Assembly (NCBI RefSeq): GCF_014645495.1
Contig: NZ_BMLV01000006.1
Location: forward strand, 131,298 to 195,297
Reading direction: 5' to 3'
Length of the DNA stretch: 64,000 bases
Origin: Cloacibacterium rupense
GTDB taxonomy: Bacteria > Bacteroidota > Bacteroidia > Flavobacteriales > Weeksellaceae
Position 1 is the first letter of the stretch, and every line of letters begins with the position of its first letter. Positions 1 through 64,000 of this stretch are shown piece by piece. A model generated the notes under the pieces. It did not search any database. It saw only the letters and a list, made by a program, of their open reading frames with translations, and was not told the origin of the DNA. The position numbers and the translations under genes are program-made.

Positions 1-12
1 ACAAATTTCAAA

Positions 13-60
13 CAATTTCAAACCTTAAAACAATTTCAAACCTTAAAACAGTTTCAAACC
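13..60. repeat. 18-bp tandem repeat, about 2.7 copies
   Basis: The unit CAATTTCAAACCTTAAAA occurs at 13-30 and 31-48, and a third partial copy with one change (A to G) occupies 49-60. The block lies just upstream of the first gene, in its presumed 5' region. Function is unknown. It resembles the other short repeats that sit at gene edges in this window. Confidence 0.85.
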
Positions 61-92
61 ATCAGAAAAAAATTTTCAAAACACAAAAATAT

Positions 93-1202
93 ATGGAAGA
101 AAAACACAAATTTACAATTGGTATAGAAGAAGAATATCAAATAATAGATATAGAAAGCAGAGATTTGGTTTCTCACGTTTCTAAAATTATTGAAGGCAGC
201 CATGCTACACTTCACGAAAAACTCAAAAACGAAATGCATGAGTCTGTAGTAGAAATGGAAACCAGCATTTGCCAAAACATAAAACAAGCCAGAGAAGAAA
301 TGTACTCTCTAAGAAGACATTTAGTAGAGTTGGCAAAATCTCATAACTTGAGAGTTTCTGGCGGCGGAACTCACCCTTTTTCTGATTGGAAACTTCAAAA
401 TATCACCACGAAAGATCGTTACGACATCATTGTAAATGATATGGGAGATGTAGCTCGTTCTAATCTTATTTTCGGTTTGCATGTTCACGTTGGAGTTCCT
501 AACAGAGAAGAAGGCATTAAAATCCAAAATATTGCAAGGTATTTTTTACCTCATATTTATGCTCTTTCTACTTGTTCACCATTTTGGGAAGGCAGAAACA
601 CCGGATTTAAATCTTATCGACAAAAAGTATTTGCAAAATTTCCTAGAACAGGCATTCCAAGTTATTTTAATTGTTGGGCAGATTTTGAACAATATGTAAA
701 TATTCTTGTAAAAACAGGAACCATTGATAATGCTAAAAAAATATGGTGGGATCTAAGGGTACATCCCATTTATCCAACTATAGAATTTAGAATCTGTGAT
801 ATGCCACTTAGATTAGAAGAAACACTCTGCCTAGCTGCTCTTATGCAATGTATTGTTGCTAAAATTTACAAACTTCATCAGCAGAATATAAGTTTTAGAA
901 GTTATAGAAGAATTCTAATTGCAGAAAACAAATGGAGAGCTTCTAAAATGGGAATAGATGCGGATTTAATAGACTTCGGAAAAGAAATAACCGTTCCTTA
1001 CAACGCTCTATTAGAAGAATTATTAGAATTCATAGATGATGTGGTAGATGATTTGGATTGCCGAAAAGAGGTAGAATATGCCCGCGAAATTGTAAAAATG
1101 GGTACAGGTGCAGATAGAAAACTTAATGTTTATAAAGAAACTGGTGACCTGAAAAAAGTGGTAGACTATATGATTGCCGAAACAGAATATGGTCTATTTT
1201 AA
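93..1202 (+). CDS. carboxylate-amine ligase, GCS2 family (YbdK-like)
   Basis: This 369-residue protein has the length and layout of the glutamate-cysteine ligase type 2 (YbdK) family, which joins a carboxylate (usually the alpha-carboxylate side of glutamate or a similar acid) to an amine using ATP. Visible signatures are the N-terminal acidic nucleotide/metal motif IEEEYQ (residues 11-16), GGGTHP (90-95) and LHVHVG (129-134). It is followed after 41 bp by a class I glutamine amidotransferase and then an ATP-grasp-like protein. This neighbourhood suggests biosynthesis of a small amide or peptide-like metabolite rather than glutathione. The substrate cannot be read from sequence. The ATG at 93 lies directly after the tandem repeat. 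Confidence 0.9.
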   Translation: MEEKHKFTIGIEEEYQIIDIESRDLVSHVSKIIEGSHATLHEKLKNEMHESVVEMETSICQNIKQAREEMYSLRRHLVELAKSHNLRVSGGGTHPFSDWKLQNITTKDRYDIIVNDMGDVARSNLIFGLHVHVGVPNREEGIKIQNIARYFLPHIYALSTCSPFWEGRNTGFKSYRQKVFAKFPRTGIPSYFNCWADFEQYVNILVKTGTIDNAKKIWWDLRVHPIYPTIEFRICDMPLRLEETLCLAALMQCIVAKIYKLHQQNISFRSYRRILIAENKWRASKMGIDADLIDFGKEITVPYNALLEELLEFIDDVVDDLDCRKEVEYAREIVKMGTGADRKLNVYKETGDLKKVVDYMIAETEYGLF

Positions 1203-1220
1203 GAATCAATTTGTTTTATT

Positions 1221-1228
1221 TACTTTTG
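1221..1228 (+). promoter_or_regulatory. Bacteroidetes -7 box TACTTTTG
   Basis: An exact match to TAnnTTTG lies 15 bp upstream of the ATG of the glutamine amidotransferase gene, so that gene may have its own start in addition to read-through from the ligase gene. No convincing -33 TTG was found at the right distance. Confidence 0.45.
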
Positions 1229-1243
1229 CAAAAATTCAAAAAA

Positions 1244-2083
1244 ATGACAGAGATAAAATTGGCATTGCTAGATATGAACAACAATCATCCTAATCAAGGA
1301 ATGAGGAATATCCGTGAAATTTCAGCAGCATTTCAAAAAAATTCTGAGTTTGAGGTGAAAATTGAATATTTCGATGTTCGTTATAAAAACGAAATGCCAA
1401 ATGTATCAGATTTTGATATTTTTATTTCATCTGGTGGACCAGGAACTCCGCACAAAGAAGGCCTTGATTGGGAAGAAAAATTTTCAAATTTTTTAGATGA
1501 AATTCTAGCTTTCAATAAAAAAAATGAACAAAAAAAATTCTTATTTCTTATCTGTCATAGCTTCCAATTGGCAAGCATTCACTGGGAAATTGGCAATGTT
1601 TGCAAAAGAAGGTCATATTCTTTCGGAATTATGCCCATTCACAAAACAGATGAAGGAGACGAAGAATTTTTATTCCAAAATCTACCAGACCCGTTTTTTG
1701 CTGTAGATTCTAGAGCTTATCAATTAATAGAACCAAACTATGAATCTATCTATAATTTGGGTGCAAAATTGGTAGCGATAGAGAAGTTTCGTCCACACGT
1801 TGCTCATTTAGAAAGAGCCATTATGGCGATTAGATTTTCTGATGAAATTTTCGGGACTCAATTCCATCCAGAAGCAGATCCTCTCGGAATGATGGAAAAT
1901 CTAAAAGATGAAGCCAACAAAGAAGCAATGATAGAAAACTACGGCTTAGAAAAATACCACGAAACGCTAGATAGAATAAATGATGAGGATAAAATTGTAC
2001 TTACTCAAGCTCAGATATTGCCAAGATTTTTACAAAATGCCGCAGAACAAGTTCAAAAAAAAAGTGAAATTTTAGTTTGTTAA
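1244..2083 (+). CDS. class I glutamine amidotransferase-like protein
   Basis: A 279-residue single-domain GATase1. The nucleophile elbow reads ICHSFQ with Cys104, replacing the common GICLGHQ form, and the His/Glu pair is in QFHPEADP (His208, Glu210), so the Cys-His-Glu triad appears intact. Family members release ammonia from glutamine for a partner synthetase; some relatives instead cleave gamma-glutamyl bonds. The next reading-frame start upstream would be a TTG at 1211, but the ATG at 1244 starts the conserved domain and follows a -7 box. Between a GCS2 ligase and an ATP-grasp-like protein, it probably supplies nitrogen to, or trims, the ligase product. The pairing is inferred from context. 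Confidence 0.88.
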   Translation: MTEIKLALLDMNNNHPNQGMRNIREISAAFQKNSEFEVKIEYFDVRYKNEMPNVSDFDIFISSGGPGTPHKEGLDWEEKFSNFLDEILAFNKKNEQKKFLFLICHSFQLASIHWEIGNVCKRRSYSFGIMPIHKTDEGDEEFLFQNLPDPFFAVDSRAYQLIEPNYESIYNLGAKLVAIEKFRPHVAHLERAIMAIRFSDEIFGTQFHPEADPLGMMENLKDEANKEAMIENYGLEKYHETLDRINDEDKIVLTQAQILPRFLQNAAEQVQKKSEILVC

Positions 2084-2169
2084 AATTTCCTTTTTAGCCT
2101 TATAATATTTTGAATATTAATAAATTACACTCAAAACTTTTAAGGTGAAAACAAAAAAACAAAAACACT

Positions 2170-3351
2170 ATGATTTCGAAATATAGAAAACAGTTTAACG
2201 AAGAGTTTTCTCAAGAAAAATATCAAAAACTGATAGAAACTTTAGAAAAAAGCAGCGGAACAACCAATGGTTTCAGACAATCTGAAAGTCCTATTTTCTT
2301 GTCAAAAGATTTTAAAAATAAATTAACGGATGCTTGTGATTCTATCATTTCTCAGGTTAAAACTTTCAGTAATGAAGAATTACAAAAAGCAATTCCAAAG
2401 CATCTTTTTGTACCTAATGATACAGAAAAACCTCATTTTCTTGCCATAGATTTTGGAATTTGTAAAAATGAAAACGGAGAAGTAGTTCCGCAATTAATTG
2501 AATTACAAGCTTTTCCTACACTTTATGCTTATCAAGAAGAATTTGAAGGTGCTATTTCGGAGATTTATCCTTTTTTACAAGAACTTAGAAATAGCATCCC
2601 CAAACCAGAATATATTCAGTTTTTGAAAGAGGTAATTGTGGGCGAAGAAAGTCCTGAAAATGTAATTCTTCTAGAAATTTTCCCAGAAGAACAAAAAACA
2701 AAAATAGATTTTTATCTTACCGAAAAATACCTTGGCATAAAAACCGTTTGCATTACCAAAATTAAGAAACAAGTCAAAAAATTATTCTACGAAAAAGACG
2801 GAAACCTTATCGAAATCAAAAGAATTTACAACCGAGTAATTTTTGATGAGCTAGAACAACATCCTAATCTAAAAACTGAATTCCAATTTACCGATGAACT
2901 AGACGTAAAATGGATTACACACCCAAATTGGTTTTTCAAGATTTCCAAGTTTATTCTACCAAAACTGAACCACGAATTTGTACCAAAAAGTTATTTTTTA
3001 GCAGATTTTCCAGAGACAGAAAACCTAGAAAATTTCGTTTTGAAACCTCTATTTTCTTTCGCAGGAAGTGGGGTAAACCTCTATCCTACCCCCGAAATTT
3101 TAGCAGAAATAGAAGACAAAGAAAACTATATTTTACAGAGAAAAGTGCAATATGCTCCACTTTTTGAAGATATTAATGGAGAGTTTTCGAAAGCAGAAAT
3201 CAGGATGCTTTATCTTTGGAAAGAAGATGCCGAAAACCCACAATTGATGGATAATCTCGTAAGAATGACAAAAGCTGAAATGGTGAATGTGAATTTCAAT
3301 AAAAAAGATGCCATTTGGATTGGAAGTTCTATTGCTTTTTTTGAAAAATAA
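2170..3351 (+). CDS. ATP-grasp-like protein of amidoligase cluster
   Basis: A 393-residue cytosolic protein without signal peptide. The C-terminal third has ATP-grasp-like features: a conserved lysine followed by a small-residue loop (FVLKPLFSFAGSGV), a second strand with YILQRKVQYAP, and an acidic/basic segment AEIRMLYLW. The N-terminal part includes an acidic motif around QLIELQAFPTLYAYQ. I read it as a divergent ATP-grasp ligase, possibly of the glutathionylspermidine-synthase-like type, but this is a motif-level call. It is third in the ligase/amidotransferase cluster, 86 bp downstream of the second gene, so it is likely the partner that forms a second peptide-like bond. Confidence 0.65.
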   Translation: MISKYRKQFNEEFSQEKYQKLIETLEKSSGTTNGFRQSESPIFLSKDFKNKLTDACDSIISQVKTFSNEELQKAIPKHLFVPNDTEKPHFLAIDFGICKNENGEVVPQLIELQAFPTLYAYQEEFEGAISEIYPFLQELRNSIPKPEYIQFLKEVIVGEESPENVILLEIFPEEQKTKIDFYLTEKYLGIKTVCITKIKKQVKKLFYEKDGNLIEIKRIYNRVIFDELEQHPNLKTEFQFTDELDVKWITHPNWFFKISKFILPKLNHEFVPKSYFLADFPETENLENFVLKPLFSFAGSGVNLYPTPEILAEIEDKENYILQRKVQYAPLFEDINGEFSKAEIRMLYLWKEDAENPQLMDNLVRMTKAEMVNVNFNKKDAIWIGSSIAFFEK

Positions 3352-3502
3352 CTTGGATTTACAAATTACTATTTTAGATTTACAATTTGATATAGCTCCT
3401 TTTTGGGAGCTTTTTTCTAAAACACTGTTACATTTAGAGAGAGATTTCGCTACTTCGTGGCTTATAAAAAAACAATCGTTTAAAGAACTTCAAAAACAAA
3501 AA

Positions 3503-3532
3503 AAGCCGCCCTCAAAAATTTGAGGGCGGCTT
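3503..3532. terminator. strong bidirectional hairpin after amidoligase cluster and ppdK
   Basis: A perfect 14-bp inverted repeat with arms AAGCCGCCCTCAAA and TTTGAGGGCGGCTT around a 2-nt centre. It lies between convergent genes (end of the ATP-grasp gene and end of ppdK), with an A tract on its left that becomes a T tract on the minus strand. Confidence 0.88.
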
Positions 3533-3549
3533 CGCTAACCAAAAAAATG

Positions 3550-6315
3550 TTATGTAGTTTTTACATATTTTTTGTCTTCAATAGCAGCTTGTGCAGCAGC
3601 TAATCTAGCAATTGGCACACGGAACGGAGAACAACTTACATAGTTCATACCGATAGAATGACAGAATTTTACTGAATCTGCATCACCACCGTGTTCACCA
3701 CAAATACCTACTTTTAAGTTTGGTTTTGTTTTTCTACCTCTTTCTACTCCTATTTTAATCAATTCTCCTACACCAGATTGGTCGATAGATACGAATGGGT
3801 CACCAGCAAGAAGTTTTAAATCTAAATATTTTGGTAAGAATCCACCGATATCATCTCTAGAGAAACCAAATGACATTTGAGTTAAGTCATTAGTACCGAA
3901 ACTGAAGAAATCTGCTACCATAGCCATAGAATCTGCTTTAAGCGCTGCTCTTGGGATTTCTATCATAGTTCCGAACATATAAGGGATTTTTTTCACTTTT
4001 AATTTCTCTAAAGTCTCATCATAAACTCTATCTACGATGGCTTTTTGGTGAGAAAGTTCGTGTCTACCACAAGTTACCGGAATCATAATTTCTGGGAATG
4101 CTTTTTTACCATCTATTTGTAATTCAGCTGCTGCTTCGAAGATGGCTCTCACTTGCATTTCTGTAATTTCTGGATAAGAAATACCTAAACGTACACCTCT
4201 GTGACCAAGCATTGGGTTGTTTTCGTGTAACGCAAGAATTCTTCTGTTTAAGATGCTCATGCTAACACCCAATTCTTTAGAAAGCTCTTGTAATTTTGCT
4301 TTATCGTGAGGTACGAATTCGTGTAAAGGTGGGTCTAGTAATCTGATGGTTACTGCGTTACCTTTCATTACTTCTAGAGTGGCCTTGATGTCTCTTTTCA
4401 CGAAAGTAAATAGCTCATTAAGGGCAACTTTTCTTTCTTTTTCGGTGTCGCTCATAATCATTTTTCTTAGTAAGAATAATGGTTTATCACTACCTTCACC
4501 ATAGAACATGTGTTCTGTTCTGAATAATCCGATACCTTCTGCACCGAAATAAGTAGCTTGTTGAGCATCTTTAGGTGTATCTGCATTAGTTCTTACGCCC
4601 ATTGTTTTGTATTTATCTACCAAGGTCATTAATTGTTTGTATGCTTGATTTTTATTTAAATCAACATCAATTAATGGAAGAGAACCTTCATAAACTGTAC
4701 CTTTACTACCGTTTAGAGAAACCCAATCTCCTTCTTTTACTTTTTTGCCTCCTTTGGTTACAAAATATTTATCATTTCCGTGGATTTCTATTTCGTTACA
4801 ACCAACGATACAACATTTACCCCAACCTCTAGCAACTAGCGCAGCGTGAGAAGTCATACCCCCTTTTGTTGTAAGAATCGCCTCAGACTTGTGCATACCA
4901 TCTACATCTTCTGGTGAAGTTTCTTCTCTTACCAAGATTACTTTTTCTCCTTTAGAAGCCCATTCTACAGCATCTTCTGAAGAAAATACCACTCTACCAA
5001 CAGCACCACCAGGACCAGCTGGTAAACCTTTAGCAATTACTTTATGAGTTTTTTCAATATCTGGGTCGAACATTGGTAATAATAATTCTACCAATTGATT
5101 AGGGTTAACTCTCATGATTGCAGTTTCTGCATCTATTTGGCCTTCTTTGTACATATCAGCAGCCATTTTCACAGCAGACACCCCATTTCTCTTACCAACT
5201 CTACATTGTAGCATATATAGTTTACCTTTCTCGATGGTAAATTCTATATCTTGCATGTCTTTGTAGTGTTTTTCTAATCTTTGTTGGATATCATCTAATT
5301 CTTTGTACTGAACAGGCATCAATTTTTCTAAAGCAACCATGTGTTTACTTTGGTCATTTTTAGAATATTGATTGATAGGAGCTGGAGTTCTGATACCCGC
5401 TACCACGTCTTCACCTTGAGCGTTTACTAAATACTCTCCGTAGAATTTGTTTTCTCCGTTACCAGGGTTTCTAGTGAAAGCAACACCAGTACAAGAATCT
5501 TCTCCCATGTTACCGAAAACCATAGCTTGTACGTTTACTGCAGTACCCCACTCATCTGGAATATTTTCGATTCTTCTGTATTCAATAGCACGTTTACCAT
5601 TCCAAGAAGCGAATACAGCACCTACACCACCCATTAATTGTTCCCAAGGATTTTCAGGAAACTCTTGTTTTAGGTGTTTTTTAGTTAATGCTTTGAATTC
5701 TTTTACTAATTTTTTAAGGTCGTCAGCTGATAATTCAGTATCTAATTCTACTCCTTTTTCTTTTTTAGTTTCTTCTAATCTTTCGTCCATGATTTTACGG
5801 ATACCGATGCCTTTGGCTGGTTCCATACCACCTGCTTTTTCTATTACCACATCTGCATACATCATCACCAATCTTCTGTAAGCATCATAAGCAAATCTTT
5901 CGTCACCGCTTTCAGCGATTAGACCTTGGATGGTTTCGTCATTAAGACCAATGTTTAATACTGTATCCATCATCCCTGGCATAGATTTTCTAGCACCAGA
6001 ACGTACAGACATTAACAAAGGATTTTTAACATCTCCGAATTTTTTGCCCATTAGTTTTTCAACCTGAGCTAGCGCATCCTTAATTTGTTTTTCTAAAGTT
6101 GTAGGATATTGTCTTTTGTTTGCATAGTAATAAGTACAAACTTCAGTAGTAATAGTAAATCCTGGAGGAACAGGAAGTTTTAGGTCTTTGTGACCTGCCA
6201 TTTCTGCTAGGTTGGCACCTTTACCACCAAGCAAATTTTTCATAGATTCATTTCCATCTGCTTTTCCGCCTCCGAATGAATAAACATACTTAACATTTTT
6301 TGTTGTTGTAGCCAT
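3550..6315 (-). CDS. ppdK: pyruvate, phosphate dikinase
   Basis: A 921-residue PPDK, which interconverts pyruvate + ATP + Pi and PEP + AMP + PPi. The N-terminal ATP-grasp-type domain carries KNLLGGKGANLAEM, the central swivelling domain has the phosphohistidine motif GGMTSHAALVARG, and the C-terminal TIM barrel has EGIGLFRTEHMF and the catalytic cysteine in VGICGEHGGD. All domains are full length. A longer frame begins at 6417, but the ATG at 6315 starts the conserved MATTTKNVKYVYSFGGG region and lies downstream of a -7 box at 6353-6360. Two FNR-like palindromes sit upstream, hinting at oxygen- or redox-linked control of PEP/pyruvate metabolism. Confidence 0.97.
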   Translation of the reverse strand: MATTTKNVKYVYSFGGGKADGNESMKNLLGGKGANLAEMAGHKDLKLPVPPGFTITTEVCTYYYANKRQYPTTLEKQIKDALAQVEKLMGKKFGDVKNPLLMSVRSGARKSMPGMMDTVLNIGLNDETIQGLIAESGDERFAYDAYRRLVMMYADVVIEKAGGMEPAKGIGIRKIMDERLEETKKEKGVELDTELSADDLKKLVKEFKALTKKHLKQEFPENPWEQLMGGVGAVFASWNGKRAIEYRRIENIPDEWGTAVNVQAMVFGNMGEDSCTGVAFTRNPGNGENKFYGEYLVNAQGEDVVAGIRTPAPINQYSKNDQSKHMVALEKLMPVQYKELDDIQQRLEKHYKDMQDIEFTIEKGKLYMLQCRVGKRNGVSAVKMAADMYKEGQIDAETAIMRVNPNQLVELLLPMFDPDIEKTHKVIAKGLPAGPGGAVGRVVFSSEDAVEWASKGEKVILVREETSPEDVDGMHKSEAILTTKGGMTSHAALVARGWGKCCIVGCNEIEIHGNDKYFVTKGGKKVKEGDWVSLNGSKGTVYEGSLPLIDVDLNKNQAYKQLMTLVDKYKTMGVRTNADTPKDAQQATYFGAEGIGLFRTEHMFYGEGSDKPLFLLRKMIMSDTEKERKVALNELFTFVKRDIKATLEVMKGNAVTIRLLDPPLHEFVPHDKAKLQELSKELGVSMSILNRRILALHENNPMLGHRGVRLGISYPEITEMQVRAIFEAAAELQIDGKKAFPEIMIPVTCGRHELSHQKAIVDRVYDETLEKLKVKKIPYMFGTMIEIPRAALKADSMAMVADFFSFGTNDLTQMSFGFSRDDIGGFLPKYLDLKLLAGDPFVSIDQSGVGELIKIGVERGRKTKPNLKVGICGEHGGDADSVKFCHSIGMNYVSCSPFRVPIARLAAAQAAIEDKKYVKTT

Positions 6316-6352
6316 AATATATTTTTTTAGTCTTTTATCAATTTTCGATGAG

Positions 6353-6360
6353 CAAAAATA
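6353..6360 (-). promoter_or_regulatory. ppdK -7 box TATTTTTG (minus strand)
   Basis: The minus strand reads TATTTTTG here, 37 bp upstream of the ppdK ATG. There is no good -33 TTG at standard spacing, which would fit an activator-dependent promoter served by the sites at 6396-6423. Confidence 0.5.
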
Positions 6361-6395
6361 CAAAGGTCTGTACAATATATTGGGTAATACATTAC

Positions 6396-6423
6396 TGACA
6401 TTTATCAATTTTGACAAATATCA
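6396..6423. promoter_or_regulatory. two FNR/CRP-like palindromes upstream of ppdK
   Basis: TGACATTTATCA (6396-6407) and TGACAAATATCA (6412-6423) both fit TGAC-N4-ATCA, the half-site arrangement of FNR-type sites, and start 16 bp apart. They lie 81-108 bp upstream of the ppdK start codon. The second 12-mer also occurs upstream of the FAD oxidoreductase at 63375. Confidence 0.5.
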
Positions 6424-6518
6424 TAAAAATTTTATAAAAAAAAGCATCAAAAGTTTTTGATTTTATTTTTAAATAATATCTAATAAAGATAATTAAGTAT
6501 GAAATAATCACTATGATA

Positions 6519-6833
6519 TGCTCTAAACCCTACCGATGCGGTCTCGAAATCATATTTTATGGTTCTGAACTCCTCTTTTGAGGTCTCTAACCTATATTTT
6601 GCGGTTCTTTAATAGAAATTATACGTTTCTTAACCTATAATTCACGGTCTTAGACCCTGATTTTGGGGTTCAGAACCCCAAATTTTAGGTTAAACAACCC
6701 CAACTGAATACTTCAGAACCTATCTGGAATAGTCTTGAACGTATCTGGATTAGTATTTTGAAGGTTGAGATAAGTAAAAAACACGTCCGAAGGAGTAAAA
6801 AACATATTAGGAGGGGTAAAAAAATATCCTGCA
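6519..6833. repeat. array of ~15 degenerate 21-bp units
   Basis: From 6519 to 6833 the sequence can be cut into fifteen consecutive 21-nt units with no slippage. Units start near 6519, 6540, 6561, 6582, 6603, 6624, 6645, 6666, 6687, 6708, 6729, 6750, 6771, 6792 and 6813. Most begin with GGT or a close variant and share a pattern like GGTTCTGAACCTATATTTTG; later units drift to GGAGTAAAAAACATATTAGG. Stop codons interrupt all plus-strand readings, so it is not a clean coding repeat. The last unit runs into the terminator of the minus-strand gene at 6866-7348. This array fills most of the gene-free stretch 6316-6865. Confidence 0.85.
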
Positions 6834-6855
6834 ATGGTTTTTGCAGGATATTTTT
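6821..6855 (-). terminator. terminator of the 6866-7348 gene
   Basis: Arms AAAATATCCTGCAA (6821-6834) and TTGCAGGATATTTTT (6841-6855) form a long stem with a short loop. Read on the minus strand it follows the stop codon at 6866 by about 10 bp and is followed by a T-rich run. Confidence 0.85.
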
Positions 6856-6865
6856 ATGTTTTTTG

Positions 6866-7348
6866 CTATTCTGTTGGCGGTACATCTGTTGTTTTAGAGG
6901 TTTTGCTAAAGAATTGCTTGGTTTCGTTCAGTTTGGTTTCAAAACCTGGCGATGCAGTTCCCGCTTTGTAATTGGTGTATGCATAATCTGTAAGAGCAGC
7001 TTGATAGTTGTCATAATCATGAAGTGTTTTTGCATTTTTAAGCTTAGTAGATAAGCTGTCTAGTCTTAATATCAATGCTTCTAGATTTTTTCTGCTGTTG
7101 AAATCATTTTCAAACTCTTCCCAATCTATATCTGATGATGATAGTGAAGGCTGACTTTTGTAAAAATCATAGATTTTATTTACAAAAAGTTTGTTTTGTT
7201 CATTGATGCTCCCGTACTTCTGGCGGTCTTCTGCACTTAGGTTTACATTAATAATTTGTAATGCTGTTTCTAACTGATTAAGTGCATTTTGTGCATCTGT
7301 TACTTGCGCAACAGTAAGATGCGTGTTGTTTAAATTGGTAATTGACAT
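6866..7348 (-). CDS. small helical protein of unknown function
   Basis: A 160-residue protein with no signal peptide or membrane segment, which I cannot assign to a family. Its composition (many Asn, Gln, Leu, Lys and Asp, few Gly or Pro until the C-terminus) and hydrophobic spacing suggest a bundle of amphipathic helices. The C-terminal tail ends in TDVPPTE. It is monocistronic, with a clear terminator immediately downstream and the 21-bp array beyond it. The ATG at 7348 is the only reasonable start. Confidence 0.75.
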   Translation of the reverse strand: MSITNLNNTHLTVAQVTDAQNALNQLETALQIINVNLSAEDRQKYGSINEQNKLFVNKIYDFYKSQPSLSSSDIDWEEFENDFNSRKNLEALILRLDSLSTKLKNAKTLHDYDNYQAALTDYAYTNYKAGTASPGFETKLNETKQFFSKTSKTTDVPPTE

Positions 7349-7634
7349 AATAAAATATTTAATTTAAGGTTTTCTGCGGTTAATAGTTTTACGAGGAAAA
7401 TAAAAAACAATAAGCTTTACATTTAAAAGTTAAAAAATTGTGATTCAAAATCCCTTTTTCAAAAATAATAAAAAAGCAATGAAAACAAAAAAATATATTC
7501 TCAAATTATGAAAAAATCATCCAAAGCCATAATTATGTTAAACAATACCTATCAAAATCATATTTTTTCATAAAACACCGGTTAATTTTCATAAAATAAC
7601 GGTTGAAAAATTGAGTTTTTTATTTGGTTTAGCA

Positions 7635-7642
7635 TATTTTTG
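7635..7642 (+). promoter_or_regulatory. -7 box TATTTTTG for lipoprotein operon
   Basis: An exact TAnnTTTG match lies 69 bp upstream of the lipoprotein ATG. A TTG about 21 bp upstream could serve as the -33 element. The resulting leader would contain the inverted repeat at 7646-7673. Confidence 0.5.
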
Positions 7643-7645
7643 ATG

Positions 7646-7673
7646 TGTAAAAATCATCCGGAGGATTTTTACA
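7646..7673. promoter_or_regulatory. 28-bp inverted repeat in operon leader
   Basis: TGTAAAAATC and GATTTTTACA are perfect 10-bp arms around ATCCGGAG. The repeat begins 3 bp after the -7 box, so it spans the transcription start or earliest leader. It could be an operator or an RNA hairpin; no T tract follows, so a simple terminator is unlikely. Confidence 0.6.
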
Positions 7674-7711
7674 AATTAAAAAAGTCTTATTAACCATTTA
7701 ACAACAAACCA

Positions 7712-9628
7712 ATGACAAAACAAACAAACCTAATAAGAACAATTTTTCTGTTTTTATTCTCCCTTTTTTTATTACAAGCGTGTAGAAATGAAACCGCAAT
7801 TGATAGTTCTAAAGATAATTCTTCTCAGAAATACAAAGTATCTCTTATTAAAGACAATAAAATACTAGATAATACCGAAATAGTAGCAGAAATAAATAAA
7901 TTTAAAAATAAGCTTAAAAAATCTTCCAGAACCATACAAGATTCTGTATTGGAAGGAGCTATCATTAAAACAGAAAATGTATTATCTATAGAAACAGAAA
8001 ATAATAAAACCTATACTTTCCCGATAGAAAGAAATTATCCAAATTCTAAAATTGAAAACCTTGTCCTCAAGAAAAATTCTGATGGCACTTATTCTGGTGT
8101 TTTACTGCAATATAATTTAACACCTGAAGAAAAATTAAATTATATAGCTGGAAAACAGGTAGATTTAAAATCTAAAGTTAGAGTATTTGATATAAAAAAA
8201 TTAAATATCTCTGCCAGAATACAAACAGATATTGTAGGTTGCTATGAAATTACTTGGGAAACAGGGGAACCAGAATTTATATGCGTGCATGTACCAAAAT
8301 GTTATGGAGGAGCTACTAAACCTGTTGATATTTTAACCATAAGAAATATTTGTGACGGTGGTGGCCCTGGTGGTACTGGAGATGGCTCTGGTGGTAGTAC
8401 AGGAAGTACAGGTGATACAGGAAGTACGGGAGGAACAGACAGTAATGGAGGTGCATTAGGCGGAGGTAGTTATAATACATTCCCATACAACGGAGTGCCT
8501 ACGGATCAGGATTTGGTAAATATACTTTCGCAGATTAGTGGTTTTTCTACTCTTTCTTATGAGATGAAAGATTTTATAGTAGATAATTATTTGGTAAATT
8601 ATAATCTAGATTTTGCGTTATTCTCTACTAATTTTATCCTTCAAAATCCTAATATTACGAAAGAGCAGTTTCAGAAGTGGTTAAATTGGTACGATACTTT
8701 CAAAAATTCTAGCCCAAACGTAAGCAATTACTTTGCTCAGCATCCAGAAGATCTGGAAATTATATTTTTTTTAGACTTTGACCCTAATAATTCTGAGGAA
8801 ATGTCTATATTAAACTCTTCTGCAAACGTATTTACAGAGTTTTTAATTAACGAAAACAATAATACAACTGATAATTTAAGTATTAATTGGCCTAATTTGG
8901 AAAATTTAAAACAAAAAATTAAAGATATGATTTCTAAGGGAATCTATACTACTGCGGGATATGCTAGAAAATACTTAGTTGAGCCTTCATATATATATGC
9001 AGGAAATAATCCTTCAAAAATTGCAAAAGCTAATCAATACATTGTGGATCCTATTCGTATGAATGCTGTAGCTCCATTAGTAAACTTTAATCCAAATTCT
9101 ATGAGCTGGGCAGATTTATTTAATATTTGGTTTTTTGAACTTACTCCTGGGCATTTTTCTAATAATATTATTAATTTTACAAATACATCAAATGTTGTGA
9201 ATGGCAGTAATATTTACAATCCAACAACAAATGCAGTAAAGAATTTTCCTAAAGGAAATTCATCAGGTTCGCTATTAAATATACAATATAAATTAGCCAA
9301 TGGTATTGTTGGCGTGGGACAAACTACAAACGGATATTTCAAATATGATGTAAATGCATTTTATTCTACATTAGCAAATGTTAATATTGGTATACAGATG
9401 CTTGGTTCTTTTCCTATTACTGCAAAAGTCATTTCTAAATCTGGTAATACTGCAGTAATTCAATTTACAATCAATAATGATTTAGGTTGGGAATCTGCAA
9501 CTAGATTTATTAAGGGGGAAAATGGAAGTCATCAAGGTATAATTGACAACAAAGATGTTGGAACTGGAATTCATTTAGGTGGAACAATAACAAATATATT
9601 TACATGGACAGAAACAATAAATTTTTAA
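7712..9628 (+). CDS. large lipoprotein, probable polymorphic-toxin carrier
   Basis: A 638-residue predicted lipoprotein: the signal segment ends in LFLLQAC, with the lipidated Cys near residue 24. The N-terminal region (about 25-210) is soluble. It is followed by a Gly/Ser/Thr-rich linker (about 215-255, with GST/GGT runs) that separates it from a C-terminal region of about 380 residues unlike the N-terminus. Its end contains SATRFIKGENGSH, and the protein closes with a tryptophan-rich TWTET segment. The plan of lipidated conserved head, flexible glycine linker and distinct tail followed by overlapping small exported ORFs matches secreted polymorphic toxins of Flavobacteriia as I remember them. 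The toxin activity is inference; no catalytic motif was recognised. Confidence 0.6.
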   Translation: MTKQTNLIRTIFLFLFSLFLLQACRNETAIDSSKDNSSQKYKVSLIKDNKILDNTEIVAEINKFKNKLKKSSRTIQDSVLEGAIIKTENVLSIETENNKTYTFPIERNYPNSKIENLVLKKNSDGTYSGVLLQYNLTPEEKLNYIAGKQVDLKSKVRVFDIKKLNISARIQTDIVGCYEITWETGEPEFICVHVPKCYGGATKPVDILTIRNICDGGGPGGTGDGSGGSTGSTGDTGSTGGTDSNGGALGGGSYNTFPYNGVPTDQDLVNILSQISGFSTLSYEMKDFIVDNYLVNYNLDFALFSTNFILQNPNITKEQFQKWLNWYDTFKNSSPNVSNYFAQHPEDLEIIFFLDFDPNNSEEMSILNSSANVFTEFLINENNNTTDNLSINWPNLENLKQKIKDMISKGIYTTAGYARKYLVEPSYIYAGNNPSKIAKANQYIVDPIRMNAVAPLVNFNPNSMSWADLFNIWFFELTPGHFSNNIINFTNTSNVVNGSNIYNPTTNAVKNFPKGNSSGSLLNIQYKLANGIVGVGQTTNGYFKYDVNAFYSTLANVNIGIQMLGSFPITAKVISKSGNTAVIQFTINNDLGWESATRFIKGENGSHQGIIDNKDVGTGIHLGGTITNIFTWTETINF

Positions 9629-10104
9629 AAATTATTTTCACAAGTGTTGCTATTGCAACACTTGTGAATTGTTCTGATAAAAAAAAAATTGAAGAAAATA
9701 ATATCTTTGATAGTGATACAAAATATTTAAGCTTATCAGAGGCTAAAGGGAAATATTATTTTGTGCCAAGTTCAAATGATACTGATTATCCTAATTATAA
9801 AACATTTAGTCTTAAAAAGGGTGATACAATAAAATTAGAAATTAAATCTGATTCATCTTTTATATTTAACCATTTTTATTTTGATAAAATGACTAAAATT
9901 GATAATTACAAAGGAAAAATTTCAAAAAATATAGATAAAAAAGATAAAATACATATTGTTTTTCCCAAAAAAGCGTTCTTTGATTTACAAGGATTCTTAT
10001 TATCAAAAAAGGATACTTTATTTTTTTACCGTTTAAATATGAAAAAATACAGCAATTATGAATTCAGATTATTTTTAAAAAAATCAAATGAAACAAAAAA
10101 GTAA
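9604..10104 (+). CDS. small lipoprotein, candidate immunity protein
   Basis: A 166-residue lipoprotein whose signal ends at VNC (Cys near residue 23) and is followed by DKKK. The start overlaps the end of the large lipoprotein gene by 25 bp, so the two are translationally coupled. The protein is Lys/Phe/Tyr-rich and the DNA is visibly more AT-rich than the upstream half of the operon. No family recognised. Its position directly after a toxin-like carrier makes an immunity role plausible, but this rests on context alone. Confidence 0.6.
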   Translation: MDRNNKFLKIIFTSVAIATLVNCSDKKKIEENNIFDSDTKYLSLSEAKGKYYFVPSSNDTDYPNYKTFSLKKGDTIKLEIKSDSSFIFNHFYFDKMTKIDNYKGKISKNIDKKDKIHIVFPKKAFFDLQGFLLSKKDTLFFYRLNMKKYSNYEFRLFLKKSNETKK

Positions 10105-10858
10105 ATATATATATTTTATAGTACTAGCTTTCGTTTTTTACAATCTTTCTGCACAAATAAATTTAAAACAAATCTCATTTAAACAAAAAGATTCTATTAC
10201 TGATTTAGAATTATATATTACAAGTTCTAAAAAAAACACCGAAAACTTTGTTTCAATGATGAGTAAAGTAAGCGAAATGTTTGGATTAGACAAAACAAAG
10301 GATGAATTAAGAAAAAGTTTTGATAGTATTGATAATACAATTTCAAAAAAAAGCGTAGAAGAATACGAAATAATTTATTACTTTGAATATATGGACAACA
10401 GAGTCTTAAAACGATGGGAAACTAAAGAAAATGTAAAGACTTTAACTCATCCAATATTTTTAGATTATCAAAAAGGAAAAGAATATTATCATTACCCAAG
10501 TGACGGGGAAATTGAATTTCAGTATATTTTCAAAAAAATTAAAAACTTAAGTATAAAAGAAGAGAAAAATCAAAAGAGAAAAATACTCGGAATTAATTGT
10601 TATAAAGCTATTGCAACTTATACAGAAATTGAAGAAGCTGTAAACGACCCAGAGTTTCCAGAGTTTAATATACCTGAAGAATATATTGAAGTAAAACTTG
10701 AAATGTGGGTAACAAAAGATATAAAAACTTTATATCATCCTGTTTTAAAAGTTAAAGAAATTTTAGAAAACTTCTATCCCTTAGAAATTAATGAGTCTAA
10801 TAATTTTATAGAAGGAAGTATTAGAAAATATTCTCTAAAAGAAATAGTTAAAATGTAA
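10088..10858 (+). CDS. secreted protein of unknown function
   Basis: A 256-residue protein with an N-terminal signal peptide ending around LSAQ. It overlaps the preceding gene by 17 bp, making it the third member of the operon. A central segment with KRKILGINCYKAIATY followed by EMWVTKDIKTLYHP resembles the core of Bacteroidetes GLPGLI/DUF4412-like periplasmic proteins, in which a Cys-containing GYxCxKA motif precedes an (E)xWVT motif, but the GLPG signature itself is absent. It could be a second immunity or accessory protein, or an unrelated envelope protein. Confidence 0.6.
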   Translation: MKQKSKYIYFIVLAFVFYNLSAQINLKQISFKQKDSITDLELYITSSKKNTENFVSMMSKVSEMFGLDKTKDELRKSFDSIDNTISKKSVEEYEIIYYFEYMDNRVLKRWETKENVKTLTHPIFLDYQKGKEYYHYPSDGEIEFQYIFKKIKNLSIKEEKNQKRKILGINCYKAIATYTEIEEAVNDPEFPEFNIPEEYIEVKLEMWVTKDIKTLYHPVLKVKEILENFYPLEINESNNFIEGSIRKYSLKEIVKM

Positions 10859-10863
10859 AAAAT

Positions 10864-10889
10864 AAAGCTCTGCAAAATTGCAGAGCTTT
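10864..10889. terminator. bidirectional terminator, lipoprotein operon / fabH
   Basis: Perfect 12-bp arms AAAGCTCTGCAA and TTGCAGAGCTTT lie between the convergent stop codons at 10858 and 10892, with a T run on the plus strand. Confidence 0.9.
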
Positions 10890-10891
10890 TT

Positions 10892-11914
10892 TTAATACCT
10901 AAAAAGCACACTTCCCCAAGTGAAACCACTACCAAAAGCAGTAAGGCAAACCAAGTCTCCTTTTTTCACTTTTCCTTCGTCTAGCGCTTCGCAAAGCGCA
11001 ATTGGAATAGAGGCTGCGGTGGTGTTACCATATTTTTGAATATTATTGAAAACTTTTTCGTCTGGTAATCCCATTTTTTGTTGTACAAACTGAGAAATCC
11101 TTAGATTAGCCTGATGTGGAATAAACATATCTAAATCTTCTGGCTTTTTACCTGCTTTATTTAATGCTTCCATTAAACTTTCAGGGAATCTGGTCACAGC
11201 ATGTTTGAAAACAAAGTTTCCGTTCATTAGCGGATAAAGCATATCTCTAGAAATAGCTTCTGGCTCAGTAAGCAATCTGTCTGACCAACCGTATTTAGTT
11301 CCACCAAATTTCACGGCAAGTTCTTCAGCGTATTTTCCTTCAGAATGTAGATTGATGGCTAAAATTCCTTCTTCGTTTTCGTCTTCAGTAGCTGATAAGA
11401 TAACTGCACCCGCTCCATCACCAAAAATTACAGAAACACCTCTGCCTTCATCAGAAAAATCTAACCCAAAAGAGTGAATTTCTGCTCCTACTACCAAAAT
11501 ATTTTTGTAAGTACCTGCTTTTATAAAAGCATCTGCCACACTCAAAGAATACACAAAACCTGAACATTGGTTTCTTACATCTAAAGCGCCAATGGTATCA
11601 CACCCTAATAAATCTTGTAATAGCACCCCACTTCCTGGGAAATAGTAGTCTGGACTTAATGTAGCAAAAACGATAAAATCTATATCTTTAGCAGTAAGAC
11701 CTGCTTTTTCTAAAGCTTTTTCGGATGCTCTTTTAGCGTAAACTGCAGTAGTTTCTTCGCTGTCAATTCTATTTTTTCTATGACGACGTTCTTTGATTCC
11801 TGTTCTCTCTGTAATCCATTCATCATTGGTAGTCATCAATTTAGAAAGATCGTCATTAGTTACTACATTTTCTGGCACATAGTAACCATACCCTTTTATT
11901 ACACTCCTAATCAT
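10892..11914 (-). CDS. fabH: beta-ketoacyl-ACP synthase III
   Basis: A 340-residue KAS III that condenses an acyl-CoA with malonyl-ACP to start fatty-acid synthesis. The catalytic triad is visible: Cys117 in RNQCSGF, His267 in IPHQANLR and Asn297 in KYGNTTA. Length and motif spacing are typical. The ATG at 11914 begins MIRSVIKGYG; an extension to 11941 would run into the -7 box at 11939-11946. It appears monocistronic. Confidence 0.95.
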   Translation of the reverse strand: MIRSVIKGYGYYVPENVVTNDDLSKLMTTNDEWITERTGIKERRHRKNRIDSEETTAVYAKRASEKALEKAGLTAKDIDFIVFATLSPDYYFPGSGVLLQDLLGCDTIGALDVRNQCSGFVYSLSVADAFIKAGTYKNILVVGAEIHSFGLDFSDEGRGVSVIFGDGAGAVILSATEDENEEGILAINLHSEGKYAEELAVKFGGTKYGWSDRLLTEPEAISRDMLYPLMNGNFVFKHAVTRFPESLMEALNKAGKKPEDLDMFIPHQANLRISQFVQQKMGLPDEKVFNNIQKYGNTTAASIPIALCEALDEGKVKKGDLVCLTAFGSGFTWGSVLFRY

Positions 11915-11938
11915 AAAGTTTTTAAAATTTTGAGGGTA

Positions 11939-11946
11939 CAAAAATA
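11939..11946 (-). promoter_or_regulatory. fabH -7 box TATTTTTG
   Basis: An exact TAnnTTTG match on the minus strand lies 24 bp upstream of the fabH ATG. It supports the shorter start of fabH. Confidence 0.55.
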
Positions 11947-12087
11947 AGATTTTATTTGAAACATAATAATATAATCCTCATGCGTTTAATCATAATTCTT
12001 TGTAATATCGACAAATACGAAACTCTGTATAACTTTTTAATTCAAAAAAAATGATTGGGAGTGCTTTTTAATTTGTAGTTTTTACTT

Positions 12088-12095
12088 TACTTTTG
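12088..12095 (+). promoter_or_regulatory. corA -7 box TACTTTTG
   Basis: An exact TAnnTTTG match lies 18 bp upstream of the ATG at 12114. A possible TTG start at 12093 would fall inside this box, which argues for the ATG. Confidence 0.55.
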
Positions 12096-12113
12096 ATAAA
12101 ATTTAATATTAAT

Positions 12114-13016
12114 ATGCCAGCAAGTCTTATTTTCGAAACAGAAAAATTCAAATGGATAGATGTTTTGGACTTACAAATACAAGAGATAAAAAGTATTTCT
12201 GATGAATACAAGATTAATCACCTCTTGTTAGAAGACTGTATAGACCCAAATCACCTTCCAAAGTTTGAAGATTTAGGAGATTTAAAATTTCTTTTAACAA
12301 GAATTAATACCAATACCGAAAGACTTAACCTGAATACCATAAGCGATGTAAGCACCAAATTGGGGATTTTTCTGAAAGATGATTTGATTTTAACAGTTCA
12401 CAGAATAGAAAGTGATGCTATGAAAAACCTTTTAAAAAATTTGAAAGAAGATAAAATAAGCAACCCAAATCCTTATAAAGTAGCACTAGAATTGGCACAA
12501 AATATTTTTAAATCTTACGAAGAAGAAAACCTTATCTTACTAGAACAAATGGAAAGAATGGAAAACGAAATCTTCCTAAAAAATGTTTCTAGCTCTACCC
12601 AGATTAAACGATTATACAAATTCAAAAGAAAAATAGGTTTGAACCAAAAAGTACTAAATCTTTCCTCTGAATGGGTGAATTCTTTTGACAAACTGCCACT
12701 AGAAGCTGTAGAAATCAAAGACCTGAAAGACAGTTATAAAGATGCCTTGAGTGATTATGACCATCTGAATTTACAAACAGGAAACCTTATTAATATGTTT
12801 ATCGCATTATCTGACCAAAAAGCCAATCAAGTAATGAAAATGTTGGCCATTTATTCTGTCTACTTCTTACCTATTACTTTTATTGCTGGTTTGTATGGGA
12901 TGAATTTTGAATATATGCCAGAACTAAAAGAACCATATGCTTACTTCACTACACTAGGGGTAATGCTGCTTATAGTAATAGTTACTTTCATCTATTTCCG
13001 AAGAAAAAAATGGTAA
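12114..13016 (+). CDS. corA: CorA-family divalent cation transporter
   Basis: A 300-residue CorA-type magnesium/cobalt channel. It has a soluble N-terminal domain, a long coiled region rich in Glu/Lys, then two C-terminal membrane helices (about residues 240-262 and 275-293). The signature GMN sits in YGMNFEYMPE between the two helices, and the protein ends in the basic tail RRKKW. It is monocistronic, between fabH (divergent) and the efflux operon (convergent). Confidence 0.93.
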   Translation: MPASLIFETEKFKWIDVLDLQIQEIKSISDEYKINHLLLEDCIDPNHLPKFEDLGDLKFLLTRINTNTERLNLNTISDVSTKLGIFLKDDLILTVHRIESDAMKNLLKNLKEDKISNPNPYKVALELAQNIFKSYEEENLILLEQMERMENEIFLKNVSSSTQIKRLYKFKRKIGLNQKVLNLSSEWVNSFDKLPLEAVEIKDLKDSYKDALSDYDHLNLQTGNLINMFIALSDQKANQVMKMLAIYSVYFLPITFIAGLYGMNFEYMPELKEPYAYFTTLGVMLLIVIVTFIYFRRKKW

Positions 13017-13020
13017 ACAA

Positions 13021-13047
13021 AAAAAGACATCAAAGTGACGTCTTTTT
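13021..13047. terminator. bidirectional terminator, corA / efflux operon
   Basis: Arms AAAAAGACATCA and TGACGTCTTTTT pair with one mismatch, followed by a T run, between the convergent stop codons at 13016 and 13059. Confidence 0.85.
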
Positions 13048-13058
13048 TTTGTAATATT

Positions 13059-14636
13059 TTAGTGCATAGCTTCACTTAAATCTATAGTTTCACCGCCTTT
13101 TCTCTCTTTTACCAACAAAATAAATGGTATACAAAACAAGAAAATAAGACCTAGATATAAAAATACATCCATATAAGAAAGTACGGCAGATTGCTTAGAC
13201 ACCGAAAAATCTAAAACTTTATAAGCGGCACTCAGTGCTTGATCTGGAGTCATTCCTTTTGCCATAAAACCTGCTTTTAGGGAAGCTAATCTCTGCTGAA
13301 CCATCAAACTATTACTATCTAATTTCGAAACTAAATCACTTCTGTAAAACATTGATTTGTTTGATATAAATGTAGTAATAGCAGCCACACCAAAAGAACC
13401 TCCCAATTGTCTCATCATCCCTGTAAATGCTGCTCCTTGACCAATCTGTGGCCCTTTGAGCGTACTTAGCGATAGTGAAGTGATAGGTATAAATAGTAAA
13501 CCAAGCCCGGCTCCTCTCATAATGAGCATCCAAAAAAAGGCATCTTTTCCTGTATCTGGTGTTAAAATTTTATAGCCCCAAAAACTGTAAATGAAAAATA
13601 TAAAAAAACCTAAAGCAACTAGTAGTTGTTGTTTTACGCCTCTATTTATTAACTTAGCTATAATAGGCATCATAAATGCCGTAGTAAGAGCAGCAGGTAT
13701 CATTAAAGCACCCGACTGTAGCGCCGTCCATCCTAATACACTCTGCGTATAAAGTGGAACTATAAAGGTAGAACCATACAAACCAAATCCTAAAATAAAT
13801 GACATCACTGTTCCTATTCTCAGATTACCATTTTTAAGAACCCTCAATTCTACAATTGGGTGTTCACAGGTAAGTTCTCTCCAAATAAAAAATATTAAAC
13901 CAAAAAATGACGTTAACGCTAATGTGGTAATCACTTTACTTTCGAACCAATCATCTTCATGACCTTTTTCTAAGATATATTGTAAAGAACCAACCGTAAT
14001 TGCCAATAAGAAAATACCTAGCCAATCTACTTCACTTGCAGATTTTTTATCTGCGTATTTAGGACTTCTCACAAATTGTAATGTAAGCAAAGTAGCTACA
14101 ATGCCAATTGGTATATTAATGTAAAAAATAAAAGGCCAACTGTAATTATCTACAATATATCCGCCTAATGGTGGACCAAGAGTAGGACCAATAATCACCC
14201 CTAAACCATAAATTGCTTGCGCCATACTTCTCTTTTCGATTGGGTAAGATTCTGTAATAATGGTCTGTGAAGTTACCAAAAGTGCACCACCACCTATTCC
14301 TTGCATTAATCTAAAAAAGACCAACTCCCAAATATTGGTAGCATTACCACACAAAAAAGAAAAAACAGTAAATATGATGATAGAAGCCGCGAAATAATTT
14401 CGTCTTCCAAATTGTTGTGAGAGCCAGCTCGTCATTGGTACAATAATTACGTTACCAATAGCATACGCAGTAATTACCCAACCTACTTCTGAGAGCGTAG
14501 CTCCCAAGTTTCCTTTCATTTCGTTAAGCGCTACGTTTACGATAGTGGTATCTACTATCTCTAGCAAAGCACAGAGAATAGCGGTGATAGTAATAATCAC
14601 ACGTCTGGCGCCATATTCTACTAATGAATCTTGCAT
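13059..14636 (-). CDS. DHA2-family MFS drug exporter (EmrB-like)
   Basis: A 525-residue polytopic protein with about 14 hydrophobic helices, the DHA2 arrangement. Motifs include LEIVDTTIVNVAL in helix 1, SQQFGRR in the loop between helices 2 and 3, and GLGVIIGPTLGPPLGG in helix 5 (motif C of antiporters). It is last in a TetR-TolC-EmrA-EmrB operon and is expected to export drugs or other toxic small molecules with proton uptake through the partner adaptor and outer-membrane channel. The substrate is unknown. Confidence 0.93.
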   Translation of the reverse strand: MQDSLVEYGARRVIITITAILCALLEIVDTTIVNVALNEMKGNLGATLSEVGWVITAYAIGNVIIVPMTSWLSQQFGRRNYFAASIIIFTVFSFLCGNATNIWELVFFRLMQGIGGGALLVTSQTIITESYPIEKRSMAQAIYGLGVIIGPTLGPPLGGYIVDNYSWPFIFYINIPIGIVATLLTLQFVRSPKYADKKSASEVDWLGIFLLAITVGSLQYILEKGHEDDWFESKVITTLALTSFFGLIFFIWRELTCEHPIVELRVLKNGNLRIGTVMSFILGFGLYGSTFIVPLYTQSVLGWTALQSGALMIPAALTTAFMMPIIAKLINRGVKQQLLVALGFFIFFIYSFWGYKILTPDTGKDAFFWMLIMRGAGLGLLFIPITSLSLSTLKGPQIGQGAAFTGMMRQLGGSFGVAAITTFISNKSMFYRSDLVSKLDSNSLMVQQRLASLKAGFMAKGMTPDQALSAAYKVLDFSVSKQSAVLSYMDVFLYLGLIFLFCIPFILLVKERKGGETIDLSEAMH

Positions 14637-14722
14637 AAAAAATTTAGTTCAATTTATTTAAAATGGTTCAATTTGTTTGATGTAGTTTAAATTTCAAAAT
14701 TCACTCTCCATTTCTCAATCAC

Positions 14723-14754
14723 TCTACAACTCTCCCACTCTACAACTCTCCCAC
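14723..14754. repeat. two direct copies of a 16-bp word next to a stop codon
   Basis: TCTACAACTCTCCCAC occurs at 14723-14738 and 14739-14754 and ends one base before the stop codon of the EmrA-like gene (CTA at 14756-14758 on the plus strand). The same word pair recurs at 49050-49081, in the same position relative to the purK stop codon. Confidence 0.85.
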
Positions 14755-14755
14755 T

Positions 14756-15853
14756 CTATTTCACTTCCACATCTACCAAAACATTCATCCCTGCTCTTAG
14801 CTTATTTGCGATTTCTGGCTTCAAATTATTAAAGGTGATTTTCACGGGTACCCTTTGTACTACTTTCACAAAATTTCCACTAGCATTATCCGGAGGAAGA
14901 ATAGAAAATGTAGAACCTGTAGCTGGAGCAATAGAACTTACTGTACCTATTAATTTTTCATCAGGAAAAGCATCTATTTTAATTTCTACTTTTTGACCTT
15001 CAACCATTTTATTAAGTTGAGTTTCTTTAAAATTAGCCACCACCCATTTTTCATTATTCAAAATAATACTGAACAATTGTGCACCTGCTTGTAAAAACTG
15101 TCCAACTTGCACAGGCACTTTAGAAACGTAACCATCTTGTTTAGCGGTAATTATGGTGTAAGAAAGATTAAGTCTAGCATTTTGTACGTCCACTTCTCTT
15201 TGTTTAATTATGGCACCCGCAACACCTATTTGTTCAGAAGTAGCTTCAGATTGAGAAGATACATAACCTGTTTGTTGTGAAGCTTGATTTTTTTGTTCCA
15301 CTAAAACTTGTAATTGCTTATCTGCAGCTTGTTTAGCAGCGAGAACTTGCTCATATTGTTGTTGTGTGATAGAATGGTCTTTCACTAAATTTTCATAACG
15401 TTTTAAATCTTGTGTGGTTTTCCAAACGTTCACTTTTGCTGCTTCTATTTGCGCATTGGCAGTTCCTACAGCTGCATTAGAAGTATTAATGCTTTTGTTG
15501 GCTGCAGCAGCTCCTGCTTTTGCGGTATTTAGATTGCTTTTGGCTGTTCCTAGAGCAGCTTCAGCTTGTTGTAAAAGAATTAATTGGTCTTTGTTTTCTA
15601 AAATAATTAAAGTATCCCCTTTTTTTACAAACTGATTGTCTTTTACTTTAACCTCTGCCACGTAACCCGAAATTTTCGAAATTACAGGACTTACGTTAGA
15701 AGCAATCTGAGCATCATCAGTCTCTTCGTGAGAATTACTGTAAGACCATTTTTTAAAACCATAAATGGCTCCCGCAATGATTAGAATTCCTAAAATAATC
15801 CCGAAAATTGGACTTTTTTTCTTTTTTGGCTGATTTATAGTTGTATTTTCCAT
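14756..15853 (-). CDS. HlyD/EmrA-family periplasmic adaptor
   Basis: A 365-residue membrane-fusion protein. An N-terminal basic segment (PKKKK) precedes a single membrane helix at about 15-30, then a biotinyl-lipoyl-like half-motif (VKDNQFVKKGDTLI), a long Ala/Gln-rich coiled-coil hairpin (about 80-220) and a beta-barrel domain (VQVGQFLQAG). It bridges the EmrB-like pump and the TolC-like channel encoded on either side. Spacing to the upstream tolC-like gene is 86 bp. Confidence 0.93.
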   Translation of the reverse strand: MENTTINQPKKKKSPIFGIILGILIIAGAIYGFKKWSYSNSHEETDDAQIASNVSPVISKISGYVAEVKVKDNQFVKKGDTLIILENKDQLILLQQAEAALGTAKSNLNTAKAGAAAANKSINTSNAAVGTANAQIEAAKVNVWKTTQDLKRYENLVKDHSITQQQYEQVLAAKQAADKQLQVLVEQKNQASQQTGYVSSQSEATSEQIGVAGAIIKQREVDVQNARLNLSYTIITAKQDGYVSKVPVQVGQFLQAGAQLFSIILNNEKWVVANFKETQLNKMVEGQKVEIKIDAFPDEKLIGTVSSIAPATGSTFSILPPDNASGNFVKVVQRVPVKITFNNLKPEIANKLRAGMNVLVDVEVK

Positions 15854-15939
15854 TTTATATCGATGTTGTTTTTTTGAGTTTATTTAAAAGAAAAAAAGAT
15901 TTTATTTGTATCTTTATGTTCTTTATGTTTTTAATTTAA

Positions 15940-17244
15940 TTATTTTAAAATTCCTGAAGATTGTAACAATTTTTTGTTGGCTAAAGTAGCATCTGCTTTT
16001 GCATTAATCACATTGACTTTAGCACCTATCAAAGCGGCGTTTGCATCTAATAAATCTGTGATGTTAGACAGACCATTGTCGTATTTATTTTTAGTGATTC
16101 TGTCATTTTCTTCAGCTTGTTCTAGCGCTCTTTCGTACACCTCTATCTTCTTTTTTGCTAAAACCGAGTTTTGGAAATCTTTATTAATTTCGAGTTTAAT
16201 TTGGTCGTTTAGCAGCTCATTATTGACTTCTAATTGCTTTTCGCGCGCTTGTGCTTTCAATAAAGATGAATTCTTTTTCCAAAGATTATCCAAATTATAC
16301 TGTACACCCACTCCTACATTTACAGCATTGGTAACTGTAAGTAAACCAGGCACATCTGCAGCAAAATAACCACCTGTAAGTGCTATGGTAGGCAAATTTT
16401 CTGCTTTCGCAGCTTTAGAACCTATTGAAGCTGCTTTTCTTTGATAATCTATTGCTTGTAAATCTTTTCTGTTTTGAAAAGCTTGGCTAAGGTAATAGCT
16501 GCTGGGTTGGTTATCAGGTAGTTCATTGATGTAGTTTTCATCAATTTTAAGAACGGTATTTTCTGGTAACCCCAATAGCAAATTCATGTTAATATTAGCG
16601 ATATTATAGTTATTATGCGCATCTAAAAGTTGAAGCTCTATGTTAGATGTTTGCAACTGAGCTTTCAATCTGTCATTTCTTGCCATCAAACCATTATTTT
16701 CTAGTTTTAAGAATGTTTCATCTCTTTTTTTGGAAGCCAATAAATTTTCTTCTAAAACTTTGATGGTTTGCGATGCTTTGAAAAGATTGTTATATGCCTG
16801 AGAAATAATAAAAGCAATTGCGATTTTATCATTCTCTGCATTCAGTTTAGAGGCTTCAATTAAATACTCAGCAGATTGAATGCCATATTTAATTCTACCC
16901 CCTGCAAAAATGGGATAAGTAAGATTAGCAGAACCATAAATTACATTGTTTACCTTAATATTAGAAGCTGCAGAATTACCCGTTTTGAGATCTACATTGG
17001 GGCTAAAAAGATGCAAATAAGATGCTCCTAATTTTAAACTTGGAAGTTGGTTGTTTTTAGCCTCCACCAATTGTGCGACAGTTTCTTCTATTTTTGCAGC
17101 ATCTAACTTTAGATTTTTACTGTTATTAATGCCGATTTCTACCGCTTCATTCAGAGAAATAGTTCTCGTTTCCTGCGCCGTTATTTGGGAAAAACCAATA
17201 GAAAAAAGTAAAATCCCAAAAATGTTTCTAATTTTTTTGTTCAT
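15940..17244 (-). CDS. TolC-family outer-membrane efflux protein
   Basis: A 434-residue outer-membrane channel subunit with a signal peptide (ends near FSQITAQ) and the duplicated helical pattern of the family, including VAQLVEAKNNQLPSLKLGASY and NLSNITDLL-type segments near the ends of the repeats. Its start codon overlaps the TetR gene by 17 bp, so regulator and channel are co-transcribed. Confidence 0.93.
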   Translation of the reverse strand: MNKKIRNIFGILLFSIGFSQITAQETRTISLNEAVEIGINNSKNLKLDAAKIEETVAQLVEAKNNQLPSLKLGASYLHLFSPNVDLKTGNSAASNIKVNNVIYGSANLTYPIFAGGRIKYGIQSAEYLIEASKLNAENDKIAIAFIISQAYNNLFKASQTIKVLEENLLASKKRDETFLKLENNGLMARNDRLKAQLQTSNIELQLLDAHNNYNIANINMNLLLGLPENTVLKIDENYINELPDNQPSSYYLSQAFQNRKDLQAIDYQRKAASIGSKAAKAENLPTIALTGGYFAADVPGLLTVTNAVNVGVGVQYNLDNLWKKNSSLLKAQAREKQLEVNNELLNDQIKLEINKDFQNSVLAKKKIEVYERALEQAEENDRITKNKYDNGLSNITDLLDANAALIGAKVNVINAKADATLANKKLLQSSGILK

Positions 17245-17857
17245 AACCTAAAAGGTCTTTTAATAGTAATGTTAAGTTAATTGTAAGTTCTTTATAATGA
17301 TTTTCATAAAACTCATCTGTATGATTTCCAGATAGTTCTTGGTATAAATTCATACCTTGTTTAGAATAAAAAACAGTACCTATGATTACGGAATGTAGAA
17401 AAAACAAATCAGGCTTTTTGGTAAAAACACCATTTTCAAAACCTTCTTCCAAAATTCTCTGATATATCTTAATATAACCAATTTTAGACGTTCTCAGAAA
17501 ACTAAGAATCTGCTCATTTCCTACACTTTCTGTAGTATGCACAGATTGTAAGATGGTATAAAACTCTGGTAATGTTTTTACTCTTTTGATATAATTTTCT
17601 ATTATTCTGATAAGTTTTTCCCATTCATTAATCTCTTTATTTTCTAAAATTTCTGTGGCATAAGACTGTCCTTCTTTCATTCTTACTTTAAAAATTTCTT
17701 CGAAAAGCTTTTCTTTTGAACCGAAATAATAAGAAATCATAGATACATTTACCCCAGCACTTTTAGCAATATCTCTAGTAGAAGTGGCATCAAAGCCTTT
17801 TTCTGCAAAGAGTTTCTCAGCAGTAAAAAGAATTTTTTGATTTGTAGAATGTTCCAA
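17228..17857 (-). CDS. TetR/AcrR-family repressor of the efflux operon
   Basis: A 209-residue regulator with the typical N-terminal helix-turn-helix (residues about 5-50; motifs AEKGFDATSTRDIA and VSMISYYFGSKEKL) and a variable helical ligand-binding domain. It is first in the operon, overlapping tolC by 17 bp. A palindrome overlapping the -33 box of its promoter (17898-17917) is the obvious operator, so autorepression and ligand-induced expression of the pump are expected. Confidence 0.95.
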   Translation of the reverse strand: MEHSTNQKILFTAEKLFAEKGFDATSTRDIAKSAGVNVSMISYYFGSKEKLFEEIFKVRMKEGQSYATEILENKEINEWEKLIRIIENYIKRVKTLPEFYTILQSVHTTESVGNEQILSFLRTSKIGYIKIYQRILEEGFENGVFTKKPDLFFLHSVIIGTVFYSKQGMNLYQELSGNHTDEFYENHYKELTINLTLLLKDLLGYEQKN

Positions 17858-17877
17858 TGTCTTGTTTTTTTATAGGG

Positions 17878-17908
17878 CAAAATTAAACATATATTTAAAT
17901 CAATCAAA
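17878..17908 (-). promoter_or_regulatory. tetR operon promoter, -33 TTTG and -7 TAATTTTG
   Basis: On the minus strand TTTG (17905-17908) is separated by 19 bp from TAATTTTG (17878-17885), 20 bp upstream of the tetR ATG. This is close to an ideal Bacteroidetes primary-sigma promoter. Confidence 0.75.
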
Positions 17909-17917
17909 CGATTGATT
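17898..17917. promoter_or_regulatory. TetR operator palindrome
   Basis: AATCAATC and GATTGATT are perfect 8-bp arms around AAAC. The site covers the -33 box of the tetR promoter and lies about 30 bp upstream of the -33 region of the divergent peptide gene. Both promoters could respond to the regulator. Confidence 0.75.
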
Positions 17918-17946
17918 GATATATTGCAACTATCAATAATAATATG

Positions 17947-17977
17947 TTTTGTCTATTGGTTAATTTTGTTACCTTTG
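17947..17977 (+). promoter_or_regulatory. promoter of the Cys/Lys peptide gene
   Basis: TTTTG (17947-17951) and TACCTTTG (17970-17977) are separated by 18 bp, a near-consensus promoter. The ATG follows 20 bp after the -7 box. Confidence 0.7.
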
Positions 17978-17997
17978 AAAAACTTAAATTAATTAAA

Positions 17998-18222
17998 ATG
18001 AGAAATTTAATTATTGCTGTTGCAATCTCTGCCTTTTCACTAAGTTTTGCTCAGGAAACTGCTAAAAAATCTTGTTGCTCAGACAAAGCAAAAAAAGAAT
18101 GCACTACAAAAAACAAGAAAACTTGTGCTGATAAAGATAAAAAAGCTTGTGCTGACAAAGACAAGAAAGCCTGCAATAGCAAAAACAAAAAAGCTTGTTG
18201 CGCCACTAAAAAAGCAGCTTAA
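17998..18222 (+). CDS. secreted Cys/Lys-repeat peptide, putative metal binder
   Basis: A 74-residue exported peptide. The signal peptide ends at SLSFAQ, leaving about 53 residues made almost wholly of Lys, Cys, Asp and Ala. A repeat of about eight residues (KKACADKD with variants) runs through the mature part, encoded by near-identical 24-bp DNA units, and there is a CC pair near each end. Cysteine spacing and charge suggest metal or redox binding, as in other small Flavobacteriia peptides, but no family was recognised. An ATG-like alternative start at 17944 precedes the promoter's -7 box and is rejected. It is divergent from the TetR efflux operon and may share its operator. Confidence 0.75.
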   Translation: MRNLIIAVAISAFSLSFAQETAKKSCCSDKAKKECTTKNKKTCADKDKKACADKDKKACNSKNKKACCATKKAA

Positions 18223-18227
18223 AAACT

Positions 18228-18253
18228 AAAAACACCGAAATTTCGGTGTTTTT
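18228..18253. terminator. bidirectional terminator, peptide gene / holB
   Basis: Perfect arms AAAAACACCGAAA and TTTCGGTGTTTTT abut the holB stop codon at 18254 and follow the peptide stop codon by 5 bp. Confidence 0.9.
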
Positions 18254-19372
18254 TTATGCGCTTCTGTGGATATATCTTGTGAGTTTTATGCCTAAATCTG
18301 TCCAGACTATTTTGGCATTGGCGTTTCTATAAAGATGAAGATCTGCCGTAGAAATTTCTTCTAAAATATCTACAATATTTGCTCCGTGAATAAAATTGGC
18401 AAAAGCTTCCCAATTGAATCCGTTTTTATTTATTTTTTTATAAACCAAATTATTGGCATCATAATTTTGAAGCAAAGCCAATCTGAACATTTCTGAACAA
18501 AAATCTAGAAAACTCTTCTGCTTTTCTCTGTTCCAAGAAGAAATGTTTCTTCCCCAAAAAACGATATTTTTGAGAACTTCTGGTTTCTTTTTGGCCATGA
18601 AAGCGTTTCTTACCCAATCTATAAAAAGACTTTCGAATTCATCTGAAGTTTCATTAGAGCTCAACATTTGCAATGCCGTATTGTAATTCCCTTGTGACTG
18701 GTGAATGACTTCGCGTAATTTTTCGTCAGAAATTTCAAATTTATTTTGGATGGTTACAGATAAACTATCATCATCTATTCTAGGAACTTCTACAGCTTGA
18801 CATCTAGACAAAATGGTAGGTAAAATAGTATCAATTTTTTCAGCTAAAAGAAGAATAATGGTCTTTTTAGGCGGCTCTTCTAAGAATTTTAAAAATTTAT
18901 TGGCTGCCGTTACATTCATCTTATCTACTCTCCAAATAATGAGTATTTTAGTTCCTCCTTCAAAACTTTTTAATGCAAATTTTTGATTCAATGCGTCTAC
19001 TTCATCAGCAGAAATAAGGAATTGCTTGTTTTGAGCGTCTAAAATTTCATTCCAATCATTAATGGAAGCATATGGATTTTCTAAAATCATTTTCCTAAAA
19101 TCCTCAAAAAGTCTTTGGCTGAGAGAATTGTTTTTTTCTGTAAAAACAGGGAAACTAAAATGTAAATCAAGATGATTGAGATGCTCTACCTTTTGGGAAG
19201 CATTTTCGTTTTCTCTTTTCAAGATTTCTTTTGCATAAGCTAATGCCAATGGTAAAACGCCATAGCCTTCCTCACCTATAAAAAGTTGAGCATGGCTTAC
19301 ACGTTCATTATTGATAGCGTCTTTCAGAGTTGCTATTATTTTTTTTTGACCTACAATATCTTCCCAATTCAT
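18254..19372 (-). CDS. holB: DNA polymerase III delta-prime subunit
   Basis: A 372-residue clamp-loader AAA+ protein. The Walker A region (FIGEEGYGVLPLA) lacks the GKT lysine, as expected for the non-hydrolysing delta-prime subunit. The sensor-like segment AANKFLKFLEEPP and the SRC motif (ILSRCQAVEVP) are conserved. It loads the sliding clamp at replication forks with the tau/gamma and delta subunits. A -7 box (19378-19385) ends 5 bp before the ATG, so the mRNA is probably leaderless. Confidence 0.92.
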   Translation of the reverse strand: MNWEDIVGQKKIIATLKDAINNERVSHAQLFIGEEGYGVLPLALAYAKEILKRENENASQKVEHLNHLDLHFSFPVFTEKNNSLSQRLFEDFRKMILENPYASINDWNEILDAQNKQFLISADEVDALNQKFALKSFEGGTKILIIWRVDKMNVTAANKFLKFLEEPPKKTIILLLAEKIDTILPTILSRCQAVEVPRIDDDSLSVTIQNKFEISDEKLREVIHQSQGNYNTALQMLSSNETSDEFESLFIDWVRNAFMAKKKPEVLKNIVFWGRNISSWNREKQKSFLDFCSEMFRLALLQNYDANNLVYKKINKNGFNWEAFANFIHGANIVDILEEISTADLHLYRNANAKIVWTDLGIKLTRYIHRSA

Positions 19373-19377
19373 AATTT

Positions 19378-19385
19378 CAAAGATA
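19378..19385 (-). promoter_or_regulatory. holB -7 box TATCTTTG
   Basis: An exact TAnnTTTG match on the minus strand is separated from the holB ATG (19372) by only 5 bp, implying a leader of nearly zero length. Confidence 0.6.
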
Positions 19386-19538
19386 CGGTTTAGAAATAAA
19401 AGTTCAAAAAAAGATGTTTAAAAAGTAATTTAATAGATATTTAAGCTTTTTTAATCGACATTTAACGCTTTTTAATAGAAAAATCACTTTCACGTTTCAT
19501 TAATAATTAAGATATTTGCGCATTAATATTTATACATA

Positions 19539-20813
19539 ATGAGAAAAAGATTTTTTCTTTTACCTTTTATAGCACTAGGATTCGGATTAAAAGCTCAAAG
19601 CATCGGAAATTCACCATACGCAACATTTGGAATAGGAGAAGTAAAGTACGATAATTCTGTAGAAACCAGTGCCATGGGAGGAATAAACACTGCCTATATT
19701 TGGGATTTCAACAATAGCTTTAATTTTAAAAACCCTGCAGCTAATGCCAATCTAGAACTTACCTCTTTGAGAGTTCAAGCAAACAATGAAAATCAGTTCT
19801 TCAAGACAGATTACAATAATATGGATGTGACTAAACATTCATCTTATTTATCTAATATTTCGATAGCTTTTCCGATTTCTAAAAAATTAAAATTTGGTTT
19901 TGGCTATCAACCTTATAGCTCTAAAAGATATGATATTCTTACCAAACAAGAATTACCAGACGGAACTTTTAAAGGAAATCATTTCCACGGAGAAGGTACA
20001 CTTAGCACAATACAAGCCGCTTTCGGATATAATATCTCACCTAGTTTTGCAATAGGACTTAGAAGTAATTTTTACTTCGGAACTTTATCAGACATAGAAG
20101 AATTAGCCTATTCTAATGCTATATTAATCAATGGGTTTGATACGTCCACAAAAATCAAGAGTTTCAATTTTACATTAGGTTCTACCTACCAAAAGAAACT
20201 TAAAAATGATAGAAAACTAACCTTAGGAGCTACTTATACTTTTGGTACAACAGGAGACTTAGAAACAACTTTTGTAAACAGCACCTATTACTACGCTGGA
20301 GACCAAAAAGACAATTACACAGAATTGCAGAAAAAAACCAGTAAAGATAAAAACCTAATTCCTGTAGAGGCATCATTAGGTATTGGCTATGGTCATGATG
20401 CTAAATGGTTTGTTTCTACCCAGCTAGATTATAAAAAAGGAAGTACTACAAATTTTCTAGGAACCCCTTTTGTTTATGAGGATTCTTACAGATTTTCAGC
20501 AGGAGGTTGGTATTTGCCAAATTACAATGATTTTAGAAACTATCTTAATAGAGTAGTATATAGATATGGTGTATTTTATGAAAAAGGAAATCTAAACCTC
20601 AACGGAAAAGATATCAATCAATATGGAATTACTCTAGGAGCTACTCTGCCATTCCAAAAATCTAATGTAGTGAATATGAGTGGTGTAGATTTAGGCATAG
20701 AATTAGGCAGAAAAGGAACATTACAAAATAATTTAATTCAACAAAATTTTGTTAATTTTAAAATCGGAATTAATTTCTCTGACAAATGGTTCAGAAAAAA
20801 TGAATACTTCTAA
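19539..20813 (+). CDS. outer-membrane beta-barrel protein of unknown role
   Basis: A 424-residue protein with a signal peptide (cleavage near GLKAQS). Alternating hydrophobic/aromatic strands such as LKFGFGYQPYSS, KLTLGATYTFG and YGITLGATLPF, plus a final strand ending near an aromatic residue, indicate an outer-membrane barrel of about a dozen strands, resembling the PorV/FadL-like barrels of Bacteroidetes. Its stop codon overlaps the start of lptC (TAATG), so its job may be linked to envelope biogenesis. A specific function is not assigned. Confidence 0.8.
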   Translation: MRKRFFLLPFIALGFGLKAQSIGNSPYATFGIGEVKYDNSVETSAMGGINTAYIWDFNNSFNFKNPAANANLELTSLRVQANNENQFFKTDYNNMDVTKHSSYLSNISIAFPISKKLKFGFGYQPYSSKRYDILTKQELPDGTFKGNHFHGEGTLSTIQAAFGYNISPSFAIGLRSNFYFGTLSDIEELAYSNAILINGFDTSTKIKSFNFTLGSTYQKKLKNDRKLTLGATYTFGTTGDLETTFVNSTYYYAGDQKDNYTELQKKTSKDKNLIPVEASLGIGYGHDAKWFVSTQLDYKKGSTTNFLGTPFVYEDSYRFSAGGWYLPNYNDFRNYLNRVVYRYGVFYEKGNLNLNGKDINQYGITLGATLPFQKSNVVNMSGVDLGIELGRKGTLQNNLIQQNFVNFKIGINFSDKWFRKNEYF

Positions 20814-21406
20814 TGTTTAAAAGTAAGACAAATAAAATTTACAAAAATATAGTCGCCTTATTAGGTTTGGCTATATTTTTTTCTTTGACCTCTTGCGAGG
20901 AAGACCTTACCAAGGCTGACCAAAACAAGAAAAAAAACTTTCCTTCTAGAATTATCTACAATGCTAATATTACCAAAAGAGATTCTGGCATGGTAAAAGT
21001 AAGATTTAAAGCACCACTGCTAGAAGAATATGAATTTATAGACACCCCATATGTAGAAGTAAGAAAGGGGCTTTATCTAGAATTTTACGACTCTAAAAAA
21101 CCAAAAGTACCTGGTAAGCTTTGGGCTAAATATGCTAAAATCATAGAAAAAAAACAATTTTACGAAGCCAAAGGAAACGTAAAAGTAATTAACAACGAAG
21201 GGCAAACTTTTGTAATGCAATCTATCTACTGGGACAAAGCCAACCGTAAAATGTACACCAAAGATACCGTTTTTATAACAGACAAAGACGGTTCTATTTT
21301 TGTAGCAGCCAACGGAATGAAAGCAAAAGACGACTTCTCTGAATATGTTTTTTATAACAATTCTGGAGATTTCAATGTAAAGAAAATGCCCGAGGTAAAA
21401 AAATGA
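20813..21406 (+). CDS. lptC: LPS export lipoprotein LptC
   Basis: A 197-residue protein with a lipoprotein signal (LTSC, Cys near 28) followed by an LptC-type beta-jellyroll region containing MVKVRFKAPLLEEYEF, LWAKYAKIIEKK and YEAKGNVKVINNEGQ. In Bacteroidetes LptC is often a lipoprotein; it passes LPS from the inner-membrane transporter to LptA. It overlaps the barrel-protein gene by 1 bp and anmK by 4 bp, so these three genes form one operon. Confidence 0.88.
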   Translation: MFKSKTNKIYKNIVALLGLAIFFSLTSCEEDLTKADQNKKKNFPSRIIYNANITKRDSGMVKVRFKAPLLEEYEFIDTPYVEVRKGLYLEFYDSKKPKVPGKLWAKYAKIIEKKQFYEAKGNVKVINNEGQTFVMQSIYWDKANRKMYTKDTVFITDKDGSIFVAANGMKAKDDFSEYVFYNNSGDFNVKKMPEVKK

Positions 21407-22455
21407 CGAAAAATTCCTATTTTGCAATTGGTTTAATGTCTGGAACCAGCCTAGATGGTTTAGACATTTGCTATGCAAAATTTGAAAAAAACAACCATTG
21501 GTCCTTCGAAATTTTACATGCCGAAACAATACCATACCCTAAAACCTGGGAAGAAGAACTAAAAAACGCCATCCATATTTCTGCGGAGGAAATAACTGAA
21601 CTTCATAGCAATTATGGTTTTTACTTAGGCGAAAAAGTAAATGAATTTATTACAAAATACCAAATAAAAAATCTAGATTTAATTGCGTCTCACGGGCATA
21701 CTGTTTTTCATCAACCAAAGAAAAAATTCACATTACAAATTGGCGACGGGAGAGCCATAAAATGGCTGACTAAAGCCCCTGTAATCTATGATTTCCGTGT
21801 ACAAGACGTTTTAATGGGTGGCAATGGAGCTCCGCTAGTACCCATTGGTGATGAATTGCTTTTTCACCAATTTGATGCTTGCCTTAACCTAGGAGGATTT
21901 TCTAATATTTCACTGAAAATAAATAACCAAAGAATTGCTTTTGACATTTGCCCAGTCAACATTGTTTTGAATAGTTTGGCTCAAAAAATAGGAATGAATT
22001 ATGACGAAGATGGCAAAATTGCTAGACTCGGAAAAATAGATTCTGAATTGCTGAATCAATTAAATAATTTGAGTTTCTACCAACAATCTTTTCCGAAATC
22101 TCTAGGAATAGAATGGGTTTTAGAAAACGTAACAAGTAAACTTACCAAGCAAAGTACCGAAGATTTATTAGCCACTTTTACAGAACATAGTGCTATACAA
22201 ATCGCCAATACCCTCAATCAATTCCAACTTAAAAATGTATTGATTACTGGCGGTGGAGCCTATCATACTTATTTAATTGAAAAAATAAAATCCAAAACTT
22301 CCACCGAAATCATCATTCCAGAAAAATCAATTATTGATTACAAAGAAGCCCTTATTTTTGCTTTAATGGGTGTACTAAGACTGAATAACGAAATTAATGT
22401 ACTCGCTTCTGCTACAGGAAGTTCAGAAAACCATAGTTCAGGAATTATAGCATAA
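21403..22455 (+). CDS. anmK: anhydro-N-acetylmuramic acid kinase
   Basis: A 350-residue sugar kinase that converts 1,6-anhydroMurNAc released by cell-wall turnover to MurNAc-6-phosphate. The phosphate-1 motif IGLMSGTSLDGLD is at the N-terminus, FTLQIGDGRAI and DFRVQDVLMGGNGAPLVP are in the middle, and ITGGGAYHTYL marks the C-terminal ATPase-fold motif. ATGA overlap with lptC shows translational coupling. Confidence 0.95.
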   Translation: MTKNSYFAIGLMSGTSLDGLDICYAKFEKNNHWSFEILHAETIPYPKTWEEELKNAIHISAEEITELHSNYGFYLGEKVNEFITKYQIKNLDLIASHGHTVFHQPKKKFTLQIGDGRAIKWLTKAPVIYDFRVQDVLMGGNGAPLVPIGDELLFHQFDACLNLGGFSNISLKINNQRIAFDICPVNIVLNSLAQKIGMNYDEDGKIARLGKIDSELLNQLNNLSFYQQSFPKSLGIEWVLENVTSKLTKQSTEDLLATFTEHSAIQIANTLNQFQLKNVLITGGGAYHTYLIEKIKSKTSTEIIIPEKSIIDYKEALIFALMGVLRLNNEINVLASATGSSENHSSGIIA

Positions 22456-22458
22456 AAA

Positions 22459-22483
22459 AAGTTTCGGAAAATACCCGAAACTT
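22459..22483 (+). terminator. terminator after anmK
   Basis: Arms AAGTTTCGG and CCGAAACTT enclose a 7-nt loop just after the anmK stop codon, followed by a T-rich stretch. Confidence 0.75.
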
Positions 22484-22533
22484 ATAGTTTTTACTTTATA
22501 TTTTTTTACTTCTTACTTTGTACTTTATACATT

Positions 22534-22923
22534 TTATAGTTGCTCAATCTTATCTGTCAAAGCATTGATGAAATTTTGCAGTGGTTTTTCTACCATCATT
22601 TTGATAAAAGGATTAAAATTACCATCAAAAAGCAACTGAACTTCGGTTTTGTCCTCACTGATAGGATTGATATTTCCGGTAAGAGAAAAATCTAATGAAG
22701 AGCTAGCTGATTTCAAAACTACTTTCTTATCTTCTTCTAATTCTGCTATTTTAAGAGCTACTTCTGGCATCCCTTTTAGCCCGAATTTAAAACCATCTTC
22801 TCTGTGCTCAAAACTAGTCAAACTATCTGGCATAAGGTTTTTATAGTCTTCTGGCTTTTTAAGCATTTCAAAAAGTTCTTTCGAAGATTTATTTACCATT
22901 ATTTTTCTTCCTTCTAAATTCAT
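22534..22923 (-). CDS. SRPBCC-family (START-like) protein
   Basis: A 129-residue protein matching the size and pattern of polyketide-cyclase/START-like folds: an N-terminal strand-helix segment (KSSKELFEMLKKPEDYKNLMP), a run of antiparallel strands, and a long C-terminal helix (FIKMMVEKPLQNFINALTDKI). Such proteins bind lipids or hydrophobic ligands; the ligand is unknown. It is divergent from the Nudix gene with only 35 bp between starts. Confidence 0.82.
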   Translation of the reverse strand: MNLEGRKIMVNKSSKELFEMLKKPEDYKNLMPDSLTSFEHREDGFKFGLKGMPEVALKIAELEEDKKVVLKSASSSLDFSLTGNINPISEDKTEVQLLFDGNFNPFIKMMVEKPLQNFINALTDKIEQL

Positions 22924-22929
22924 TTTTTA

Positions 22930-22937
22930 TATTTTTG
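22930..22937 (+). promoter_or_regulatory. -7 box TATTTTTG of the Nudix gene
   Basis: An exact TAnnTTTG match lies 21 bp upstream of the ATG at 22959, in the short divergent gap. Confidence 0.55.
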
Positions 22938-22958
22938 TAAAAATTAATTGTCCTACAA

Positions 22959-23570
22959 ATGTATAAAGTTTTTGTCAACGAAAAAAAATTAAGCATCAAT
23001 AATTCTCCAACAACTGTTGAGAAGAACATAGTATATGATGGACTTACCAGCCTTGAAATTGCTTTAGATTTGCTAGAAAACACCTCTACACCAGAAATAA
23101 ATGTGTATGGAGAAAACCCTACAGAAATCTGGCAAGAATTTTCTTCACTTTTTAAAGTGATTGAAGCTGCAGGTGGAATTGTACTAAACAAAGAAAAAAA
23201 AATTCTCTTCATTTACCGTTTGGGGAGATGGGATTTACCAAAAGGTAAATTAGAACCCAACGAAAAACTAAACGAAGCAGCACTAAGAGAAGTAGAAGAA
23301 GAAACAGCTCTAAAAGAACTAGAAATAGAAAAATTCATAAATACTACCTACCATATTTACAAAGAAAAAAGAGACGGCAAAGAGCTTAAAATACTCAAAA
23401 CAACTCATTGGTTTAAAATGAATTACACAGGAATAGAAACCCCTAAACCACAAATAGAAGAAGGCATAACTAAAGTGGATTGGAAAACGATATTAGAAAT
23501 AGAAAATGATGTTTTCCCCAATACTTTTCAGAACATCAAATTAATTTTGAAAGAAACTTTAGACTTTTAA
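22959..23570 (+). CDS. Nudix hydrolase with N-terminal extension
   Basis: A 203-residue protein. The Nudix box is intact, running from GKLEPNEKLNEAALRE to EVEEETAL (with Ala in place of the usual Gly). It is preceded by the usual catalytic-domain start GGIVLNKEKKILFIYRL and DLPKGK. The first 65 or so residues form a separate small domain. Substrates of this subfamily are nucleoside diphosphates linked to another moiety; the specific one is not evident. Confidence 0.9.
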   Translation: MYKVFVNEKKLSINNSPTTVEKNIVYDGLTSLEIALDLLENTSTPEINVYGENPTEIWQEFSSLFKVIEAAGGIVLNKEKKILFIYRLGRWDLPKGKLEPNEKLNEAALREVEEETALKELEIEKFINTTYHIYKEKRDGKELKILKTTHWFKMNYTGIETPKPQIEEGITKVDWKTILEIENDVFPNTFQNIKLILKETLDF

Positions 23571-23601
23571 AAAAGAGGATTTTAATATAAAATATAAAGA
23601 C

Positions 23602-23631
23602 AAAACTTCATCTATTCTTGGATGAAGTTTT
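23602..23631 (+). terminator. terminator after the Nudix gene
   Basis: AAAACTTCATC and GATGAAGTTTT form an 11-bp stem around a short loop, followed by T residues. Confidence 0.88.
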
Positions 23632-23713
23632 TTGTTTTAAAAAAAAATTAAATAAATATTTGGATGAATTGAATTATTTTATAATTTTATCTAAACACTA
23701 AAACCTCTTGAAT

Positions 23714-24142
23714 ATGAGAACAATAAAGCACATCCTTGATAGAAAATCTAGGAATCTGGCTACTATAGATGCCAATGAAACTGTTTTTAATGCACTAAAA
23801 ATGATGGCAGAAAAAAACATAGGTTCTATAATTGTAATGAACGGTGACCAATATTTGGGAATAATTACCGAAAGAAATTACGCCAGACAAATTGTTTTGC
23901 AAGACCGAAAATCTAAAGATGTTTTGGTAAAAGAAATTATGAGAACAGACCTTCCTAAATTTTCAGAAGCTGATAGAATAGAAAAATGTATGGAAATTAT
24001 GTCTCAGTTAAACATCAGATACATCCCCGTATTAGAAAACGATAAATTGGTAGGATTGATTTCTATGAAAGATATTTTAGACGAAATTCTATTGCACCAA
24101 AAAGAAGTTATAGAAAATCTCACTAACTACATTTCTAATTAA
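23714..24142 (+). CDS. CBS-domain protein
   Basis: A 142-residue stand-alone CBS-pair (Bateman) protein. The two repeats share the pattern ALKMMAEKNIGSIIVMNGDQYLGI and CMEIMSQLNIRYIPVLENDKLVGL. Such proteins sense adenylates or related nucleotides and act on partner proteins. A TTG start at 23708 is possible, but the ATG at 23714 is preferred. Confidence 0.9.
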   Translation: MRTIKHILDRKSRNLATIDANETVFNALKMMAEKNIGSIIVMNGDQYLGIITERNYARQIVLQDRKSKDVLVKEIMRTDLPKFSEADRIEKCMEIMSQLNIRYIPVLENDKLVGLISMKDILDEILLHQKEVIENLTNYISN

Positions 24143-24151
24143 ATAATTATG

Positions 24152-24174
24152 AACCTTCAATTGTTTTGGAGGTT
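24152..24174 (+). terminator. weak terminator after the CBS gene
   Basis: AACCTTC and GGAGGTT form a 7-bp stem with one G-T pair around a 9-nt loop, followed by a T-rich run. Confidence 0.55.
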
Positions 24175-24300
24175 TACTTTTTTATAGGTTTTAGCAGAAT
24201 AATAATTATCAAAATCAAAAAAAATAACGCCTATTTTTCATTATATAAAACCATAAACAATCAATATTAATTAAAATTAGTAAAATACACACCTATAAAT

Positions 24301-24312
24301 TGACAAATCTCA
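24301..24312. promoter_or_regulatory. FNR-like half-palindrome upstream of the CoA hydrolase
   Basis: TGACAAATCTCA differs by one base from the TGACAAATATCA found upstream of ppdK and the FAD oxidoreductase. Its centre is about 43 bp upstream of the transcription start predicted from the -7 box at 24337-24344, a typical class II activator distance. Confidence 0.4.
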
Positions 24313-24336
24313 TTTTAAAAATCATTTTAATTAATG

Positions 24337-24344
24337 TATTTTTG
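24337..24344 (+). promoter_or_regulatory. -7 box TATTTTTG of the CoA hydrolase/transferase gene
   Basis: An exact TAnnTTTG match lies 41 bp upstream of the ATG at 24386. Confidence 0.55.
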
Positions 24345-24385
24345 TAAACAAGTAAAAATAGAAAAGTTAACCAAAAAACATTCAC

Positions 24386-25672
24386 ATGATGTACAATTAT
24401 GTTTCTGCAGAAGAAGCTTTATCAATCATAAAAAGTAACGACAGAGTTTTTCTACACGGCAGTGCCTGTACTCCCAATTACCTGATTACAGAATTGGCGA
24501 AACAATCTGGTAGATTAAGAGATGTAGAAATAGTTTCTATAACAGTGCAAGGTGAAATAGAAATTGCAAAACCTCAATACAAAGATAGTTTTTATATCAA
24601 TTCTCTTTTTGTTTCTACCCCTGTAAGAGAAGCCGTAAACAGTGATAGAGGAGATTATGTGCCAGTTTTTTTAAGTGAAATTCCTTTGCTTTTTAAGAAA
24701 AATATCCTTCCGCTAGATGTTGCCATTGTACAAGTTTCGCCACCAGATCAGCACGGTTATTGCTCACTAGGAACTTCTATAGATGTAGCCAGAAGTGCAG
24801 TAGATAACGCCAAAATGGTCATTGCACAGGTAAACCCTAAAATGCCCAGAACTTTTGGAGATTCTATGATACATGTAGAAAGAATCACCAAAATGGTTCT
24901 ACACGAAACCGACCTTCTTACCATAGATTATAGTGCTAAAGTAACAGAAGACGAAACCAAAATCGGACAATACATTGCTGGCCTTATAGATGATCAATCT
25001 ACATTACAAATGGGCGTAGGAACCATTCCTGATGCGGTTCTTAGCTCACTACATAATCACAAAAATCTAGGAATACATACCGAAATGATTTCAGACGGTG
25101 CTGTCGATTTAATTGCCAAAGATATCATCAACAATAAATTCAAAGGCATTAATAACAATAAGACCATTACTGCTTTTTCTTTCGGGACTAAAAAATTGTA
25201 TGACTATATAGACAACAATCCTTCTTTTGCGTTTATGGATGTTTCTTATGTAAACAACCCTATAATTATTGCTCAAAATAAAAATCTTATCGCCATCAAT
25301 TCTGCCATAGAAGTAGATTTAACCGGACAAGTCTGTGCAGATTCTATAGGAACTTATCAATTTTCCGGCATTGGCGGTCAGATGGATTTCATAAGAGGAG
25401 CTGCACTATCTGAAGGCGGAAAACCAATCATTGCACTTACCTCTAGAACAAAAAAAGGAGTTCCTAGAATTGTGCCTTATCTAAAACAAGGAGCTGGTGT
25501 AGTCACAACCAGAGGTCATATTCATTACGTAGTAACAGAATATGGAGTAGCCTATCTCTATGGTAAAAACATGAGGCAAAGAGCTCTTGCCTTAATAGAA
25601 ATTGCTCATCCTGATGACAGAGAAATGCTAGATAAATTTTGCTACGAAAGATTCAAAGCGCATTATCATTAA
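24386..25672 (+). CDS. acetyl-CoA hydrolase/transferase family protein
   Basis: A 428-residue cytosolic enzyme of the Cat1/acetyl-CoA hydrolase family (CoA-transferase family I). Motifs include VSPPDQHGYCSLGTS, QMGVGTIPDAVL, the region HTEMISDGAVDL with the catalytic-type glutamate, and FSGIGGQMDFIRGA in the C-terminal domain. Typical reactions are acetyl-CoA hydrolysis or transfer of CoA between acetate, succinate or 4-hydroxybutyrate. It is monocistronic, with a terminator before the adjacent Crp/Fnr-type gene. A second Met two codons later is an equally possible start. Confidence 0.9.
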   Translation: MMYNYVSAEEALSIIKSNDRVFLHGSACTPNYLITELAKQSGRLRDVEIVSITVQGEIEIAKPQYKDSFYINSLFVSTPVREAVNSDRGDYVPVFLSEIPLLFKKNILPLDVAIVQVSPPDQHGYCSLGTSIDVARSAVDNAKMVIAQVNPKMPRTFGDSMIHVERITKMVLHETDLLTIDYSAKVTEDETKIGQYIAGLIDDQSTLQMGVGTIPDAVLSSLHNHKNLGIHTEMISDGAVDLIAKDIINNKFKGINNNKTITAFSFGTKKLYDYIDNNPSFAFMDVSYVNNPIIIAQNKNLIAINSAIEVDLTGQVCADSIGTYQFSGIGGQMDFIRGAALSEGGKPIIALTSRTKKGVPRIVPYLKQGAGVVTTRGHIHYVVTEYGVAYLYGKNMRQRALALIEIAHPDDREMLDKFCYERFKAHYH

Positions 25673-25679
25673 AAAATAG

Positions 25680-25707
25680 AAATCCTGAAATTAATTTTTC
25701 GGGATTT
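25680..25707 (+). terminator. terminator after the CoA hydrolase/transferase
   Basis: Arms AAATCCTGAAA and TTTCGGGATTT enclose a 6-nt loop, followed by T residues. Confidence 0.85.
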
Positions 25708-25739
25708 TTTTAATACTTTTAATGATGAAATTCAAAACC

Positions 25740-26321
25740 ATGAAAGAACAAGAAATCTTAATAGAATTTGCCAAAAAACATTTCGAAATTTCCACAGAAG
25801 ACCAAGAAAAAATCAAAAAATATTTCAAGGTGAAAAATGTAGAAAAAAATGAAATATTACTAAACGCAGGCGAAGTTTGCAATCATATGTATTTTGTAGT
25901 TCAAGGGATTTTGAGAACTTTTCATCTCAATGGTAATGGAACCGAATTTACAAGACTCATCAGAAAAGAAAATCAGTTTTGTACGGTTCTGTTAAGCTTT
26001 TTAGAGAAAAAATCCTCTGTAGCAACTATACAAGCTTTAGAAAAAGGGGTGCTTTTGGCGATAAGTTCAGATGATTTCCGAACGCTAACCAAAGAATCTG
26101 AAGTTGCCCTAAAAATATACACCAAAACTTTAGAGGATTTTGAAAACTTTCATTTAAAAAGATTAGAATTTCTAACATCTTACTCTCCGAAAGAAAAAAC
26201 AGAAATATTTTTGAAGGAATACCAAGAATTAGAACCTAGACTAACAGATAAGGTAATCGCTTCTTATTTACAAATTACTCCAGAAACCTACTGCCGTTGT
26301 AAAAAAAGTCTAGAATGCTAA
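25740..26321 (+). CDS. Crp/Fnr-family transcription regulator
   Basis: A 193-residue regulator with a cyclic-nucleotide-binding-like N-terminal barrel (ILLNAGEVCNHMYFVVQGILR and surrounding) and a C-terminal winged helix (LTDKVIASYLQITPETYCRCKKSL). The recognition helix keeps the ExxxR pattern (E..CR) of family members that read TGA half-sites. ATGs at 25722 and 25725 would extend the start; 25740 is preferred because the earlier ones sit on or before a weak -7-like stretch. It follows the CoA hydrolase on the same strand but is separated by a terminator. Ligand and targets are unknown; the FNR-like sites in this window are possible ones. Confidence 0.9.
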   Translation: MKEQEILIEFAKKHFEISTEDQEKIKKYFKVKNVEKNEILLNAGEVCNHMYFVVQGILRTFHLNGNGTEFTRLIRKENQFCTVLLSFLEKKSSVATIQALEKGVLLAISSDDFRTLTKESEVALKIYTKTLEDFENFHLKRLEFLTSYSPKEKTEIFLKEYQELEPRLTDKVIASYLQITPETYCRCKKSLEC

Positions 26322-26380
26322 GATTTTCATTCTTTGATGCATATTTTTTTGTAATTTGGCTCAGGTAAAATGTAGGTAAA

Positions 26381-26839
26381 ATGAAAAAGATAATCGCATT
26401 AGCCATTTTGCTATTTTGTATTATAGATGCTCATGCGCAGCGTCTAGACAAAATCGTAGAAAGGCTAGATAAAATAGAAAAAAACAGAAAAATTGATAAA
26501 TCATTACTCACAATAGACCTTACAGGCAAAAAATTTGCGCTCATTAAAAACGTGAATAAAGTGGTTTACAAAAACATCTTAGATTTCTCTAATGACAACA
26601 AAATCACCCTAATAGAACTTACAGATGATAAATTAACAGATGCTAAAACCTCTAAAATCTATACTGGCGACGTCATCAAAAAAGAATATTATGTCTCTGT
26701 AAGAGCTGACAAATTAGAAGGTAAAAGCATAGATTTACCATACACTTTTAATTTTGTTTTACAAAAAAGAGACGGCAATCTCTGCTTAGTCAACATTAGT
26801 AATAACGAAATCTGGCTAGATACAACTCTCTCTAAATAA
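26381..26839 (+). CDS. secreted protein of unknown function
   Basis: A 152-residue protein with a signal peptide (ends near DAHAQ). The mature part begins with a short amphipathic repeat (RLDKIVERLDKIEKNRKID), then beta-rich sequence ending in NEIWLDTTLSK. No family recognised. It is followed after 33 bp by a lipoprotein gene on the same strand, possibly one transcript. Confidence 0.7.
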   Translation: MKKIIALAILLFCIIDAHAQRLDKIVERLDKIEKNRKIDKSLLTIDLTGKKFALIKNVNKVVYKNILDFSNDNKITLIELTDDKLTDAKTSKIYTGDVIKKEYYVSVRADKLEGKSIDLPYTFNFVLQKRDGNLCLVNISNNEIWLDTTLSK

Positions 26840-26872
26840 CAATTAAGATTCATCTATTTTCAATCAAATTAA

Positions 26873-27475
26873 ATGAAGAATTTTCTATTGATTTTGCTTA
26901 CAGCAGCTTTAATGCAAAGCTGTTTTGTCAATGCAAAAAGGGATTATAATGGATACAGCAAAAGTTTAGTTTTTAATAAAACAGAAAAATGGCTTATCAA
27001 CAATATTTATACTGATCTTAATTCTAATGACAGAGAAGCATTAGGTGATGAAACTCTAAGTGTGTTCAAAAAATTGAGTAACGAAAATGCCTATACTCTT
27101 TCAAAAGCAAAATCAGAAAATTTAATTAATAATAAAATCCCTTTTAGTCCTGAATCTGAAGACATTCAACAACTTAAAAACGCTACTGATTTTAATTTTT
27201 TGGTAAATATCTACACCAAAAAAGTTAGAGACAATTTAGCGCCTTTAGAAACTACAGAACAAATAGAATATGCAAGTAATGAAGCTTTTGCAATCATAGA
27301 AATCTACGACATAAAAAAAGAGAAGAGAATTTACTATCAAAAAGTGTACTCTTCACAAACAAGAGATAAACAAACAAAAGGTCCTAGCTTTCATTATTCT
27401 TCTGAAAGTCTATCTAAAAAAAATCTAAGAAAAATACTGAAAGACATTAAGAAAAATGCCATTATAAAAAGTTAG
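26873..27475 (+). CDS. lipoprotein of unknown function
   Basis: A 200-residue lipoprotein (signal ending MQSC, Cys near 17). The mature region is mixed helix and strand with many charged residues and no recognised domain. Its stop codon is 8 bp from that of the convergent hydrolase gene. Confidence 0.7.
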   Translation: MKNFLLILLTAALMQSCFVNAKRDYNGYSKSLVFNKTEKWLINNIYTDLNSNDREALGDETLSVFKKLSNENAYTLSKAKSENLINNKIPFSPESEDIQQLKNATDFNFLVNIYTKKVRDNLAPLETTEQIEYASNEAFAIIEIYDIKKEKRIYYQKVYSSQTRDKQTKGPSFHYSSESLSKKNLRKILKDIKKNAIIKS

Positions 27476-27482
27476 TTTAAAT

Positions 27483-28316
27483 CTAATTCTTTATAAAATT
27501 AATAGACTCATTCACTACAATTTCTAAAAATTCTGGTAATTTATTCTCTGCCCAAGGTTCTTTAGCTCCAAAGGTATGATTAGCTCCTTCAATTAGTTTT
27601 ATGGTAGAATTTTTTGCCCAAGAATGGAGGTTTTCTGCGGAGAAATAATGTACCGCTTCATCTAATTTTCCGTGGATGATTAGACTTCGTCCAGAAAAAT
27701 TCTTGATAGAGTTTTCAACATTAAAACGACTTTTGTTTTTCTCAAAATCTTCAAAAAACTGAAAATAATGTGGCATTAATTGTCGGGTTCTGGCATTATT
27801 ACTGAAATAAACGCCTTCTCTTTTCCAATTGATGAAATCTTCACCTTTCGGGAGACGATCAAGAGAATCTACACTTGCTAAAGTGATCAAATTTTTAATT
27901 TTGATATTTTCATTAGCTTTAATAATGGCAATTCCACCACCTCTAGAATGACCTATTAATGTGACATTTTCTATATCTACTCTATTATCTTGAGAAAAAT
28001 AATTAAGCACAAATTCTAAATCACTAAGTTCCTTAGAATAATTATTTTCACCGAAACTTTCTAAATCTGCAAAATCCGAGGGTTTTTCTAAAGTAGTTCC
28101 GTTGTGAGAAAAATTAAATTTCACAAAGAAAAATCCATTTTCTGCAAATTTTTGTGCCATCAAATTCCACGCTCCCCAATCTTTATAGCCTTTATAACCG
28201 TGACAAAAAATCACCAAAGGTAATTTCTCCCTATTCTCAGGAATAAAAGTATCAGCTAGAAACGCTTTGGTTTTAGGATTTTCTAAAATAATATTTTTTT
28301 GAATGGTAAATTTCAT
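27483..28316 (-). CDS. alpha/beta-fold hydrolase
   Basis: A 277-residue serine hydrolase. The nucleophile elbow is GHSRGGG, the oxyanion-type segment VIFCHGYKGYKDWGAW is near the N-terminus, and the acid and His are in HGKLDEAVHYFS and EGANHTFGA. No signal peptide. The substrate (ester or peptide-like) is unknown. Modular element copy A lies between it and the upstream M13 peptidase. Confidence 0.9.
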   Translation of the reverse strand: MKFTIQKNIILENPKTKAFLADTFIPENREKLPLVIFCHGYKGYKDWGAWNLMAQKFAENGFFFVKFNFSHNGTTLEKPSDFADLESFGENNYSKELSDLEFVLNYFSQDNRVDIENVTLIGHSRGGGIAIIKANENIKIKNLITLASVDSLDRLPKGEDFINWKREGVYFSNNARTRQLMPHYFQFFEDFEKNKSRFNVENSIKNFSGRSLIIHGKLDEAVHYFSAENLHSWAKNSTIKLIEGANHTFGAKEPWAENKLPEFLEIVVNESINFIKN

Positions 28317-28404
28317 TGGTTGATAATGATTTTTTCACAATTAGTAGTTTTAATCAATAGGTATGTAGTTTATGAGATTTGTTACAAACAATTGAGAAAC
28401 AAAA

Positions 28405-28426
28405 ACCACCGAAAATTCGGTGGTTG
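28405..28426 (-). terminator. terminator downstream of M13 peptidase 1
   Basis: Arms AACCACCGAA and TTCGGTGGTT flank AA. The minus strand continues with a T-rich run, so transcription of the 28571-30607 gene would end here after passing through modular element copy A. Confidence 0.8.
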
Positions 28427-28431
28427 TCTTC

Positions 28432-28537
28432 TAGCCCTGATGGAGCGGTATGTTTGAGCTCTCCCGAAAAAGCATTGGCTTTTGCAAGGATTTTCGGGAA
28501 GCGAGTAGCGACAGCAGGAAATAGCTCCTAAAAAAAT
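28432..28537. repeat. modular element, copy A
   Basis: The left arm starts TAGCCCTGATGGAGCGG and continues with TATGTTTGAGCTC. The variable hairpin has arms TCCCGAAAA/TTTTCGGGA, and the right arm is AGCGAGTAGCGACAGCAGG followed by AGCTCCTAAAAAAA. The arms match copy B almost base for base while the hairpins differ. The copy lies in the 3' untranslated region of the downstream M13 gene. Confidence 0.85.
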
Positions 28538-28570
28538 CGCTACCATTTTAATTTCCTCTTTTTTGGGTTC

Positions 28571-30607
28571 TTACCAAATTTTGATTCTTTGTTCTGGTGT
28601 TTTGTAATGCTTGTCTCCTTCTTTTACTTTGAAAGCATCATACCATGTGTCTGTATTTTCTAGCGGACCAACAGCTCTGTACATTCCTGGAGAGTGAGAG
28701 TCTGTTTTCACCTGATTAATGAGGTATTTTTCGGTAGATTTGGTTCTCCAAACGGTAGCCCAACTCATAAAAAATCTTTGTTCTTGGGTGAAACCGTCTA
28801 TTTTTTTAGGAGTTCCTTTGTCTTTCAGATACATTTTAAGAGCATCAAAAGCGATGTTTACTCCACCTAAATCTGCGATATTTTCTCCCATGGTGAAAGT
28901 TCCATTAACGAAAGTTCCTTTTACAGGCTCATATTTACTGTATTGTTCGCCTAATCTTTTGGTAAGTGCTTCGAATTTTTCTCTGTCTTCTTTAGTCCAC
29001 CAATTGTTTAGGTTACCATCTCCATCGAATCTAGAACCACCATCATCAAAACCGTGAGAAATTTCGTGACCTATTACCGCACCAATTCCACCAAAATTAA
29101 CAGCCGGATCTGCTTTGAAATCAAAGAACGGAGGTTGAAGAATTGCCGCAGGGAAAACGATTTCGTTGTTAGACGAACTGTAATAAGCATTTACGGTTTG
29201 TGGGGTCATCCCCCATTTTGTTTTATCGACTTTTTTACCAATTTTTTCTAGATTTTTTTGGTAATTCCAAGCGGTGATATTCTGGGTGTTTTTATAATAA
29301 GTACCACCTTCTGCTGGTGACAGAAGTGTTAATTTAGAATAATCTTCCCACTGGTCTGGATAAGCAATTTTCACCTTGAACTTGCTTAATTTTTCTAGCG
29401 CTTTGGCTTTGGTATCTGCACTCATCCAAGAAAGATTGCTGATGTGCTGATGGTAAGCTTTTTTAAGATAATCTACCAAAGTTACCATTTCTGCCTTAGC
29501 TTCTGCCGGGAAATATTTTTCTACATATAATTTACCGAAAGCTTCTCCTAAAACTCGGTTTACCACTTCTAGCCCTCTTTTGTCCATAGAACGCTGTTCT
29601 AGAGTTCCTTGCAGGTATTTTCCGTAGAAATCAAATCTTAGATCATCTAATCTTTTGTCTAGAGAACCTGCATTGCCAGAAAGCATGTTGTATTTCATAT
29701 AATCTTTCAGCAATGGTAAGTTTTCTTGATTGATAAAACCATCTAAAGCCTGATAATATTTTAGGTCACCTAAAATTACTCTATCTGTATTTACGCCTAC
29801 TTTTTGTAAATATTCTGGTAGGTTTACATTTTTTACCAAACCCGAAAGTTCTACTACAGATTTTGGGTTGTATCTTTTATTAGCGTCTCTGCCTTCTTCG
29901 TTGGTTAATAAAGTTTTGGCAAATCTCTTTTCTAAATCTACAATTTTAGCAGCTGTTTCATCTGGATTTTGATAGCCTAAAATCGCTAAAACCTTAGATA
30001 CATATTTGGTGTATTCTGCAATGGTTTTGGTATTGGCTTCGTTCTCTTTTTGGTAGTAGTCTTTACCTATTCCTAAGCTAGGTCCACCTAAATAAATAGC
30101 ATTGTCATTAGATGATTTCAGGTCAGAACCAACTCTCCAAGCGTACAAAGGATTATCACCAGTTAAGGTAGCTTGGTTGATGTAATTCTGAAAATCTGCA
30201 AGATTTTTAATAGCGTCTATTTTTGCCAAATCACCTTTTATAGGCTCTATACCTTCTGCATTTCTTTTGTTCCAATCGATGTAAGTAGCATATAAATCCT
30301 GAATCTTTTGCCCTTCTGAACCTTTAGCATATTTCTCTGTCAAAATATTTTTAAGAATAGCCAAAGAGTTTTCGTCTGTTTTCTCACGAAGTTCATTGAA
30401 ACTTCCCCAAGAACCTTTATCCGCAGGAATAACTGCGGTTTTTACCCAGTTTCCGTTCACATAATTAAAGAAATCATCTTGCGGACGTACACTAGTATCC
30501 ATTAGATGAAGGTTAATTCCGTTTCCTTCTGCTTTTTTCTGTGCAGAATAAGAATTAAAAGACAGCACTGCTGCTGTAGTTAAAATTAAAAAAGGTATTT
30601 TCTTCAT
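28571..30607 (-). CDS. M13-family metallopeptidase, tandem copy 1
   Basis: A 678-residue secreted zinc endopeptidase of the neprilysin/PepO family. Signal peptide ends near NSYSAQ. The zinc-binding helix is VIGHEISHGFDD (HExxH), and the third ligand and Asp are in ENIADLGGVN. The C-terminus keeps RTKSTEKYLINQVKTD-like features and ends RIKIW. A near-full-length paralogue lies immediately upstream, with the same C-terminal RIKIW. The ATG at 30607 is chosen over a TTG two codons earlier. A -7 box is at 30631. Confidence 0.95.
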   Translation of the reverse strand: MKKIPFLILTTAAVLSFNSYSAQKKAEGNGINLHLMDTSVRPQDDFFNYVNGNWVKTAVIPADKGSWGSFNELREKTDENSLAILKNILTEKYAKGSEGQKIQDLYATYIDWNKRNAEGIEPIKGDLAKIDAIKNLADFQNYINQATLTGDNPLYAWRVGSDLKSSNDNAIYLGGPSLGIGKDYYQKENEANTKTIAEYTKYVSKVLAILGYQNPDETAAKIVDLEKRFAKTLLTNEEGRDANKRYNPKSVVELSGLVKNVNLPEYLQKVGVNTDRVILGDLKYYQALDGFINQENLPLLKDYMKYNMLSGNAGSLDKRLDDLRFDFYGKYLQGTLEQRSMDKRGLEVVNRVLGEAFGKLYVEKYFPAEAKAEMVTLVDYLKKAYHQHISNLSWMSADTKAKALEKLSKFKVKIAYPDQWEDYSKLTLLSPAEGGTYYKNTQNITAWNYQKNLEKIGKKVDKTKWGMTPQTVNAYYSSSNNEIVFPAAILQPPFFDFKADPAVNFGGIGAVIGHEISHGFDDGGSRFDGDGNLNNWWTKEDREKFEALTKRLGEQYSKYEPVKGTFVNGTFTMGENIADLGGVNIAFDALKMYLKDKGTPKKIDGFTQEQRFFMSWATVWRTKSTEKYLINQVKTDSHSPGMYRAVGPLENTDTWYDAFKVKEGDKHYKTPEQRIKIW

Positions 30608-30630
30608 AACCAAATAATTTTTTAGAATAT

Positions 30631-30638
30631 CAAATTTA
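30631..30638 (-). promoter_or_regulatory. -7 box TAAATTTG of M13 copy 1
   Basis: An exact TAnnTTTG match on the minus strand lies 23 bp upstream of the ATG at 30607, indicating the two M13 genes are transcribed separately. Confidence 0.5.
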
Positions 30639-30701
30639 AAAATACTAAGTATTATGTTAATGAGTAGAAAAAAATAATAGATTGTTTCAATAGATAAAAA
30701 A

Positions 30702-30725
30702 AACCACCGAAAAAAATCGGTGGTT
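30702..30725 (-). terminator. terminator downstream of M13 peptidase 2
   Basis: Arms AACCACCGA and TCGGTGGTT around AAAAAA, close kin of the hairpin after copy 1, with a T run on the minus strand. Confidence 0.8.
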
Positions 30726-30732
30726 GGTATTC

Positions 30733-30833
30733 TAGCCCTGATGGAGCGGTATGTTTGAGCTCTTTTTCTACGGAGGCTTCGCCGCCGCAGAAAAAAGCGA
30801 GTAGCGACAGCAGGATTAAGCTCCTAAAAAAAT
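30733..30833. repeat. modular element, copy B
   Basis: The left arm TAGCCCTGATGGAGCGG and the right arm AGCGAGTAGCGACAGCAGG are identical to those of copy A, and both end in AGCTCCTAAAAAAA. The variable hairpin instead has TTTTTCTACGG/CCGCAGAAAAA arms around a CTTCGCCG loop. It lies in the 3' untranslated region of the second M13 gene. Confidence 0.85.
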
Positions 30834-30847
30834 CGCTATCAATTTAA

Positions 30848-30900
30848 TTCCCCTCTTTCAGAGGGGTGGCTTTTTCCGAAGAAAAAAGACGGGGTGTTAC
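30848..30900. repeat. G-rich hairpin module (type 2), copy next to M13 stop codon
   Basis: TTCCCCTCTTTCAGAGGGG forms a hairpin, followed by TGGC, a copy-specific small hairpin (TTTTTC/GAAAAA) and GACGGGGTGTTA. The final TTA is the stop codon of the 30897-32918 gene read on the minus strand. A related module with a different hairpin lies at 37769-37826. Confidence 0.75.
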
Positions 30901-32918
30901 CAGATTTTAATTCTTTCTTCTGGTTTTTTGTACAATTTGTCTCCTTCTTTTACATCAAAAGCTTTGTACCAAGCTTCGGTATTTACCAATGGTCCGAATG
31001 CTCTGAAATATCCTGGAGAATGTGGGTCAACTTTTACTTGGCTTACGGCAGCTTTTTCGGTTTGTTTGGTTCTCCAAACGGTTGCCCAACTTAAGAAAAA
31101 TCTTTGATCTTGGGTAAATCCATTGATTACACCTGGGTTTCCTTTGTCTTTAAGGTACATTTGTAATGCATCATAAGCGATGTTTACCCCTCCTAAATCT
31201 GCAATATTTTCTCCGTTGGTAAAGGTTCCGTTTACGAAAGTTCCTTTTACTGGTTCGTATTTATCATATTGAGCGGCAAGAGATTTTGTAGCTTTTTCGA
31301 AGCTGGCTTTGTCTTCTGGAGTCCACCAATCGGTAAGGTTTCCGTCTGCATCAAACTGTGCACCAGAATCATCAAAACCGTGGGTGATTTCGTGACCTAT
31401 TACAGCACCAATTCCTCCGAAATTAACGGCTGCATCCGCATTTGGATTAAAGAATGGCGGTTGCAAAATAGCTGCAGGGAATACAATTTCGTTATTTAGT
31501 GGATTGTAATAAGCGTTTACAGTCTGTGGAGTCATTCCCCATTCTGCTTTATCTACAGGTTTTCCTATTTTTTCTACACTTTTTTGGTATTGCCAAGCCG
31601 TGATGTTTTGTAAATTTTTATAAAGCGTACCTCCATCTTTTTCTGAAAGAATAGTAAGTTTAGAATAGTCTTTCCATTGGTCTGGATAGGCTACTTTAAC
31701 GGTAAATTTATTTAATTTGTTCAGTGCTTTTTCTTTGGTGGTATTAGACATCCAAGCTAAATTATTAATATGTTGGGCAAAACTTTTCTTTAGATAATCT
31801 ATCAATTCTACCATTTGAGATTTAGCAGAAGCAGGGAAAAACTTCTCTACATACAATTTACCAAAAGCCTCACCTAAAGAACCATCAATCAATTCAAAAG
31901 CTCTTTTGTTTAGGGCTCTTTGTTCTTGTTGGCCTCTTAAATATTTACCGTAAAACTCGAATCTTTTTACATCTAGATCTTTGCTCAAATAGCTTGCGCT
32001 ACCAGAAAGCAAATGGAATTTCATGTAATCCTTAATCAAAGGAAGATTGGCCTGATTGATGAATTTATCTAGATTTTTGTAATAGTTTATTTCACCTACA
32101 ATTACTTTGTCATATTTTACCCCTAGTTTAGCCAAATAACCTACTAAATCTACATTTTTAGAAAGAGTTTTAAGTTCTGCAGCAGTTTTTGGATTGTAGA
32201 ATAAATTAGAATCTCTGCTCTGTTCATTGGTAAAATAGTTTTGAGCAATAGATTTTTCGAAATTCACAATATTTTTAGATACTGCATCAGCATTTTTATA
32301 ACCCAAAACTTGTAACATAGATGCTACATATTTGGTATATTCTGCTAATGTTTCTGTGTTTTTTTCGTTTACTTTTTGGTAATAATCTCTTCCTAAACCT
32401 AGACTGGCATCTCCTAGATAAATAGCATTCATTTTACTATTTTTCATATCTGCATCTACCCACCAACTGTAAAAAGGATTTTCTCCGTTGGGTGTAGCTT
32501 CAACTAAATATTTTTGTAAATCTGCTACTGTTTTTATGGCATCTATTTTAGCCAAATCTGCTTTAATTGGAGCAATGCCGTCAGCATTGCGTTTTTCCAT
32601 ATTCATATAAGTAGCATACAAATCTTGGATTTTTTTGCCTTCAGTTCCAGCCTCGAATTTTTCTTTTAAGAGTGAATTGAGAATGCTCATAGAATTGTTG
32701 TCTGTATCTTCGGCTAGTTTATTGAAACTTCCCCAAGTAGATTTATCAGACGGAATTTGTGCGGTTTTCATCCAACTTCCGTTTACGTAGTTATAGAAGT
32801 CATCTTGCGGACGAATACTGGTATCCATATACTGCAGCTCTAAGCCTTTGTCTTGAGCAAAAGAACTTGCCGAAAAGCCAATTAAAGCTACTACAGCAAT
32901 TTTGAAAATATTTTTCAT
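30897..32918 (-). CDS. M13-family metallopeptidase, tandem copy 2
   Basis: A 673-residue paralogue of the next gene downstream. Signal peptide ends near SSFAQ. The zinc-binding motif is VIGHEITHGFDD, followed by ENIADLGGVN as third-ligand region. The two proteins align along their whole length, with shared blocks such as RPQDDF.NYVNG near the N-terminus, so this is a tandem duplication. Retention of both active sites suggests that both are functional, perhaps with different peptide preferences. Confidence 0.95.
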   Translation of the reverse strand: MKNIFKIAVVALIGFSASSFAQDKGLELQYMDTSIRPQDDFYNYVNGSWMKTAQIPSDKSTWGSFNKLAEDTDNNSMSILNSLLKEKFEAGTEGKKIQDLYATYMNMEKRNADGIAPIKADLAKIDAIKTVADLQKYLVEATPNGENPFYSWWVDADMKNSKMNAIYLGDASLGLGRDYYQKVNEKNTETLAEYTKYVASMLQVLGYKNADAVSKNIVNFEKSIAQNYFTNEQSRDSNLFYNPKTAAELKTLSKNVDLVGYLAKLGVKYDKVIVGEINYYKNLDKFINQANLPLIKDYMKFHLLSGSASYLSKDLDVKRFEFYGKYLRGQQEQRALNKRAFELIDGSLGEAFGKLYVEKFFPASAKSQMVELIDYLKKSFAQHINNLAWMSNTTKEKALNKLNKFTVKVAYPDQWKDYSKLTILSEKDGGTLYKNLQNITAWQYQKSVEKIGKPVDKAEWGMTPQTVNAYYNPLNNEIVFPAAILQPPFFNPNADAAVNFGGIGAVIGHEITHGFDDSGAQFDADGNLTDWWTPEDKASFEKATKSLAAQYDKYEPVKGTFVNGTFTNGENIADLGGVNIAYDALQMYLKDKGNPGVINGFTQDQRFFLSWATVWRTKQTEKAAVSQVKVDPHSPGYFRAFGPLVNTEAWYKAFDVKEGDKLYKKPEERIKIW

Positions 32919-32966
32919 AAATAATTGAGTTTAATAACTTGTTTAGTCGGAGTTTATTAAAATTTG

Positions 32967-33551
32967 TTACGCTAACTGTTCTATTTTTGCATCAAGAATT
33001 CTTCCAAAAAACAATTGTGCCACTACTCCACCAATTAATGCCATCAACATATCAGTTTGTGTATCCCAAATATACCCTTGGGTTCCCAAAAAACTATCAC
33101 CAGCTTCGCCAGAAAATACAGAAACCCACCATTCTATCAATTCATACGTAGAGCTCACAAACATCACAAAACAAAGAACTAAAAAAAATAACCAACCTTT
33201 TCCATTGACTACATTTTTTCTAATCAAAATTTCTCTCACAATAAGAGCAGGAGAAAAACCTTGCATAAAATGCCCTACTTTATCATAATTATTTCGTTCT
33301 CCCCAATCTTCAAAAAACGGAACATCTGCATAAGTGTAATGTCCGCCAATAATCAAAACTAAAAAATGTAGAAAAATAACCACATAAACGAAATTGGTGA
33401 ATTCAAATTTTCTAAAAATGGCTAAAGCCAAAATAGCAACAAAAACAGGCAGCACTTCTAGCCACCACGTAAAAGGTTCTTTTGCACCAATGTAAGAAAC
33501 AATTAATGCTAAAAAAGTGAGAAACAAAAGGAGGAATTTTAAATTTTTCAT
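32967..33551 (-). CDS. DUF2238 (YjdF-like) inner-membrane protein
   Basis: A 194-residue polytopic membrane protein with about six hydrophobic helices. Motifs include YDKVGHFMQGFSPALIVREIL, a segment STYELIEWW, and DTQTDMLMALIGG, which match the conserved polar residues of DUF2238. Function unknown. The ATG at 33551 is chosen because the extension to 33584 overlaps the terminator-like hairpin. Confidence 0.85.
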   Translation of the reverse strand: MKNLKFLLLFLTFLALIVSYIGAKEPFTWWLEVLPVFVAILALAIFRKFEFTNFVYVVIFLHFLVLIIGGHYTYADVPFFEDWGERNNYDKVGHFMQGFSPALIVREILIRKNVVNGKGWLFFLVLCFVMFVSSTYELIEWWVSVFSGEAGDSFLGTQGYIWDTQTDMLMALIGGVVAQLFFGRILDAKIEQLA

Positions 33552-33576
33552 CTTGAGAAATTTCCTTAAAAATAAA

Positions 33577-33602
33577 AAAATCAAGACAAATGCCTTGATT
33601 TT
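33577..33602 (-). terminator. terminator after the GIN-domain gene
   Basis: Arms AAAATCAAG and CTTGATTTT around an 8-nt loop lie 13 bp after the GIN gene's stop codon (minus strand) and upstream of the DUF2238 ATG. Confidence 0.75.
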
Positions 33603-33614
33603 AAATGACTTAAT

Positions 33615-34277
33615 TTATCTAAAATAGATTTTACCGCCCAACATATTTTTGGTATTCCTATCTTTTGGTGAACCATAAACATTGATATTTCCGCCTGCTC
33701 TATTGGTAGCAGTTACGGTTTTAGAAGCATAAACCTCAGCATTTCCACCTGCATTGGTGGTTACAGAAGTTACTTCAGATTTTAGATTTCTACCGTTAAA
33801 ATTAGCACCAGAATTCACCAAGACATCTTGTGTTTTTGCAGTTCCAGAAATATTAATGATACCTCCAGAATTGGTTTTGGCATTCAGTACATCTGCTTCA
33901 ATTTTCAGATTTAAAATAGAACCTTCGTTAGAAGTAATATTTAAAATACCGCTCTCAATAGCGTCTTCTGAGGTAATTTTAGAACCTTGACTAGCTTGTA
34001 TATCGTTCAGTTTTTCATAAAATACAGTTACAGAAACTTTATCACCTTGCATAATCATCGTAGGAATCATTCTTATTTTCAGTTCACCATTTTTATTGAC
34101 AATTTCTACATCAGAATCATCTCCTTCAATTTCTACTCTATTTTCCGAAGATTTTACTAACTTCACATTAATTCTATCATACGCTTTTACAGAACTGAAA
34201 TCACCAAAATTTTTAGAAGTTTGAGAATAGACTACCTGAGATAAAACGACAAAGAAGCCAAAAATTATTTTTTTCAT
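33615..34277 (-). CDS. GIN-domain (DUF2807) secreted protein
   Basis: A 220-residue secreted protein (signal ends near VVYSQ) with the head GIN-domain pattern: FSSVKAYDRINVKLVKSS at the start, then a parallel beta-helix-like array of short repeats rich in Asn, Gly, Ser and Thr (TNSGGIINISG, TTNAGGNAEVYA). Such proteins are common in Bacteroidetes envelopes; a role in adhesion or envelope structure is suggested but not shown. Confidence 0.9.
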   Translation of the reverse strand: MKKIIFGFFVVLSQVVYSQTSKNFGDFSSVKAYDRINVKLVKSSENRVEIEGDDSDVEIVNKNGELKIRMIPTMIMQGDKVSVTVFYEKLNDIQASQGSKITSEDAIESGILNITSNEGSILNLKIEADVLNAKTNSGGIINISGTAKTQDVLVNSGANFNGRNLKSEVTSVTTNAGGNAEVYASKTVTATNRAGGNINVYGSPKDRNTKNMLGGKIYFR

Positions 34278-34339
34278 AATATACCTTTTATATCAAAACA
34301 ACTTTCAACTGGCTTTTATTACACTTAAAGTCAATTTTT

Positions 34340-35596
34340 TTATATTTTTTCTCTAATCAAAATTTCTATCAAATCCTGCAAAACCTTCATCGAAACGAAA
34401 TTCATAAAATCTTTTCGCTCTAAATGAGGAAGATACAATTTGAAGGTTTTTTCAAAATTCTGAACTCTTATGGAATAAAAAACCGTTCCTACTTCGCTCT
34501 CAAATTCATCAGAATTCGGCCCTGCAACTCCCGTTGTTGAAAGAGAAATATCAGTTTTGAATAATTTTTGACCACCCAAACTCATCGCTTGTGCTACTTC
34601 TTCTGAAACCACTGTTTTTTCTTGAACTAATTTTTCTGAAACTCCCAAAATTTCGGTTTTTTTCTGCGTTTGATACGTGCAAATTCCACCTAAAAAATAG
34701 TATGAACTTCCCGAAACCGAAGTTATGAGACGAGACAATTCGCCACCAGTACAACTTTCAGCAGTAGAAATCGTGAGTTTTTTAGAAATTAATAAATCGC
34801 GCAGAATTTCTTCGATGGAATCTCCACTTTCAGAAATTATATGATTTTGAATTAATGGCCTTAATTTTGAAATTTCTCCGTCAAGTTCTTGGTTTAGAAT
34901 TTCTTCATTTTTCCCAAGGGCAGTCAATCTCAATTTCACACGATTGGCAATCGGAAGATATGAAAGCGAAATGTTTTCAGGCAAAGCCAATTCCCAACTT
35001 TCAATGGTTTCTGAAAGCAAACTTTCTGGGAAATTTACCACAGAAATAATTCTCGAAACGATGAAATTTTGTTCAAATTTTTCTTGAAGAAACGGAATAA
35101 TCTGGTTTTTAATCAAAGGTTTTACTTCGTAAGGAACACCAGGCAAACAAATCGCGATTTTGCCGTTTTCTTCTACCATGAGACTCGGAGCAGTTCCGTT
35201 ATGGTTTTGGAAAACTTTAGATTTTGATAGAATATCAGCTTGTAGAAGATTGATGTCAAACAAATGTTCTCTATTTCTTTTGATGAGCAATTGCCTCAAA
35301 TGTTCCAAAGTTTCGGCATCTGAAACCAAAGTGTCGTTAAAAAATTCAGCAAAAGCTTTTTTGGTTTTATCGTCTTTTGTAGGGCCAAGTCCGCCAGTTG
35401 TAATCACCAAATCTCCTATTTCAAAAGCAGATTTCAAGGTTTTTTTGATGGTTTCAATTTCATCTGAAATCGTGAAAATTTGCACCACTTTGAAACCAAT
35501 ATTTTTGAGTTGAGTAGCGATAAAATTAGAATTGGTATCGATGGTATTTCCCGAAAGAATTTCGTCTCCGATGGTGATTAGAACTGCTTTTTTCAT
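34340..35596 (-). CDS. cinA: CinA-like protein (MoaB/MogA-like plus PncC-like domain)
   Basis: A 418-residue two-domain protein. Residues 1 to about 170 form the molybdopterin-binding-like COG1058 domain (GDEILSGNTIDTNS, ITTGGLGPTKDDKT). The C-terminal part (about 260-418) is the CinA/PncC domain, a nicotinamide-mononucleotide deamidase fold (STAESCTGGELSRLI, STTGVAGPNSDEF). These proteins act in pyridine-nucleotide recycling. It lies 60 bp downstream of lipA. Confidence 0.93.
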   Translation of the reverse strand: MKKAVLITIGDEILSGNTIDTNSNFIATQLKNIGFKVVQIFTISDEIETIKKTLKSAFEIGDLVITTGGLGPTKDDKTKKAFAEFFNDTLVSDAETLEHLRQLLIKRNREHLFDINLLQADILSKSKVFQNHNGTAPSLMVEENGKIAICLPGVPYEVKPLIKNQIIPFLQEKFEQNFIVSRIISVVNFPESLLSETIESWELALPENISLSYLPIANRVKLRLTALGKNEEILNQELDGEISKLRPLIQNHIISESGDSIEEILRDLLISKKLTISTAESCTGGELSRLITSVSGSSYYFLGGICTYQTQKKTEILGVSEKLVQEKTVVSEEVAQAMSLGGQKLFKTDISLSTTGVAGPNSDEFESEVGTVFYSIRVQNFEKTFKLYLPHLERKDFMNFVSMKVLQDLIEILIREKI

Positions 35597-35600
35597 AAAA

Positions 35601-35658
35601 GATGCGAGATGCGAGGCGCAAGATTACAAACTCGTATCTCGAACCTCGTAACTCAATT
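35601..35658. repeat. GATGCGAG/CTCGTATCTCG word repeats between lipA and cinA
   Basis: Words such as GATGCGAGATGCGAGG and the inverted CTCGTATCTCGAACCTCGTAACTC fill the lipA-cinA gap, ending against the lipA stop codon. Related words occur inside the mvaD coding sequence (53254-53286) and just after mutS2 (62655-62665). Confidence 0.7.
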
Positions 35659-36523
35659 AATGAATATGTTTTTCTGCATGATAAGAAGAACGCACCAAAG
35701 GTGAACTTTCTACGTGACGGAAACCTAACTGTTCCGCAAAAATTCTATATTCTTCGAACTCTTCCAACTCTACAAAACGCTTTACAGGAAGATGATTTTT
35801 AGTCGGTTGAAGATATTGCCCAATCGTAATCACATCTACATTGGCATTTCTAACATCTTGAATCGTTTCTAAAACTTCTTCTTTGGTTTCGCCCAAACCG
35901 AGCATAATTCCTGTTTTGGTACGGTTTTGTCCAGCTTCTTTTAAATATTTTAGAACATCTAAACTGCGTTCGTATTTCGCTTGAATTCTCACTTCTCTAG
36001 TCAATCTTTTTACGGTTTCCATGTTGTGAGAAATTACTTCTGGTGCTGCTTCTACCAATCTATCGATATGTTTGTGAATTCCTTGAAAATCTGGAATCAG
36101 CGTTTCCATCGTAGTTCCCGGAGAAATTCTTCTGACTGCATTCACCGTCTCTGCCCAAATGATAGAACCCATATCTTTCAAATCATCTCGGTCAACAGAA
36201 GTTAAAACAGCGTGTTTTATTTTCATTAATTTGATAGAACGGGCTACTTTTTCGGGTTCGTCCCAATTTACATCAAGAGGTTTCCCTGTTTTTACACCAC
36301 AAAATCCGCAACTTCTGGTACAAATATTTCCTAAAATCATAAAAGTGGCTGTTCCTTCTCCCCAACATTCTCCCATATTCGGGCAAGAACCACTTTGACA
36401 AATGGTATTCAGTTTATATTTATCAACCAACGTTCTGAGTTCTCTGTAATTTTTGCCTGTAGGAAGTTTTACACGAATCCATTTTGGTTTATTGGTGGTG
36501 GTATCTTGAATTTGATTTTCCAT
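35657..36523 (-). CDS. lipA: lipoyl synthase
   Basis: A 288-residue radical-SAM enzyme that inserts two sulfurs into protein-bound octanoate. The auxiliary cluster cysteines are in CQSGSCPNMGEC and the radical-SAM cluster motif is CTRSCGFC (CxxxCxxC). The C-terminal SSYHAEK region is also present. It lies downstream of the ECF sigma gene on the same strand with 70 bp between, but no functional link is implied. Confidence 0.97.
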   Translation of the reverse strand: MENQIQDTTTNKPKWIRVKLPTGKNYRELRTLVDKYKLNTICQSGSCPNMGECWGEGTATFMILGNICTRSCGFCGVKTGKPLDVNWDEPEKVARSIKLMKIKHAVLTSVDRDDLKDMGSIIWAETVNAVRRISPGTTMETLIPDFQGIHKHIDRLVEAAPEVISHNMETVKRLTREVRIQAKYERSLDVLKYLKEAGQNRTKTGIMLGLGETKEEVLETIQDVRNANVDVITIGQYLQPTKNHLPVKRFVELEEFEEYRIFAEQLGFRHVESSPLVRSSYHAEKHIH

Positions 36524-36539
36524 AAATATCTAAAATTTT

Positions 36540-36590
36540 TCTCGCAGATTAAGCTGATTCGGCTGATTTCATCTGCTCAATCAGCGAGAG
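36540..36590. repeat. GCAGATT-type word repeat with inverted arms
   Basis: TCTCGCAGATTAAGCTGATT and the approximately inverted CTGCTCAATCAGCGAGAG fill the gap between the sigma-factor gene and lipA. A related word (TCTCGCAGATTTTGCTGAA) follows the start of the hydrolase at 55650, and TTAGCAGATTTT words follow the esterase at 48186. Confidence 0.6.
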
Positions 36591-36593
36591 ATT

Positions 36594-37142
36594 TTACTCG
36601 TTTTCGTTTAACAATTCTGCCAAAACTTTTTTGGCTCTCATAATTCTTACTTTGGTATTGGCAACGGAAAGTCCTAATTCTTCGGCGATTTCCTTGATGC
36701 TTTTCTCTTCAAAAAACCGTAATTGAATAATTTTTTGATAACCAGCATCCATTTTTGCAACGGTATCAAAAATCTTTTTCTCTTCTTGTTCAGAAATCAT
36801 AATTTCTTCGGGTGATTTCTCAAACTGGTTTTTTACTTCGTCTAGATTTTCGGTTTCGTCTTCTACATCTCTGCTTTTCTTTCGCCAATAATCAATAATT
36901 GAGTTTTGTGCAATGGTGAGAACCCACGTTTTGAACTGAAAATTCTCATCATACAAATCTAATTTCGCCAAAACTTTAGAAAAAACCGAAACCGTCAATT
37001 CATCTGCTGCGTTTTCGTCATGTACTTTTTTCATCACAAAAGAAAAAACGTCTGTCCAAAATTGATTAATCAGTTTAGTCTGCGCTTTCTGATTTTTTTC
37101 TTTGGCCAAAAAGATGAGTTGTAGAAGTTCTGGTTTTTCCAT
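36594..37142 (-). CDS. ECF-type RNA polymerase sigma factor
   Basis: A 182-residue sigma-70-family factor with region 2 (about 10-80; WTDVFSFVMKKVHDENAADELT, FQFKTWVLTIAQN) and region 4 (about 125-180; YQKIIQLRFFEEKSIKEIAEEL, ANTKVRIMRAK) and an acidic linker. No anti-sigma gene is adjacent, and lipA follows on the same strand. A -7 box lies 8 bp upstream of the ATG. Confidence 0.93.
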   Translation of the reverse strand: MEKPELLQLIFLAKEKNQKAQTKLINQFWTDVFSFVMKKVHDENAADELTVSVFSKVLAKLDLYDENFQFKTWVLTIAQNSIIDYWRKKSRDVEDETENLDEVKNQFEKSPEEIMISEQEEKKIFDTVAKMDAGYQKIIQLRFFEEKSIKEIAEELGLSVANTKVRIMRAKKVLAELLNENE

Positions 37143-37150
37143 TGCAGTGG

Positions 37151-37158
37151 CAAAGATA
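37151..37158 (-). promoter_or_regulatory. -7 box TATCTTTG of the ECF sigma gene
   Basis: An exact TAnnTTTG match on the minus strand, 8 bp upstream of the ATG at 37142. Confidence 0.6.
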
Positions 37159-37266
37159 AGGAAAATTAGAGATTCTAAATTTCAAATTCAAAATGGGCAA
37201 ATTAGGTTTTATCTATTAAAATTGATTATAAATAATTGATTTTTGTAAATTTGTGAAAAACAAACT

Positions 37267-37713
37267 ATGAAAATAATTTTTATAATAGCAACCTTATTTC
37301 TATTTAATAATCTTGAAGAAAAACATTATAATTCTACAAACAATAAAGAACTGAATCAAAACTCTGAATACCAACTCACTGAATATGATTATAAAATGAT
37401 TTTAATTGAAATTTTAAATCATAAAAATCTAAATCAATACTTTCATAACAGACAAGTGAAAATTTACTCTGAAGAATTAAATATTAAACCTGAAATTAAA
37501 CTACTATATCGAAACAAACCTGTGATAATTACTAATAAAAAAGATAATTCAAGGAGTTTTAAAGATTATTTAAAAATTAAATCATTTTATATTAACAATC
37601 AAAAAATCAATATTTCTTTTTCATATGAAATTGAAGGTGTTGATGGAAATTTAGCATTAGCAAAAGTTAATAATAAGTGGAAAGTTGTTACTGATAAAAT
37701 TTCTGAGATATAA
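37267..37713 (+). CDS. exported protein of unknown function
   Basis: A 148-residue protein with an N-terminal hydrophobic signal-like segment (IIFIIATLFLFNN). The mature part is very Asn/Lys/Ile-rich, with a C-terminal strand pattern KINISFSYEIEGVDGNLALAKVNN. No family recognised. Its stop codon is 5 bp before the start of the composite repeat copy C. Confidence 0.65.
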   Translation: MKIIFIIATLFLFNNLEEKHYNSTNNKELNQNSEYQLTEYDYKMILIEILNHKNLNQYFHNRQVKIYSEELNIKPEIKLLYRNKPVIITNKKDNSRSFKDYLKIKSFYINNQKINISFSYEIEGVDGNLALAKVNNKWKVVTDKISEI

Positions 37714-37717
37714 TATT

Positions 37718-37985
37718 TGGCACGAGCGAAGCGAGCGGCAATTGTTTTCAAAGTTAAGAACGTAAAGGATTCCCCTTCTTTGAAGGGGTGGCAAAATTTT
37801 CTACGAAAATTTTGACGGGGTAGTTTAGAAAAGTGAAAAGAAAAACTGCCCGTGAATTTTAGCCACGATTGAAGCATTGTTTGAGCACATTTTTATTTTG
37901 TAGGAACGCGCCTTTGGCGCGTTCGGAATTGGTAGCGGAAAAATAAAAATTGCGAGTGCGTAAAGCGTGCCTGAAAGTGAAAAAA
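37718..37985. repeat. composite repeat, copy C (three modules)
   Basis: This fills most of the 363-bp gap 37714-38076. Module 1 (37718-37763) carries GGCACGAGCGAAGCGAGCGG and TTTTCAAAGTTAAGAAC. Module 2 (37769-37826) is TTCCCCTTCTTTGAAGGGG, TGGC, an AAAATTTTC/GAAAATTTT hairpin and GACGGGGTAGTTT. A linker AGAAAAGTGAAAAGAAAAAC leads to module 3 (37860-37985), modular element copy C. Module 3 has left arm TAGCCACGATTGAAGC and a TTTTTATTTT/AAAATAAAAA stem with an inner GAACGCGCC/GGCGCGTTC hairpin. Composite copy D at 47131-47338 shares the order and linker. Confidence 0.8.
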
Positions 37986-38009
37986 TACAGAAACGTCTGC
38001 TTCTGAAAA

Positions 38010-38039
38010 ACTTCCAGCTTCCAGCTTCCTACTTCCTGC
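38010..38039. repeat. CTTCCAG word repeat upstream of tyrS
   Basis: Near-repeats of CTTCCAGCTTCC and CTACTTCC make up this 30-bp block just before the tyrS -7 box. Related blocks occur at 52611-52640 and 53778-53804. Confidence 0.7.
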
Positions 38040-38047
38040 AAATTTCT

Positions 38048-38055
38048 TATCTTTG
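38048..38055 (+). promoter_or_regulatory. tyrS -7 box TATCTTTG
   Basis: An exact TAnnTTTG match lies 21 bp upstream of the ATG at 38077. An alternative TTG start at 38053 falls inside the box and is therefore rejected. Confidence 0.6.
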
Positions 38056-38076
38056 CCATTCAAAATTTTTAAGAAA

Positions 38077-39375
38077 ATGAACGCTTTTATTGAAGAACTA
38101 AAATGGCGCGGTTTGTACGCTGATATGATGCCCGGAACTGATGAACAACTGAATAAGGAAATGACGACTGCTTACATTGGTTTTGACCCTACCGCAGACT
38201 CTCTTCACATCGGGAGTTTAATTCCGATAAAAGTTTTGGCGCATTATCAACAGCATGGCCATAAACCGATTGCTCTAGTTGGTGGTGCAACGGGTATGAT
38301 TGGTGACCCTTCTGGTAAATCTTCGGAAAGAAATTTACTAGACGAAGCTACGCTTAATCATTATGTAGACTGCATAAAAGGACAACTTTCGAGATTTCTA
38401 AATTTTGAAGGAAACGAACCCAATAAAGCAGAATTGGTGAACAATTACGATTGGATGAAGACGTTTACGTTTTTAGATTTCGTGCGAGACATTGGGAAAC
38501 ACCTTACTGTAAACTATATGATGGCAAAAGATTCTGTAAAAAAACGTTTTTCTGGCGAAGCTGGTGTAGATGGAATGAGTTTTACAGAATTTACTTACCA
38601 ATTATTACAAGGTTATGATTTCTTACATTTATATCAAAATAACGGTGTAAAACTACAAATGGGTGGTTCTGACCAATGGGGAAACATTACCACAGGTACA
38701 GAATTAATCCGTAGAAAAGCGCAAGGTGAAGCCTTTGCTTTAACCGTTCCGTTGATTACAAAAGCTGATGGTTCTAAATTCGGGAAATCTGAAGCTGGTG
38801 AAAACTATTGGTTAGATGCCAAAAGAACTTCACCGTATAAATTTTATCAATTTTGGTTGAATGCAACAGATGTAGATGCTGAAAGATTCATCAAATTCTA
38901 CACATTTTTACCAAAAGAAGAAATAGAAGCATTAATTGAAGAACATAAAACTGCACCACACGAAAGAAAATTACAGAAAAAATTAGCCGAAGAAGTTACA
39001 GTTTGGGTTCACGGAAAAGAAGAATACGAAAAAGCTTTGAAAGCTTCTGAAATTCTTTTTGGGAGAAGTACTGCCGAAGATTTGGTAAGTCTAGACGAAG
39101 AATTATTCTTACAAATTTTTGACGGAGTTCCACAAGCGGAAGTTTCAAAATCTGAAGTTTTGGGTAGCAACATCGTTGACTTATTATCAGAAAAATCGGG
39201 CTTCCTAAAATCTAAAGGTGAAGCAAAACGCGAACTGCAAGGGAACTCAATTTCTGTAAACAAAGAAAAAGTAAAAGACGATTTCATAGCAACTGAAAAA
39301 GATTTAATTGATGGTAAATTTTTGTTGCTTCAAAAAGGAAAGAAACAATATTTTATCGTAAAAGCAGTAGATTAA
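38077..39375 (+). CDS. tyrS: tyrosyl-tRNA synthetase
   Basis: A 432-residue class I aminoacyl-tRNA synthetase. The HIGH-like motif is LHIGSL, the KMSKS-like loop is KFGKS, and tyrosine-binding residues lie in [16 protein letters not shown] and [14 protein letters not shown]. The C-terminal S4-like RNA-binding part contains [18 protein letters not shown]. Eight bp separate it from the CAAX-protease-like gene. Confidence 0.96.
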
Positions 39376-39383
39376 AATCTAAA

Positions 39384-40118
39384 ATGAAAAATTTTAAAAT
39401 TACCTCCTTTATATTAGGATTTGCTTTATTATTTTTTGTTTACCATTTTCCAGAATTTTTTCAAAGTTTTTGGATAATGGCTGTTTTCAAAATAGGCTTT
39501 CTTATTTTAGCTTATTTTGTAGTAAAGGTTCAGCAACTTGATGGATATAAAAGCTACGGTTTAGGTTTTGAAAAAGGCTGGCTGAAAAAAGTTTCCTTCG
39601 GAATAATTATTGGTTTATTATTTTTCGGATTTTCAGTTTTTACTTCCTATTATTTAGGCTATGAAAAAATATTAAGTTACGAATCATTAGTAGTTATCAT
39701 TCAAAAATTACCTATGATATTACTTATGACATTCGTACCTTCTTTGGCAGAAGATATACTTACAAGAGGATATTTGTACGCTCATCTAAAATTTCTAAAG
39801 CCATCGATTTGGATTTTAATATCCAGTATAATCTATGTTTTAAATCATATTTGGAGATTAAACGAAGGAATTTCAGTATTATCCTACTTGTTTTTCCTAG
39901 GTTTAGCATTAGCCATATCAATAATAATTACCAAATCCCTTTGGTTGACTTTTGGAATACACTGGGGAGCCAATATAGCATTTGAATGCAACAATAGCTT
40001 TATTAATACAATAACTCTGAGCAAAAATAATGAACCAATCTGGATTCTAGCAATTACCTGGTTATTTCTATTTGTAATTCTTATAATAAAGTATTCAAAA
40101 CTACACAAAACAAACTAG
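39384..40118 (+). CDS. CPBP (CAAX-type) intramembrane protease-like protein
   Basis: A 244-residue polytopic membrane protein with about seven helices. The first catalytic motif reads AEDILTRG where the family norm is EExxxR, so the second Glu is Asp. The second and third motifs are NHIWR and HWGANIAFE. These proteins are Abi/CAAX-like glutamic-type proteases; the Asp substitution leaves activity uncertain. It is probably co-transcribed with tyrS (8-bp gap). The stop codon overlaps the left inverted repeat of the 40118-40352 element. Confidence 0.82.
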   Translation: MKNFKITSFILGFALLFFVYHFPEFFQSFWIMAVFKIGFLILAYFVVKVQQLDGYKSYGLGFEKGWLKKVSFGIIIGLLFFGFSVFTSYYLGYEKILSYESLVVIIQKLPMILLMTFVPSLAEDILTRGYLYAHLKFLKPSIWILISSIIYVLNHIWRLNEGISVLSYLFFLGLALAISIIITKSLWLTFGIHWGANIAFECNNSFINTITLSKNNEPIWILAITWLFLFVILIIKYSKLHKTN

Positions 40119-40352
40119 AATTATACCTCTAGTGTATTATATAAAAAATTAAACGCAAAGGCGCAAATGATTCACTGTTAAATAATTACGCTTTTAAGGC
40201 GCGAAGTTTTAACTCTGTTAAAATTGAAAATCCTTGATTTCTTGCGCCTTAAAAATAGTTGCAATGAAAATTTTAATTGTGCCTTTGCGTTTTTTACAGT
40301 TAATGAATAATCTGAAAAAATTTTGATATTGCACTAGAGGGTAGAATTATAA
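40118..40352. repeat. inverted-repeat element between convergent stop codons
   Basis: The left end GAATTATACCTCTAGTG and the right end CACTAGAGGGTAGAATTATA are imperfect inverted repeats of about 23 bp. Internal pairs include AACGCAAAGGCGCAA against TGCGCCTT and TGCCTTTGCGTTT. The ends overlap the stop codons of the flanking convergent genes. A partial relative (AACGCAATGACGCAAATTA, AAGGCGCAAGA) is at 53704-53768. Confidence 0.75.
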
Positions 40353-40805
40353 AATAATCGTAGTAGTATTTTTCACTTCAGCAATCATAAAAGAACTGTG
40401 TGTAGAACCGATGTGTTGTAAAGTAGTCAATTTTGTCACCATAAAATTTCGGTATTCTTCCATATTTTTTACACAAATTTTCAAGATGTAATCATAATCA
40501 CCACTTATGTGAAAACATTCGGTAACTTCGGGTAAATTCATCACTTCTTTTTCAAAATTCACCACATATTCTTTCTTATGTTGAATGAGTTTTACATGAC
40601 AAAGAACAATGAAATTTTTCTCCACTTTTTGCTTGTCAATTAAGGCAACGTATTTAGAAATGACACCTTGTTTTTCTAATTTTTTAATGCGTTCATAAAC
40701 CGCAGTTACAGACAAATCTAGTTTATTTGCCAATTCTTTGGTGGTTTGTTTGCTGTCTTCTTGTAATAAATAGAGTAATTTTTTGTCGGTTTTATCGAGT
40801 TCCAT
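40347..40805 (-). CDS. Lrp/AsnC-family transcription regulator
   Basis: A 152-residue feast/famine regulator: an N-terminal HTH (TKELANKLDLSVTAVYERIKKLEKQG) and a C-terminal ligand-binding RAM domain (KEYVVNFEKEVMNLPEVTECFHISGDYDYILKI). It is divergently paired with a Cys/Met-type PLP enzyme, a common Lrp-target arrangement, so it likely senses an amino acid and controls that gene. Confidence 0.93.
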   Translation of the reverse strand: MELDKTDKKLLYLLQEDSKQTTKELANKLDLSVTAVYERIKKLEKQGVISKYVALIDKQKVEKNFIVLCHVKLIQHKKEYVVNFEKEVMNLPEVTECFHISGDYDYILKICVKNMEEYRNFMVTKLTTLQHIGSTHSSFMIAEVKNTTTIIL

Positions 40806-40942
40806 AGATTTATTTTTTGGTAAAAGTTAATGAATTACAATTTTAAACTATAAATTTTCGGTAAATTTAAAATATTTTAGATTTATTTTCTAAATTTTAA
40901 AATAATTATTGTAAAATAGTTGGAAAAAATAGAAATTTACAT

Positions 40943-41021
40943 CATTGCGAACAAAATAAAGCAAACTGTTCTACATTTAAAATAACTTCAACGGATTGCT
41001 TCGTTATTTCATTCCTCGCAA
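40943..41021. repeat. CATTGCGA-type palindromic element in Lrp/PLP intergenic region
   Basis: CATTGCGA at the left and TCGCAA at the right are inverted ends, and AAAATAAAGCAA pairs imperfectly with TTGCTTCGTTATTT inside. The words resemble the widespread CATTGCGAGGAACGAAGCAATC type. It lies in the divergent promoter region, immediately upstream of the PLP-enzyme gene. Confidence 0.65.
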
Positions 41022-41042
41022 AAACTTTTTAAATCAAAAATT

Positions 41043-42248
41043 ATGGAAAATTTCAATGCAGCAAATGCAATCCAAGACTTACAATATTTCGGAGAATTCG
41101 GCGGTGTAAATCCTTCAATTTCAGACAGTTCTACTTATACTTTTCTTTCTGCTAAAACGATGTTTGATACATTTGAAGGCAATGCAGAAGGTTGTTACTT
41201 GTACTCTAGACATTCATCCCCAATGAATTTGTATTTGGCGCAAGCTCTTGCTAAAATGGAAGGCACAGAAACTGCCAATGTAACCGCTTCTGGAATGGGT
41301 GCAATTACCTCTACTTTGCTCCAAATCTGCAAAAGTGGAGATCATATTGTTTCTGCCAGAACCATCTATGGAGGAACTTATGCTTTTATGAAAAATTTTC
41401 TTCCTCCTTTTAATATTGAAACCAGTTTTGTGGATATTACCGATGTAGAAAAAGTAGAAAATGCGATAAAGCCTAACACCAAAGTTATTTATTGTGAAGC
41501 GGTAAGTAATCCTCTTTTAGAAATTGCTGATTTAAGAAAGTTGGCTGAAATCTGTAAAAAACACAATTTGAAATTAATTGTTGACAATACTTTTTCTCCA
41601 CTTTCGGTTTCCCCAATTATGCTAGGTGCAGATGTGGTAATTCATAGTTTAACGAAATTTATCAACGGAAGTAGTGATACGGTAGGTGGTGTTTATTGCG
41701 CTTCACAAGAATTTGTTGATGCCACCAAAAATGTAAATAATGGGGCTTGTATGCTTCTAGGACCAACAATGGACAGTTTGCGCTCTGCAAGTATTCTTAA
41801 AAACCTAAGGACACTGCACATAAGAATGAAAAAACACAGCGAAAATGCAATGTTTTTAGCAGAAAAATTCGAAAACGATGGTTTAAAAGTGAAATATCCC
41901 GGTCTGAAATCTCACAAAAACCACGAACTAATGAAATCTATGATGCACGAAGAATATGGCTTTGGCGGTTTATTAACTGTAGATGTAGGAAGTGTAGAAA
42001 AAGCGAATGAATTAATGGAACTGATGCAAAAAGAGAATCTTGGTTATTTGGCGGTAAGTTTAGGTTTTTACAAAACCTTGTTCTCTTGTAGTGGAAGTTC
42101 TACCTCTTCTGAAATTCCTGAAGATGAAAGAAAAGAAATGGGACTTTCTGACGGATTAATCAGATTCTCTATTGGACTTGACCATGACATTGAAAGAACT
42201 TATCAAAAAATGAGAGAATGCATGGTGAAAGTTGGGGTTTTGATGTGA
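41043..42248 (+). CDS. PLP-dependent Cys/Met metabolism enzyme (methionine gamma-lyase-like)
   Basis: A 401-residue enzyme of the trans-sulfuration (Cys/Met metabolism) PLP family. The PLP lysine is Lys205 in HSLTKFINGSSD, and the aspartate that contacts the cofactor is in VDNTFSPL (Asp181). YSRHSSPMN and SGMGAITST are further family motifs. The likely reaction is gamma-lyase or related C-S/C-N chemistry on methionine, cystathionine or O-acyl-homoserine; sequence alone does not decide. Divergence from an Lrp regulator supports an amino-acid role. Confidence 0.88.
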   Translation: MENFNAANAIQDLQYFGEFGGVNPSISDSSTYTFLSAKTMFDTFEGNAEGCYLYSRHSSPMNLYLAQALAKMEGTETANVTASGMGAITSTLLQICKSGDHIVSARTIYGGTYAFMKNFLPPFNIETSFVDITDVEKVENAIKPNTKVIYCEAVSNPLLEIADLRKLAEICKKHNLKLIVDNTFSPLSVSPIMLGADVVIHSLTKFINGSSDTVGGVYCASQEFVDATKNVNNGACMLLGPTMDSLRSASILKNLRTLHIRMKKHSENAMFLAEKFENDGLKVKYPGLKSHKNHELMKSMMHEEYGFGGLLTVDVGSVEKANELMELMQKENLGYLAVSLGFYKTLFSCSGSSTSSEIPEDERKEMGLSDGLIRFSIGLDHDIERTYQKMRECMVKVGVLM

Positions 42249-42264
42249 TGATTTGATAATTTTT

Positions 42265-42279
42265 CGTTCCCTAGGAACG
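42265..42279. repeat. 15-bp palindrome CGTTCC-CTA-GGAACG
   Basis: Perfect 6-bp arms around CTA lie 17 bp after the PLP-enzyme stop codon. The core TAGGAACGC also occurs in copy C. The rest of the gap 42249-42551 holds a terminator and modular element copy E. Confidence 0.6.
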
Positions 42280-42316
42280 CAATGTTGTATTTATAAAATA
42301 AAATTTTAAAATTTAT

Positions 42317-42339
42317 AAAACTGACTTCGTGTCAGTTTT
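42317..42339 (+). terminator. terminator after the PLP enzyme
   Basis: AAAACTGAC and GTCAGTTTT enclose TTCGT, followed by a long T run. A canonical intrinsic terminator. Confidence 0.92.
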
Positions 42340-42363
42340 TTTTATTTGGCAAACAATTGGTGA

Positions 42364-42500
42364 AGTGAAAAGAAGCAGGAGCAACTTTATAGCCCAGATT
42401 GAAATGAAAATCCTTTTATTGCGAGCAAAAAACTTGGGATTGCTTTGGATTTGCTCGCAATAAAAGATTGTAATGGAAAGCTGGACTGAGAGTGAAAAAT
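42364..42500. repeat. modular element, copy E
   Basis: AAGTGAAAAGAAGCAGGAGC leads into the left arm TAGCCCAGATTGAAATG and ATCCTTTT. The variable hairpin has arms ATTGCGAGCAAA and TTTGCTCGCAAT, and the right arm is AAAAGATTGTAATGGAAAGC, then TGGACTGAGAGTGAAAAAT. It lies between the PLP enzyme terminator and the next gene's -7 box. Confidence 0.85.
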
Positions 42501-42539
42501 AGAATTTTATGTCTTGCTTCTTATCAAAAATATAAAAAT

Positions 42540-42547
42540 TATCTTTG
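42540..42547 (+). promoter_or_regulatory. -7 box TATCTTTG of the esterase gene
   Basis: An exact TAnnTTTG match ends 4 bp before the ATG at 42552, so the transcript is probably leaderless. Confidence 0.65.
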
Positions 42548-42551
42548 CACT

Positions 42552-43187
42552 ATGGATTTAAAATTTATTGTAAGAGAACCCGAAAATATTACACCACAAA
42601 CTCAAATGTTGGTGATGCTACATGGATACGGAAGTAATGAGGAAGATTTATTCAGTTTCCGACATGATTTGCCTGAAGATTGGATTATTGTAAGCTTTAG
42701 AGCGCCAAATAATAGTGAATATGAGGGATTTTCTTGGTATAATATTGATTTCAACGATGCTGAAAAATTTATAGACGTAGAACAAGCGGTAGATTCTATG
42801 AAGCAAATTATGAGGTCTATTGACAACCTGAAACATCACTACAACCTAGAGACGAAGGTGAACATTATGGGGTTTTCTCAAGGTGGAGTTCTCACCTATG
42901 CCATGACGCTTACTTACCCTGAATATTTCAACAAAGTGGCTTGTTTGAGTGCTTACCCTGAACCTAAAATCTTAAAAAACATAAAAGGCAAGAAACAAAT
43001 TCAACACCTTAGATTTTTTATTTCGCACGGTAACGAAGATGCTGTAATCCCTTTAGAATGGGGAAGAAAAGCTGCTGATTTTTTGTATGAATTGGGTGCT
43101 TTTTTTAGTTTTAGAGAGTATATGACAGGACATAGCTTGAACCAAAAAAACTATATAGATTTAATCAAATTCTTCGAAAATAAATAA
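42552..43187 (+). CDS. phospholipase/carboxylesterase-family hydrolase
   Basis: A 211-residue alpha/beta hydrolase of the PF02230 type. The nucleophile elbow is MGFSQGGV, the acid is in HGNEDAVIP, and the His in GHSLN. The oxyanion region MLVMLHGYGSNEEDLF is near the N-terminus. An upstream ATG at 42492 in the same frame precedes the -7 box and is rejected. It cleaves carboxylic or thioester bonds; the substrate is unknown. Confidence 0.9.
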   Translation: MDLKFIVREPENITPQTQMLVMLHGYGSNEEDLFSFRHDLPEDWIIVSFRAPNNSEYEGFSWYNIDFNDAEKFIDVEQAVDSMKQIMRSIDNLKHHYNLETKVNIMGFSQGGVLTYAMTLTYPEYFNKVACLSAYPEPKILKNIKGKKQIQHLRFFISHGNEDAVIPLEWGRKAADFLYELGAFFSFREYMTGHSLNQKNYIDLIKFFENK

Positions 43188-43248
43188 AAAAGGGGAAAAT
43201 TTACACCTAAAACCTTATAAAAAGGCAAAATTTTAACATTTTCAAATG

Positions 43249-43255
43249 TACTTTG
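43249..43255 (+). promoter_or_regulatory. possible -7 box TACTTTG of the C1q-like trio
   Basis: TACTTTG matches the -7 consensus with one spacer base missing. It lies 36 bp upstream of the ATG at 43292. Confidence 0.35.
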
Positions 43256-43291
43256 GCGCGATTATTGATACGTAAAAGCAAAACACATTTG

Positions 43292-44044
43292 ATGAAGAAA
43301 AAAACTATTTTTTTTCTACTATTTCCGTTTATTACTACATTGGGAAACGCCCAAACTTATAACGGAAATGTAGGAATAAACACAGAAAACCCTACACAAA
43401 CACTAGATATAAACGGTGATGTAAAAGGAAGCAAATTAACCACAAACTACTCTAACCTTTCCTCTACAGGACTTGTAGTAATGGCAACCACAGATGGAAC
43501 ATTGAAATCTATCCCAAAAAACAAAATCTCCCCTCTAGTAACCGAAAACACTGGAACCATAATATCTACAGGTACAGAATATGTAGTAGCCCAAGAATTC
43601 AATATTGATATGTCTGCCGACCAGACGATTAATTCTACCACCCCTCAAGTTATCACCAACATGAACACTGAGGCTTTTGACAATATGGCACTTTATAACA
43701 ATGGTTCTTTTCAGGTGAATGCAGATGGAACTTATGTCATTGTTATCAGCGTACAAATAAGCGCAAACACAACACTTACCAACCCTTTTATAGGAGTACG
43801 AGACCTTACCAACAACACTTGGATTTGTGGCGTAAACGACAGCTTCACCGCATCTAATGGAAGCACCGGAAGCAAAACACAAAATTATTTCATTTACAGT
43901 GGCGTCGATTTAAAAAAAGGAACAAACTATGCCTTTGCCGCAAGAACAGCAAACTCATCCGAATCATTTACCATTAAAAAAGAAGCTACCGACTCCTCAG
44001 GAAACGGCCTAGTTTCATCTGTTACCTTAAGAAGATTAAAATAA
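43292..44044 (+). CDS. secreted C1q-like protein, tandem copy 1
   Basis: A 250-residue exported protein (signal ends near LGNAQ). The mature N-terminus has the repeated Flavobacteriia signature VGINTENPTQTLDINGDVKG, often found before trimerising regions of cell-surface proteins. It is followed by a beta-rich domain with the C1q/TNF-like pattern (NNGSFQVNADGTYVIVIS, FTIKKEATDSSGNG, ending VTLRRLK). An earlier TTG start at 43253 is unlikely because the signal peptide begins at MKKKTIFF. It forms an operon-like trio with the next two genes (gaps of 4 and 1 bp). Function unknown; adhesion or host/particle binding is possible. Confidence 0.82.
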   Translation: MKKKTIFFLLFPFITTLGNAQTYNGNVGINTENPTQTLDINGDVKGSKLTTNYSNLSSTGLVVMATTDGTLKSIPKNKISPLVTENTGTIISTGTEYVVAQEFNIDMSADQTINSTTPQVITNMNTEAFDNMALYNNGSFQVNADGTYVIVISVQISANTTLTNPFIGVRDLTNNTWICGVNDSFTASNGSTGSKTQNYFIYSGVDLKKGTNYAFAARTANSSESFTIKKEATDSSGNGLVSSVTLRRLK

Positions 44045-44048
44045 AACC

Positions 44049-44798
44049 ATGAAAAAATTTTTAACATTAGTTTTAATTGCAATTTTTTTTGCAGTTAAAG
44101 CTCAATACATTGGCATCAACAACCAAAACCCAACCGCTGCATTAGATGTAAATGGAGACATAAGAGTAAGAAGCCTAGAAACTTCAAGTTCATTCAGCAT
44201 TTATGATAATTTCGTACTTGCCGACAGCAACAATAAACTAAAAACAGTAAAATTCAGTGATTTGAATTTACCTCAAGTTTCAAAAGTAGGAACAGTAATG
44301 TCTGTAATCAATAGCAAACTAGACATTGCACCAGAAGTAGTGGTACAATCTACCGCAAACCAAACCACAGACGGAACCGGAACACCGAAAGTACTCAACA
44401 CCTTAAACAAAGAATTGGTAGACAATTACAACGCTTATTCTAATGGTGTATTTAACTGCCCTATCTCTGGAGTTTACATGATTATATTGTCTTTTCAAAC
44501 AACATCTAGCAATACATCAAATCACTCTGCCAATAACGTAATTGGCATCTGGAACGACTCTACCAACAAATGGGTAGCCAGAATCAATGACACCGATATG
44601 TCAATCAATACAACCAACAAGCTAAGAACATCTAAACTCCTCACCGCAATCAACATGACCGCTGGAACCAATTATTCCATAAGATTTATTGCAGGAGTTT
44701 CTGGCTCTACAACTAATACATTTACAGTTTTAGGAAACACCAATCTTATCACCACTCAAAATTCACCTTCCATCATTAGAATCATCAGAGTAAAATAA
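44049..44798 (+). CDS. secreted C1q-like protein, tandem copy 2
   Basis: A 249-residue paralogue of the gene before it: signal ending FAVKAQ, then IGINNQNPTAALDVNGDIRV, then a C1q-like domain (NGVFNCPISGVYMIILSF). Overall identity with its neighbours is moderate, so the duplication is old or under diversifying selection. The gap to copy 1 is 4 bp. Confidence 0.82.
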   Translation: MKKFLTLVLIAIFFAVKAQYIGINNQNPTAALDVNGDIRVRSLETSSSFSIYDNFVLADSNNKLKTVKFSDLNLPQVSKVGTVMSVINSKLDIAPEVVVQSTANQTTDGTGTPKVLNTLNKELVDNYNAYSNGVFNCPISGVYMIILSFQTTSSNTSNHSANNVIGIWNDSTNKWVARINDTDMSINTTNKLRTSKLLTAINMTAGTNYSIRFIAGVSGSTTNTFTVLGNTNLITTQNSPSIIRIIRVK

Positions 44799-44799
44799 C

Positions 44800-45546
44800 A
44801 TGAAAACATCATTATATATAATCATTGCTTTTCTTTCTATTCAAACAAAAGCTCAAACAAATCTTGGAATTAATACCACTTCACCAACATCAACTATAGA
44901 TATCAACGGCACAATGAGAGCTAGAAATCTCTCTACACCACAACCATACAACAGCAACGACCTATTGGTTTGGGCAGATGCCGGAGTTCTTAAAACCACC
45001 AACAAAGACAAAGTCTTCCCTACTGTTCCTATACAAACTGGGACATTAATGTCTGATGGAAATAATGTAATTGTAGCACCAGAATTTGAGGTTCAAATGA
45101 GCAATGACCAAAGTTTTACATCTTCTACTCCTTCCGTTATTAGCAATCTAAACGTAGAAATCCTTGACAATTTACAAGAAATTGGACTTTTTGGATTTCA
45201 AAACGGAACCTTCAAAGTAGACAATACCGGTTATTACTCTGTCTTTTTTAATCTACAAGTAAACAATACAACAAACAACAATCCTGTCTTTGGAATTTGG
45301 GATGATGCCGCCGGAAAATGGATTACTTCTACTAATGATTATTATTCAGCAATAATTACCGACCCTAATTATACTGCAGAAAGAATGCAATCATACACCA
45401 TTTACACCTCAGTAAAATTAGAAGCCAACAAAACCTACTCCGTGAGAGCAAAAACCAGCAGCGGAACCATTACAATCAAAAAACTAAGTTCTGGCTCTAC
45501 TGGAGAAGGCCCAGTAACGCAAATCGCTATCAGAAGAATCTCTTAA
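44800..45546 (+). CDS. secreted C1q-like protein, tandem copy 3
   Basis: A 248-residue third paralogue (signal ending QTKAQ), with LGINTTSPTSTIDINGTMRA and the C1q-like pattern NGTFKVDNTGYYSVFFNLQV. The start is 1 bp after the previous stop codon. The three genes end alike (I/VTLRRLK, IIRIIRVK, IAIRRIS), which marks the final strand of the domain. Confidence 0.82.
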   Translation: MKTSLYIIIAFLSIQTKAQTNLGINTTSPTSTIDINGTMRARNLSTPQPYNSNDLLVWADAGVLKTTNKDKVFPTVPIQTGTLMSDGNNVIVAPEFEVQMSNDQSFTSSTPSVISNLNVEILDNLQEIGLFGFQNGTFKVDNTGYYSVFFNLQVNNTTNNNPVFGIWDDAAGKWITSTNDYYSAIITDPNYTAERMQSYTIYTSVKLEANKTYSVRAKTSSGTITIKKLSSGSTGEGPVTQIAIRRIS

Positions 45547-45708
45547 AAAAGATAACTAATACAAAATCAAGCCTTAATATCATTTCCATTCTAAATTATG
45601 TTAAATTAAATAAAATTCTTAAAATTATTTTATGAAAAATAGTGAATTTAACATTTTATGGCTTGATTTTTGTATTCATTTATAAAGAAAAACACAAATG
45701 AAGAAAAA

Positions 45709-45743
45709 GAAATCCCTACTTCGATTGATCGAGTAGGGATTTC
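45709..45743. terminator. terminator between the C1q-like trio and aminopeptidase P
   Basis: Arms GAAATCCCTACT and AGTAGGGATTTC around an inner CGAT/ATCG pair, between convergent genes and followed by T residues on the plus strand. Confidence 0.88.
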
Positions 45744-45767
45744 GCTTTTTTATAAGAACTAAATTGA

Positions 45768-47066
45768 TTATGCATTCATTAGCTCTTCTATTTCTTCCAC
45801 TTCTATTGGAATGTTTTTCATTAGGTTAAATGCTGGCCCAGAATTTTGTATAACCATATCATCTTCTATTCTAATACCAAAACCTTCTGCTGGAAGATAA
45901 ATTCCGGGCTCTACAGTGAAAACCATATTTTCAACAAATTTATCCGAAAGAATTCCGTAATCGTGTGTATCTAATCCCATATGATGAGAGGTTCCATGCA
46001 TCATATATTTCTTGTAAGCAGGCCAATTTTTATCTTCATTCTGAACATCTGCTTTATCCAAAAGTCCTAATTCCAAAAATTTAGAAGTGTAAAAATCACC
46101 ACATTCTTTGTGGTAATCATACCAATTATTACCCGGAACTAAAAGCGAAGTCGCAAAGTTTTTCATATCCAAAACCGCATTGTAAATTTGCTTTTGTCTT
46201 TCGGTAAATTTTCCATTTACAGGGATGGTTCTGGTTAAATCACTAGAATAATTAGCATATTCTGCACCTACATCTAGCAAAATTAAATCACCATCTTTAC
46301 ACTGCATATTATTGGCGATATAATGGAGAACATTCGCATTATTACCACTTGCAATAATAGGCGTATATGCAAAACCTTTGCTTCTGTTTTTTATAAATTC
46401 GTGGATGAGTTCTGCCTCAATTTCATATTCCCAAACCCCTGGTTTTATGAAACTTAACAACCTTCTGATTCCTTTTTCAGTAATATTACACGCAATTTGC
46501 ATCAAGGCAATTTCCTCAGGTTCTTTCACACTTCTCAAATGCTGAAGAATAGGATTGCTTCTTAGAATTTTATGCAAAGGAAACTCTCTTTTTACTCTTT
46601 CTATAAATCTGTCTTCTCGTGTCTGAACCTCTAAAACAGCTCTGTAATGTTCATTTCTATTGAGATAAATATTTTCTGCTTCATTCATCAAATTATAGAA
46701 AATTCTATCAAAATCAGACAACCAAAAAACCGATTTTACACCAGAAACTTCGGTTGCTTTTTCTTTGGTCAGTTTTTCTCCTTCCCAAATAGCGATATGC
46801 TCATTGGTTTCTCTCAAAAAAAGAATCTCTCTATGCTCTTCTTTGTATGCATCTGGAAAAATCAAAAGAATACTTTCTTCCTGATCTACTCCACTCAAAT
46901 AAAAAATATCTCTATGCTGAGCAAAAGGCATCGTAGAATCTGAACTTACAGGGTAAATATCATTAGAATTAAAAATCGCCAAAGATTTTGACTGCATTTT
47001 TTCAGTGAATTTTTTACGATTTTTTACAAAAAGTGAACTCGAAATTTGTTCGTATTTAGTTGTCAT
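45768..47066 (-). CDS. pepP: aminopeptidase P family metallopeptidase (M24)
   Basis: A 432-residue pita-bread-fold peptidase that removes the N-terminal residue before proline. Metal ligands are visible: Asp in LLDVGAEY and SDLTRTIP, His in THHMG-type HGTSHHMGLDTHD, and Glu in TVEPGIYLP and IRIEDDM. The N-terminal AMP_N-type domain precedes it (DSTMPFAQHRDIFYLSG). Upstream it is divergent from an esterase across composite copy D. Confidence 0.93.
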   Translation of the reverse strand: MTTKYEQISSSLFVKNRKKFTEKMQSKSLAIFNSNDIYPVSSDSTMPFAQHRDIFYLSGVDQEESILLIFPDAYKEEHREILFLRETNEHIAIWEGEKLTKEKATEVSGVKSVFWLSDFDRIFYNLMNEAENIYLNRNEHYRAVLEVQTREDRFIERVKREFPLHKILRSNPILQHLRSVKEPEEIALMQIACNITEKGIRRLLSFIKPGVWEYEIEAELIHEFIKNRSKGFAYTPIIASGNNANVLHYIANNMQCKDGDLILLDVGAEYANYSSDLTRTIPVNGKFTERQKQIYNAVLDMKNFATSLLVPGNNWYDYHKECGDFYTSKFLELGLLDKADVQNEDKNWPAYKKYMMHGTSHHMGLDTHDYGILSDKFVENMVFTVEPGIYLPAEGFGIRIEDDMVIQNSGPAFNLMKNIPIEVEEIEELMNA

Positions 47067-47130
47067 TTTATAGAAATTTGATTGAATGGTAAAGTTAGTG
47101 ATTTTTATTTTTTTAGAAGCACAGGTTTTT

Positions 47131-47338
47131 GCTTCTTTTCACTTCCAGTCCTGCTGTCGCTACTCGCTTCCCGAAAAGCCAATACTTTACCACTCCATTT
47201 TTCGGGAGAGCTCAGACAAATCGCTCCATCAGGGCTAAATTAGATGTGCCGTTTTTCTTTTCACTTTTCTAAATTACCCCGTCAAAGAAGGGTTCTCAAC
47301 TTTGAAAAAAATCGACGCTCGCTTCGCTCGCGCCAACC
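47131..47338. repeat. composite repeat, copy D (minus orientation)
   Basis: Read on the minus strand this carries GGCGCGAGCGAAGCGAGCG, then TTCAAAGTTGAGAAC, a shortened G-rich module (TTCTTTGACGGGGTAATTT), the linker AGAAAAGTGAAAAGAAAAAC, and the modular element. That element has left arm TAGCCCTGATGGAGCGAT, variable hairpin TCCCGAAAA/TTTTCGGGA, and right arm AGCGAGTAGCGACAGCAGG ending GAAGTGAAAAGAAGC. Compared with copy C, the AGGGG-hairpin part of module 2 is missing. It fills most of the divergent gap 47067-47361. Confidence 0.82.
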
Positions 47339-47361
47339 AAAAAATTACTTAACTTTATCTT

Positions 47362-48186
47362 ATGAAAAAATCATTTGCACTTCTACTCTTTTTCTGCGCT
47401 TTATTTTCTTTAGCTCAAGAAAGAGAACACACCGCCACAGAAAACGTAAAAATAATTTCAGAAAAATTTGAAATTCCGCAACTCAAAACAACCCGCAGAA
47501 TTTGGATTTATTTGCCAAAAAATTACGAAACCTCAAACAAAAAATACGAAGTCATGTATCTACAAGATGCACAAAACCTTTTTGACGATGCTACTTCTTA
47601 TGCAGGAGAATGGCAAGTTGACGAAACGCTGAATAAAATCTTCGAAAAAACAGGAAAATCTATGATTGTTGTAGGAATTGACAACGGTGGAGAAAAAAGA
47701 ATAGAAGAACTTTCACCATACAAAAATGCAAAATATGGAGGCGGAAATGGAGATAATTACGTGAAATTTATTGTTGAAACTTTAAAACCATATATTGATA
47801 AAAACTACAGAACAAAACCTCAACGTAAATTTACCACAATTGGCGGAAGTTCTCTCGGAAGTTTAATTTCTGTTTATGCTGCCGTGAAATATCCTGAAAC
47901 TTTCGGGAAAGTTTTGGCATTTTCTTCCGCTTTTTGGTTCAATTCAAAAGAATTGAATGCATTTATTTCAAGTTCAAAAGTAAATCTAAAACACCAAAAA
48001 TATTACTTTATACAAGGAAAACACGAAGATGAAGATATGGAAGAACAAACCAATCGCGTCATTGAAAATTTAAAGTCTAAGAATGTAAAATCCCAAAATA
48101 TTTTCCTAAAAATAGACGAAGACGGAAAACACAACGAAATGTATTGGCGAAGAGAATTTGAAGGGGCGGTTTTGTGGCTGGATTGA
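47362..48186 (+). CDS. esterase-family secreted hydrolase
   Basis: A 274-residue exported alpha/beta hydrolase (signal ends near LFSLAQE). The nucleophile elbow is TIGGSSLGSL, and the N-terminal part (WIYLPKNYETSNKKYEVMYL) is typical of esterase-D/IroE-like proteins. The conserved acid-His pair lies near the C-terminus (EDGKHNEMYW). Substrates are probably esters of siderophores or acylated sugars, but this is not determined by sequence. Confidence 0.88.
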   Translation: MKKSFALLLFFCALFSLAQEREHTATENVKIISEKFEIPQLKTTRRIWIYLPKNYETSNKKYEVMYLQDAQNLFDDATSYAGEWQVDETLNKIFEKTGKSMIVVGIDNGGEKRIEELSPYKNAKYGGGNGDNYVKFIVETLKPYIDKNYRTKPQRKFTTIGGSSLGSLISVYAAVKYPETFGKVLAFSSAFWFNSKELNAFISSSKVNLKHQKYYFIQGKHEDEDMEEQTNRVIENLKSKNVKSQNIFLKIDEDGKHNEMYWRREFEGAVLWLD

Positions 48187-48240
48187 TTTTTCTCACAGAA
48201 AACACAGAATTACACAGATTTTAGCAGATTTTTTTAACAG
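48187..48240. repeat. CACAGA/CAGATTTTAG word repeat after the esterase
   Basis: Words such as TCTCACAGAAAACACAGAA and ACACAGATTTTAGCAGATTT follow the esterase stop codon. They belong to the same word class as 36540-36590 and 55652-55672. Confidence 0.55.
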
Positions 48241-48243
48241 CAT

Positions 48244-48314
48244 TTTGTCATTCCGTAGGAACCTCTACAAAGATTTTGTGAGATTTATAATTTAGATTCC
48301 TATGGAATGACAAA
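48244..48314. repeat. TCATTCC...GGAATGA inverted-repeat element
   Basis: TTTGTCATTCCGTAGGAA (48244-48261) and TTCCTATGGAATGACAAA (48297-48314) are 18-bp inverted repeats with one mismatch around a 35-bp loop. It could form a long hairpin or be a tiny MITE-like element. Confidence 0.8.
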
Positions 48315-48340
48315 GTTTATGAGTAAATCTTCTAAAAATA

Positions 48341-48452
48341 AAAGTGAAATTAGCCCTGATTGCAGTGGAAATCCTTTTTTGGAGGCTGAGCGAAGCCGAA
48401 GCCACCGAAAAAGATTGCAACGGAAAGCAGGACTGAAAGTGAAAAGAAGCTA
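48341..48452. repeat. modular element, copy F
   Basis: AAAGTGAAAT leads into TAGCCCTGATTGCAGTGG and AATCCTTTT. The loop is the hairpin TTGGAGGCTGAGCGAAGCC...GGCACCGAA-type, and the right arm is AAAGATTGCAACGGAAAGC, AGGACTGAAAGTGAAAAGAAGC. It lies between the convergent esterase and purE genes. Confidence 0.85.
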
Positions 48453-48465
48453 AAACGTGTTGCTT

Positions 48466-48966
48466 CTAATCAAAAGAATTCGGGTGCGTTTTTTTAATTT
48501 CCTCAATCGTTCCTAGAACTTTTTCTTTCAAAGAATTTTGGTAATTTTCTAATTTTGTAGAAATTTCTTCGTCTGAACTTCCTAGAATTTTTGCGGCTAA
48601 AATCCCTGCATTGGTAGCGCCGTTCAGTGCAACGGTTGCCACAGGAATCCCAGAAGGCATTTGCAAAATAGACAAAACAGAATCCCAACCATCTATGGAA
48701 TTACTGCTCAAAATTGGTACGCCAATCACGGGCAAAGTGGTGCAACTGGCCACCATTCCTGGTAAATGCGCAGCTCCTCCCGCACCTGCAATAATCACTT
48801 TTACGCCACGGTTTTTGGCAGATTTGGCATAATCAAACATTCGTTCTGGCGTTCTGTGCGCCGAAACTACGGTAAGTTCATACGGAATTTCGAGTGACTT
48901 TAAAAAATCTGCTGCTTGTTGCATAATTGGCAAATCGCTTTGACTGCCCATAATGATTGATACCAT
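48466..48966 (-). CDS. purE: N5-carboxyaminoimidazole ribonucleotide mutase
   Basis: A 166-residue class I PurE that isomerises N5-CAIR to CAIR in purine synthesis. The substrate-binding motifs are MGSQSDLPIM, VVSAHRTPERM and AGAGGAAHLPGMVAS, all intact. It is adjacent to purK, which makes its substrate, on the same strand (115-bp gap). Confidence 0.96.
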   Translation of the reverse strand: MVSIIMGSQSDLPIMQQAADFLKSLEIPYELTVVSAHRTPERMFDYAKSAKNRGVKVIIAGAGGAAHLPGMVASCTTLPVIGVPILSSNSIDGWDSVLSILQMPSGIPVATVALNGATNAGILAAKILGSSDEEISTKLENYQNSLKEKVLGTIEEIKKTHPNSFD

Positions 48967-49049
48967 AAGTCTTTTATTTCAGGTTTAAAGTTATGAAATT
49001 TTTAAGAAATGAATGATTTCAGAAAATTTCAAAAAACGAAGAATCAATT

Positions 49050-49081
49050 TCTACAACTCTCCCATTCTACAATTCTCCCAC
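49050..49081. repeat. 16-bp word pair next to the purK stop codon
   Basis: TCTACAACTCTCCCAT (49050-49065) and TCTACAATTCTCCCAC (49066-49081) abut the purK stop codon (TTA at 49082-49084 on the plus strand). They are near copies of the pair at 14723-14754. Confidence 0.85.
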
Positions 49082-50191
49082 TTAAGAAATCACTTTCACC
49101 AAAGTTTTTATATGATTGAGTTTTTCTAAAAGTTCTTCTCTAGAATTAGCAAGAACATTGATATGTCCCATTTTTCTACCTGGTTTGGTTTCGGTTTTTC
49201 CGTAGAGGTGAACGTAGGTTTTTGGCAGTTTTAAAACATCTTCTAAACCTTCGTATTTTACTTTTCCGGTGTAATTTTCTTCGCCAACTAAATTCAACAT
49301 TCCCGAAAATCCAAAAGCATCTGTATCTGCCAAAGGTACATTTTTCAAAACTCTGAAAAACTGTTCAAACTGAGAATTGGCATTTCCTTCTTGGGTTTGA
49401 TGACCAGAATTGTGCAATCTTGGTGCTGTTTCATTCACCCAAACTTTTCCGTTTTTATCAAGGAATAATTCAATAGCGAAAAGTCCCGCAGAATTGGCCG
49501 CATTGATGAATTTTTCTGCAATTTCATCAATTTGAGATTGAACAGTTGAAGAAATTTCGGCTGGACAAATATTAAAATCTAACAAATTTAGTTTTTCATC
49601 AGCAACCATTTCGGTAACAGGGAAAGTTTTGGTTTCGCCATTTTCGTTTTTGGCGATAATGATGGAAAGTTCTTTGTCTATTTCCACCAAATTTTCTAAG
49701 ACGGAATCTTGTACCCAAAGATTTTTTAAATCTTCAGCATTTCTAATGATTTGCACGCCTTTTCCGTCGTAACCGCCTGTATTGAGTTTTTGAACAAAAG
49801 GAAAATCGATTTTTATTTCTTCAGAAGTTCCGTCGAAAATTTCAAAATCTGGACTTGGAATGTTATGTTTTTTATAAAATTCTTTTTGAAGAATTTTTTG
49901 TTGAATCGTTTTAATGATTTCTGCACTTGGAATGACTTTTTTGCCCAATTTTTCCAATTCAAAAAGTGCATCTACATTTACATGTTCTATTTCTATTGAA
50001 ATGACATCTTTATCTTGACCAAAAGCCAAAACATCATCATAATTATTAAAACTTCCCAATGTAAAATGCGAAATATGAGCACAAGAACAATCTTTTTGTG
50101 GATCTAGCACACAGAATTCGTCGTCATAATTTAATGCATTTTGAATAAACATTCTGCCGAGTTGTCCACCACCAAGAATACCGATTTTCAT
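49082..50191 (-). CDS. purK: 5-(carboxyamino)imidazole ribonucleotide synthase
   Basis: A 369-residue ATP-grasp enzyme that makes N5-CAIR from AIR, bicarbonate and ATP. It has the N-terminal Rossmann-like start (IGILGGGQLGRM), the ATP-grasp lysine/glycine loop (KLNTGGYDGKGVQI) and the C-terminal catalytic acidic residues (WVNETAPRLHNSGH). The -7 box is at 50214. Confidence 0.96.
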   Translation of the reverse strand: MKIGILGGGQLGRMFIQNALNYDDEFCVLDPQKDCSCAHISHFTLGSFNNYDDVLAFGQDKDVISIEIEHVNVDALFELEKLGKKVIPSAEIIKTIQQKILQKEFYKKHNIPSPDFEIFDGTSEEIKIDFPFVQKLNTGGYDGKGVQIIRNAEDLKNLWVQDSVLENLVEIDKELSIIIAKNENGETKTFPVTEMVADEKLNLLDFNICPAEISSTVQSQIDEIAEKFINAANSAGLFAIELFLDKNGKVWVNETAPRLHNSGHQTQEGNANSQFEQFFRVLKNVPLADTDAFGFSGMLNLVGEENYTGKVKYEGLEDVLKLPKTYVHLYGKTETKPGRKMGHINVLANSREELLEKLNHIKTLVKVIS

Positions 50192-50213
50192 TTTTTATTG
50201 ATTTATTTCGTTG

Positions 50214-50221
50214 CAAAAATA
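50214..50221 (-). promoter_or_regulatory. purK -7 box TATTTTTG
   Basis: An exact TAnnTTTG match on the minus strand lies 22 bp upstream of the purK ATG. Confidence 0.55.
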
Positions 50222-50261
50222 TAAATAAGTTTTGCAGTTGGCAATTTATCTTGAAAATAAA

Positions 50262-50285
50262 AAAATCGAACTTTCGCCCGATTTT
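50262..50285 (-). terminator. terminator of the 50284-50718 gene
   Basis: Arms AAAATCG and CGATTTT around a 10-nt loop, with a T run on the minus strand; overlaps the stop codon of the gene. Confidence 0.75.
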
Positions 50286-50718
50286 ACTTTATACAATTGT
50301 CTTTTCGTCTGGTATCAATAATGTATTGTATTTTCCATTCGTTATTCAATTTTGCCAATTGAAAACTATTAACGCCACAATGCGAATAATTCCCTTTATA
50401 ATAAAACTGGTAAGGTACCCAAACCGAAGCCATATTTCCATCAACCAAAACTTTAGAAATGGTAAATCTTTCATCTAAATCTCCTACTTTAGAACCACCA
50501 ACTTGTTTGGCAAAACCTTCTACTTTTTCGGTTCTTATTTCATTATTTTTGCCAAAAGTCTGCATAATTGCCGAGCTAGAAAAAGCGTTTTTCACCCCAA
50601 TAGAATCCGCAGATTTCATCGCTTGAAAAAGATTTTCGATAGGTTTTACGACTTCTTTTTCTACTGAATTTTGAGCAAAAGAAAAACTGGAAATCAATAG
50701 AAATATAAATGGTTTCAT
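50284..50718 (-). CDS. NTF2-like secreted protein
   Basis: A 144-residue exported protein (signal ends near FSFAQN) whose mature part fits the SnoaL/NTF2-like cone fold (VVKPIENLFQAMKSADSIGVKNAF, MASVWVPYQFYYKG, NEWKIQYIIDTRRKD). No catalytic residues assigned. The role is unknown. Confidence 0.78.
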   Translation of the reverse strand: MKPFIFLLISSFSFAQNSVEKEVVKPIENLFQAMKSADSIGVKNAFSSSAIMQTFGKNNEIRTEKVEGFAKQVGGSKVGDLDERFTISKVLVDGNMASVWVPYQFYYKGNYSHCGVNSFQLAKLNNEWKIQYIIDTRRKDNCIK

Positions 50719-50758
50719 CTTAAGAATTTATCAATGAGTATGATTTGAAATCTAAAAG

Positions 50759-51136
50759 TTACATTTCATAAAATTCTAAAGGTAAATCATCTGGATCTGC
50801 CGTAAAAAAGAACTTTTTATCAGTGAATTCATCTAATCTAATTTCTTCACAATCTATTCCTTTTTGCAATAATTCTGCTCTTTTTACTTCTACATTTTCT
50901 ACCGAAAAAGCCAAATGTCTCAAGCCACAACTTTCTGGCCTTGAAGGTCTTTTTGGAGGATTGGGAAAAGAAAACAATTCAATGACATAATCATCACCAA
51001 TCGCTAAATCTAGTTTGTAAGATTGCCTTTCGTCTCTGTAAACTTCACGGATAATGTTTAGTTCTAAAATTTCGGTATAAAACTTTTTAGAAACTTCGTA
51101 ATTTGAACAAATAATGGCAATATGATGGATTTTCAT
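50759..51136 (-). CDS. VOC-family protein (glyoxalase/bleomycin-resistance fold)
   Basis: A 125-residue single VOC protein with a beta-alpha-beta-beta-beta pattern: KIHHIAIICSNYEVSKKFY, CGLRHLAFSVENVE and DPDDLPLEFYEM. His in HHIAI, and Glu in LEFYE, are metal-ligand type residues. It resembles the YaeR/SMU1112c group. It is 10 bp downstream of the LLM oxidoreductase, so likely co-transcribed. Confidence 0.9.
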   Translation of the reverse strand: MKIHHIAIICSNYEVSKKFYTEILELNIIREVYRDERQSYKLDLAIGDDYVIELFSFPNPPKRPSRPESCGLRHLAFSVENVEVKRAELLQKGIDCEEIRLDEFTDKKFFFTADPDDLPLEFYEM

Positions 51137-51146
51137 TTTTTTAAAT

Positions 51147-52175
51147 TTATTTTACTTTTTCTGAAACTTTAGTCCCGAATAATTCTATACTTTTCATCAT
51201 CACCTCGTGACTTGGTGCACCTACATCCATATGAGCAATGTATCTAGTTAGGCCAAACATTTCTTTCACAGTATTTATTTTTTCTGCAACTTCATCAGAA
51301 TTACCAATAAACAAAGCTCCTTCTTTACTTCTACCACCTTCATATTGCATTTTGGTATAAGGCGCCCAACCTCTAGAACTACCTATTCTGTTCATTTGAG
51401 CTGCATAATTTTCAAAATATTCATCAATTACTTTTGGATCTTCGCTCACCAAAGTATGAGAATGAATACCAATTTGCATTTCTTCAGGATTGTGTCCGTT
51501 TTTCAAATATTCTTGTTTATAAAAATCTATTAATGGCTTAAACTGTCTTGGCAAACCACCAATAATCGCCACGATTAATGGCAAACCTAATCTAGCAGCT
51601 CTAAGAACAGATTCTGGAGTTCCACCAACAGCAATCCAAACAGGCAATTTTCCATTGTTTGTAGCTCTTGGATAAACCGTTTGATTTTCCATTGGAGCTC
51701 TTAGATTGCCTTTCCAAGAAACATTTTCTTGAGTATTTATTTTGAGTAATAAATCTAATTTTTCCTCAAAAAGTTCGTTATAATCATTCAAATTATAGCC
51801 AAAAAGCGGAAAAGATTCTATAAAACTTCCTCTACCAACACCAATTTCGGCTCTTCCGCCAGAAATTAAATCCAGAGTAGAAAAATCTTGATAGACTTTC
51901 ACTGGTTCTGCCGAACTCAGCACCGTAACAGCACTCATTAATTTAATATTTTTAGTAATAGAAGCTGCTGCAGAAAGCACCATTTCTGGCGAAGAAACCA
52001 CGTAATCTGGACGATGATGTTCGCCCAAAGCAAAAACATCTATTCCTAATTCATCAGCCAGTTTTATTTCGGCTAAGATTTCTTGCAATTTTTGTTGAGG
52101 ATTGGCAAATCTCCCTATTTCTTTATCGAAAGCTAAATCTCCAAACATCCCCACTCCTATCTCGAATTTATTCAT
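51147..52175 (-). CDS. LLM-class flavin-dependent oxidoreductase
   Basis: A 342-residue luciferase-like TIM-barrel protein. Conserved segments are the N-terminal FEIGVGMFGDLAFD and ALGEHHRPDY, then STLDLISGGRAEIGVGRG and LPVWIAVGGTPES. It uses FMN (or F420-like flavin) to oxidise an unknown substrate. Confidence 0.9.
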   Translation of the reverse strand: MNKFEIGVGMFGDLAFDKEIGRFANPQQKLQEILAEIKLADELGIDVFALGEHHRPDYVVSSPEMVLSAAASITKNIKLMSAVTVLSSAEPVKVYQDFSTLDLISGGRAEIGVGRGSFIESFPLFGYNLNDYNELFEEKLDLLLKINTQENVSWKGNLRAPMENQTVYPRATNNGKLPVWIAVGGTPESVLRAARLGLPLIVAIIGGLPRQFKPLIDFYKQEYLKNGHNPEEMQIGIHSHTLVSEDPKVIDEYFENYAAQMNRIGSSRGWAPYTKMQYEGGRSKEGALFIGNSDEVAEKINTVKEMFGLTRYIAHMDVGAPSHEVMMKSIELFGTKVSEKVK

Positions 52176-52253
52176 TTTCTAAAATTTTATTCAAAATTAC
52201 AAATTCTGAGAAGCTAGTGAATTGATGTAAGGTAAGAAATGAATTTTTATAGT

Positions 52254-52586
52254 CTATAAATTTTCAAGAATTCTTCCAAAAACATAAACTATAAAAACAA
52301 ATATTATCAATGATATTGAATATTTTAGATTCTTATTAATAATAGAAATTAAACTCAAAACAGAAACTAATGTCCATAAAATTCCCAAAACTAAATTATA
52401 AACAGTATAATTTTCTGCACTTTCATATTGCCACAATCCTGCAACAGGACCTTCTGCTCCAAAAGGATAATTTTCTACATTTTTTAAGATTCCCACTTCA
52501 TAAAATTCTGACCATGAAGCAAGAGAAAAAATTAAACTTAAAATAAGTATAAAAATTAAAACAAATAAAAGTGGGCTATTTTTCAT
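52254..52586 (-). CDS. small membrane protein of unknown function
   Basis: A 110-residue protein with three to four hydrophobic helices (residues about 5-25, 48-66, 72-88, 92-107). No family recognised. The mvaD gene follows on the same strand. Confidence 0.65.
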   Translation of the reverse strand: MKNSPLLFVLIFILILSLIFSLASWSEFYEVGILKNVENYPFGAEGPVAGLWQYESAENYTVYNLVLGILWTLVSVLSLISIINKNLKYSISLIIFVFIVYVFGRILENL

Positions 52587-52610
52587 TTAGAAATTAAGAT
52601 TTCTTTAAAA

Positions 52611-52640
52611 ACTTCCGACTTCCAACTTCCAACTTCCAAC
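52611..52640. repeat. CTTCCAA word repeat abutting the mvaD stop codon
   Basis: ACTTCCGACTTCC and ACTTCCAACTTCCAAC repeat with one changed base, ending one base before the mvaD stop codon (TTA at 52642-52644). Related blocks are at 38010-38039 and 53778-53804. Confidence 0.8.
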
Positions 52641-52641
52641 T

Positions 52642-53700
52642 TTAAAACCTCATCACATCTTTTACTACTCCACCTTTTTGTGTGTGTTGTAACAACTCCG
52701 TTTCTATGAAATTTTTGATCGTTTCAGAACTTACGTTTTCTGGAAAAAGCAAGTGAACATTGGCACCTGCATCAAGTGTGAAAAACAACGGATGACCTGT
52801 TTCTTCACGGAATTTCCAAAGTTTATTGATGACTTCCAAAGTTCCTGTTTTCATTAAAATAAAAGCAGGTTCGCTCATCATCATCATTGCGTGAAGCGTT
52901 AATGCTTCGTGTTCTACCAATTTTATAAAATTCTGTAAATCACCAGTTTTCAAAATTTGTTTTAAAGGAACAAAATTCTCTCTCGCTTCTTGGAAACGTC
53001 TTTCTGCATAAGGATTAGTGTTCATTAAACCATGACCAACAGTAGAACTCACCGTTTTTTGACCTTCATGGATGAGCAAAACCCAATCATTGAAATTTTT
53101 AAAAATCGGGTGAATTTCAGAATCTGGATATTTTACAGCAAATAAATCTGAACTTCCTTCTACTTCATCGGTTTTTCCCCAAACTACAAGTCCGTTGTAT
53201 AAACTTCTGCAAGCACTTCCAGAACCTAATCTCGCCAAAAACGAAGCTTTTTTAATCTCGAAACTCGCATCTCTTATCTCAGAACTGAATGTTTTGTCCA
53301 ATTCCATCAAGCAACTTGCAATCGCTCCAAAACCAGAAGCAGAACTGGCAATTCCTGAACTGTGCGGAAAGGTATTTTCGGTTTTGATGATGTATTTTCC
53401 TTTCAAAATCCAAGGTAAATATTGCTCTATGTTTTTGAAATATTTTTCAATTTTCTCAGCGAATTTCACTTCTTCATTTCCTGCCAAAAAAGTCTGAACA
53501 GAAAACGGTTCATTTGCCAAAAACTCTATCGAAGTTTGAGTGTTGCAATGATTCAAAGTATAAGAAATACTAGGATTTGCAGGAATTTGATTGGCGTATT
53601 TTCCCCAATATTTGATGAGTGCAATATTGCTTGGACAAATTGCCGTAACTGTTTGATTAGATATATTGAAATTTTGATTTCCTAAAAATTGATTTCCCAT
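52642..53700 (-). CDS. mvaD: diphosphomevalonate decarboxylase
   Basis: A 352-residue GHMP-family enzyme that makes isopentenyl diphosphate from mevalonate diphosphate. The N-terminal AICPSNIALIKYWGKY, the GHMP loop PHSSGIASSASGFGA, LARLGSGSACRS and the C-terminal FFTLDAGANVH are present. Bacteroidetes of this group use the mevalonate route, which fits. Within the coding sequence, 53254-53286 (encoding the SSEIRDASFEIKKAS region) is built from dispersed GAGATGCGAG/CGAGTTTCGAG-type words. Confidence 0.95.
   Translation of the reverse strand: MGNQFLGNQNFNISNQTVTAICPSNIALIKYWGKYANQIPANPSISYTLNHCNTQTSIEFLANEPFSVQTFLAGNEEVKFAEKIEKYFKNIEQYLPWILKGKYIIKTENTFPHSSGIASSASGFGAIASCLMELDKTFSSEIRDASFEIKKASFLARLGSGSACRSLYNGLVVWGKTDEVEGSSDLFAVKYPDSEIHPIFKNFNDWVLLIHEGQKTVSSTVGHGLMNTNPYAERRFQEARENFVPLKQILKTGDLQNFIKLVEHEALTLHAMMMMSEPAFILMKTGTLEVINKLWKFREETGHPLFFTLDAGANVHLLFPENVSSETIKNFIETELLQHTQKGGVVKDVMRF
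53254..53286. repeat. word repeat inside mvaD
   Basis: The plus strand reads AATCTCGAAACTCGCATCTC then TTATCTCAGAAC, i.e. GAGATGCGAG on the coding strand. It matches the style of the lipA-cinA gap (35601-35658). The encoded stretch is in frame and does not obviously lengthen the protein. Confidence 0.6.
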
Positions 53701-53703
53701 AAT

Positions 53704-53768
53704 TATTAACGCAATGACGCAAATTAATTTTTAAATAATGTATTTTTTTAAGGCGCAAGAAAATCAAA
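53704..53768. repeat. partial relative of the 40118-40352 element
   Basis: ATTAACGCAATGACGCAAAT and AAGGCGCAAGAAAATCAAAG resemble the inner parts of the element at 40118-40352. It lies between mvaD and the epimerase gene. Confidence 0.55.
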
Positions 53769-53777
53769 GATTTTCAA

Positions 53778-53804
53778 ACTTCCAGCTTCTAACTCCCTAC
53801 TTCC
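53778..53804. repeat. CTTCCAG word repeat overlapping a gene end
   Basis: ACTTCCAGCTTCTAACTCCC and ACTTCC continue into the stop codon and the last codons (KEVGS) of the 53789-54802 gene. Same word class as 38010-38039 and 52611-52640. Confidence 0.65.
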
Positions 53805-54802
53805 TTTCTCTTTAAATAATTTTCTAAATGAAAAGCTAAACTTTCTTCCACTGAAATAAATTCGTAATTGAGCTTTTCTTTGATTTTTTTATTGGATATT
53901 TTATTGAATTCTGTTACCGATTGTACATTGACTTTATTCGCCATTTTCAGCGGAGAAATAAGCCAACCTAAAATTGAATTTAAGAAAACACCTACTTTTA
54001 ACAAACCATTCGGAACAATTTTGGTGGCTGGTTTTCCTAATTTTTGTTTGATGAAATTCGCAATTGCTTCATACTTTTTATTTTCAGAAATTAAAATAAA
54101 TCTTTCTCCGAAAATATTATTTTCCATCAATTCTACCGAAATTTTGGCGACATCTCTTACGTCAACATAAGAAGTTCCGCCAGAAAAAGTGAAGGCATTT
54201 TCTCCCAATTCTTTGAACAAAGTTCCGCTGCTTTCGTTCCAATTTCCACTTCCGATGATAAGACCAGGATTTACAATCGCAACCTTTAAACCTTCCGCAG
54301 AAGAGCGCCAAACTTCCATTTCAGAAAAATGTTTAGAAATAGCATACGAAGAATGATCTACTTTTGGATTAAAATCTGAACTTTCGTCTAATTCTCCATT
54401 TTCATTAAAACCATCAAGAACTGCAATAGAACTCACAAAAAGAAATTTCTTCACCGAAGAATTTTCCGAGGCGTACAACAATTGTTTGGTACCATTAATA
54501 TTTGTTTGGTACATTTTTCTTTTATCTTTCGGATGAAAACTGACTTTCGCCGCACAATGATATACCTCTTCTACACCAACCAATGCCTTTTGAAGTGAAT
54601 AAATATCTTCAAAATCTACGTTTATCCATTCAATTTTGTTAAAAAATTCGTCAGGATTTTCGGTATAAAAACCAAATGATTTTTTTACTTCTTCTAAATT
54701 GCTAGATTTTCTTTTGGCTGCGCGAACAGTTTTACCACGTTTTAATAATTCTAAAACGATAACTCTCCCGAGAATTCCTGTAGCGCCTGTAACTAAAATC
54801 AT
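53789..54802 (-). CDS. NAD-dependent epimerase/dehydratase family protein
   Basis: A 337-residue extended SDR with the Rossmann start (ILVTGATGILGRVI; GxxGxxG), the active-site pattern SYAISKHFSE (YxxxK) and VNPGLIIGSG. Similar to dihydroflavonol-reductase-like proteins. Substrate unknown. The final codons overlap a dispersed word repeat. A -7 box lies 33 bp upstream of the ATG. Confidence 0.9.
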   Translation of the reverse strand: MILVTGATGILGRVIVLELLKRGKTVRAAKRKSSNLEEVKKSFGFYTENPDEFFNKIEWINVDFEDIYSLQKALVGVEEVYHCAAKVSFHPKDKRKMYQTNINGTKQLLYASENSSVKKFLFVSSIAVLDGFNENGELDESSDFNPKVDHSSYAISKHFSEMEVWRSSAEGLKVAIVNPGLIIGSGNWNESSGTLFKELGENAFTFSGGTSYVDVRDVAKISVELMENNIFGERFILISENKKYEAIANFIKQKLGKPATKIVPNGLLKVGVFLNSILGWLISPLKMANKVNVQSVTEFNKISNKKIKEKLNYEFISVEESLAFHLENYLKRKEVGS

Positions 54803-54835
54803 GAATGATAATTGATGATTGATAAATGATTTTTA
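54803..54835. repeat. GATTGATAAATGATTTT-type word repeat
   Basis: GAATGATAATTGATGATTG and ATAAATGATTTTT fill the gap between the epimerase ATG and its -7 box. Near-identical words occur before the pdxJ ATG (56517-56549). Confidence 0.7.
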
Positions 54836-54843
54836 CAAAAATA
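54836..54843 (-). promoter_or_regulatory. -7 box TATTTTTG of the epimerase gene
   Basis: An exact TAnnTTTG match on the minus strand, upstream of the ATG at 54802. Confidence 0.5.
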
Positions 54844-54876
54844 CGGTTAATTTTTAGAGTTTAAAAACTTGAATTT

Positions 54877-55650
54877 TCAAATTAAAAAATCCTTCACTGC
54901 TTGATTAAAATCTTTCGGATTTTGTGCTTGTACCCAATGTCCTGCATTTCCTATGGTAACCAATTGATATTTAGGGAATTGTTGACGAATTAATAATTCA
55001 TCTTGTGGAAGAATATAATTCGATTGTTCACCTGCAATAAACAATGTTTCACCTTCAAATTTCCCAAATTTTATAGCATTAGAAACAAATTCAGCATATT
55101 TTTCTGCCAAAGTTTTTAGATTAAATCTCCAATTGAGTTTTTTATCTTCAGTCCAAAACAAATTTTTGGTTAAAAACTGAATTACAAATTTCTCTGGAAT
55201 ATATTGGCTTAAAACATTTTCCACGTCTTGCCTAGAATTTACTTCCTCAAAATTTACAGATTGAAGCGCTTTTATAATTCCTTGATGATGAGGAGGATAT
55301 GCTTTTGGCGCAATATCTGCCACGATGAGTTTTTCTACTTTTTCAGGATAAGAAATGGCGAAAGTCATCACTGCTTTTCCGCCAAGAGAATGCCCGAGAA
55401 GATGGGCTTTTTCGATGCCGTGAAAATTCATATAATGGAGAATATCTTCTGCCAAAACTTGATGATTCATCTCTTCTGAATGGAAACTTTTCCCGTGATT
55501 TCTCAAGTCAATTAAATGAGTTGGGAACAATTCTCCGAATTCTTTTCCGAAACTTCCCCAATTATCAAGCATTCCGAAAAGTCCGTGGAAAACGAGAAGT
55601 GGAGTTACTGTTTTTTCATGTCCGTATATTTTTGAGTGTAGTATGTTCAT
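54877..55650 (-). CDS. alpha/beta-fold hydrolase (YbfF-like)
   Basis: A 257-residue hydrolase: oxyanion region LVFHGLFGMLDNWGS, nucleophile elbow LLGHSLGGKA, and His in NAGHWVQAQ. Resembles YbfF-type acyl-hydrolases. No signal peptide. The ATG at 55650 is followed upstream by a GCAGATTTT-type word (55652-55672). Confidence 0.88.
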   Translation of the reverse strand: MNILHSKIYGHEKTVTPLLVFHGLFGMLDNWGSFGKEFGELFPTHLIDLRNHGKSFHSEEMNHQVLAEDILHYMNFHGIEKAHLLGHSLGGKAVMTFAISYPEKVEKLIVADIAPKAYPPHHQGIIKALQSVNFEEVNSRQDVENVLSQYIPEKFVIQFLTKNLFWTEDKKLNWRFNLKTLAEKYAEFVSNAIKFGKFEGETLFIAGEQSNYILPQDELLIRQQFPKYQLVTIGNAGHWVQAQNPKDFNQAVKDFLI

Positions 55651-55796
55651 TTTTTTCTCGCAGATTTTGCTGAATAAATAGATATTATTTTTAAAAATTT
55701 CGGCTAAAGCGAAATAGAATTTTAATTTTTTGATAATGGACTAAAGTCCGTTTCTACTGATTTTTTTTATGAATTAAAGCAAAATTTTCAATTCAA

Positions 55797-56516
55797 CTAC
55801 CACTTCGCCAATCTCTTCAAATAAGCTTGAACAGTATTTTCCAAACCCAAATACAATGCTTCAGAAATGAGAGCATGACCTATAGAAACTTCCAATAAAT
55901 TCGGAATATTGTCGGCGAAATATTTAAGATTATCTAAACTCAAATCGTGTCCTGCATTAATTCCTAAACCGTATTTTGTAGCTTCTAGAGCGGTTTCGTA
56001 ATAGGGTTTTATGGCTGCTTCTTTATCGGTTTCGTAATGTCTGGCGTATGCTTCGGTGTACAATTCAATTCTATCTGTACCTGTTTCTGCCGCAAATTTC
56101 ACCATTTCTGGATTTGGGTCAAGAAAAATAGAAGTTCTAATGCCTGCATTTTTAAATTCTGCAATCACCGATTTTAAAAAATCTAGATTTTTCTCACAAT
56201 CCCAACCTGCATTAGAAGTAATGGCGTCATCTGCATCTGGAACCAACGTCACTTGTTCTGGCTTTACTTCTAAAACCATATCAATAAACGGACGATGCGG
56301 ATTTCCTTCGATGTTAAATTCGGTATAAACCAAAGGTTTCAAATCATAGACGTCTTTTCTGGTGATATGTCTTTCGTCTGGTCTTGGATGAATGGTAATT
56401 CCTTGTCCGCCAAATTCCTGGATTTTAATAGCGGCTTCGGTTACACTAGGAGTTTCTGCGCCTCTTGCATTTCTGATGGTCGCAATTTTATTGATGTTTA
56501 CGGATAATTTAGTCAT
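55797..56516 (-). CDS. pdxJ: pyridoxine 5'-phosphate synthase
   Basis: A 239-residue TIM-barrel enzyme that makes pyridoxine 5'-phosphate. Motifs: [49 protein letters not shown] and [13 protein letters not shown]. All catalytic regions are intact. A monocistronic arrangement is likely. Confidence 0.96.
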
Positions 56517-56549
56517 AATTGATGAATGATAATTGATAAATGATTTTTG
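56517..56549. repeat. GATTGATAAATGATTTT-type word repeat before pdxJ
   Basis: AATTGATGAATGATAATTG and ATAAATGATTTTTGAC lie directly upstream of the pdxJ ATG. The same words precede the epimerase gene (54803-54835). Confidence 0.75.
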
Positions 56550-56570
56550 ACAACTGCCTTTATTGGCCTT

Positions 56571-57812
56571 TTATAATTTTGCGACTTGCATTACTTCTAA
56601 GTCAAATTCTTTGGCAGCGGTGAGAATATGGTCGAAAATATCTGCCTGAATTCTTTCGTAGTCTACCAATTCTGCTTTGTTGGCAAAACAATAGATTTCT
56701 AAAGGCAAACCTTGAGGCGTAATTTCTAACTGTCTCACCAAAATAATTTCGTCTTGGTCTATTTTAGGGTTATTTTTTAAAAAATTGAGTACATAATTTC
56801 TAAATAGTCCGATATTGGTCAATTGTTGACCATTAATCAACCGTTCAGAATGCGGAATTCCCTTTTTAGATTCTGCGATTTCTTTTAATTTTCGGTCGAG
56901 ATATTCAGAAATAAGGTTGATGTCTTTCACTTTATTGTAAAACTCTTCGTCTACAAAGGTAAAAGACTTGATATTGAAATAAATAGAACGTTTGATTCTT
57001 CGGCTGCTACCTTCGTACATAATTTGATGATTTCTAATTTCTGTACTCATTAAATCATAAGTAGGAATGGTAGAAAAAGTCTTATCGAAATTTTGAATTT
57101 TAGTAGTTAATAGATTGATATCCATTATATTACCTTCTATATTGTATTTAGGAATCCCAATCCAATCGCCAATTTTTAGGTTTTTAGAGGTAGAAACGTG
57201 AATTCCCGTTACAAATCCTAAAATAGTATCCCTGAAAACCAAAAGAACGACGGCAGTAACGGCTCCCAAAACTCCAATGACGGTTTGCAAACCAATGCCA
57301 AAAATCACAAAAATCCCAATGAGCGTAAAAATCACAATTCCGAAAATCCTTAATGACTCTGAAATGGCTTTTATAGCAGTAATTCTGTAGCGGTCTTGGT
57401 TTTGTTCGTAATAAATTTCTACAGCTTTGATCAATCGATAGACTAAAACGGCAAAAACAATGACTTGGCCAAAAATAATCATTCTTTCAGTATAGAGATT
57501 GGTTCTAGGATGTCTAGGCCCAAATATATCTTCATAAATAAAAAAACAAAACAGTAAAGAGAAAAAATGAGCAATAGAACGCCATGTTTTCTGTTTGTAG
57601 ATTTCTTTTAAAATGGATTTACCTCCTAAAATTTTGACCAAAATTCTAGAAAAATATTTCCAAAAGAAGACAGAAATAATGTCTACCACCAAAAAAGTAA
57701 GAACCAAAAATAGGAGTTTGGCACCTATGGTAAAGGGTAAATTCAAATCATCTGTGATGTATTGATTGACAAATTCACTTATCTTATAACTCCAAGTTTT
57801 GAAAAATCCCAT
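56571..57812 (-). CDS. mechanosensitive channel, MscS family (YbdG-like)
   Basis: A 413-residue membrane protein with about five N-terminal helices and the MscS pore-domain helix (TVIGVLGAVTAVVLLVFRDT) followed by a cytoplasmic beta domain (IGIPKYNIEGNIMDINLLTTKIQ). Size and layout match YbdG-type miniconductance channels that protect against osmotic downshock. Confidence 0.92.
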   Translation of the reverse strand: MGFFKTWSYKISEFVNQYITDDLNLPFTIGAKLLFLVLTFLVVDIISVFFWKYFSRILVKILGGKSILKEIYKQKTWRSIAHFFSLLFCFFIYEDIFGPRHPRTNLYTERMIIFGQVIVFAVLVYRLIKAVEIYYEQNQDRYRITAIKAISESLRIFGIVIFTLIGIFVIFGIGLQTVIGVLGAVTAVVLLVFRDTILGFVTGIHVSTSKNLKIGDWIGIPKYNIEGNIMDINLLTTKIQNFDKTFSTIPTYDLMSTEIRNHQIMYEGSSRRIKRSIYFNIKSFTFVDEEFYNKVKDINLISEYLDRKLKEIAESKKGIPHSERLINGQQLTNIGLFRNYVLNFLKNNPKIDQDEIILVRQLEITPQGLPLEIYCFANKAELVDYERIQADIFDHILTAAKEFDLEVMQVAKL

Positions 57813-57828
57813 TTTGCTTTAATTTTCT

Positions 57829-57836
57829 ACAAAAAT
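57829..57836 (-). promoter_or_regulatory. -7 box TATTTTTG of the mechanosensitive channel gene
   Basis: An exact TAnnTTTG match on the minus strand lies 16 bp upstream of the ATG at 57812. Confidence 0.55.
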
Positions 57837-57902
57837 AAAAAATATGATTGGCAATTGTGTTTATTTATTAATTTTATACCAAATATTTAAAAAAATTCAT
57901 CA

Positions 57903-58388
57903 ATGGAGCAATTAACTTTTACATTAATTTCCATCATTCTCATTGTTGTAGGAATTGCAGGTACTATCCTCCCAATCTTACCCGGATTATTGCTTAGTTT
58001 TGCTGGAGTTTTATTGTATAAATTCCTCGGAAACCCAGAATTTTCTATCATATACGTGCTATTATTTGCTATTTTAACACTAGTTTCTTTAATCCTAAAC
58101 TATGTTATTCCGATAAAAACTACCGCCAAATACGGTGGAAGTAGACATGGTAAAATCGGTGGATTTTTGGGCACCATCATCGGATTGTTTTTCCCACCAA
58201 TAGGTTTTATTATCGGGATGCTTCTCGGTGTTTTTTTAGGAGAACTTATACACGATAGAGCAGATAAGAAAAAAGCCTTCAATGCAACCAAAGGTGCTTT
58301 CATAGGATTTATTTACGGTACTGGATTTAATTTTCTAGTTGGTTTGGCAATGTTTTTGGTCGTTTTAATAGATATATTTACAAAATAA
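57903..58388 (+). CDS. DUF456 membrane protein
   Basis: A 161-residue protein with four hydrophobic segments and glycine-rich loops (GTILPILPGLLLSFAGVLLY, GGSRHGKIGGFLGTIIGLF) typical of DUF456. Function unknown. Six bp separate it from the next lipoprotein gene. Confidence 0.88.
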   Translation: MEQLTFTLISIILIVVGIAGTILPILPGLLLSFAGVLLYKFLGNPEFSIIYVLLFAILTLVSLILNYVIPIKTTAKYGGSRHGKIGGFLGTIIGLFFPPIGFIIGMLLGVFLGELIHDRADKKKAFNATKGAFIGFIYGTGFNFLVGLAMFLVVLIDIFTK

Positions 58389-58394
58389 AAAATT

Positions 58395-58859
58395 ATGAAA
58401 TCTAAAATATTGTTATTGGCAATTTCTTCGCTTATCTTCATTCAATGTGCTTCACAAAATAAAACTAATGATTCGAAAATGCCAACCACCAGTTCAGAAA
58501 CCGTAAACAGCACCTACCCTACCGAAAAACCAGAAAACGGAACGGTGAGATTGGTAGAAAAACAAAATATTTTTTCGGAAGAAAATAAGTTAAATATTAC
58601 TTTTGTTAAAACCATAGAAGATAGCAGATGTCCCATGAATGCGCGTTGTGTCACCGCTGGTTTTGCTACGGTAGAAGTAGAAGTCATGAGTTTGCATTCT
58701 AGACCTAGAAAATTTACCGTTTCCACTCAAGACAATAAAAATTCCTTCGTTTTTCAAGGCAAAAAATTCACACTTACCCATATTTATCCTTCTAATTCTA
58801 CACAAATCGGTTTCGAAAAATTAAAAGGAAAATATGTAATTGATTTAAAAATCGAATAA
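58395..58859 (+). CDS. lipoprotein of unknown function
   Basis: A 154-residue lipoprotein (signal ending FIQC, Cys near 18) with a Ser/Thr/Pro-rich linker and a beta-rich domain with a conserved-looking CPMNARC motif. No family recognised. Its stop codon is one base from the stop codon of the convergent ung gene. Confidence 0.72.
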   Translation: MKSKILLLAISSLIFIQCASQNKTNDSKMPTTSSETVNSTYPTEKPENGTVRLVEKQNIFSEENKLNITFVKTIEDSRCPMNARCVTAGFATVEVEVMSLHSRPRKFTVSTQDNKNSFVFQGKKFTLTHIYPSNSTQIGFEKLKGKYVIDLKIE

Positions 58860-58860
58860 C

Positions 58861-59502
58861 TTACCAATCTATAGGCTTTTTGCCCTTTAATTTCAGGTAA
58901 TCATTAATTTTAGAAAACGGTCTGCTTCCATAGAAACCTCTGTAAACCGAAAACGGAGAAGGATGCGCAGATTGAATAATAAAATGCTTCGTCTCATCAA
59001 TCAGGGAAGCTTTTTTTTGAGCAAAAGCACCCCACAAAACAAAAACTACATTTTCTTTTTTTTCAGAAATTTCTTTGATGATGAAATCTGTAAATTTTTC
59101 CCAACCCAAATCTTTGTGAGAATTGGGTTCATGCGCACGAACAGTTAAAGTAGCATTCAACAATAAAACACCTTGTCTTGCCCAAGAATCTAATTCGTTA
59201 CTGTTTTTTTCAATTCCTAAATCGTCTTTAAGTTCGGTAAAAATATTTTTGAGAGAAGGCGGAGCTTTTACCAAATCAGAAACCGAAAAACACAAACCAT
59301 TCGCCTGAAAATCATTATGATACGGATCTTGACCGATAATTACCACTTCTACATCTTCAAAAGCCGTGAGTTCAATTGCTCTGAAAATCTGATTTTTCGG
59401 TGGGAAGCATTTCGATGTTTTATACTCTTCTTTTACTTTTTCCCAAAGATTCTGGAAATATTCTGTATTTTTTATCGGGGTAAGGATTTCTGTCCAAGTC
59501 AT
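58861..59502 (-). CDS. ung: uracil-DNA glycosylase
   Basis: A 213-residue family 1 UDG that removes uracil from DNA. The catalytic motifs are VVIIGQDPYHN and QSAHPSPFSVYRGF. The ATG at 59502 starts MTWTEILTPIK; an earlier Met at 59538 would add a TTGTAAAGTTG-type repeat-encoded extension and is rejected. Confidence 0.96.
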   Translation of the reverse strand: MTWTEILTPIKNTEYFQNLWEKVKEEYKTSKCFPPKNQIFRAIELTAFEDVEVVIIGQDPYHNDFQANGLCFSVSDLVKAPPSLKNIFTELKDDLGIEKNSNELDSWARQGVLLLNATLTVRAHEPNSHKDLGWEKFTDFIIKEISEKKENVVFVLWGAFAQKKASLIDETKHFIIQSAHPSPFSVYRGFYGSRPFSKINDYLKLKGKKPIDW

Positions 59503-59538
59503 GATTTGTTGTAAAGTTGCTGAGTTGTAAAGTTGCAT
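59503..59538. repeat. TTGTAAAGTTG-type word repeat before ung
   Basis: GTTGTAAAGTTGC occurs twice in this stretch just upstream of the ung ATG. The plus-strand complement of the same word (ACAACTTTACAATTCAAC) precedes the mutS2 start (60457-60486). Confidence 0.75.
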
Positions 59539-59552
59539 TTTTTTGCAAAAAA

Positions 59553-60242
59553 CTACAAACTTTCTTTCTTAATAATTTTAGAAAATTGTTTTTCTAATTG
59601 CTTATTGTTTTTACTAATGGTATCAAATTTTCCATTATAGAATTGTAAAAGAAAATAATGATTTTCCATAAAACTTGGTGTTTCATTATCTTCATCCATA
59701 CTATCATCGTGCGCATAATACCTCCAAAGAAAGCAATTTAGTTGATTATTTTTAGCTTTATAAATCCAAGATTTTTTGGTGAGAACATCACCTGCATCTC
59801 CCCAACTTTCAGCAATTTCTATAAAATCTATAATTCTTTCTTGACTTTTATTGTAAACAAAAAGCTTTAAAGATGTTGGCCAATACTCTGAGGGAGTTCT
59901 AGCAATTAAACCTAAATTATTTTCATCTATATTGAACTTATAAACGGCATACGTTTCTATTTTGCCATTATCAAAAGCATTATATTGTTCAGGAAATAAT
60001 TTCACATCTGAACTATCAATTTTTTTACCAAAAAATTCGAATTTTTCATTATAAATTTCTTCTCCAGAATATACTTTAAGCGTATCAAAATCTACAGTTT
60101 TAAATTGGTCTAAAAATTTTTGATTTTTACTTACCCAAACTTCTGTTTCTGGTACTTTTTCTTTTTTTATTTCAGTTTTTAGAACATCTTTTTTACAAGA
60201 AACCAAACTCAAAAATGTTAAAATCATTATTAGTTTTTTCAT
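59553..60242 (-). CDS. lipoprotein of unknown function
   Basis: A 229-residue lipoprotein (signal ending LVSC, Cys near 16). The mature region is charged with aromatic segments (WRYYAHDDSMDEDNETPSF). No domain recognised. Upstream is a run of 11-bp-like direct words (60243-60301). Confidence 0.72.
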   Translation of the reverse strand: MKKLIMILTFLSLVSCKKDVLKTEIKKEKVPETEVWVSKNQKFLDQFKTVDFDTLKVYSGEEIYNEKFEFFGKKIDSSDVKLFPEQYNAFDNGKIETYAVYKFNIDENNLGLIARTPSEYWPTSLKLFVYNKSQERIIDFIEIAESWGDAGDVLTKKSWIYKAKNNQLNCFLWRYYAHDDSMDEDNETPSFMENHYFLLQFYNGKFDTISKNNKQLEKQFSKIIKKESL

Positions 60243-60301
60243 ATTACCTCTATATGGTTCATGTATAGTTCAAGTATAGATGAAGTATGGATAGTGTATG
60301 A
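60243..60301. repeat. 11-bp-like word array upstream of a lipoprotein gene
   Basis: Words CATGTATAGTT, CAAGTATAGAT, GAAGTATGGAT and AGTGTATGAAA follow each other at about 11 bp spacing. They lie just upstream of the ATG of the minus-strand lipoprotein. The rest of the 256-bp gap 60243-60498 holds the word repeat and -7 box of mutS2. Confidence 0.65.
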
Positions 60302-60456
60302 AAAAGTTATCACTAATTAATTCTTTTCCGATAATTCATCACCTCAATCTTTCTTCTTAAACAAAAGTCTGAACTAATTGAAAATTAATGTGAGCTAAAT
60401 ACCCAACAAGTTCATAATATCATTTCCTCAAATTTACAAAAAACATCAGAATAATT

Positions 60457-60486
60457 TTACAACTTTACAATTCAACGACTTTACAT
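60457..60486. repeat. ACAACTTTAC-type word repeat before mutS2
   Basis: ACAACTTTACAATTCAACG and ACTTTACATT repeat the CAACTTTAC word seen in reverse complement before ung. Confidence 0.65.
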
Positions 60487-60494
60487 TATCTTTG
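60487..60494 (+). promoter_or_regulatory. mutS2 -7 box TATCTTTG
   Basis: An exact TAnnTTTG match ends 4 bp before the GTG start codon at 60499. The mRNA is probably leaderless. Confidence 0.65.
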
Positions 60495-60498
60495 CACC

Positions 60499-62649
60499 GT
60501 GCAAGTAACCAAAGAAAATTTACAAGAATTAGAATTCCCGAAATTACTCGCGGAAATTTCTCCTTATGCGTTTTCGCCAAAAGTGGCAGACAAAATCCTT
60601 CATCTGAAATTATTGAAAATAGATGAAGCCGAAATTTCTTTGAAAAAAACTTCGGAATTTCTCACCAGTTTCGAGAGTTCAAACGCCATTCCGTTTAGTG
60701 AATACGAAGATATAGAAGCAGAACTGAAGGTGATGCAAATCGAAAATTTCAGGTTAGAAAACGCTGCTTTTATCAAGATTAAAAACCTTACCGAACAAAT
60801 CGGGAAATTGCAGAAATTCTTCCCTACTTTCGCTGAAACCTTCCCTATTTTGTTGGAAGAAGTTCAGAAATTGGAATTTAAAAAAGAAATTATTGACAAA
60901 ATCGACAAAGTTTTTAATCGTTTTGGCGAAGTAAAATCCGAAGCTTCTCCAGTTTTAAAAACGTTAAGAACCGAAATTCAGCACGCTAAAAAACACATTC
61001 AAGAGAATTTTAGCAAAACGCTTTCTCACCTTTCTTCCACCGATTTTTTAGATGAAATTAAAGAAACGGTAATTGACGACCAAAGAGTTCTCGCTGTAAA
61101 ATCTGGCTTCAAAAAACGAGTTCCCGGTAGAGTTTTAGGCGTTTCTAAAACGGGTTCTATTACGTATATTCAACCAGAAAGTGTCTCGAAGCATCAATTC
61201 AAACTTCGTGAAGCAGAAGAAGAAGAAAAGAAAGAAATTGATAAAATTTTGCGAAAACTCACCGCAGAAATTGCCATTTTCGCTCCTGAATTAGAAGAAT
61301 ATCAACATTATATTTTCGATTTAGATATCACGAGAGCCAAAGCCAAATTTGCAGAAAAAGTGGGCGGAATTTTGCCAAAAATCAATCGTCATAAAACGAT
61401 GAGGTTGGTGAATGCTTTTCACCCTTTGCTTTTGCTCAGAAATAAAGAAGAAAAAAAGGAAATTTATCCACAAACTTTGACATTGACGGAACACAACCGA
61501 ATTTTGTGTATTTCTGGGCCAAATGCTGGTGGAAAATCCATCACGCTGAAAACGGTTGGTTTACTTCAATTGATGATTCAGAGCGGGATTTTAGTGCCAG
61601 TTCACCCGAAATCTGAAATGTTCTTTTTCAAAAAAATAAGAACGGATATTGGTGACAATCAATCCATTGAAAATCACCTTTCTACATACAGTTCTCGACT
61701 CAAAAAAATGTCGGGAATCATCAGAGAAGCAGATGATAATACCTTGCTTTTAATTGATGAATTTGGTACAGGTTCTGATCCAGAATTAGGTGGTGCTTTA
61801 GCAGAAAGTTTTCTAGAATTTTTCTATGAAAAAAAATCTTTTGCCATTATCACCACGCATTACACCAACATCAAATTGGTGGTAGAACAATTGCCAAATG
61901 CTACGAACGCAGCAATGCTTTTTGATGAATATTCACTCGAACCTTTGTATAAATTGGAGGTTGGACAAGCTGGAAGTTCTTTTACTTTTGAAGTGGCAGA
62001 AAAGAATAGAATCCCTAGGTTTATCATTAAAAATGCTCGCGCAAAAGTGGAAAAAGATGTGGTGAATTTAGATAAAACCATTGTGAAACTTCAACAAGAA
62101 AAATTTGAAGTTGAAAAACTGAAAACCAATCTTGCCGAACAAAAAGAATCCGTAGAAGATAAGCGAGAAAACTTGCAAAAACTAAACGAACAGCTTCAAC
62201 AAAAGCTCTATAATTTCCAGAAATTATACGAAGAAGAGCACCGAAAATTACAGTTCGGGAATAAGATAGAAACCTTTATTGATGGTTATTTGAAAGGAAA
62301 ATCTAGAAAAGACATCGTAAAAGATTTTGTAAAGATTTTGGAGCAAGAGAAATTCCGAAAACTGGGTTCTGATAAAACTGAATCCGAGAAATTGAAAGTC
62401 ACCAAACGAAAAGTAGAGCAACAACTCAAAAAAGAAAACATACAAGTTCAGATTGCGGAAACCAACCAAAAATTGGAAGAAAAAACCAAGAAAGAACGTG
62501 CAGTTTGGATGAAAGTTGGTCAACGAGTAAGAATTGCAGGTTCTACGTCAGTTGGCACCATAGAAACCATTCACAAAAACGGAAAAGTAACCGTAAACTA
62601 TGGACTTTTTAAGACGCAGATTTCACAAGATGAATTGGAAAGGATATAA
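60499..62649 (+). CDS. mutS2: MutS2-family ATPase without Smr domain
   Basis: A 716-residue MutS2 relative. It has the helical MutS core, Walker A GPNAGGKSITLKT, Walker B LLLIDEFGTGSDPE, the signature region STYSSRLKKM, a coiled-coil arm (about 500-600) and a C-terminal KOW-like beta domain (VGQRVRIAGSTSVGTIE). It then ends; the Smr nuclease domain found at the C-terminus of typical MutS2 proteins is absent and no Smr ORF follows. Likely role: ribosome-collision or recombination-suppression functions of the ATPase, without the nuclease step. The start is GTG. Confidence 0.92.
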   Translation: MQVTKENLQELEFPKLLAEISPYAFSPKVADKILHLKLLKIDEAEISLKKTSEFLTSFESSNAIPFSEYEDIEAELKVMQIENFRLENAAFIKIKNLTEQIGKLQKFFPTFAETFPILLEEVQKLEFKKEIIDKIDKVFNRFGEVKSEASPVLKTLRTEIQHAKKHIQENFSKTLSHLSSTDFLDEIKETVIDDQRVLAVKSGFKKRVPGRVLGVSKTGSITYIQPESVSKHQFKLREAEEEEKKEIDKILRKLTAEIAIFAPELEEYQHYIFDLDITRAKAKFAEKVGGILPKINRHKTMRLVNAFHPLLLLRNKEEKKEIYPQTLTLTEHNRILCISGPNAGGKSITLKTVGLLQLMIQSGILVPVHPKSEMFFFKKIRTDIGDNQSIENHLSTYSSRLKKMSGIIREADDNTLLLIDEFGTGSDPELGGALAESFLEFFYEKKSFAIITTHYTNIKLVVEQLPNATNAAMLFDEYSLEPLYKLEVGQAGSSFTFEVAEKNRIPRFIIKNARAKVEKDVVNLDKTIVKLQQEKFEVEKLKTNLAEQKESVEDKRENLQKLNEQLQQKLYNFQKLYEEEHRKLQFGNKIETFIDGYLKGKSRKDIVKDFVKILEQEKFRKLGSDKTESEKLKVTKRKVEQQLKKENIQVQIAETNQKLEEKTKKERAVWMKVGQRVRIAGSTSVGTIETIHKNGKVTVNYGLFKTQISQDELERI

Positions 62650-62654
62650 AATTT

Positions 62655-62665
62655 GAGATGCGAAT
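62655..62665. repeat. GAGATGCGA word after mutS2
   Basis: TTTGAGATGCGAA follows the mutS2 stop codon by a few bases, matching the word class of 35601-35658. Confidence 0.5.
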
Positions 62666-62694
62666 AAATTTGGTTTTTAGCAATACAATAAATC

Positions 62695-63282
62695 TTAAAT
62701 CAACTTCCCTTCATCAAAAGCTTTCTTTATCAAAACATCAAATGTATCTGCCATGTCTTGAGATGCCCGTTCTATTTTAGGACGAAGAAGTTGTTTTACT
62801 TTCTCGAAGGTTACATTGGCTTCGGTCCAACTTTGTCCATTATTAAAACAATTTAAAGTAAAAGGAATCATTCTATCCACTGCATTGGCAAAAATGGCAT
62901 CTTCCGTTTCTCCTGCTTCAAATTCTAACCAAAGATTGAGAAATTCTGATTGCAACGGCTCATTTAAAATCCCGAAAATTCTCTTTGCTGAAGCTAGTTC
63001 TCTTTCAAATTTACCTTCGTTGGCTTTTTCGTCATAAAAGAAAGTATCGCCAGCATCTATTTCTACCACATCATGAATAGAAAGCATTTTTATGACTTTT
63101 CCTAAATCTATTTTTTCACTATTTCTGGCATAAGGATAGAGAATTTGTGCAAAAACTACAACTTGCCAACTATGTTCTGCCGTATTTTCTCTTCTCGAGT
63201 TGTCATAATTAAAATTTCTTCGGTTTACGTTTTTAAGTGCATCTATCGCGAGGATAAAATCTATTTCTTTCTCTAAAATCAT
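62695..63282 (-). CDS. HD-domain phosphohydrolase (YfbR-like)
   Basis: A 195-residue HD-domain protein: the first His in AEHSWQVVVF, the HD pair in LSIHDVVEIDAGD, and the C-terminal Asp in AVDRMIPF. These residues match HD_3/YfbR-like 5'-nucleotidases, which dephosphorylate deoxynucleoside monophosphates. A -7 box lies 14 bp upstream. Confidence 0.9.
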   Translation of the reverse strand: MILEKEIDFILAIDALKNVNRRNFNYDNSRRENTAEHSWQVVVFAQILYPYARNSEKIDLGKVIKMLSIHDVVEIDAGDTFFYDEKANEGKFERELASAKRIFGILNEPLQSEFLNLWLEFEAGETEDAIFANAVDRMIPFTLNCFNNGQSWTEANVTFEKVKQLLRPKIERASQDMADTFDVLIKKAFDEGKLI

Positions 63283-63296
63283 TTTGCAAATTTAGA

Positions 63297-63304
63297 AATA
63301 TTCT
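63297..63304 (-). promoter_or_regulatory. -7 box TAAATTTG of the HD gene
   Basis: An exact TAnnTTTG match on the minus strand lies 14 bp upstream of the ATG at 63282. Confidence 0.5.
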
Positions 63305-63374
63305 AAAATGTACATCACACTTACGAAAATGAAATATAAAAGAATGGTAACTTTTATCTGAAAAATATGAATAT

Positions 63375-63418
63375 TGACAAATATCATAACCTCTGTGTAA
63401 TAAAAGTTACATTTATCC
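63375..63418. promoter_or_regulatory. FNR-like sites upstream of the FAD oxidoreductase
   Basis: TGACAAATATCA (63375-63386) is identical to the second ppdK site. TTACATTTATCC (63407-63418) is a weaker match to the first. They precede the -7 box at 63433. Confidence 0.45.
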
Positions 63419-63432
63419 GATTTTGACATTCT

Positions 63433-63440
63433 TAATTTTG
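63433..63440 (+). promoter_or_regulatory. -7 box TAATTTTG of the FAD oxidoreductase gene
   Basis: An exact TAnnTTTG match lies 67 bp upstream of the ATG at 63508, giving a leader of about 60 nt. Confidence 0.5.
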
Positions 63441-63507
63441 TACCATCAAAATCAATTATAAAATTTTAAAAAATAATTTTTAACTATAATTAATAAATAA
63501 TAAGAAT

Positions 63508-64000
63508 ATGAAAATCTTAGTAGTTGGTGGTAATTTTGCTGGAGCAACAGCCGCTTTAGAACTTAAAAGAAAATTAAAGGACCAAGTAGAAGTAACTTTA
63601 ATTGACCGAAATGAAAACTTTGTTTATATCCCATCATTAATTTGGGTCCCTATAAAAAGAAGAGAGGTAAACGAAATTATCGTTCCTAGAAGACCTGTTT
63701 TAGAGAAAAAAGGAGTGAAATTTGTCCTTGACACCGCTATAAAAGTAGAACCAGACGAAAATAAAGTATATTGCGAAAAAGGTGTTTATGAATATGACCA
63801 TTTGATTATCGCTACAGGACCAAAAGTAAATTTTGACATTGCACCAGGTGTAAAAGAAAACACTTGTTACATAGGAACGCCTCCGGGAGCAATGCATACC
63901 AGAGAAAAATTAGAAGAATTTAAAAGAAATCCAGGGCCTATAGTAATTGGTGCTACACAAAATGCTGGCTGTATGGGTGCTGCTTATGAATTTTTATTCA
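63508..64000 (+). CDS. NAD(P)/FAD-dependent oxidoreductase, sulfide:quinone reductase-like (partial)
   Basis: The gene runs off the window; 164 residues are visible. It begins MKILVVGGNFAGATAALEL (FAD-binding Rossmann GxGxxG-like, here GGNFAG) and continues with IDRNENFVYIPSLIWVP and YDHLIIATGPKVNFD (second FAD contact, ATGP). These features are those of the two-dinucleotide-binding-domain flavoproteins that include sulfide:quinone oxidoreductase and type II NADH dehydrogenase; the start resembles the former. The upstream FNR-like sites suggest oxygen- or redox-linked expression. Confidence 0.85.
   Translation, partial: MKILVVGGNFAGATAALELKRKLKDQVEVTLIDRNENFVYIPSLIWVPIKRREVNEIIVPRRPVLEKKGVKFVLDTAIKVEPDENKVYCEKGVYEYDHLIIATGPKVNFDIAPGVKENTCYIGTPPGAMHTREKLEEFKRNPGPIVIGATQNAGCMGAAYEFLF

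Follow-up and report, generated by a model that had tools for sequence, protein, structure and literature searches.

Three co-directional genes lie next to one another in the stretch of Cloacibacterium rupense DNA that we analyzed (64,000 nucleotides, hereafter the window), with gaps of only 4 bp between genes 1 and 2 and 1 bp between genes 2 and 3. The genes, their neighbors and the signals around them are as follows.

42492-43187: upstream neighbor, a carboxylesterase-type gene (PF02230)
43253..43269, + strand: candidate sigma-54 -24/-12-like site, 12/14 consensus positions, 22 bp before the first ATG
43292..44044, + strand: gene of protein 1, 250 aa (ORF call)
44049..44798, + strand: gene of protein 2, 249 aa (ORF call)
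44800..45546, + strand: gene of protein 3, 248 aa (ORF call)
45709..45753, + strand: terminator-like hairpin, followed by a T-run
45768-47066: downstream neighbor, a convergent aminopeptidase P gene (PF05195 and PF00557)

The ORF list offers an alternative TTG start for gene 1 at 43253; the ATG at 43292 was taken as the start because a 91%-identical relative begins there too. Protein 1 is 30% identical to protein 2 and 40% identical to protein 3, and eight signature residues (G28, I29, N30, P34, T35, D39, N41 and G42) are invariant across the three proteins. The genes are thus tightly packed, diverged paralogues, as a preliminary description of this DNA had stated. A search of the organism's own genome (G000, 3.17 Mb) with protein 1 at E≤10 returned three matches, and a three-row profile at E≤0.001 again returned three with no extra copy. 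The GC content of the trio is 36.4%, compared with 32.6% for the window. We infer that the trio is an operon-like, co-transcribed cassette.

The sigma-54-like site was scored against the -24/-12 consensus and also reaches 12/14 in the copy of UBA1937, and RpoN is encoded in the organism's own genome. The window copy reads TTGAT against the consensus TTGCW, without the C of the -12 element, and two other sites of equal score occur elsewhere in the window. We treat 43253-43269 only as a lead toward a possible sigma-54 promoter. A family-wide sigma-54 promoter was rejected, with 3 of 74 upstream regions (the window, the UBA1937 orthologue and G219) reaching ≥12/14. The hairpin lies between the trio and the convergent aminopeptidase P gene and folds as RNA with -25.3 kcal/mol (z -6.7); it was not listed by a consensus terminator scan.

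The three proteins have a common layout, given here with the segments of protein 3 in genome coordinates.

Protein 1: signal-like residues 1-20; stalk segment, about residues 21-85, with VGINTENPTQTLDING; C1q-like head, about residues 86-250
Protein 2: layout as in protein 1; its head is the most diverged of the trio
Protein 3: layout as in protein 1
44854..45066, + strand: protein 3, stalk segment containing LGINTTSPTSTIDING; modeled with low confidence and matched weakly by profile to bd2133 (MAT, see below) and MyRF
45067..45543, + strand: head of protein 3, predicted C1q/TNF fold; residues 72-230 of the model, best Z 14.8

Each N terminus reads as a signal-peptide-like stretch that ends in A-Q and has no lipobox Cys; judged from the sequence, all three proteins would be exported. 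No anchor or secretion signal besides this signal-like start was found in the trio, and no type IX sorting domain family was matched at E≤1 in Pfam or NCBIfam for the three proteins; the modeled head of protein 3 extends to its last residues. The signature (V/I/L)GIN(T/N)..PT..(L/I)D(I/V)NG sits in the short segment ahead of the beta domain; it belongs to this pre-head segment and is not a C1q feature.

A leave-out head profile, made from 17 sequences that all come from other genomes, matched protein 3 with E 1.4e-44, protein 1 with E 3.5e-37 and protein 2 with E 3.2e-31, and none of 900 shuffled controls (300 per protein) matched it at E≤10. Because the profile matches all three proteins and no shuffled copy, the homology of the heads is not due to chance. 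Together with the eight invariant residues, this result bears out the earlier claim that the trio has the GIN(T/N)..P signature and a C-terminal beta domain in common. Other family searches returned little: there was no Peptidase S74 family at E≤1 in the trio or in the 24 members of alignment A2, NCBIfam on the trio yielded just two families far under their cut-offs, and phmmer with protein 1 found six weak matches of mixed kind among PDB sequences, the best being a hydroxynitrile lyase (E 0.0069).

The fold of the head was predicted with AlphaFold2 on mature protein 3, guided by a 15-row alignment (A5). The monomer model has a mean pLDDT of 73.8 and a pTM of 0.65. From residue 71 onward, 10 of the 16 ten-residue blocks lie at 85–94 and the rest at 64–79, the weakest being 161–180 and 211–220; the blocks of residues 1–70, which form the stalk, lie at pLDDT 44–62. 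Prediction of protein 1 without an alignment gave a pLDDT of 40.6 and no usable model. Among the 50 Foldseek matches listed (E 2e-6 to 7e-5), TNF, C1q, TNF-like lectin and BclA-type domains dominate; chlamydial Pgp3 (several rows, the first included, with large rmsd) and one phage spike are also listed. In VIA-align the best match was the C1q domain of Caprin-2 (Z 14.8, 129 residues of a 132-residue chain, 2.2 Å), followed by C1QL2, EDA, C1q, F-BclA and phage spike or fiber domains. The Z score still stood at 12.6 for the 50th match listed; the narrow spread therefore indicates the C1q/TNF fold and picks out no single member of it. In a viral structure library, phage and giant-virus proteins with C1q or collagen-like in their names account for many of the top matches.

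In the trio, the Pfam families C1q and TNF match weakly, in agreement with the modeled fold: the C1q family (PF00386) matched protein 2 with 16.6 bits (E 0.0092), under the curated cut-off of 23.7, and did not list proteins 1 and 3. L037, which is more distantly related and has the same stalk motif, scored 23.8, just above that cut-off. Thus, the heads of the trio are predicted to have the C1q/TNF fold, protein 3 by its model and proteins 1 and 2 by homology. According to the preliminary description, a predicted structure without a C1q/TNF fold would have refuted the fold call; the monomer model of protein 3 has this fold, in a head that matches solved C1q domains. The earlier label “Eukaryote-type” is misleading, because bacterial and viral C1q-fold proteins are among the fold matches.

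The fold places the heads beside several known systems. The globular domains of C1QL, Caprin-2 and C1q A/B/C (PF00386) share it, but sequence identity in the C1q-family fold matches is 8–14%, and the trio has no collagen stalk and stays below the Pfam cut-off. The TNF-like bacterial lectins, the BC2L-C N-terminal domain and PLTL, match the modeled head in fold and are sugar-binding according to their entry titles; to our knowledge, they lack a fiber stalk. The Bacillus proteins BclA/F-BclA, BxpB and ExsF are, by their entry titles, bacterial C1q-like domains on a surface layer or fibrillum. Their presence among the fold matches, and a sub-threshold BclA_C match in relative L037, would fit proteins of a structural matrix or coat (BclA/ExsF-like caps), which would form a layer outside the cell and not bind a ligand. 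However, the trio has no Pfam Collagen match at E≤1, and its stalk motif and long-fiber relatives resemble adhesive fibers more; BclA itself differs from the trio in its collagen-repeat stalk and spore location. We consider the coat reading improbable. The C1q/TNF fold families matched here are trimeric. A literature search on flavobacterial C1q proteins and bacterial C1q trimers returned host, clinical and lectin papers, a Bacillus preprint and a Cthrc1 paper.

The stalk was compared with PDB sequences by means of a profile of 24 relatives. The matches were bd2133 (E 0.0079) and MyRF, the myelin regulatory factor (E 0.059), with further matches to 8ojn, a “cell wall surface anchor family protein” (E 0.26), and a terminase (E 0.43). 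bd2133, MyRF and 8ojn align to the profile on VGINT..P or VGVGT..P; for the best single stretch the independent E was 0.94 for bd2133 and 0.1 for MyRF, with none better than 0.1. Bd2133 and its kin have been named mosaic adhesive trimers (MAT), their capping-loop motif lies on a trimeric beta-helix, MyRF is a hit to this motif, and their tips are TNF-like, one of which binds GlcNAc (PMC10769870). The motif as printed there is V-G-G/N-pi-X-X-P-X-X-X-L (PMC10769870), one residue shorter between G and P than the trio motif (V/I/L)GIN(T/N)..P, which aligns weakly with bd2133 and MyRF.

The Bdellovibrio bacteriovorus MAT proteins (tips Bd2439 and Bd2734) resemble the trio in having an export signal, a loop motif of roughly the VGINT..P...L type, a C-terminal tip of TNF/C1q fold and relatives of varying fiber length, but they are about 1000 aa long, compared with about 250 aa in the trio (PMC10769870). 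Unlike MAT, the trio consists of tandem paralogues, and the two sets of tips are likened by fold, not by sequence homology; that MAT tips were not among the 50 fold matches listed carries no weight either way. The MAT report describes a beta-rich domain of ~130 aa right behind the signal peptide in 21/21 Bdellovibrio MATs (PMC10769870). There is room for about 65–70 residues between signal and head in the trio, and we do not claim MAT membership, because this N-terminal domain does not fit. By analogy, the trio proteins are probably trimeric, because the fold families that they match form trimers and their N-terminal motif is similar to one of trimeric fibers.

The stalk motif and the head are common to long fiber-like proteins. 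Among the loci examined, the motif is present in 59 of 67 head-bearing proteins (E 1e-40 or better), and the same head closes longer relatives of 509, 702, 825, 1172 and 1583 aa. The two longest are as follows.

L113:1292-6040: fiber-like protein of 1583 aa with a C1q-like head at its end and 12 GI(N/G)T..P motifs; no Pfam family at E≤1e-5
L114:1469-4984: fiber-like protein of 1172 aa with the same C1q-like head at its end

Neighboring genes at L045:1429-2756 and L046:3185-6785 carry the stalk motif and have no match to the trio-type head; in these genomes, tips may have been swapped on a shared stalk.

We also compared the distribution of the proteins and their genomic site. The three-row full-length profile matched 112 of 148 family genomes, with most of the listed matches covering the N-terminal part only. 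The head itself was found, at E 1e-8 or better, in at least 55 of 320 family genomes and at least 5 of 395 phylum genomes (3 of these 5 belong to the same family); these counts are lower bounds because a limited number of candidates was scored per genome. The distribution of the head in family and phylum is patchy. Within the genus, 2 of 7 genomes have the full trio, and a third has one short N-terminal match. A comparison of window positions 43188-45767 with the other five genus genomes (L076-L080) revealed that their carboxylesterase and aminopeptidase P genes are separated by about 40 bp, in which an inverted repeat lies. The trio is thus an accessory cassette at a fixed site, and both gain and loss fit this pattern.

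Where present, the trio is under strong purifying selection. Against the UBA1937 orthologues (L034), dN/dS of the whole genes was 0.059–0.063, with 0.023–0.048 for the heads and 0.10–0.15 for the first 85 residues; four flanking genes gave 0.028–0.081 in the same comparison. Because the synonymous distances are high (0.79, 1.36 and 0.78 for the whole genes of the trio), these ratios are rough.

The stalk motif is not confined to bacterial genomes, and the heads resemble viral C1q proteins, so that the trio could be read as the remnants of a prophage or tailocin tail-fiber set. On one viral contig, a 1651-aa protein that has collagen repeats carries the motif close to its end. In scans of viral contigs, at eight loci, every match lay inside the first 109 residues of the query; one further viral contig scan gave no match. 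In PHROGs it was mainly the N-terminal segment that was matched; the best matches were families without a known function, and a relative matched one tail-protein family (E 0.0006). However, the five flanking genes scanned encode enzymes (0/5 phage-like), protein 3 had no match in 50,697 phage records at E≤0.01, and the strong purifying selection on the trio also speaks against remnants. The N termini of the trio are signal-like, which is unexpected for tail fibers. A tail-fiber origin of this kind therefore seems highly improbable.

Exactly three tandem head genes were found in 8 of 320 family genomes (G000, G089, G015, G016, G231, G200, G208 and G255). Flavobacterium hercynium (L035) has a five-gene head array. 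G239 and G161 both have a pair plus a stalk-bearing gene without head match some 450–550 bp off; pairs are also found in G219, where the pair adjoins a contig end, and in G223, where the heads match more weakly. G212 has one intact head copy and a second, apparently frameshifted one (L089:5019-5754), and G226 has a second, weaker head at a distance of about 4 kb. A single head gene is present at most of the other loci examined; the loci examined comprise most strong head loci, apart from G269, G288 and the second G266 locus. The neighboring genes vary between arrays, and no partner common to them was seen among ten genes scanned near four other arrays and relatives, which were enolase, ribosomal L17, a 2Fe-2S thioredoxin-like protein, a POT transporter, thioredoxin, ACP synthase, a nitroreductase, a metallo-beta-lactamase-superfamily protein, a DUF11 protein and one gene without a family.

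In the trees, the copies of G015 and likewise those of G016, which represent two other genera, group by genome, each array's copies being mutual closest relatives, and this is the pattern expected of tandem duplication of a self-assembling homotrimer. The G231 copies fall into one small clade shared with G205 and G161. Orthology is 1:1:1 in two lineages, the window with UBA1937 and G200/G208/G255. The 24-row tree unites the F. hercynium copies in one clade, and the head-only tree, in which long branches meet at the window genes, does not; support for the window trio as one clade is 57/55. Approximately unbiased (AU) tests on groups named after the tree was seen rejected position-by-position common ancestry of the window with G016 (genes 1 and 3) and of window gene 1 with G015 gene 1 (p≤0.00097). 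A single ancestral trio was thus rejected for the pairs tested. Because shared ancestry by position is rejected, the three-gene arrays seem to have more than one origin, unless gene conversion clusters the copies by genome.

These data bear on the strongest rival to homotrimers, an obligate A-B-C heterotrimer in which tight spacing would set equal dosage; the preliminary description had suggested a hetero-oligomeric surface complex. Vertebrate C1q is a heterotrimer from three linked genes, and the trio, too, is a set of three linked genes. The 4- and 1-bp gaps, the eight genomes with exactly three tandem head genes, the seemingly separate formation of the arrays and the retention of each array member as its own orthologue in window/UBA1937 and G200/G208/G255 all favor it. 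However, single-head loci dominate, and pairs, the five-gene array and the array with an apparently frameshifted copy also occur; gene conversion inside arrays could likewise cluster copies by genome. The excess of three-gene arrays is not significant: 5 were counted against 2.4 expected under a geometric model (P about 0.1, hand-collapsed counts). Since single-gene versions are common, the obligate heterotrimer is disfavored, and we regard it as a tentative alternative. Rather doubtful, too, is the broader proposal that C1q-tipped single-gene homotrimers repeatedly became three-gene A-B-C heterotrimers, paralleling vertebrate C1q; if it were true, one complex would show three different faces.

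Taken together, we favor the reading, with a probability of roughly 0.55, that the trio is an accessory cassette of short exported trimeric binding proteins with C1q tips and a MAT-like stalk. Each chain would consist of a signal peptide, a short fiber-type stalk with GIN(T/N)..P and a C-terminal tip of C1q/TNF fold. After export, three chains would assemble via stalk and head, probably as three copies of one chain, and the trimers may be located at the cell surface. The diverged tips would then provide three specificities. Their most likely targets are carbohydrates or other ligands on surfaces; MAT tips and TNF-like lectins, taken as analogues, would point to a surface sugar. Homotrimers with three specificities are the simplest reading because single-gene versions are common.

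With the trio, the trimeric fibers with C1q tips would gain a compact flavobacterial version, and a role is suggested for the GIN-T-P motif, which is widespread in this bacterial family. With one-, two-, three- and five-gene loci coexisting in related species, the recurrent triplets offer a natural test of the passage from homotrimer to heterotrimer.
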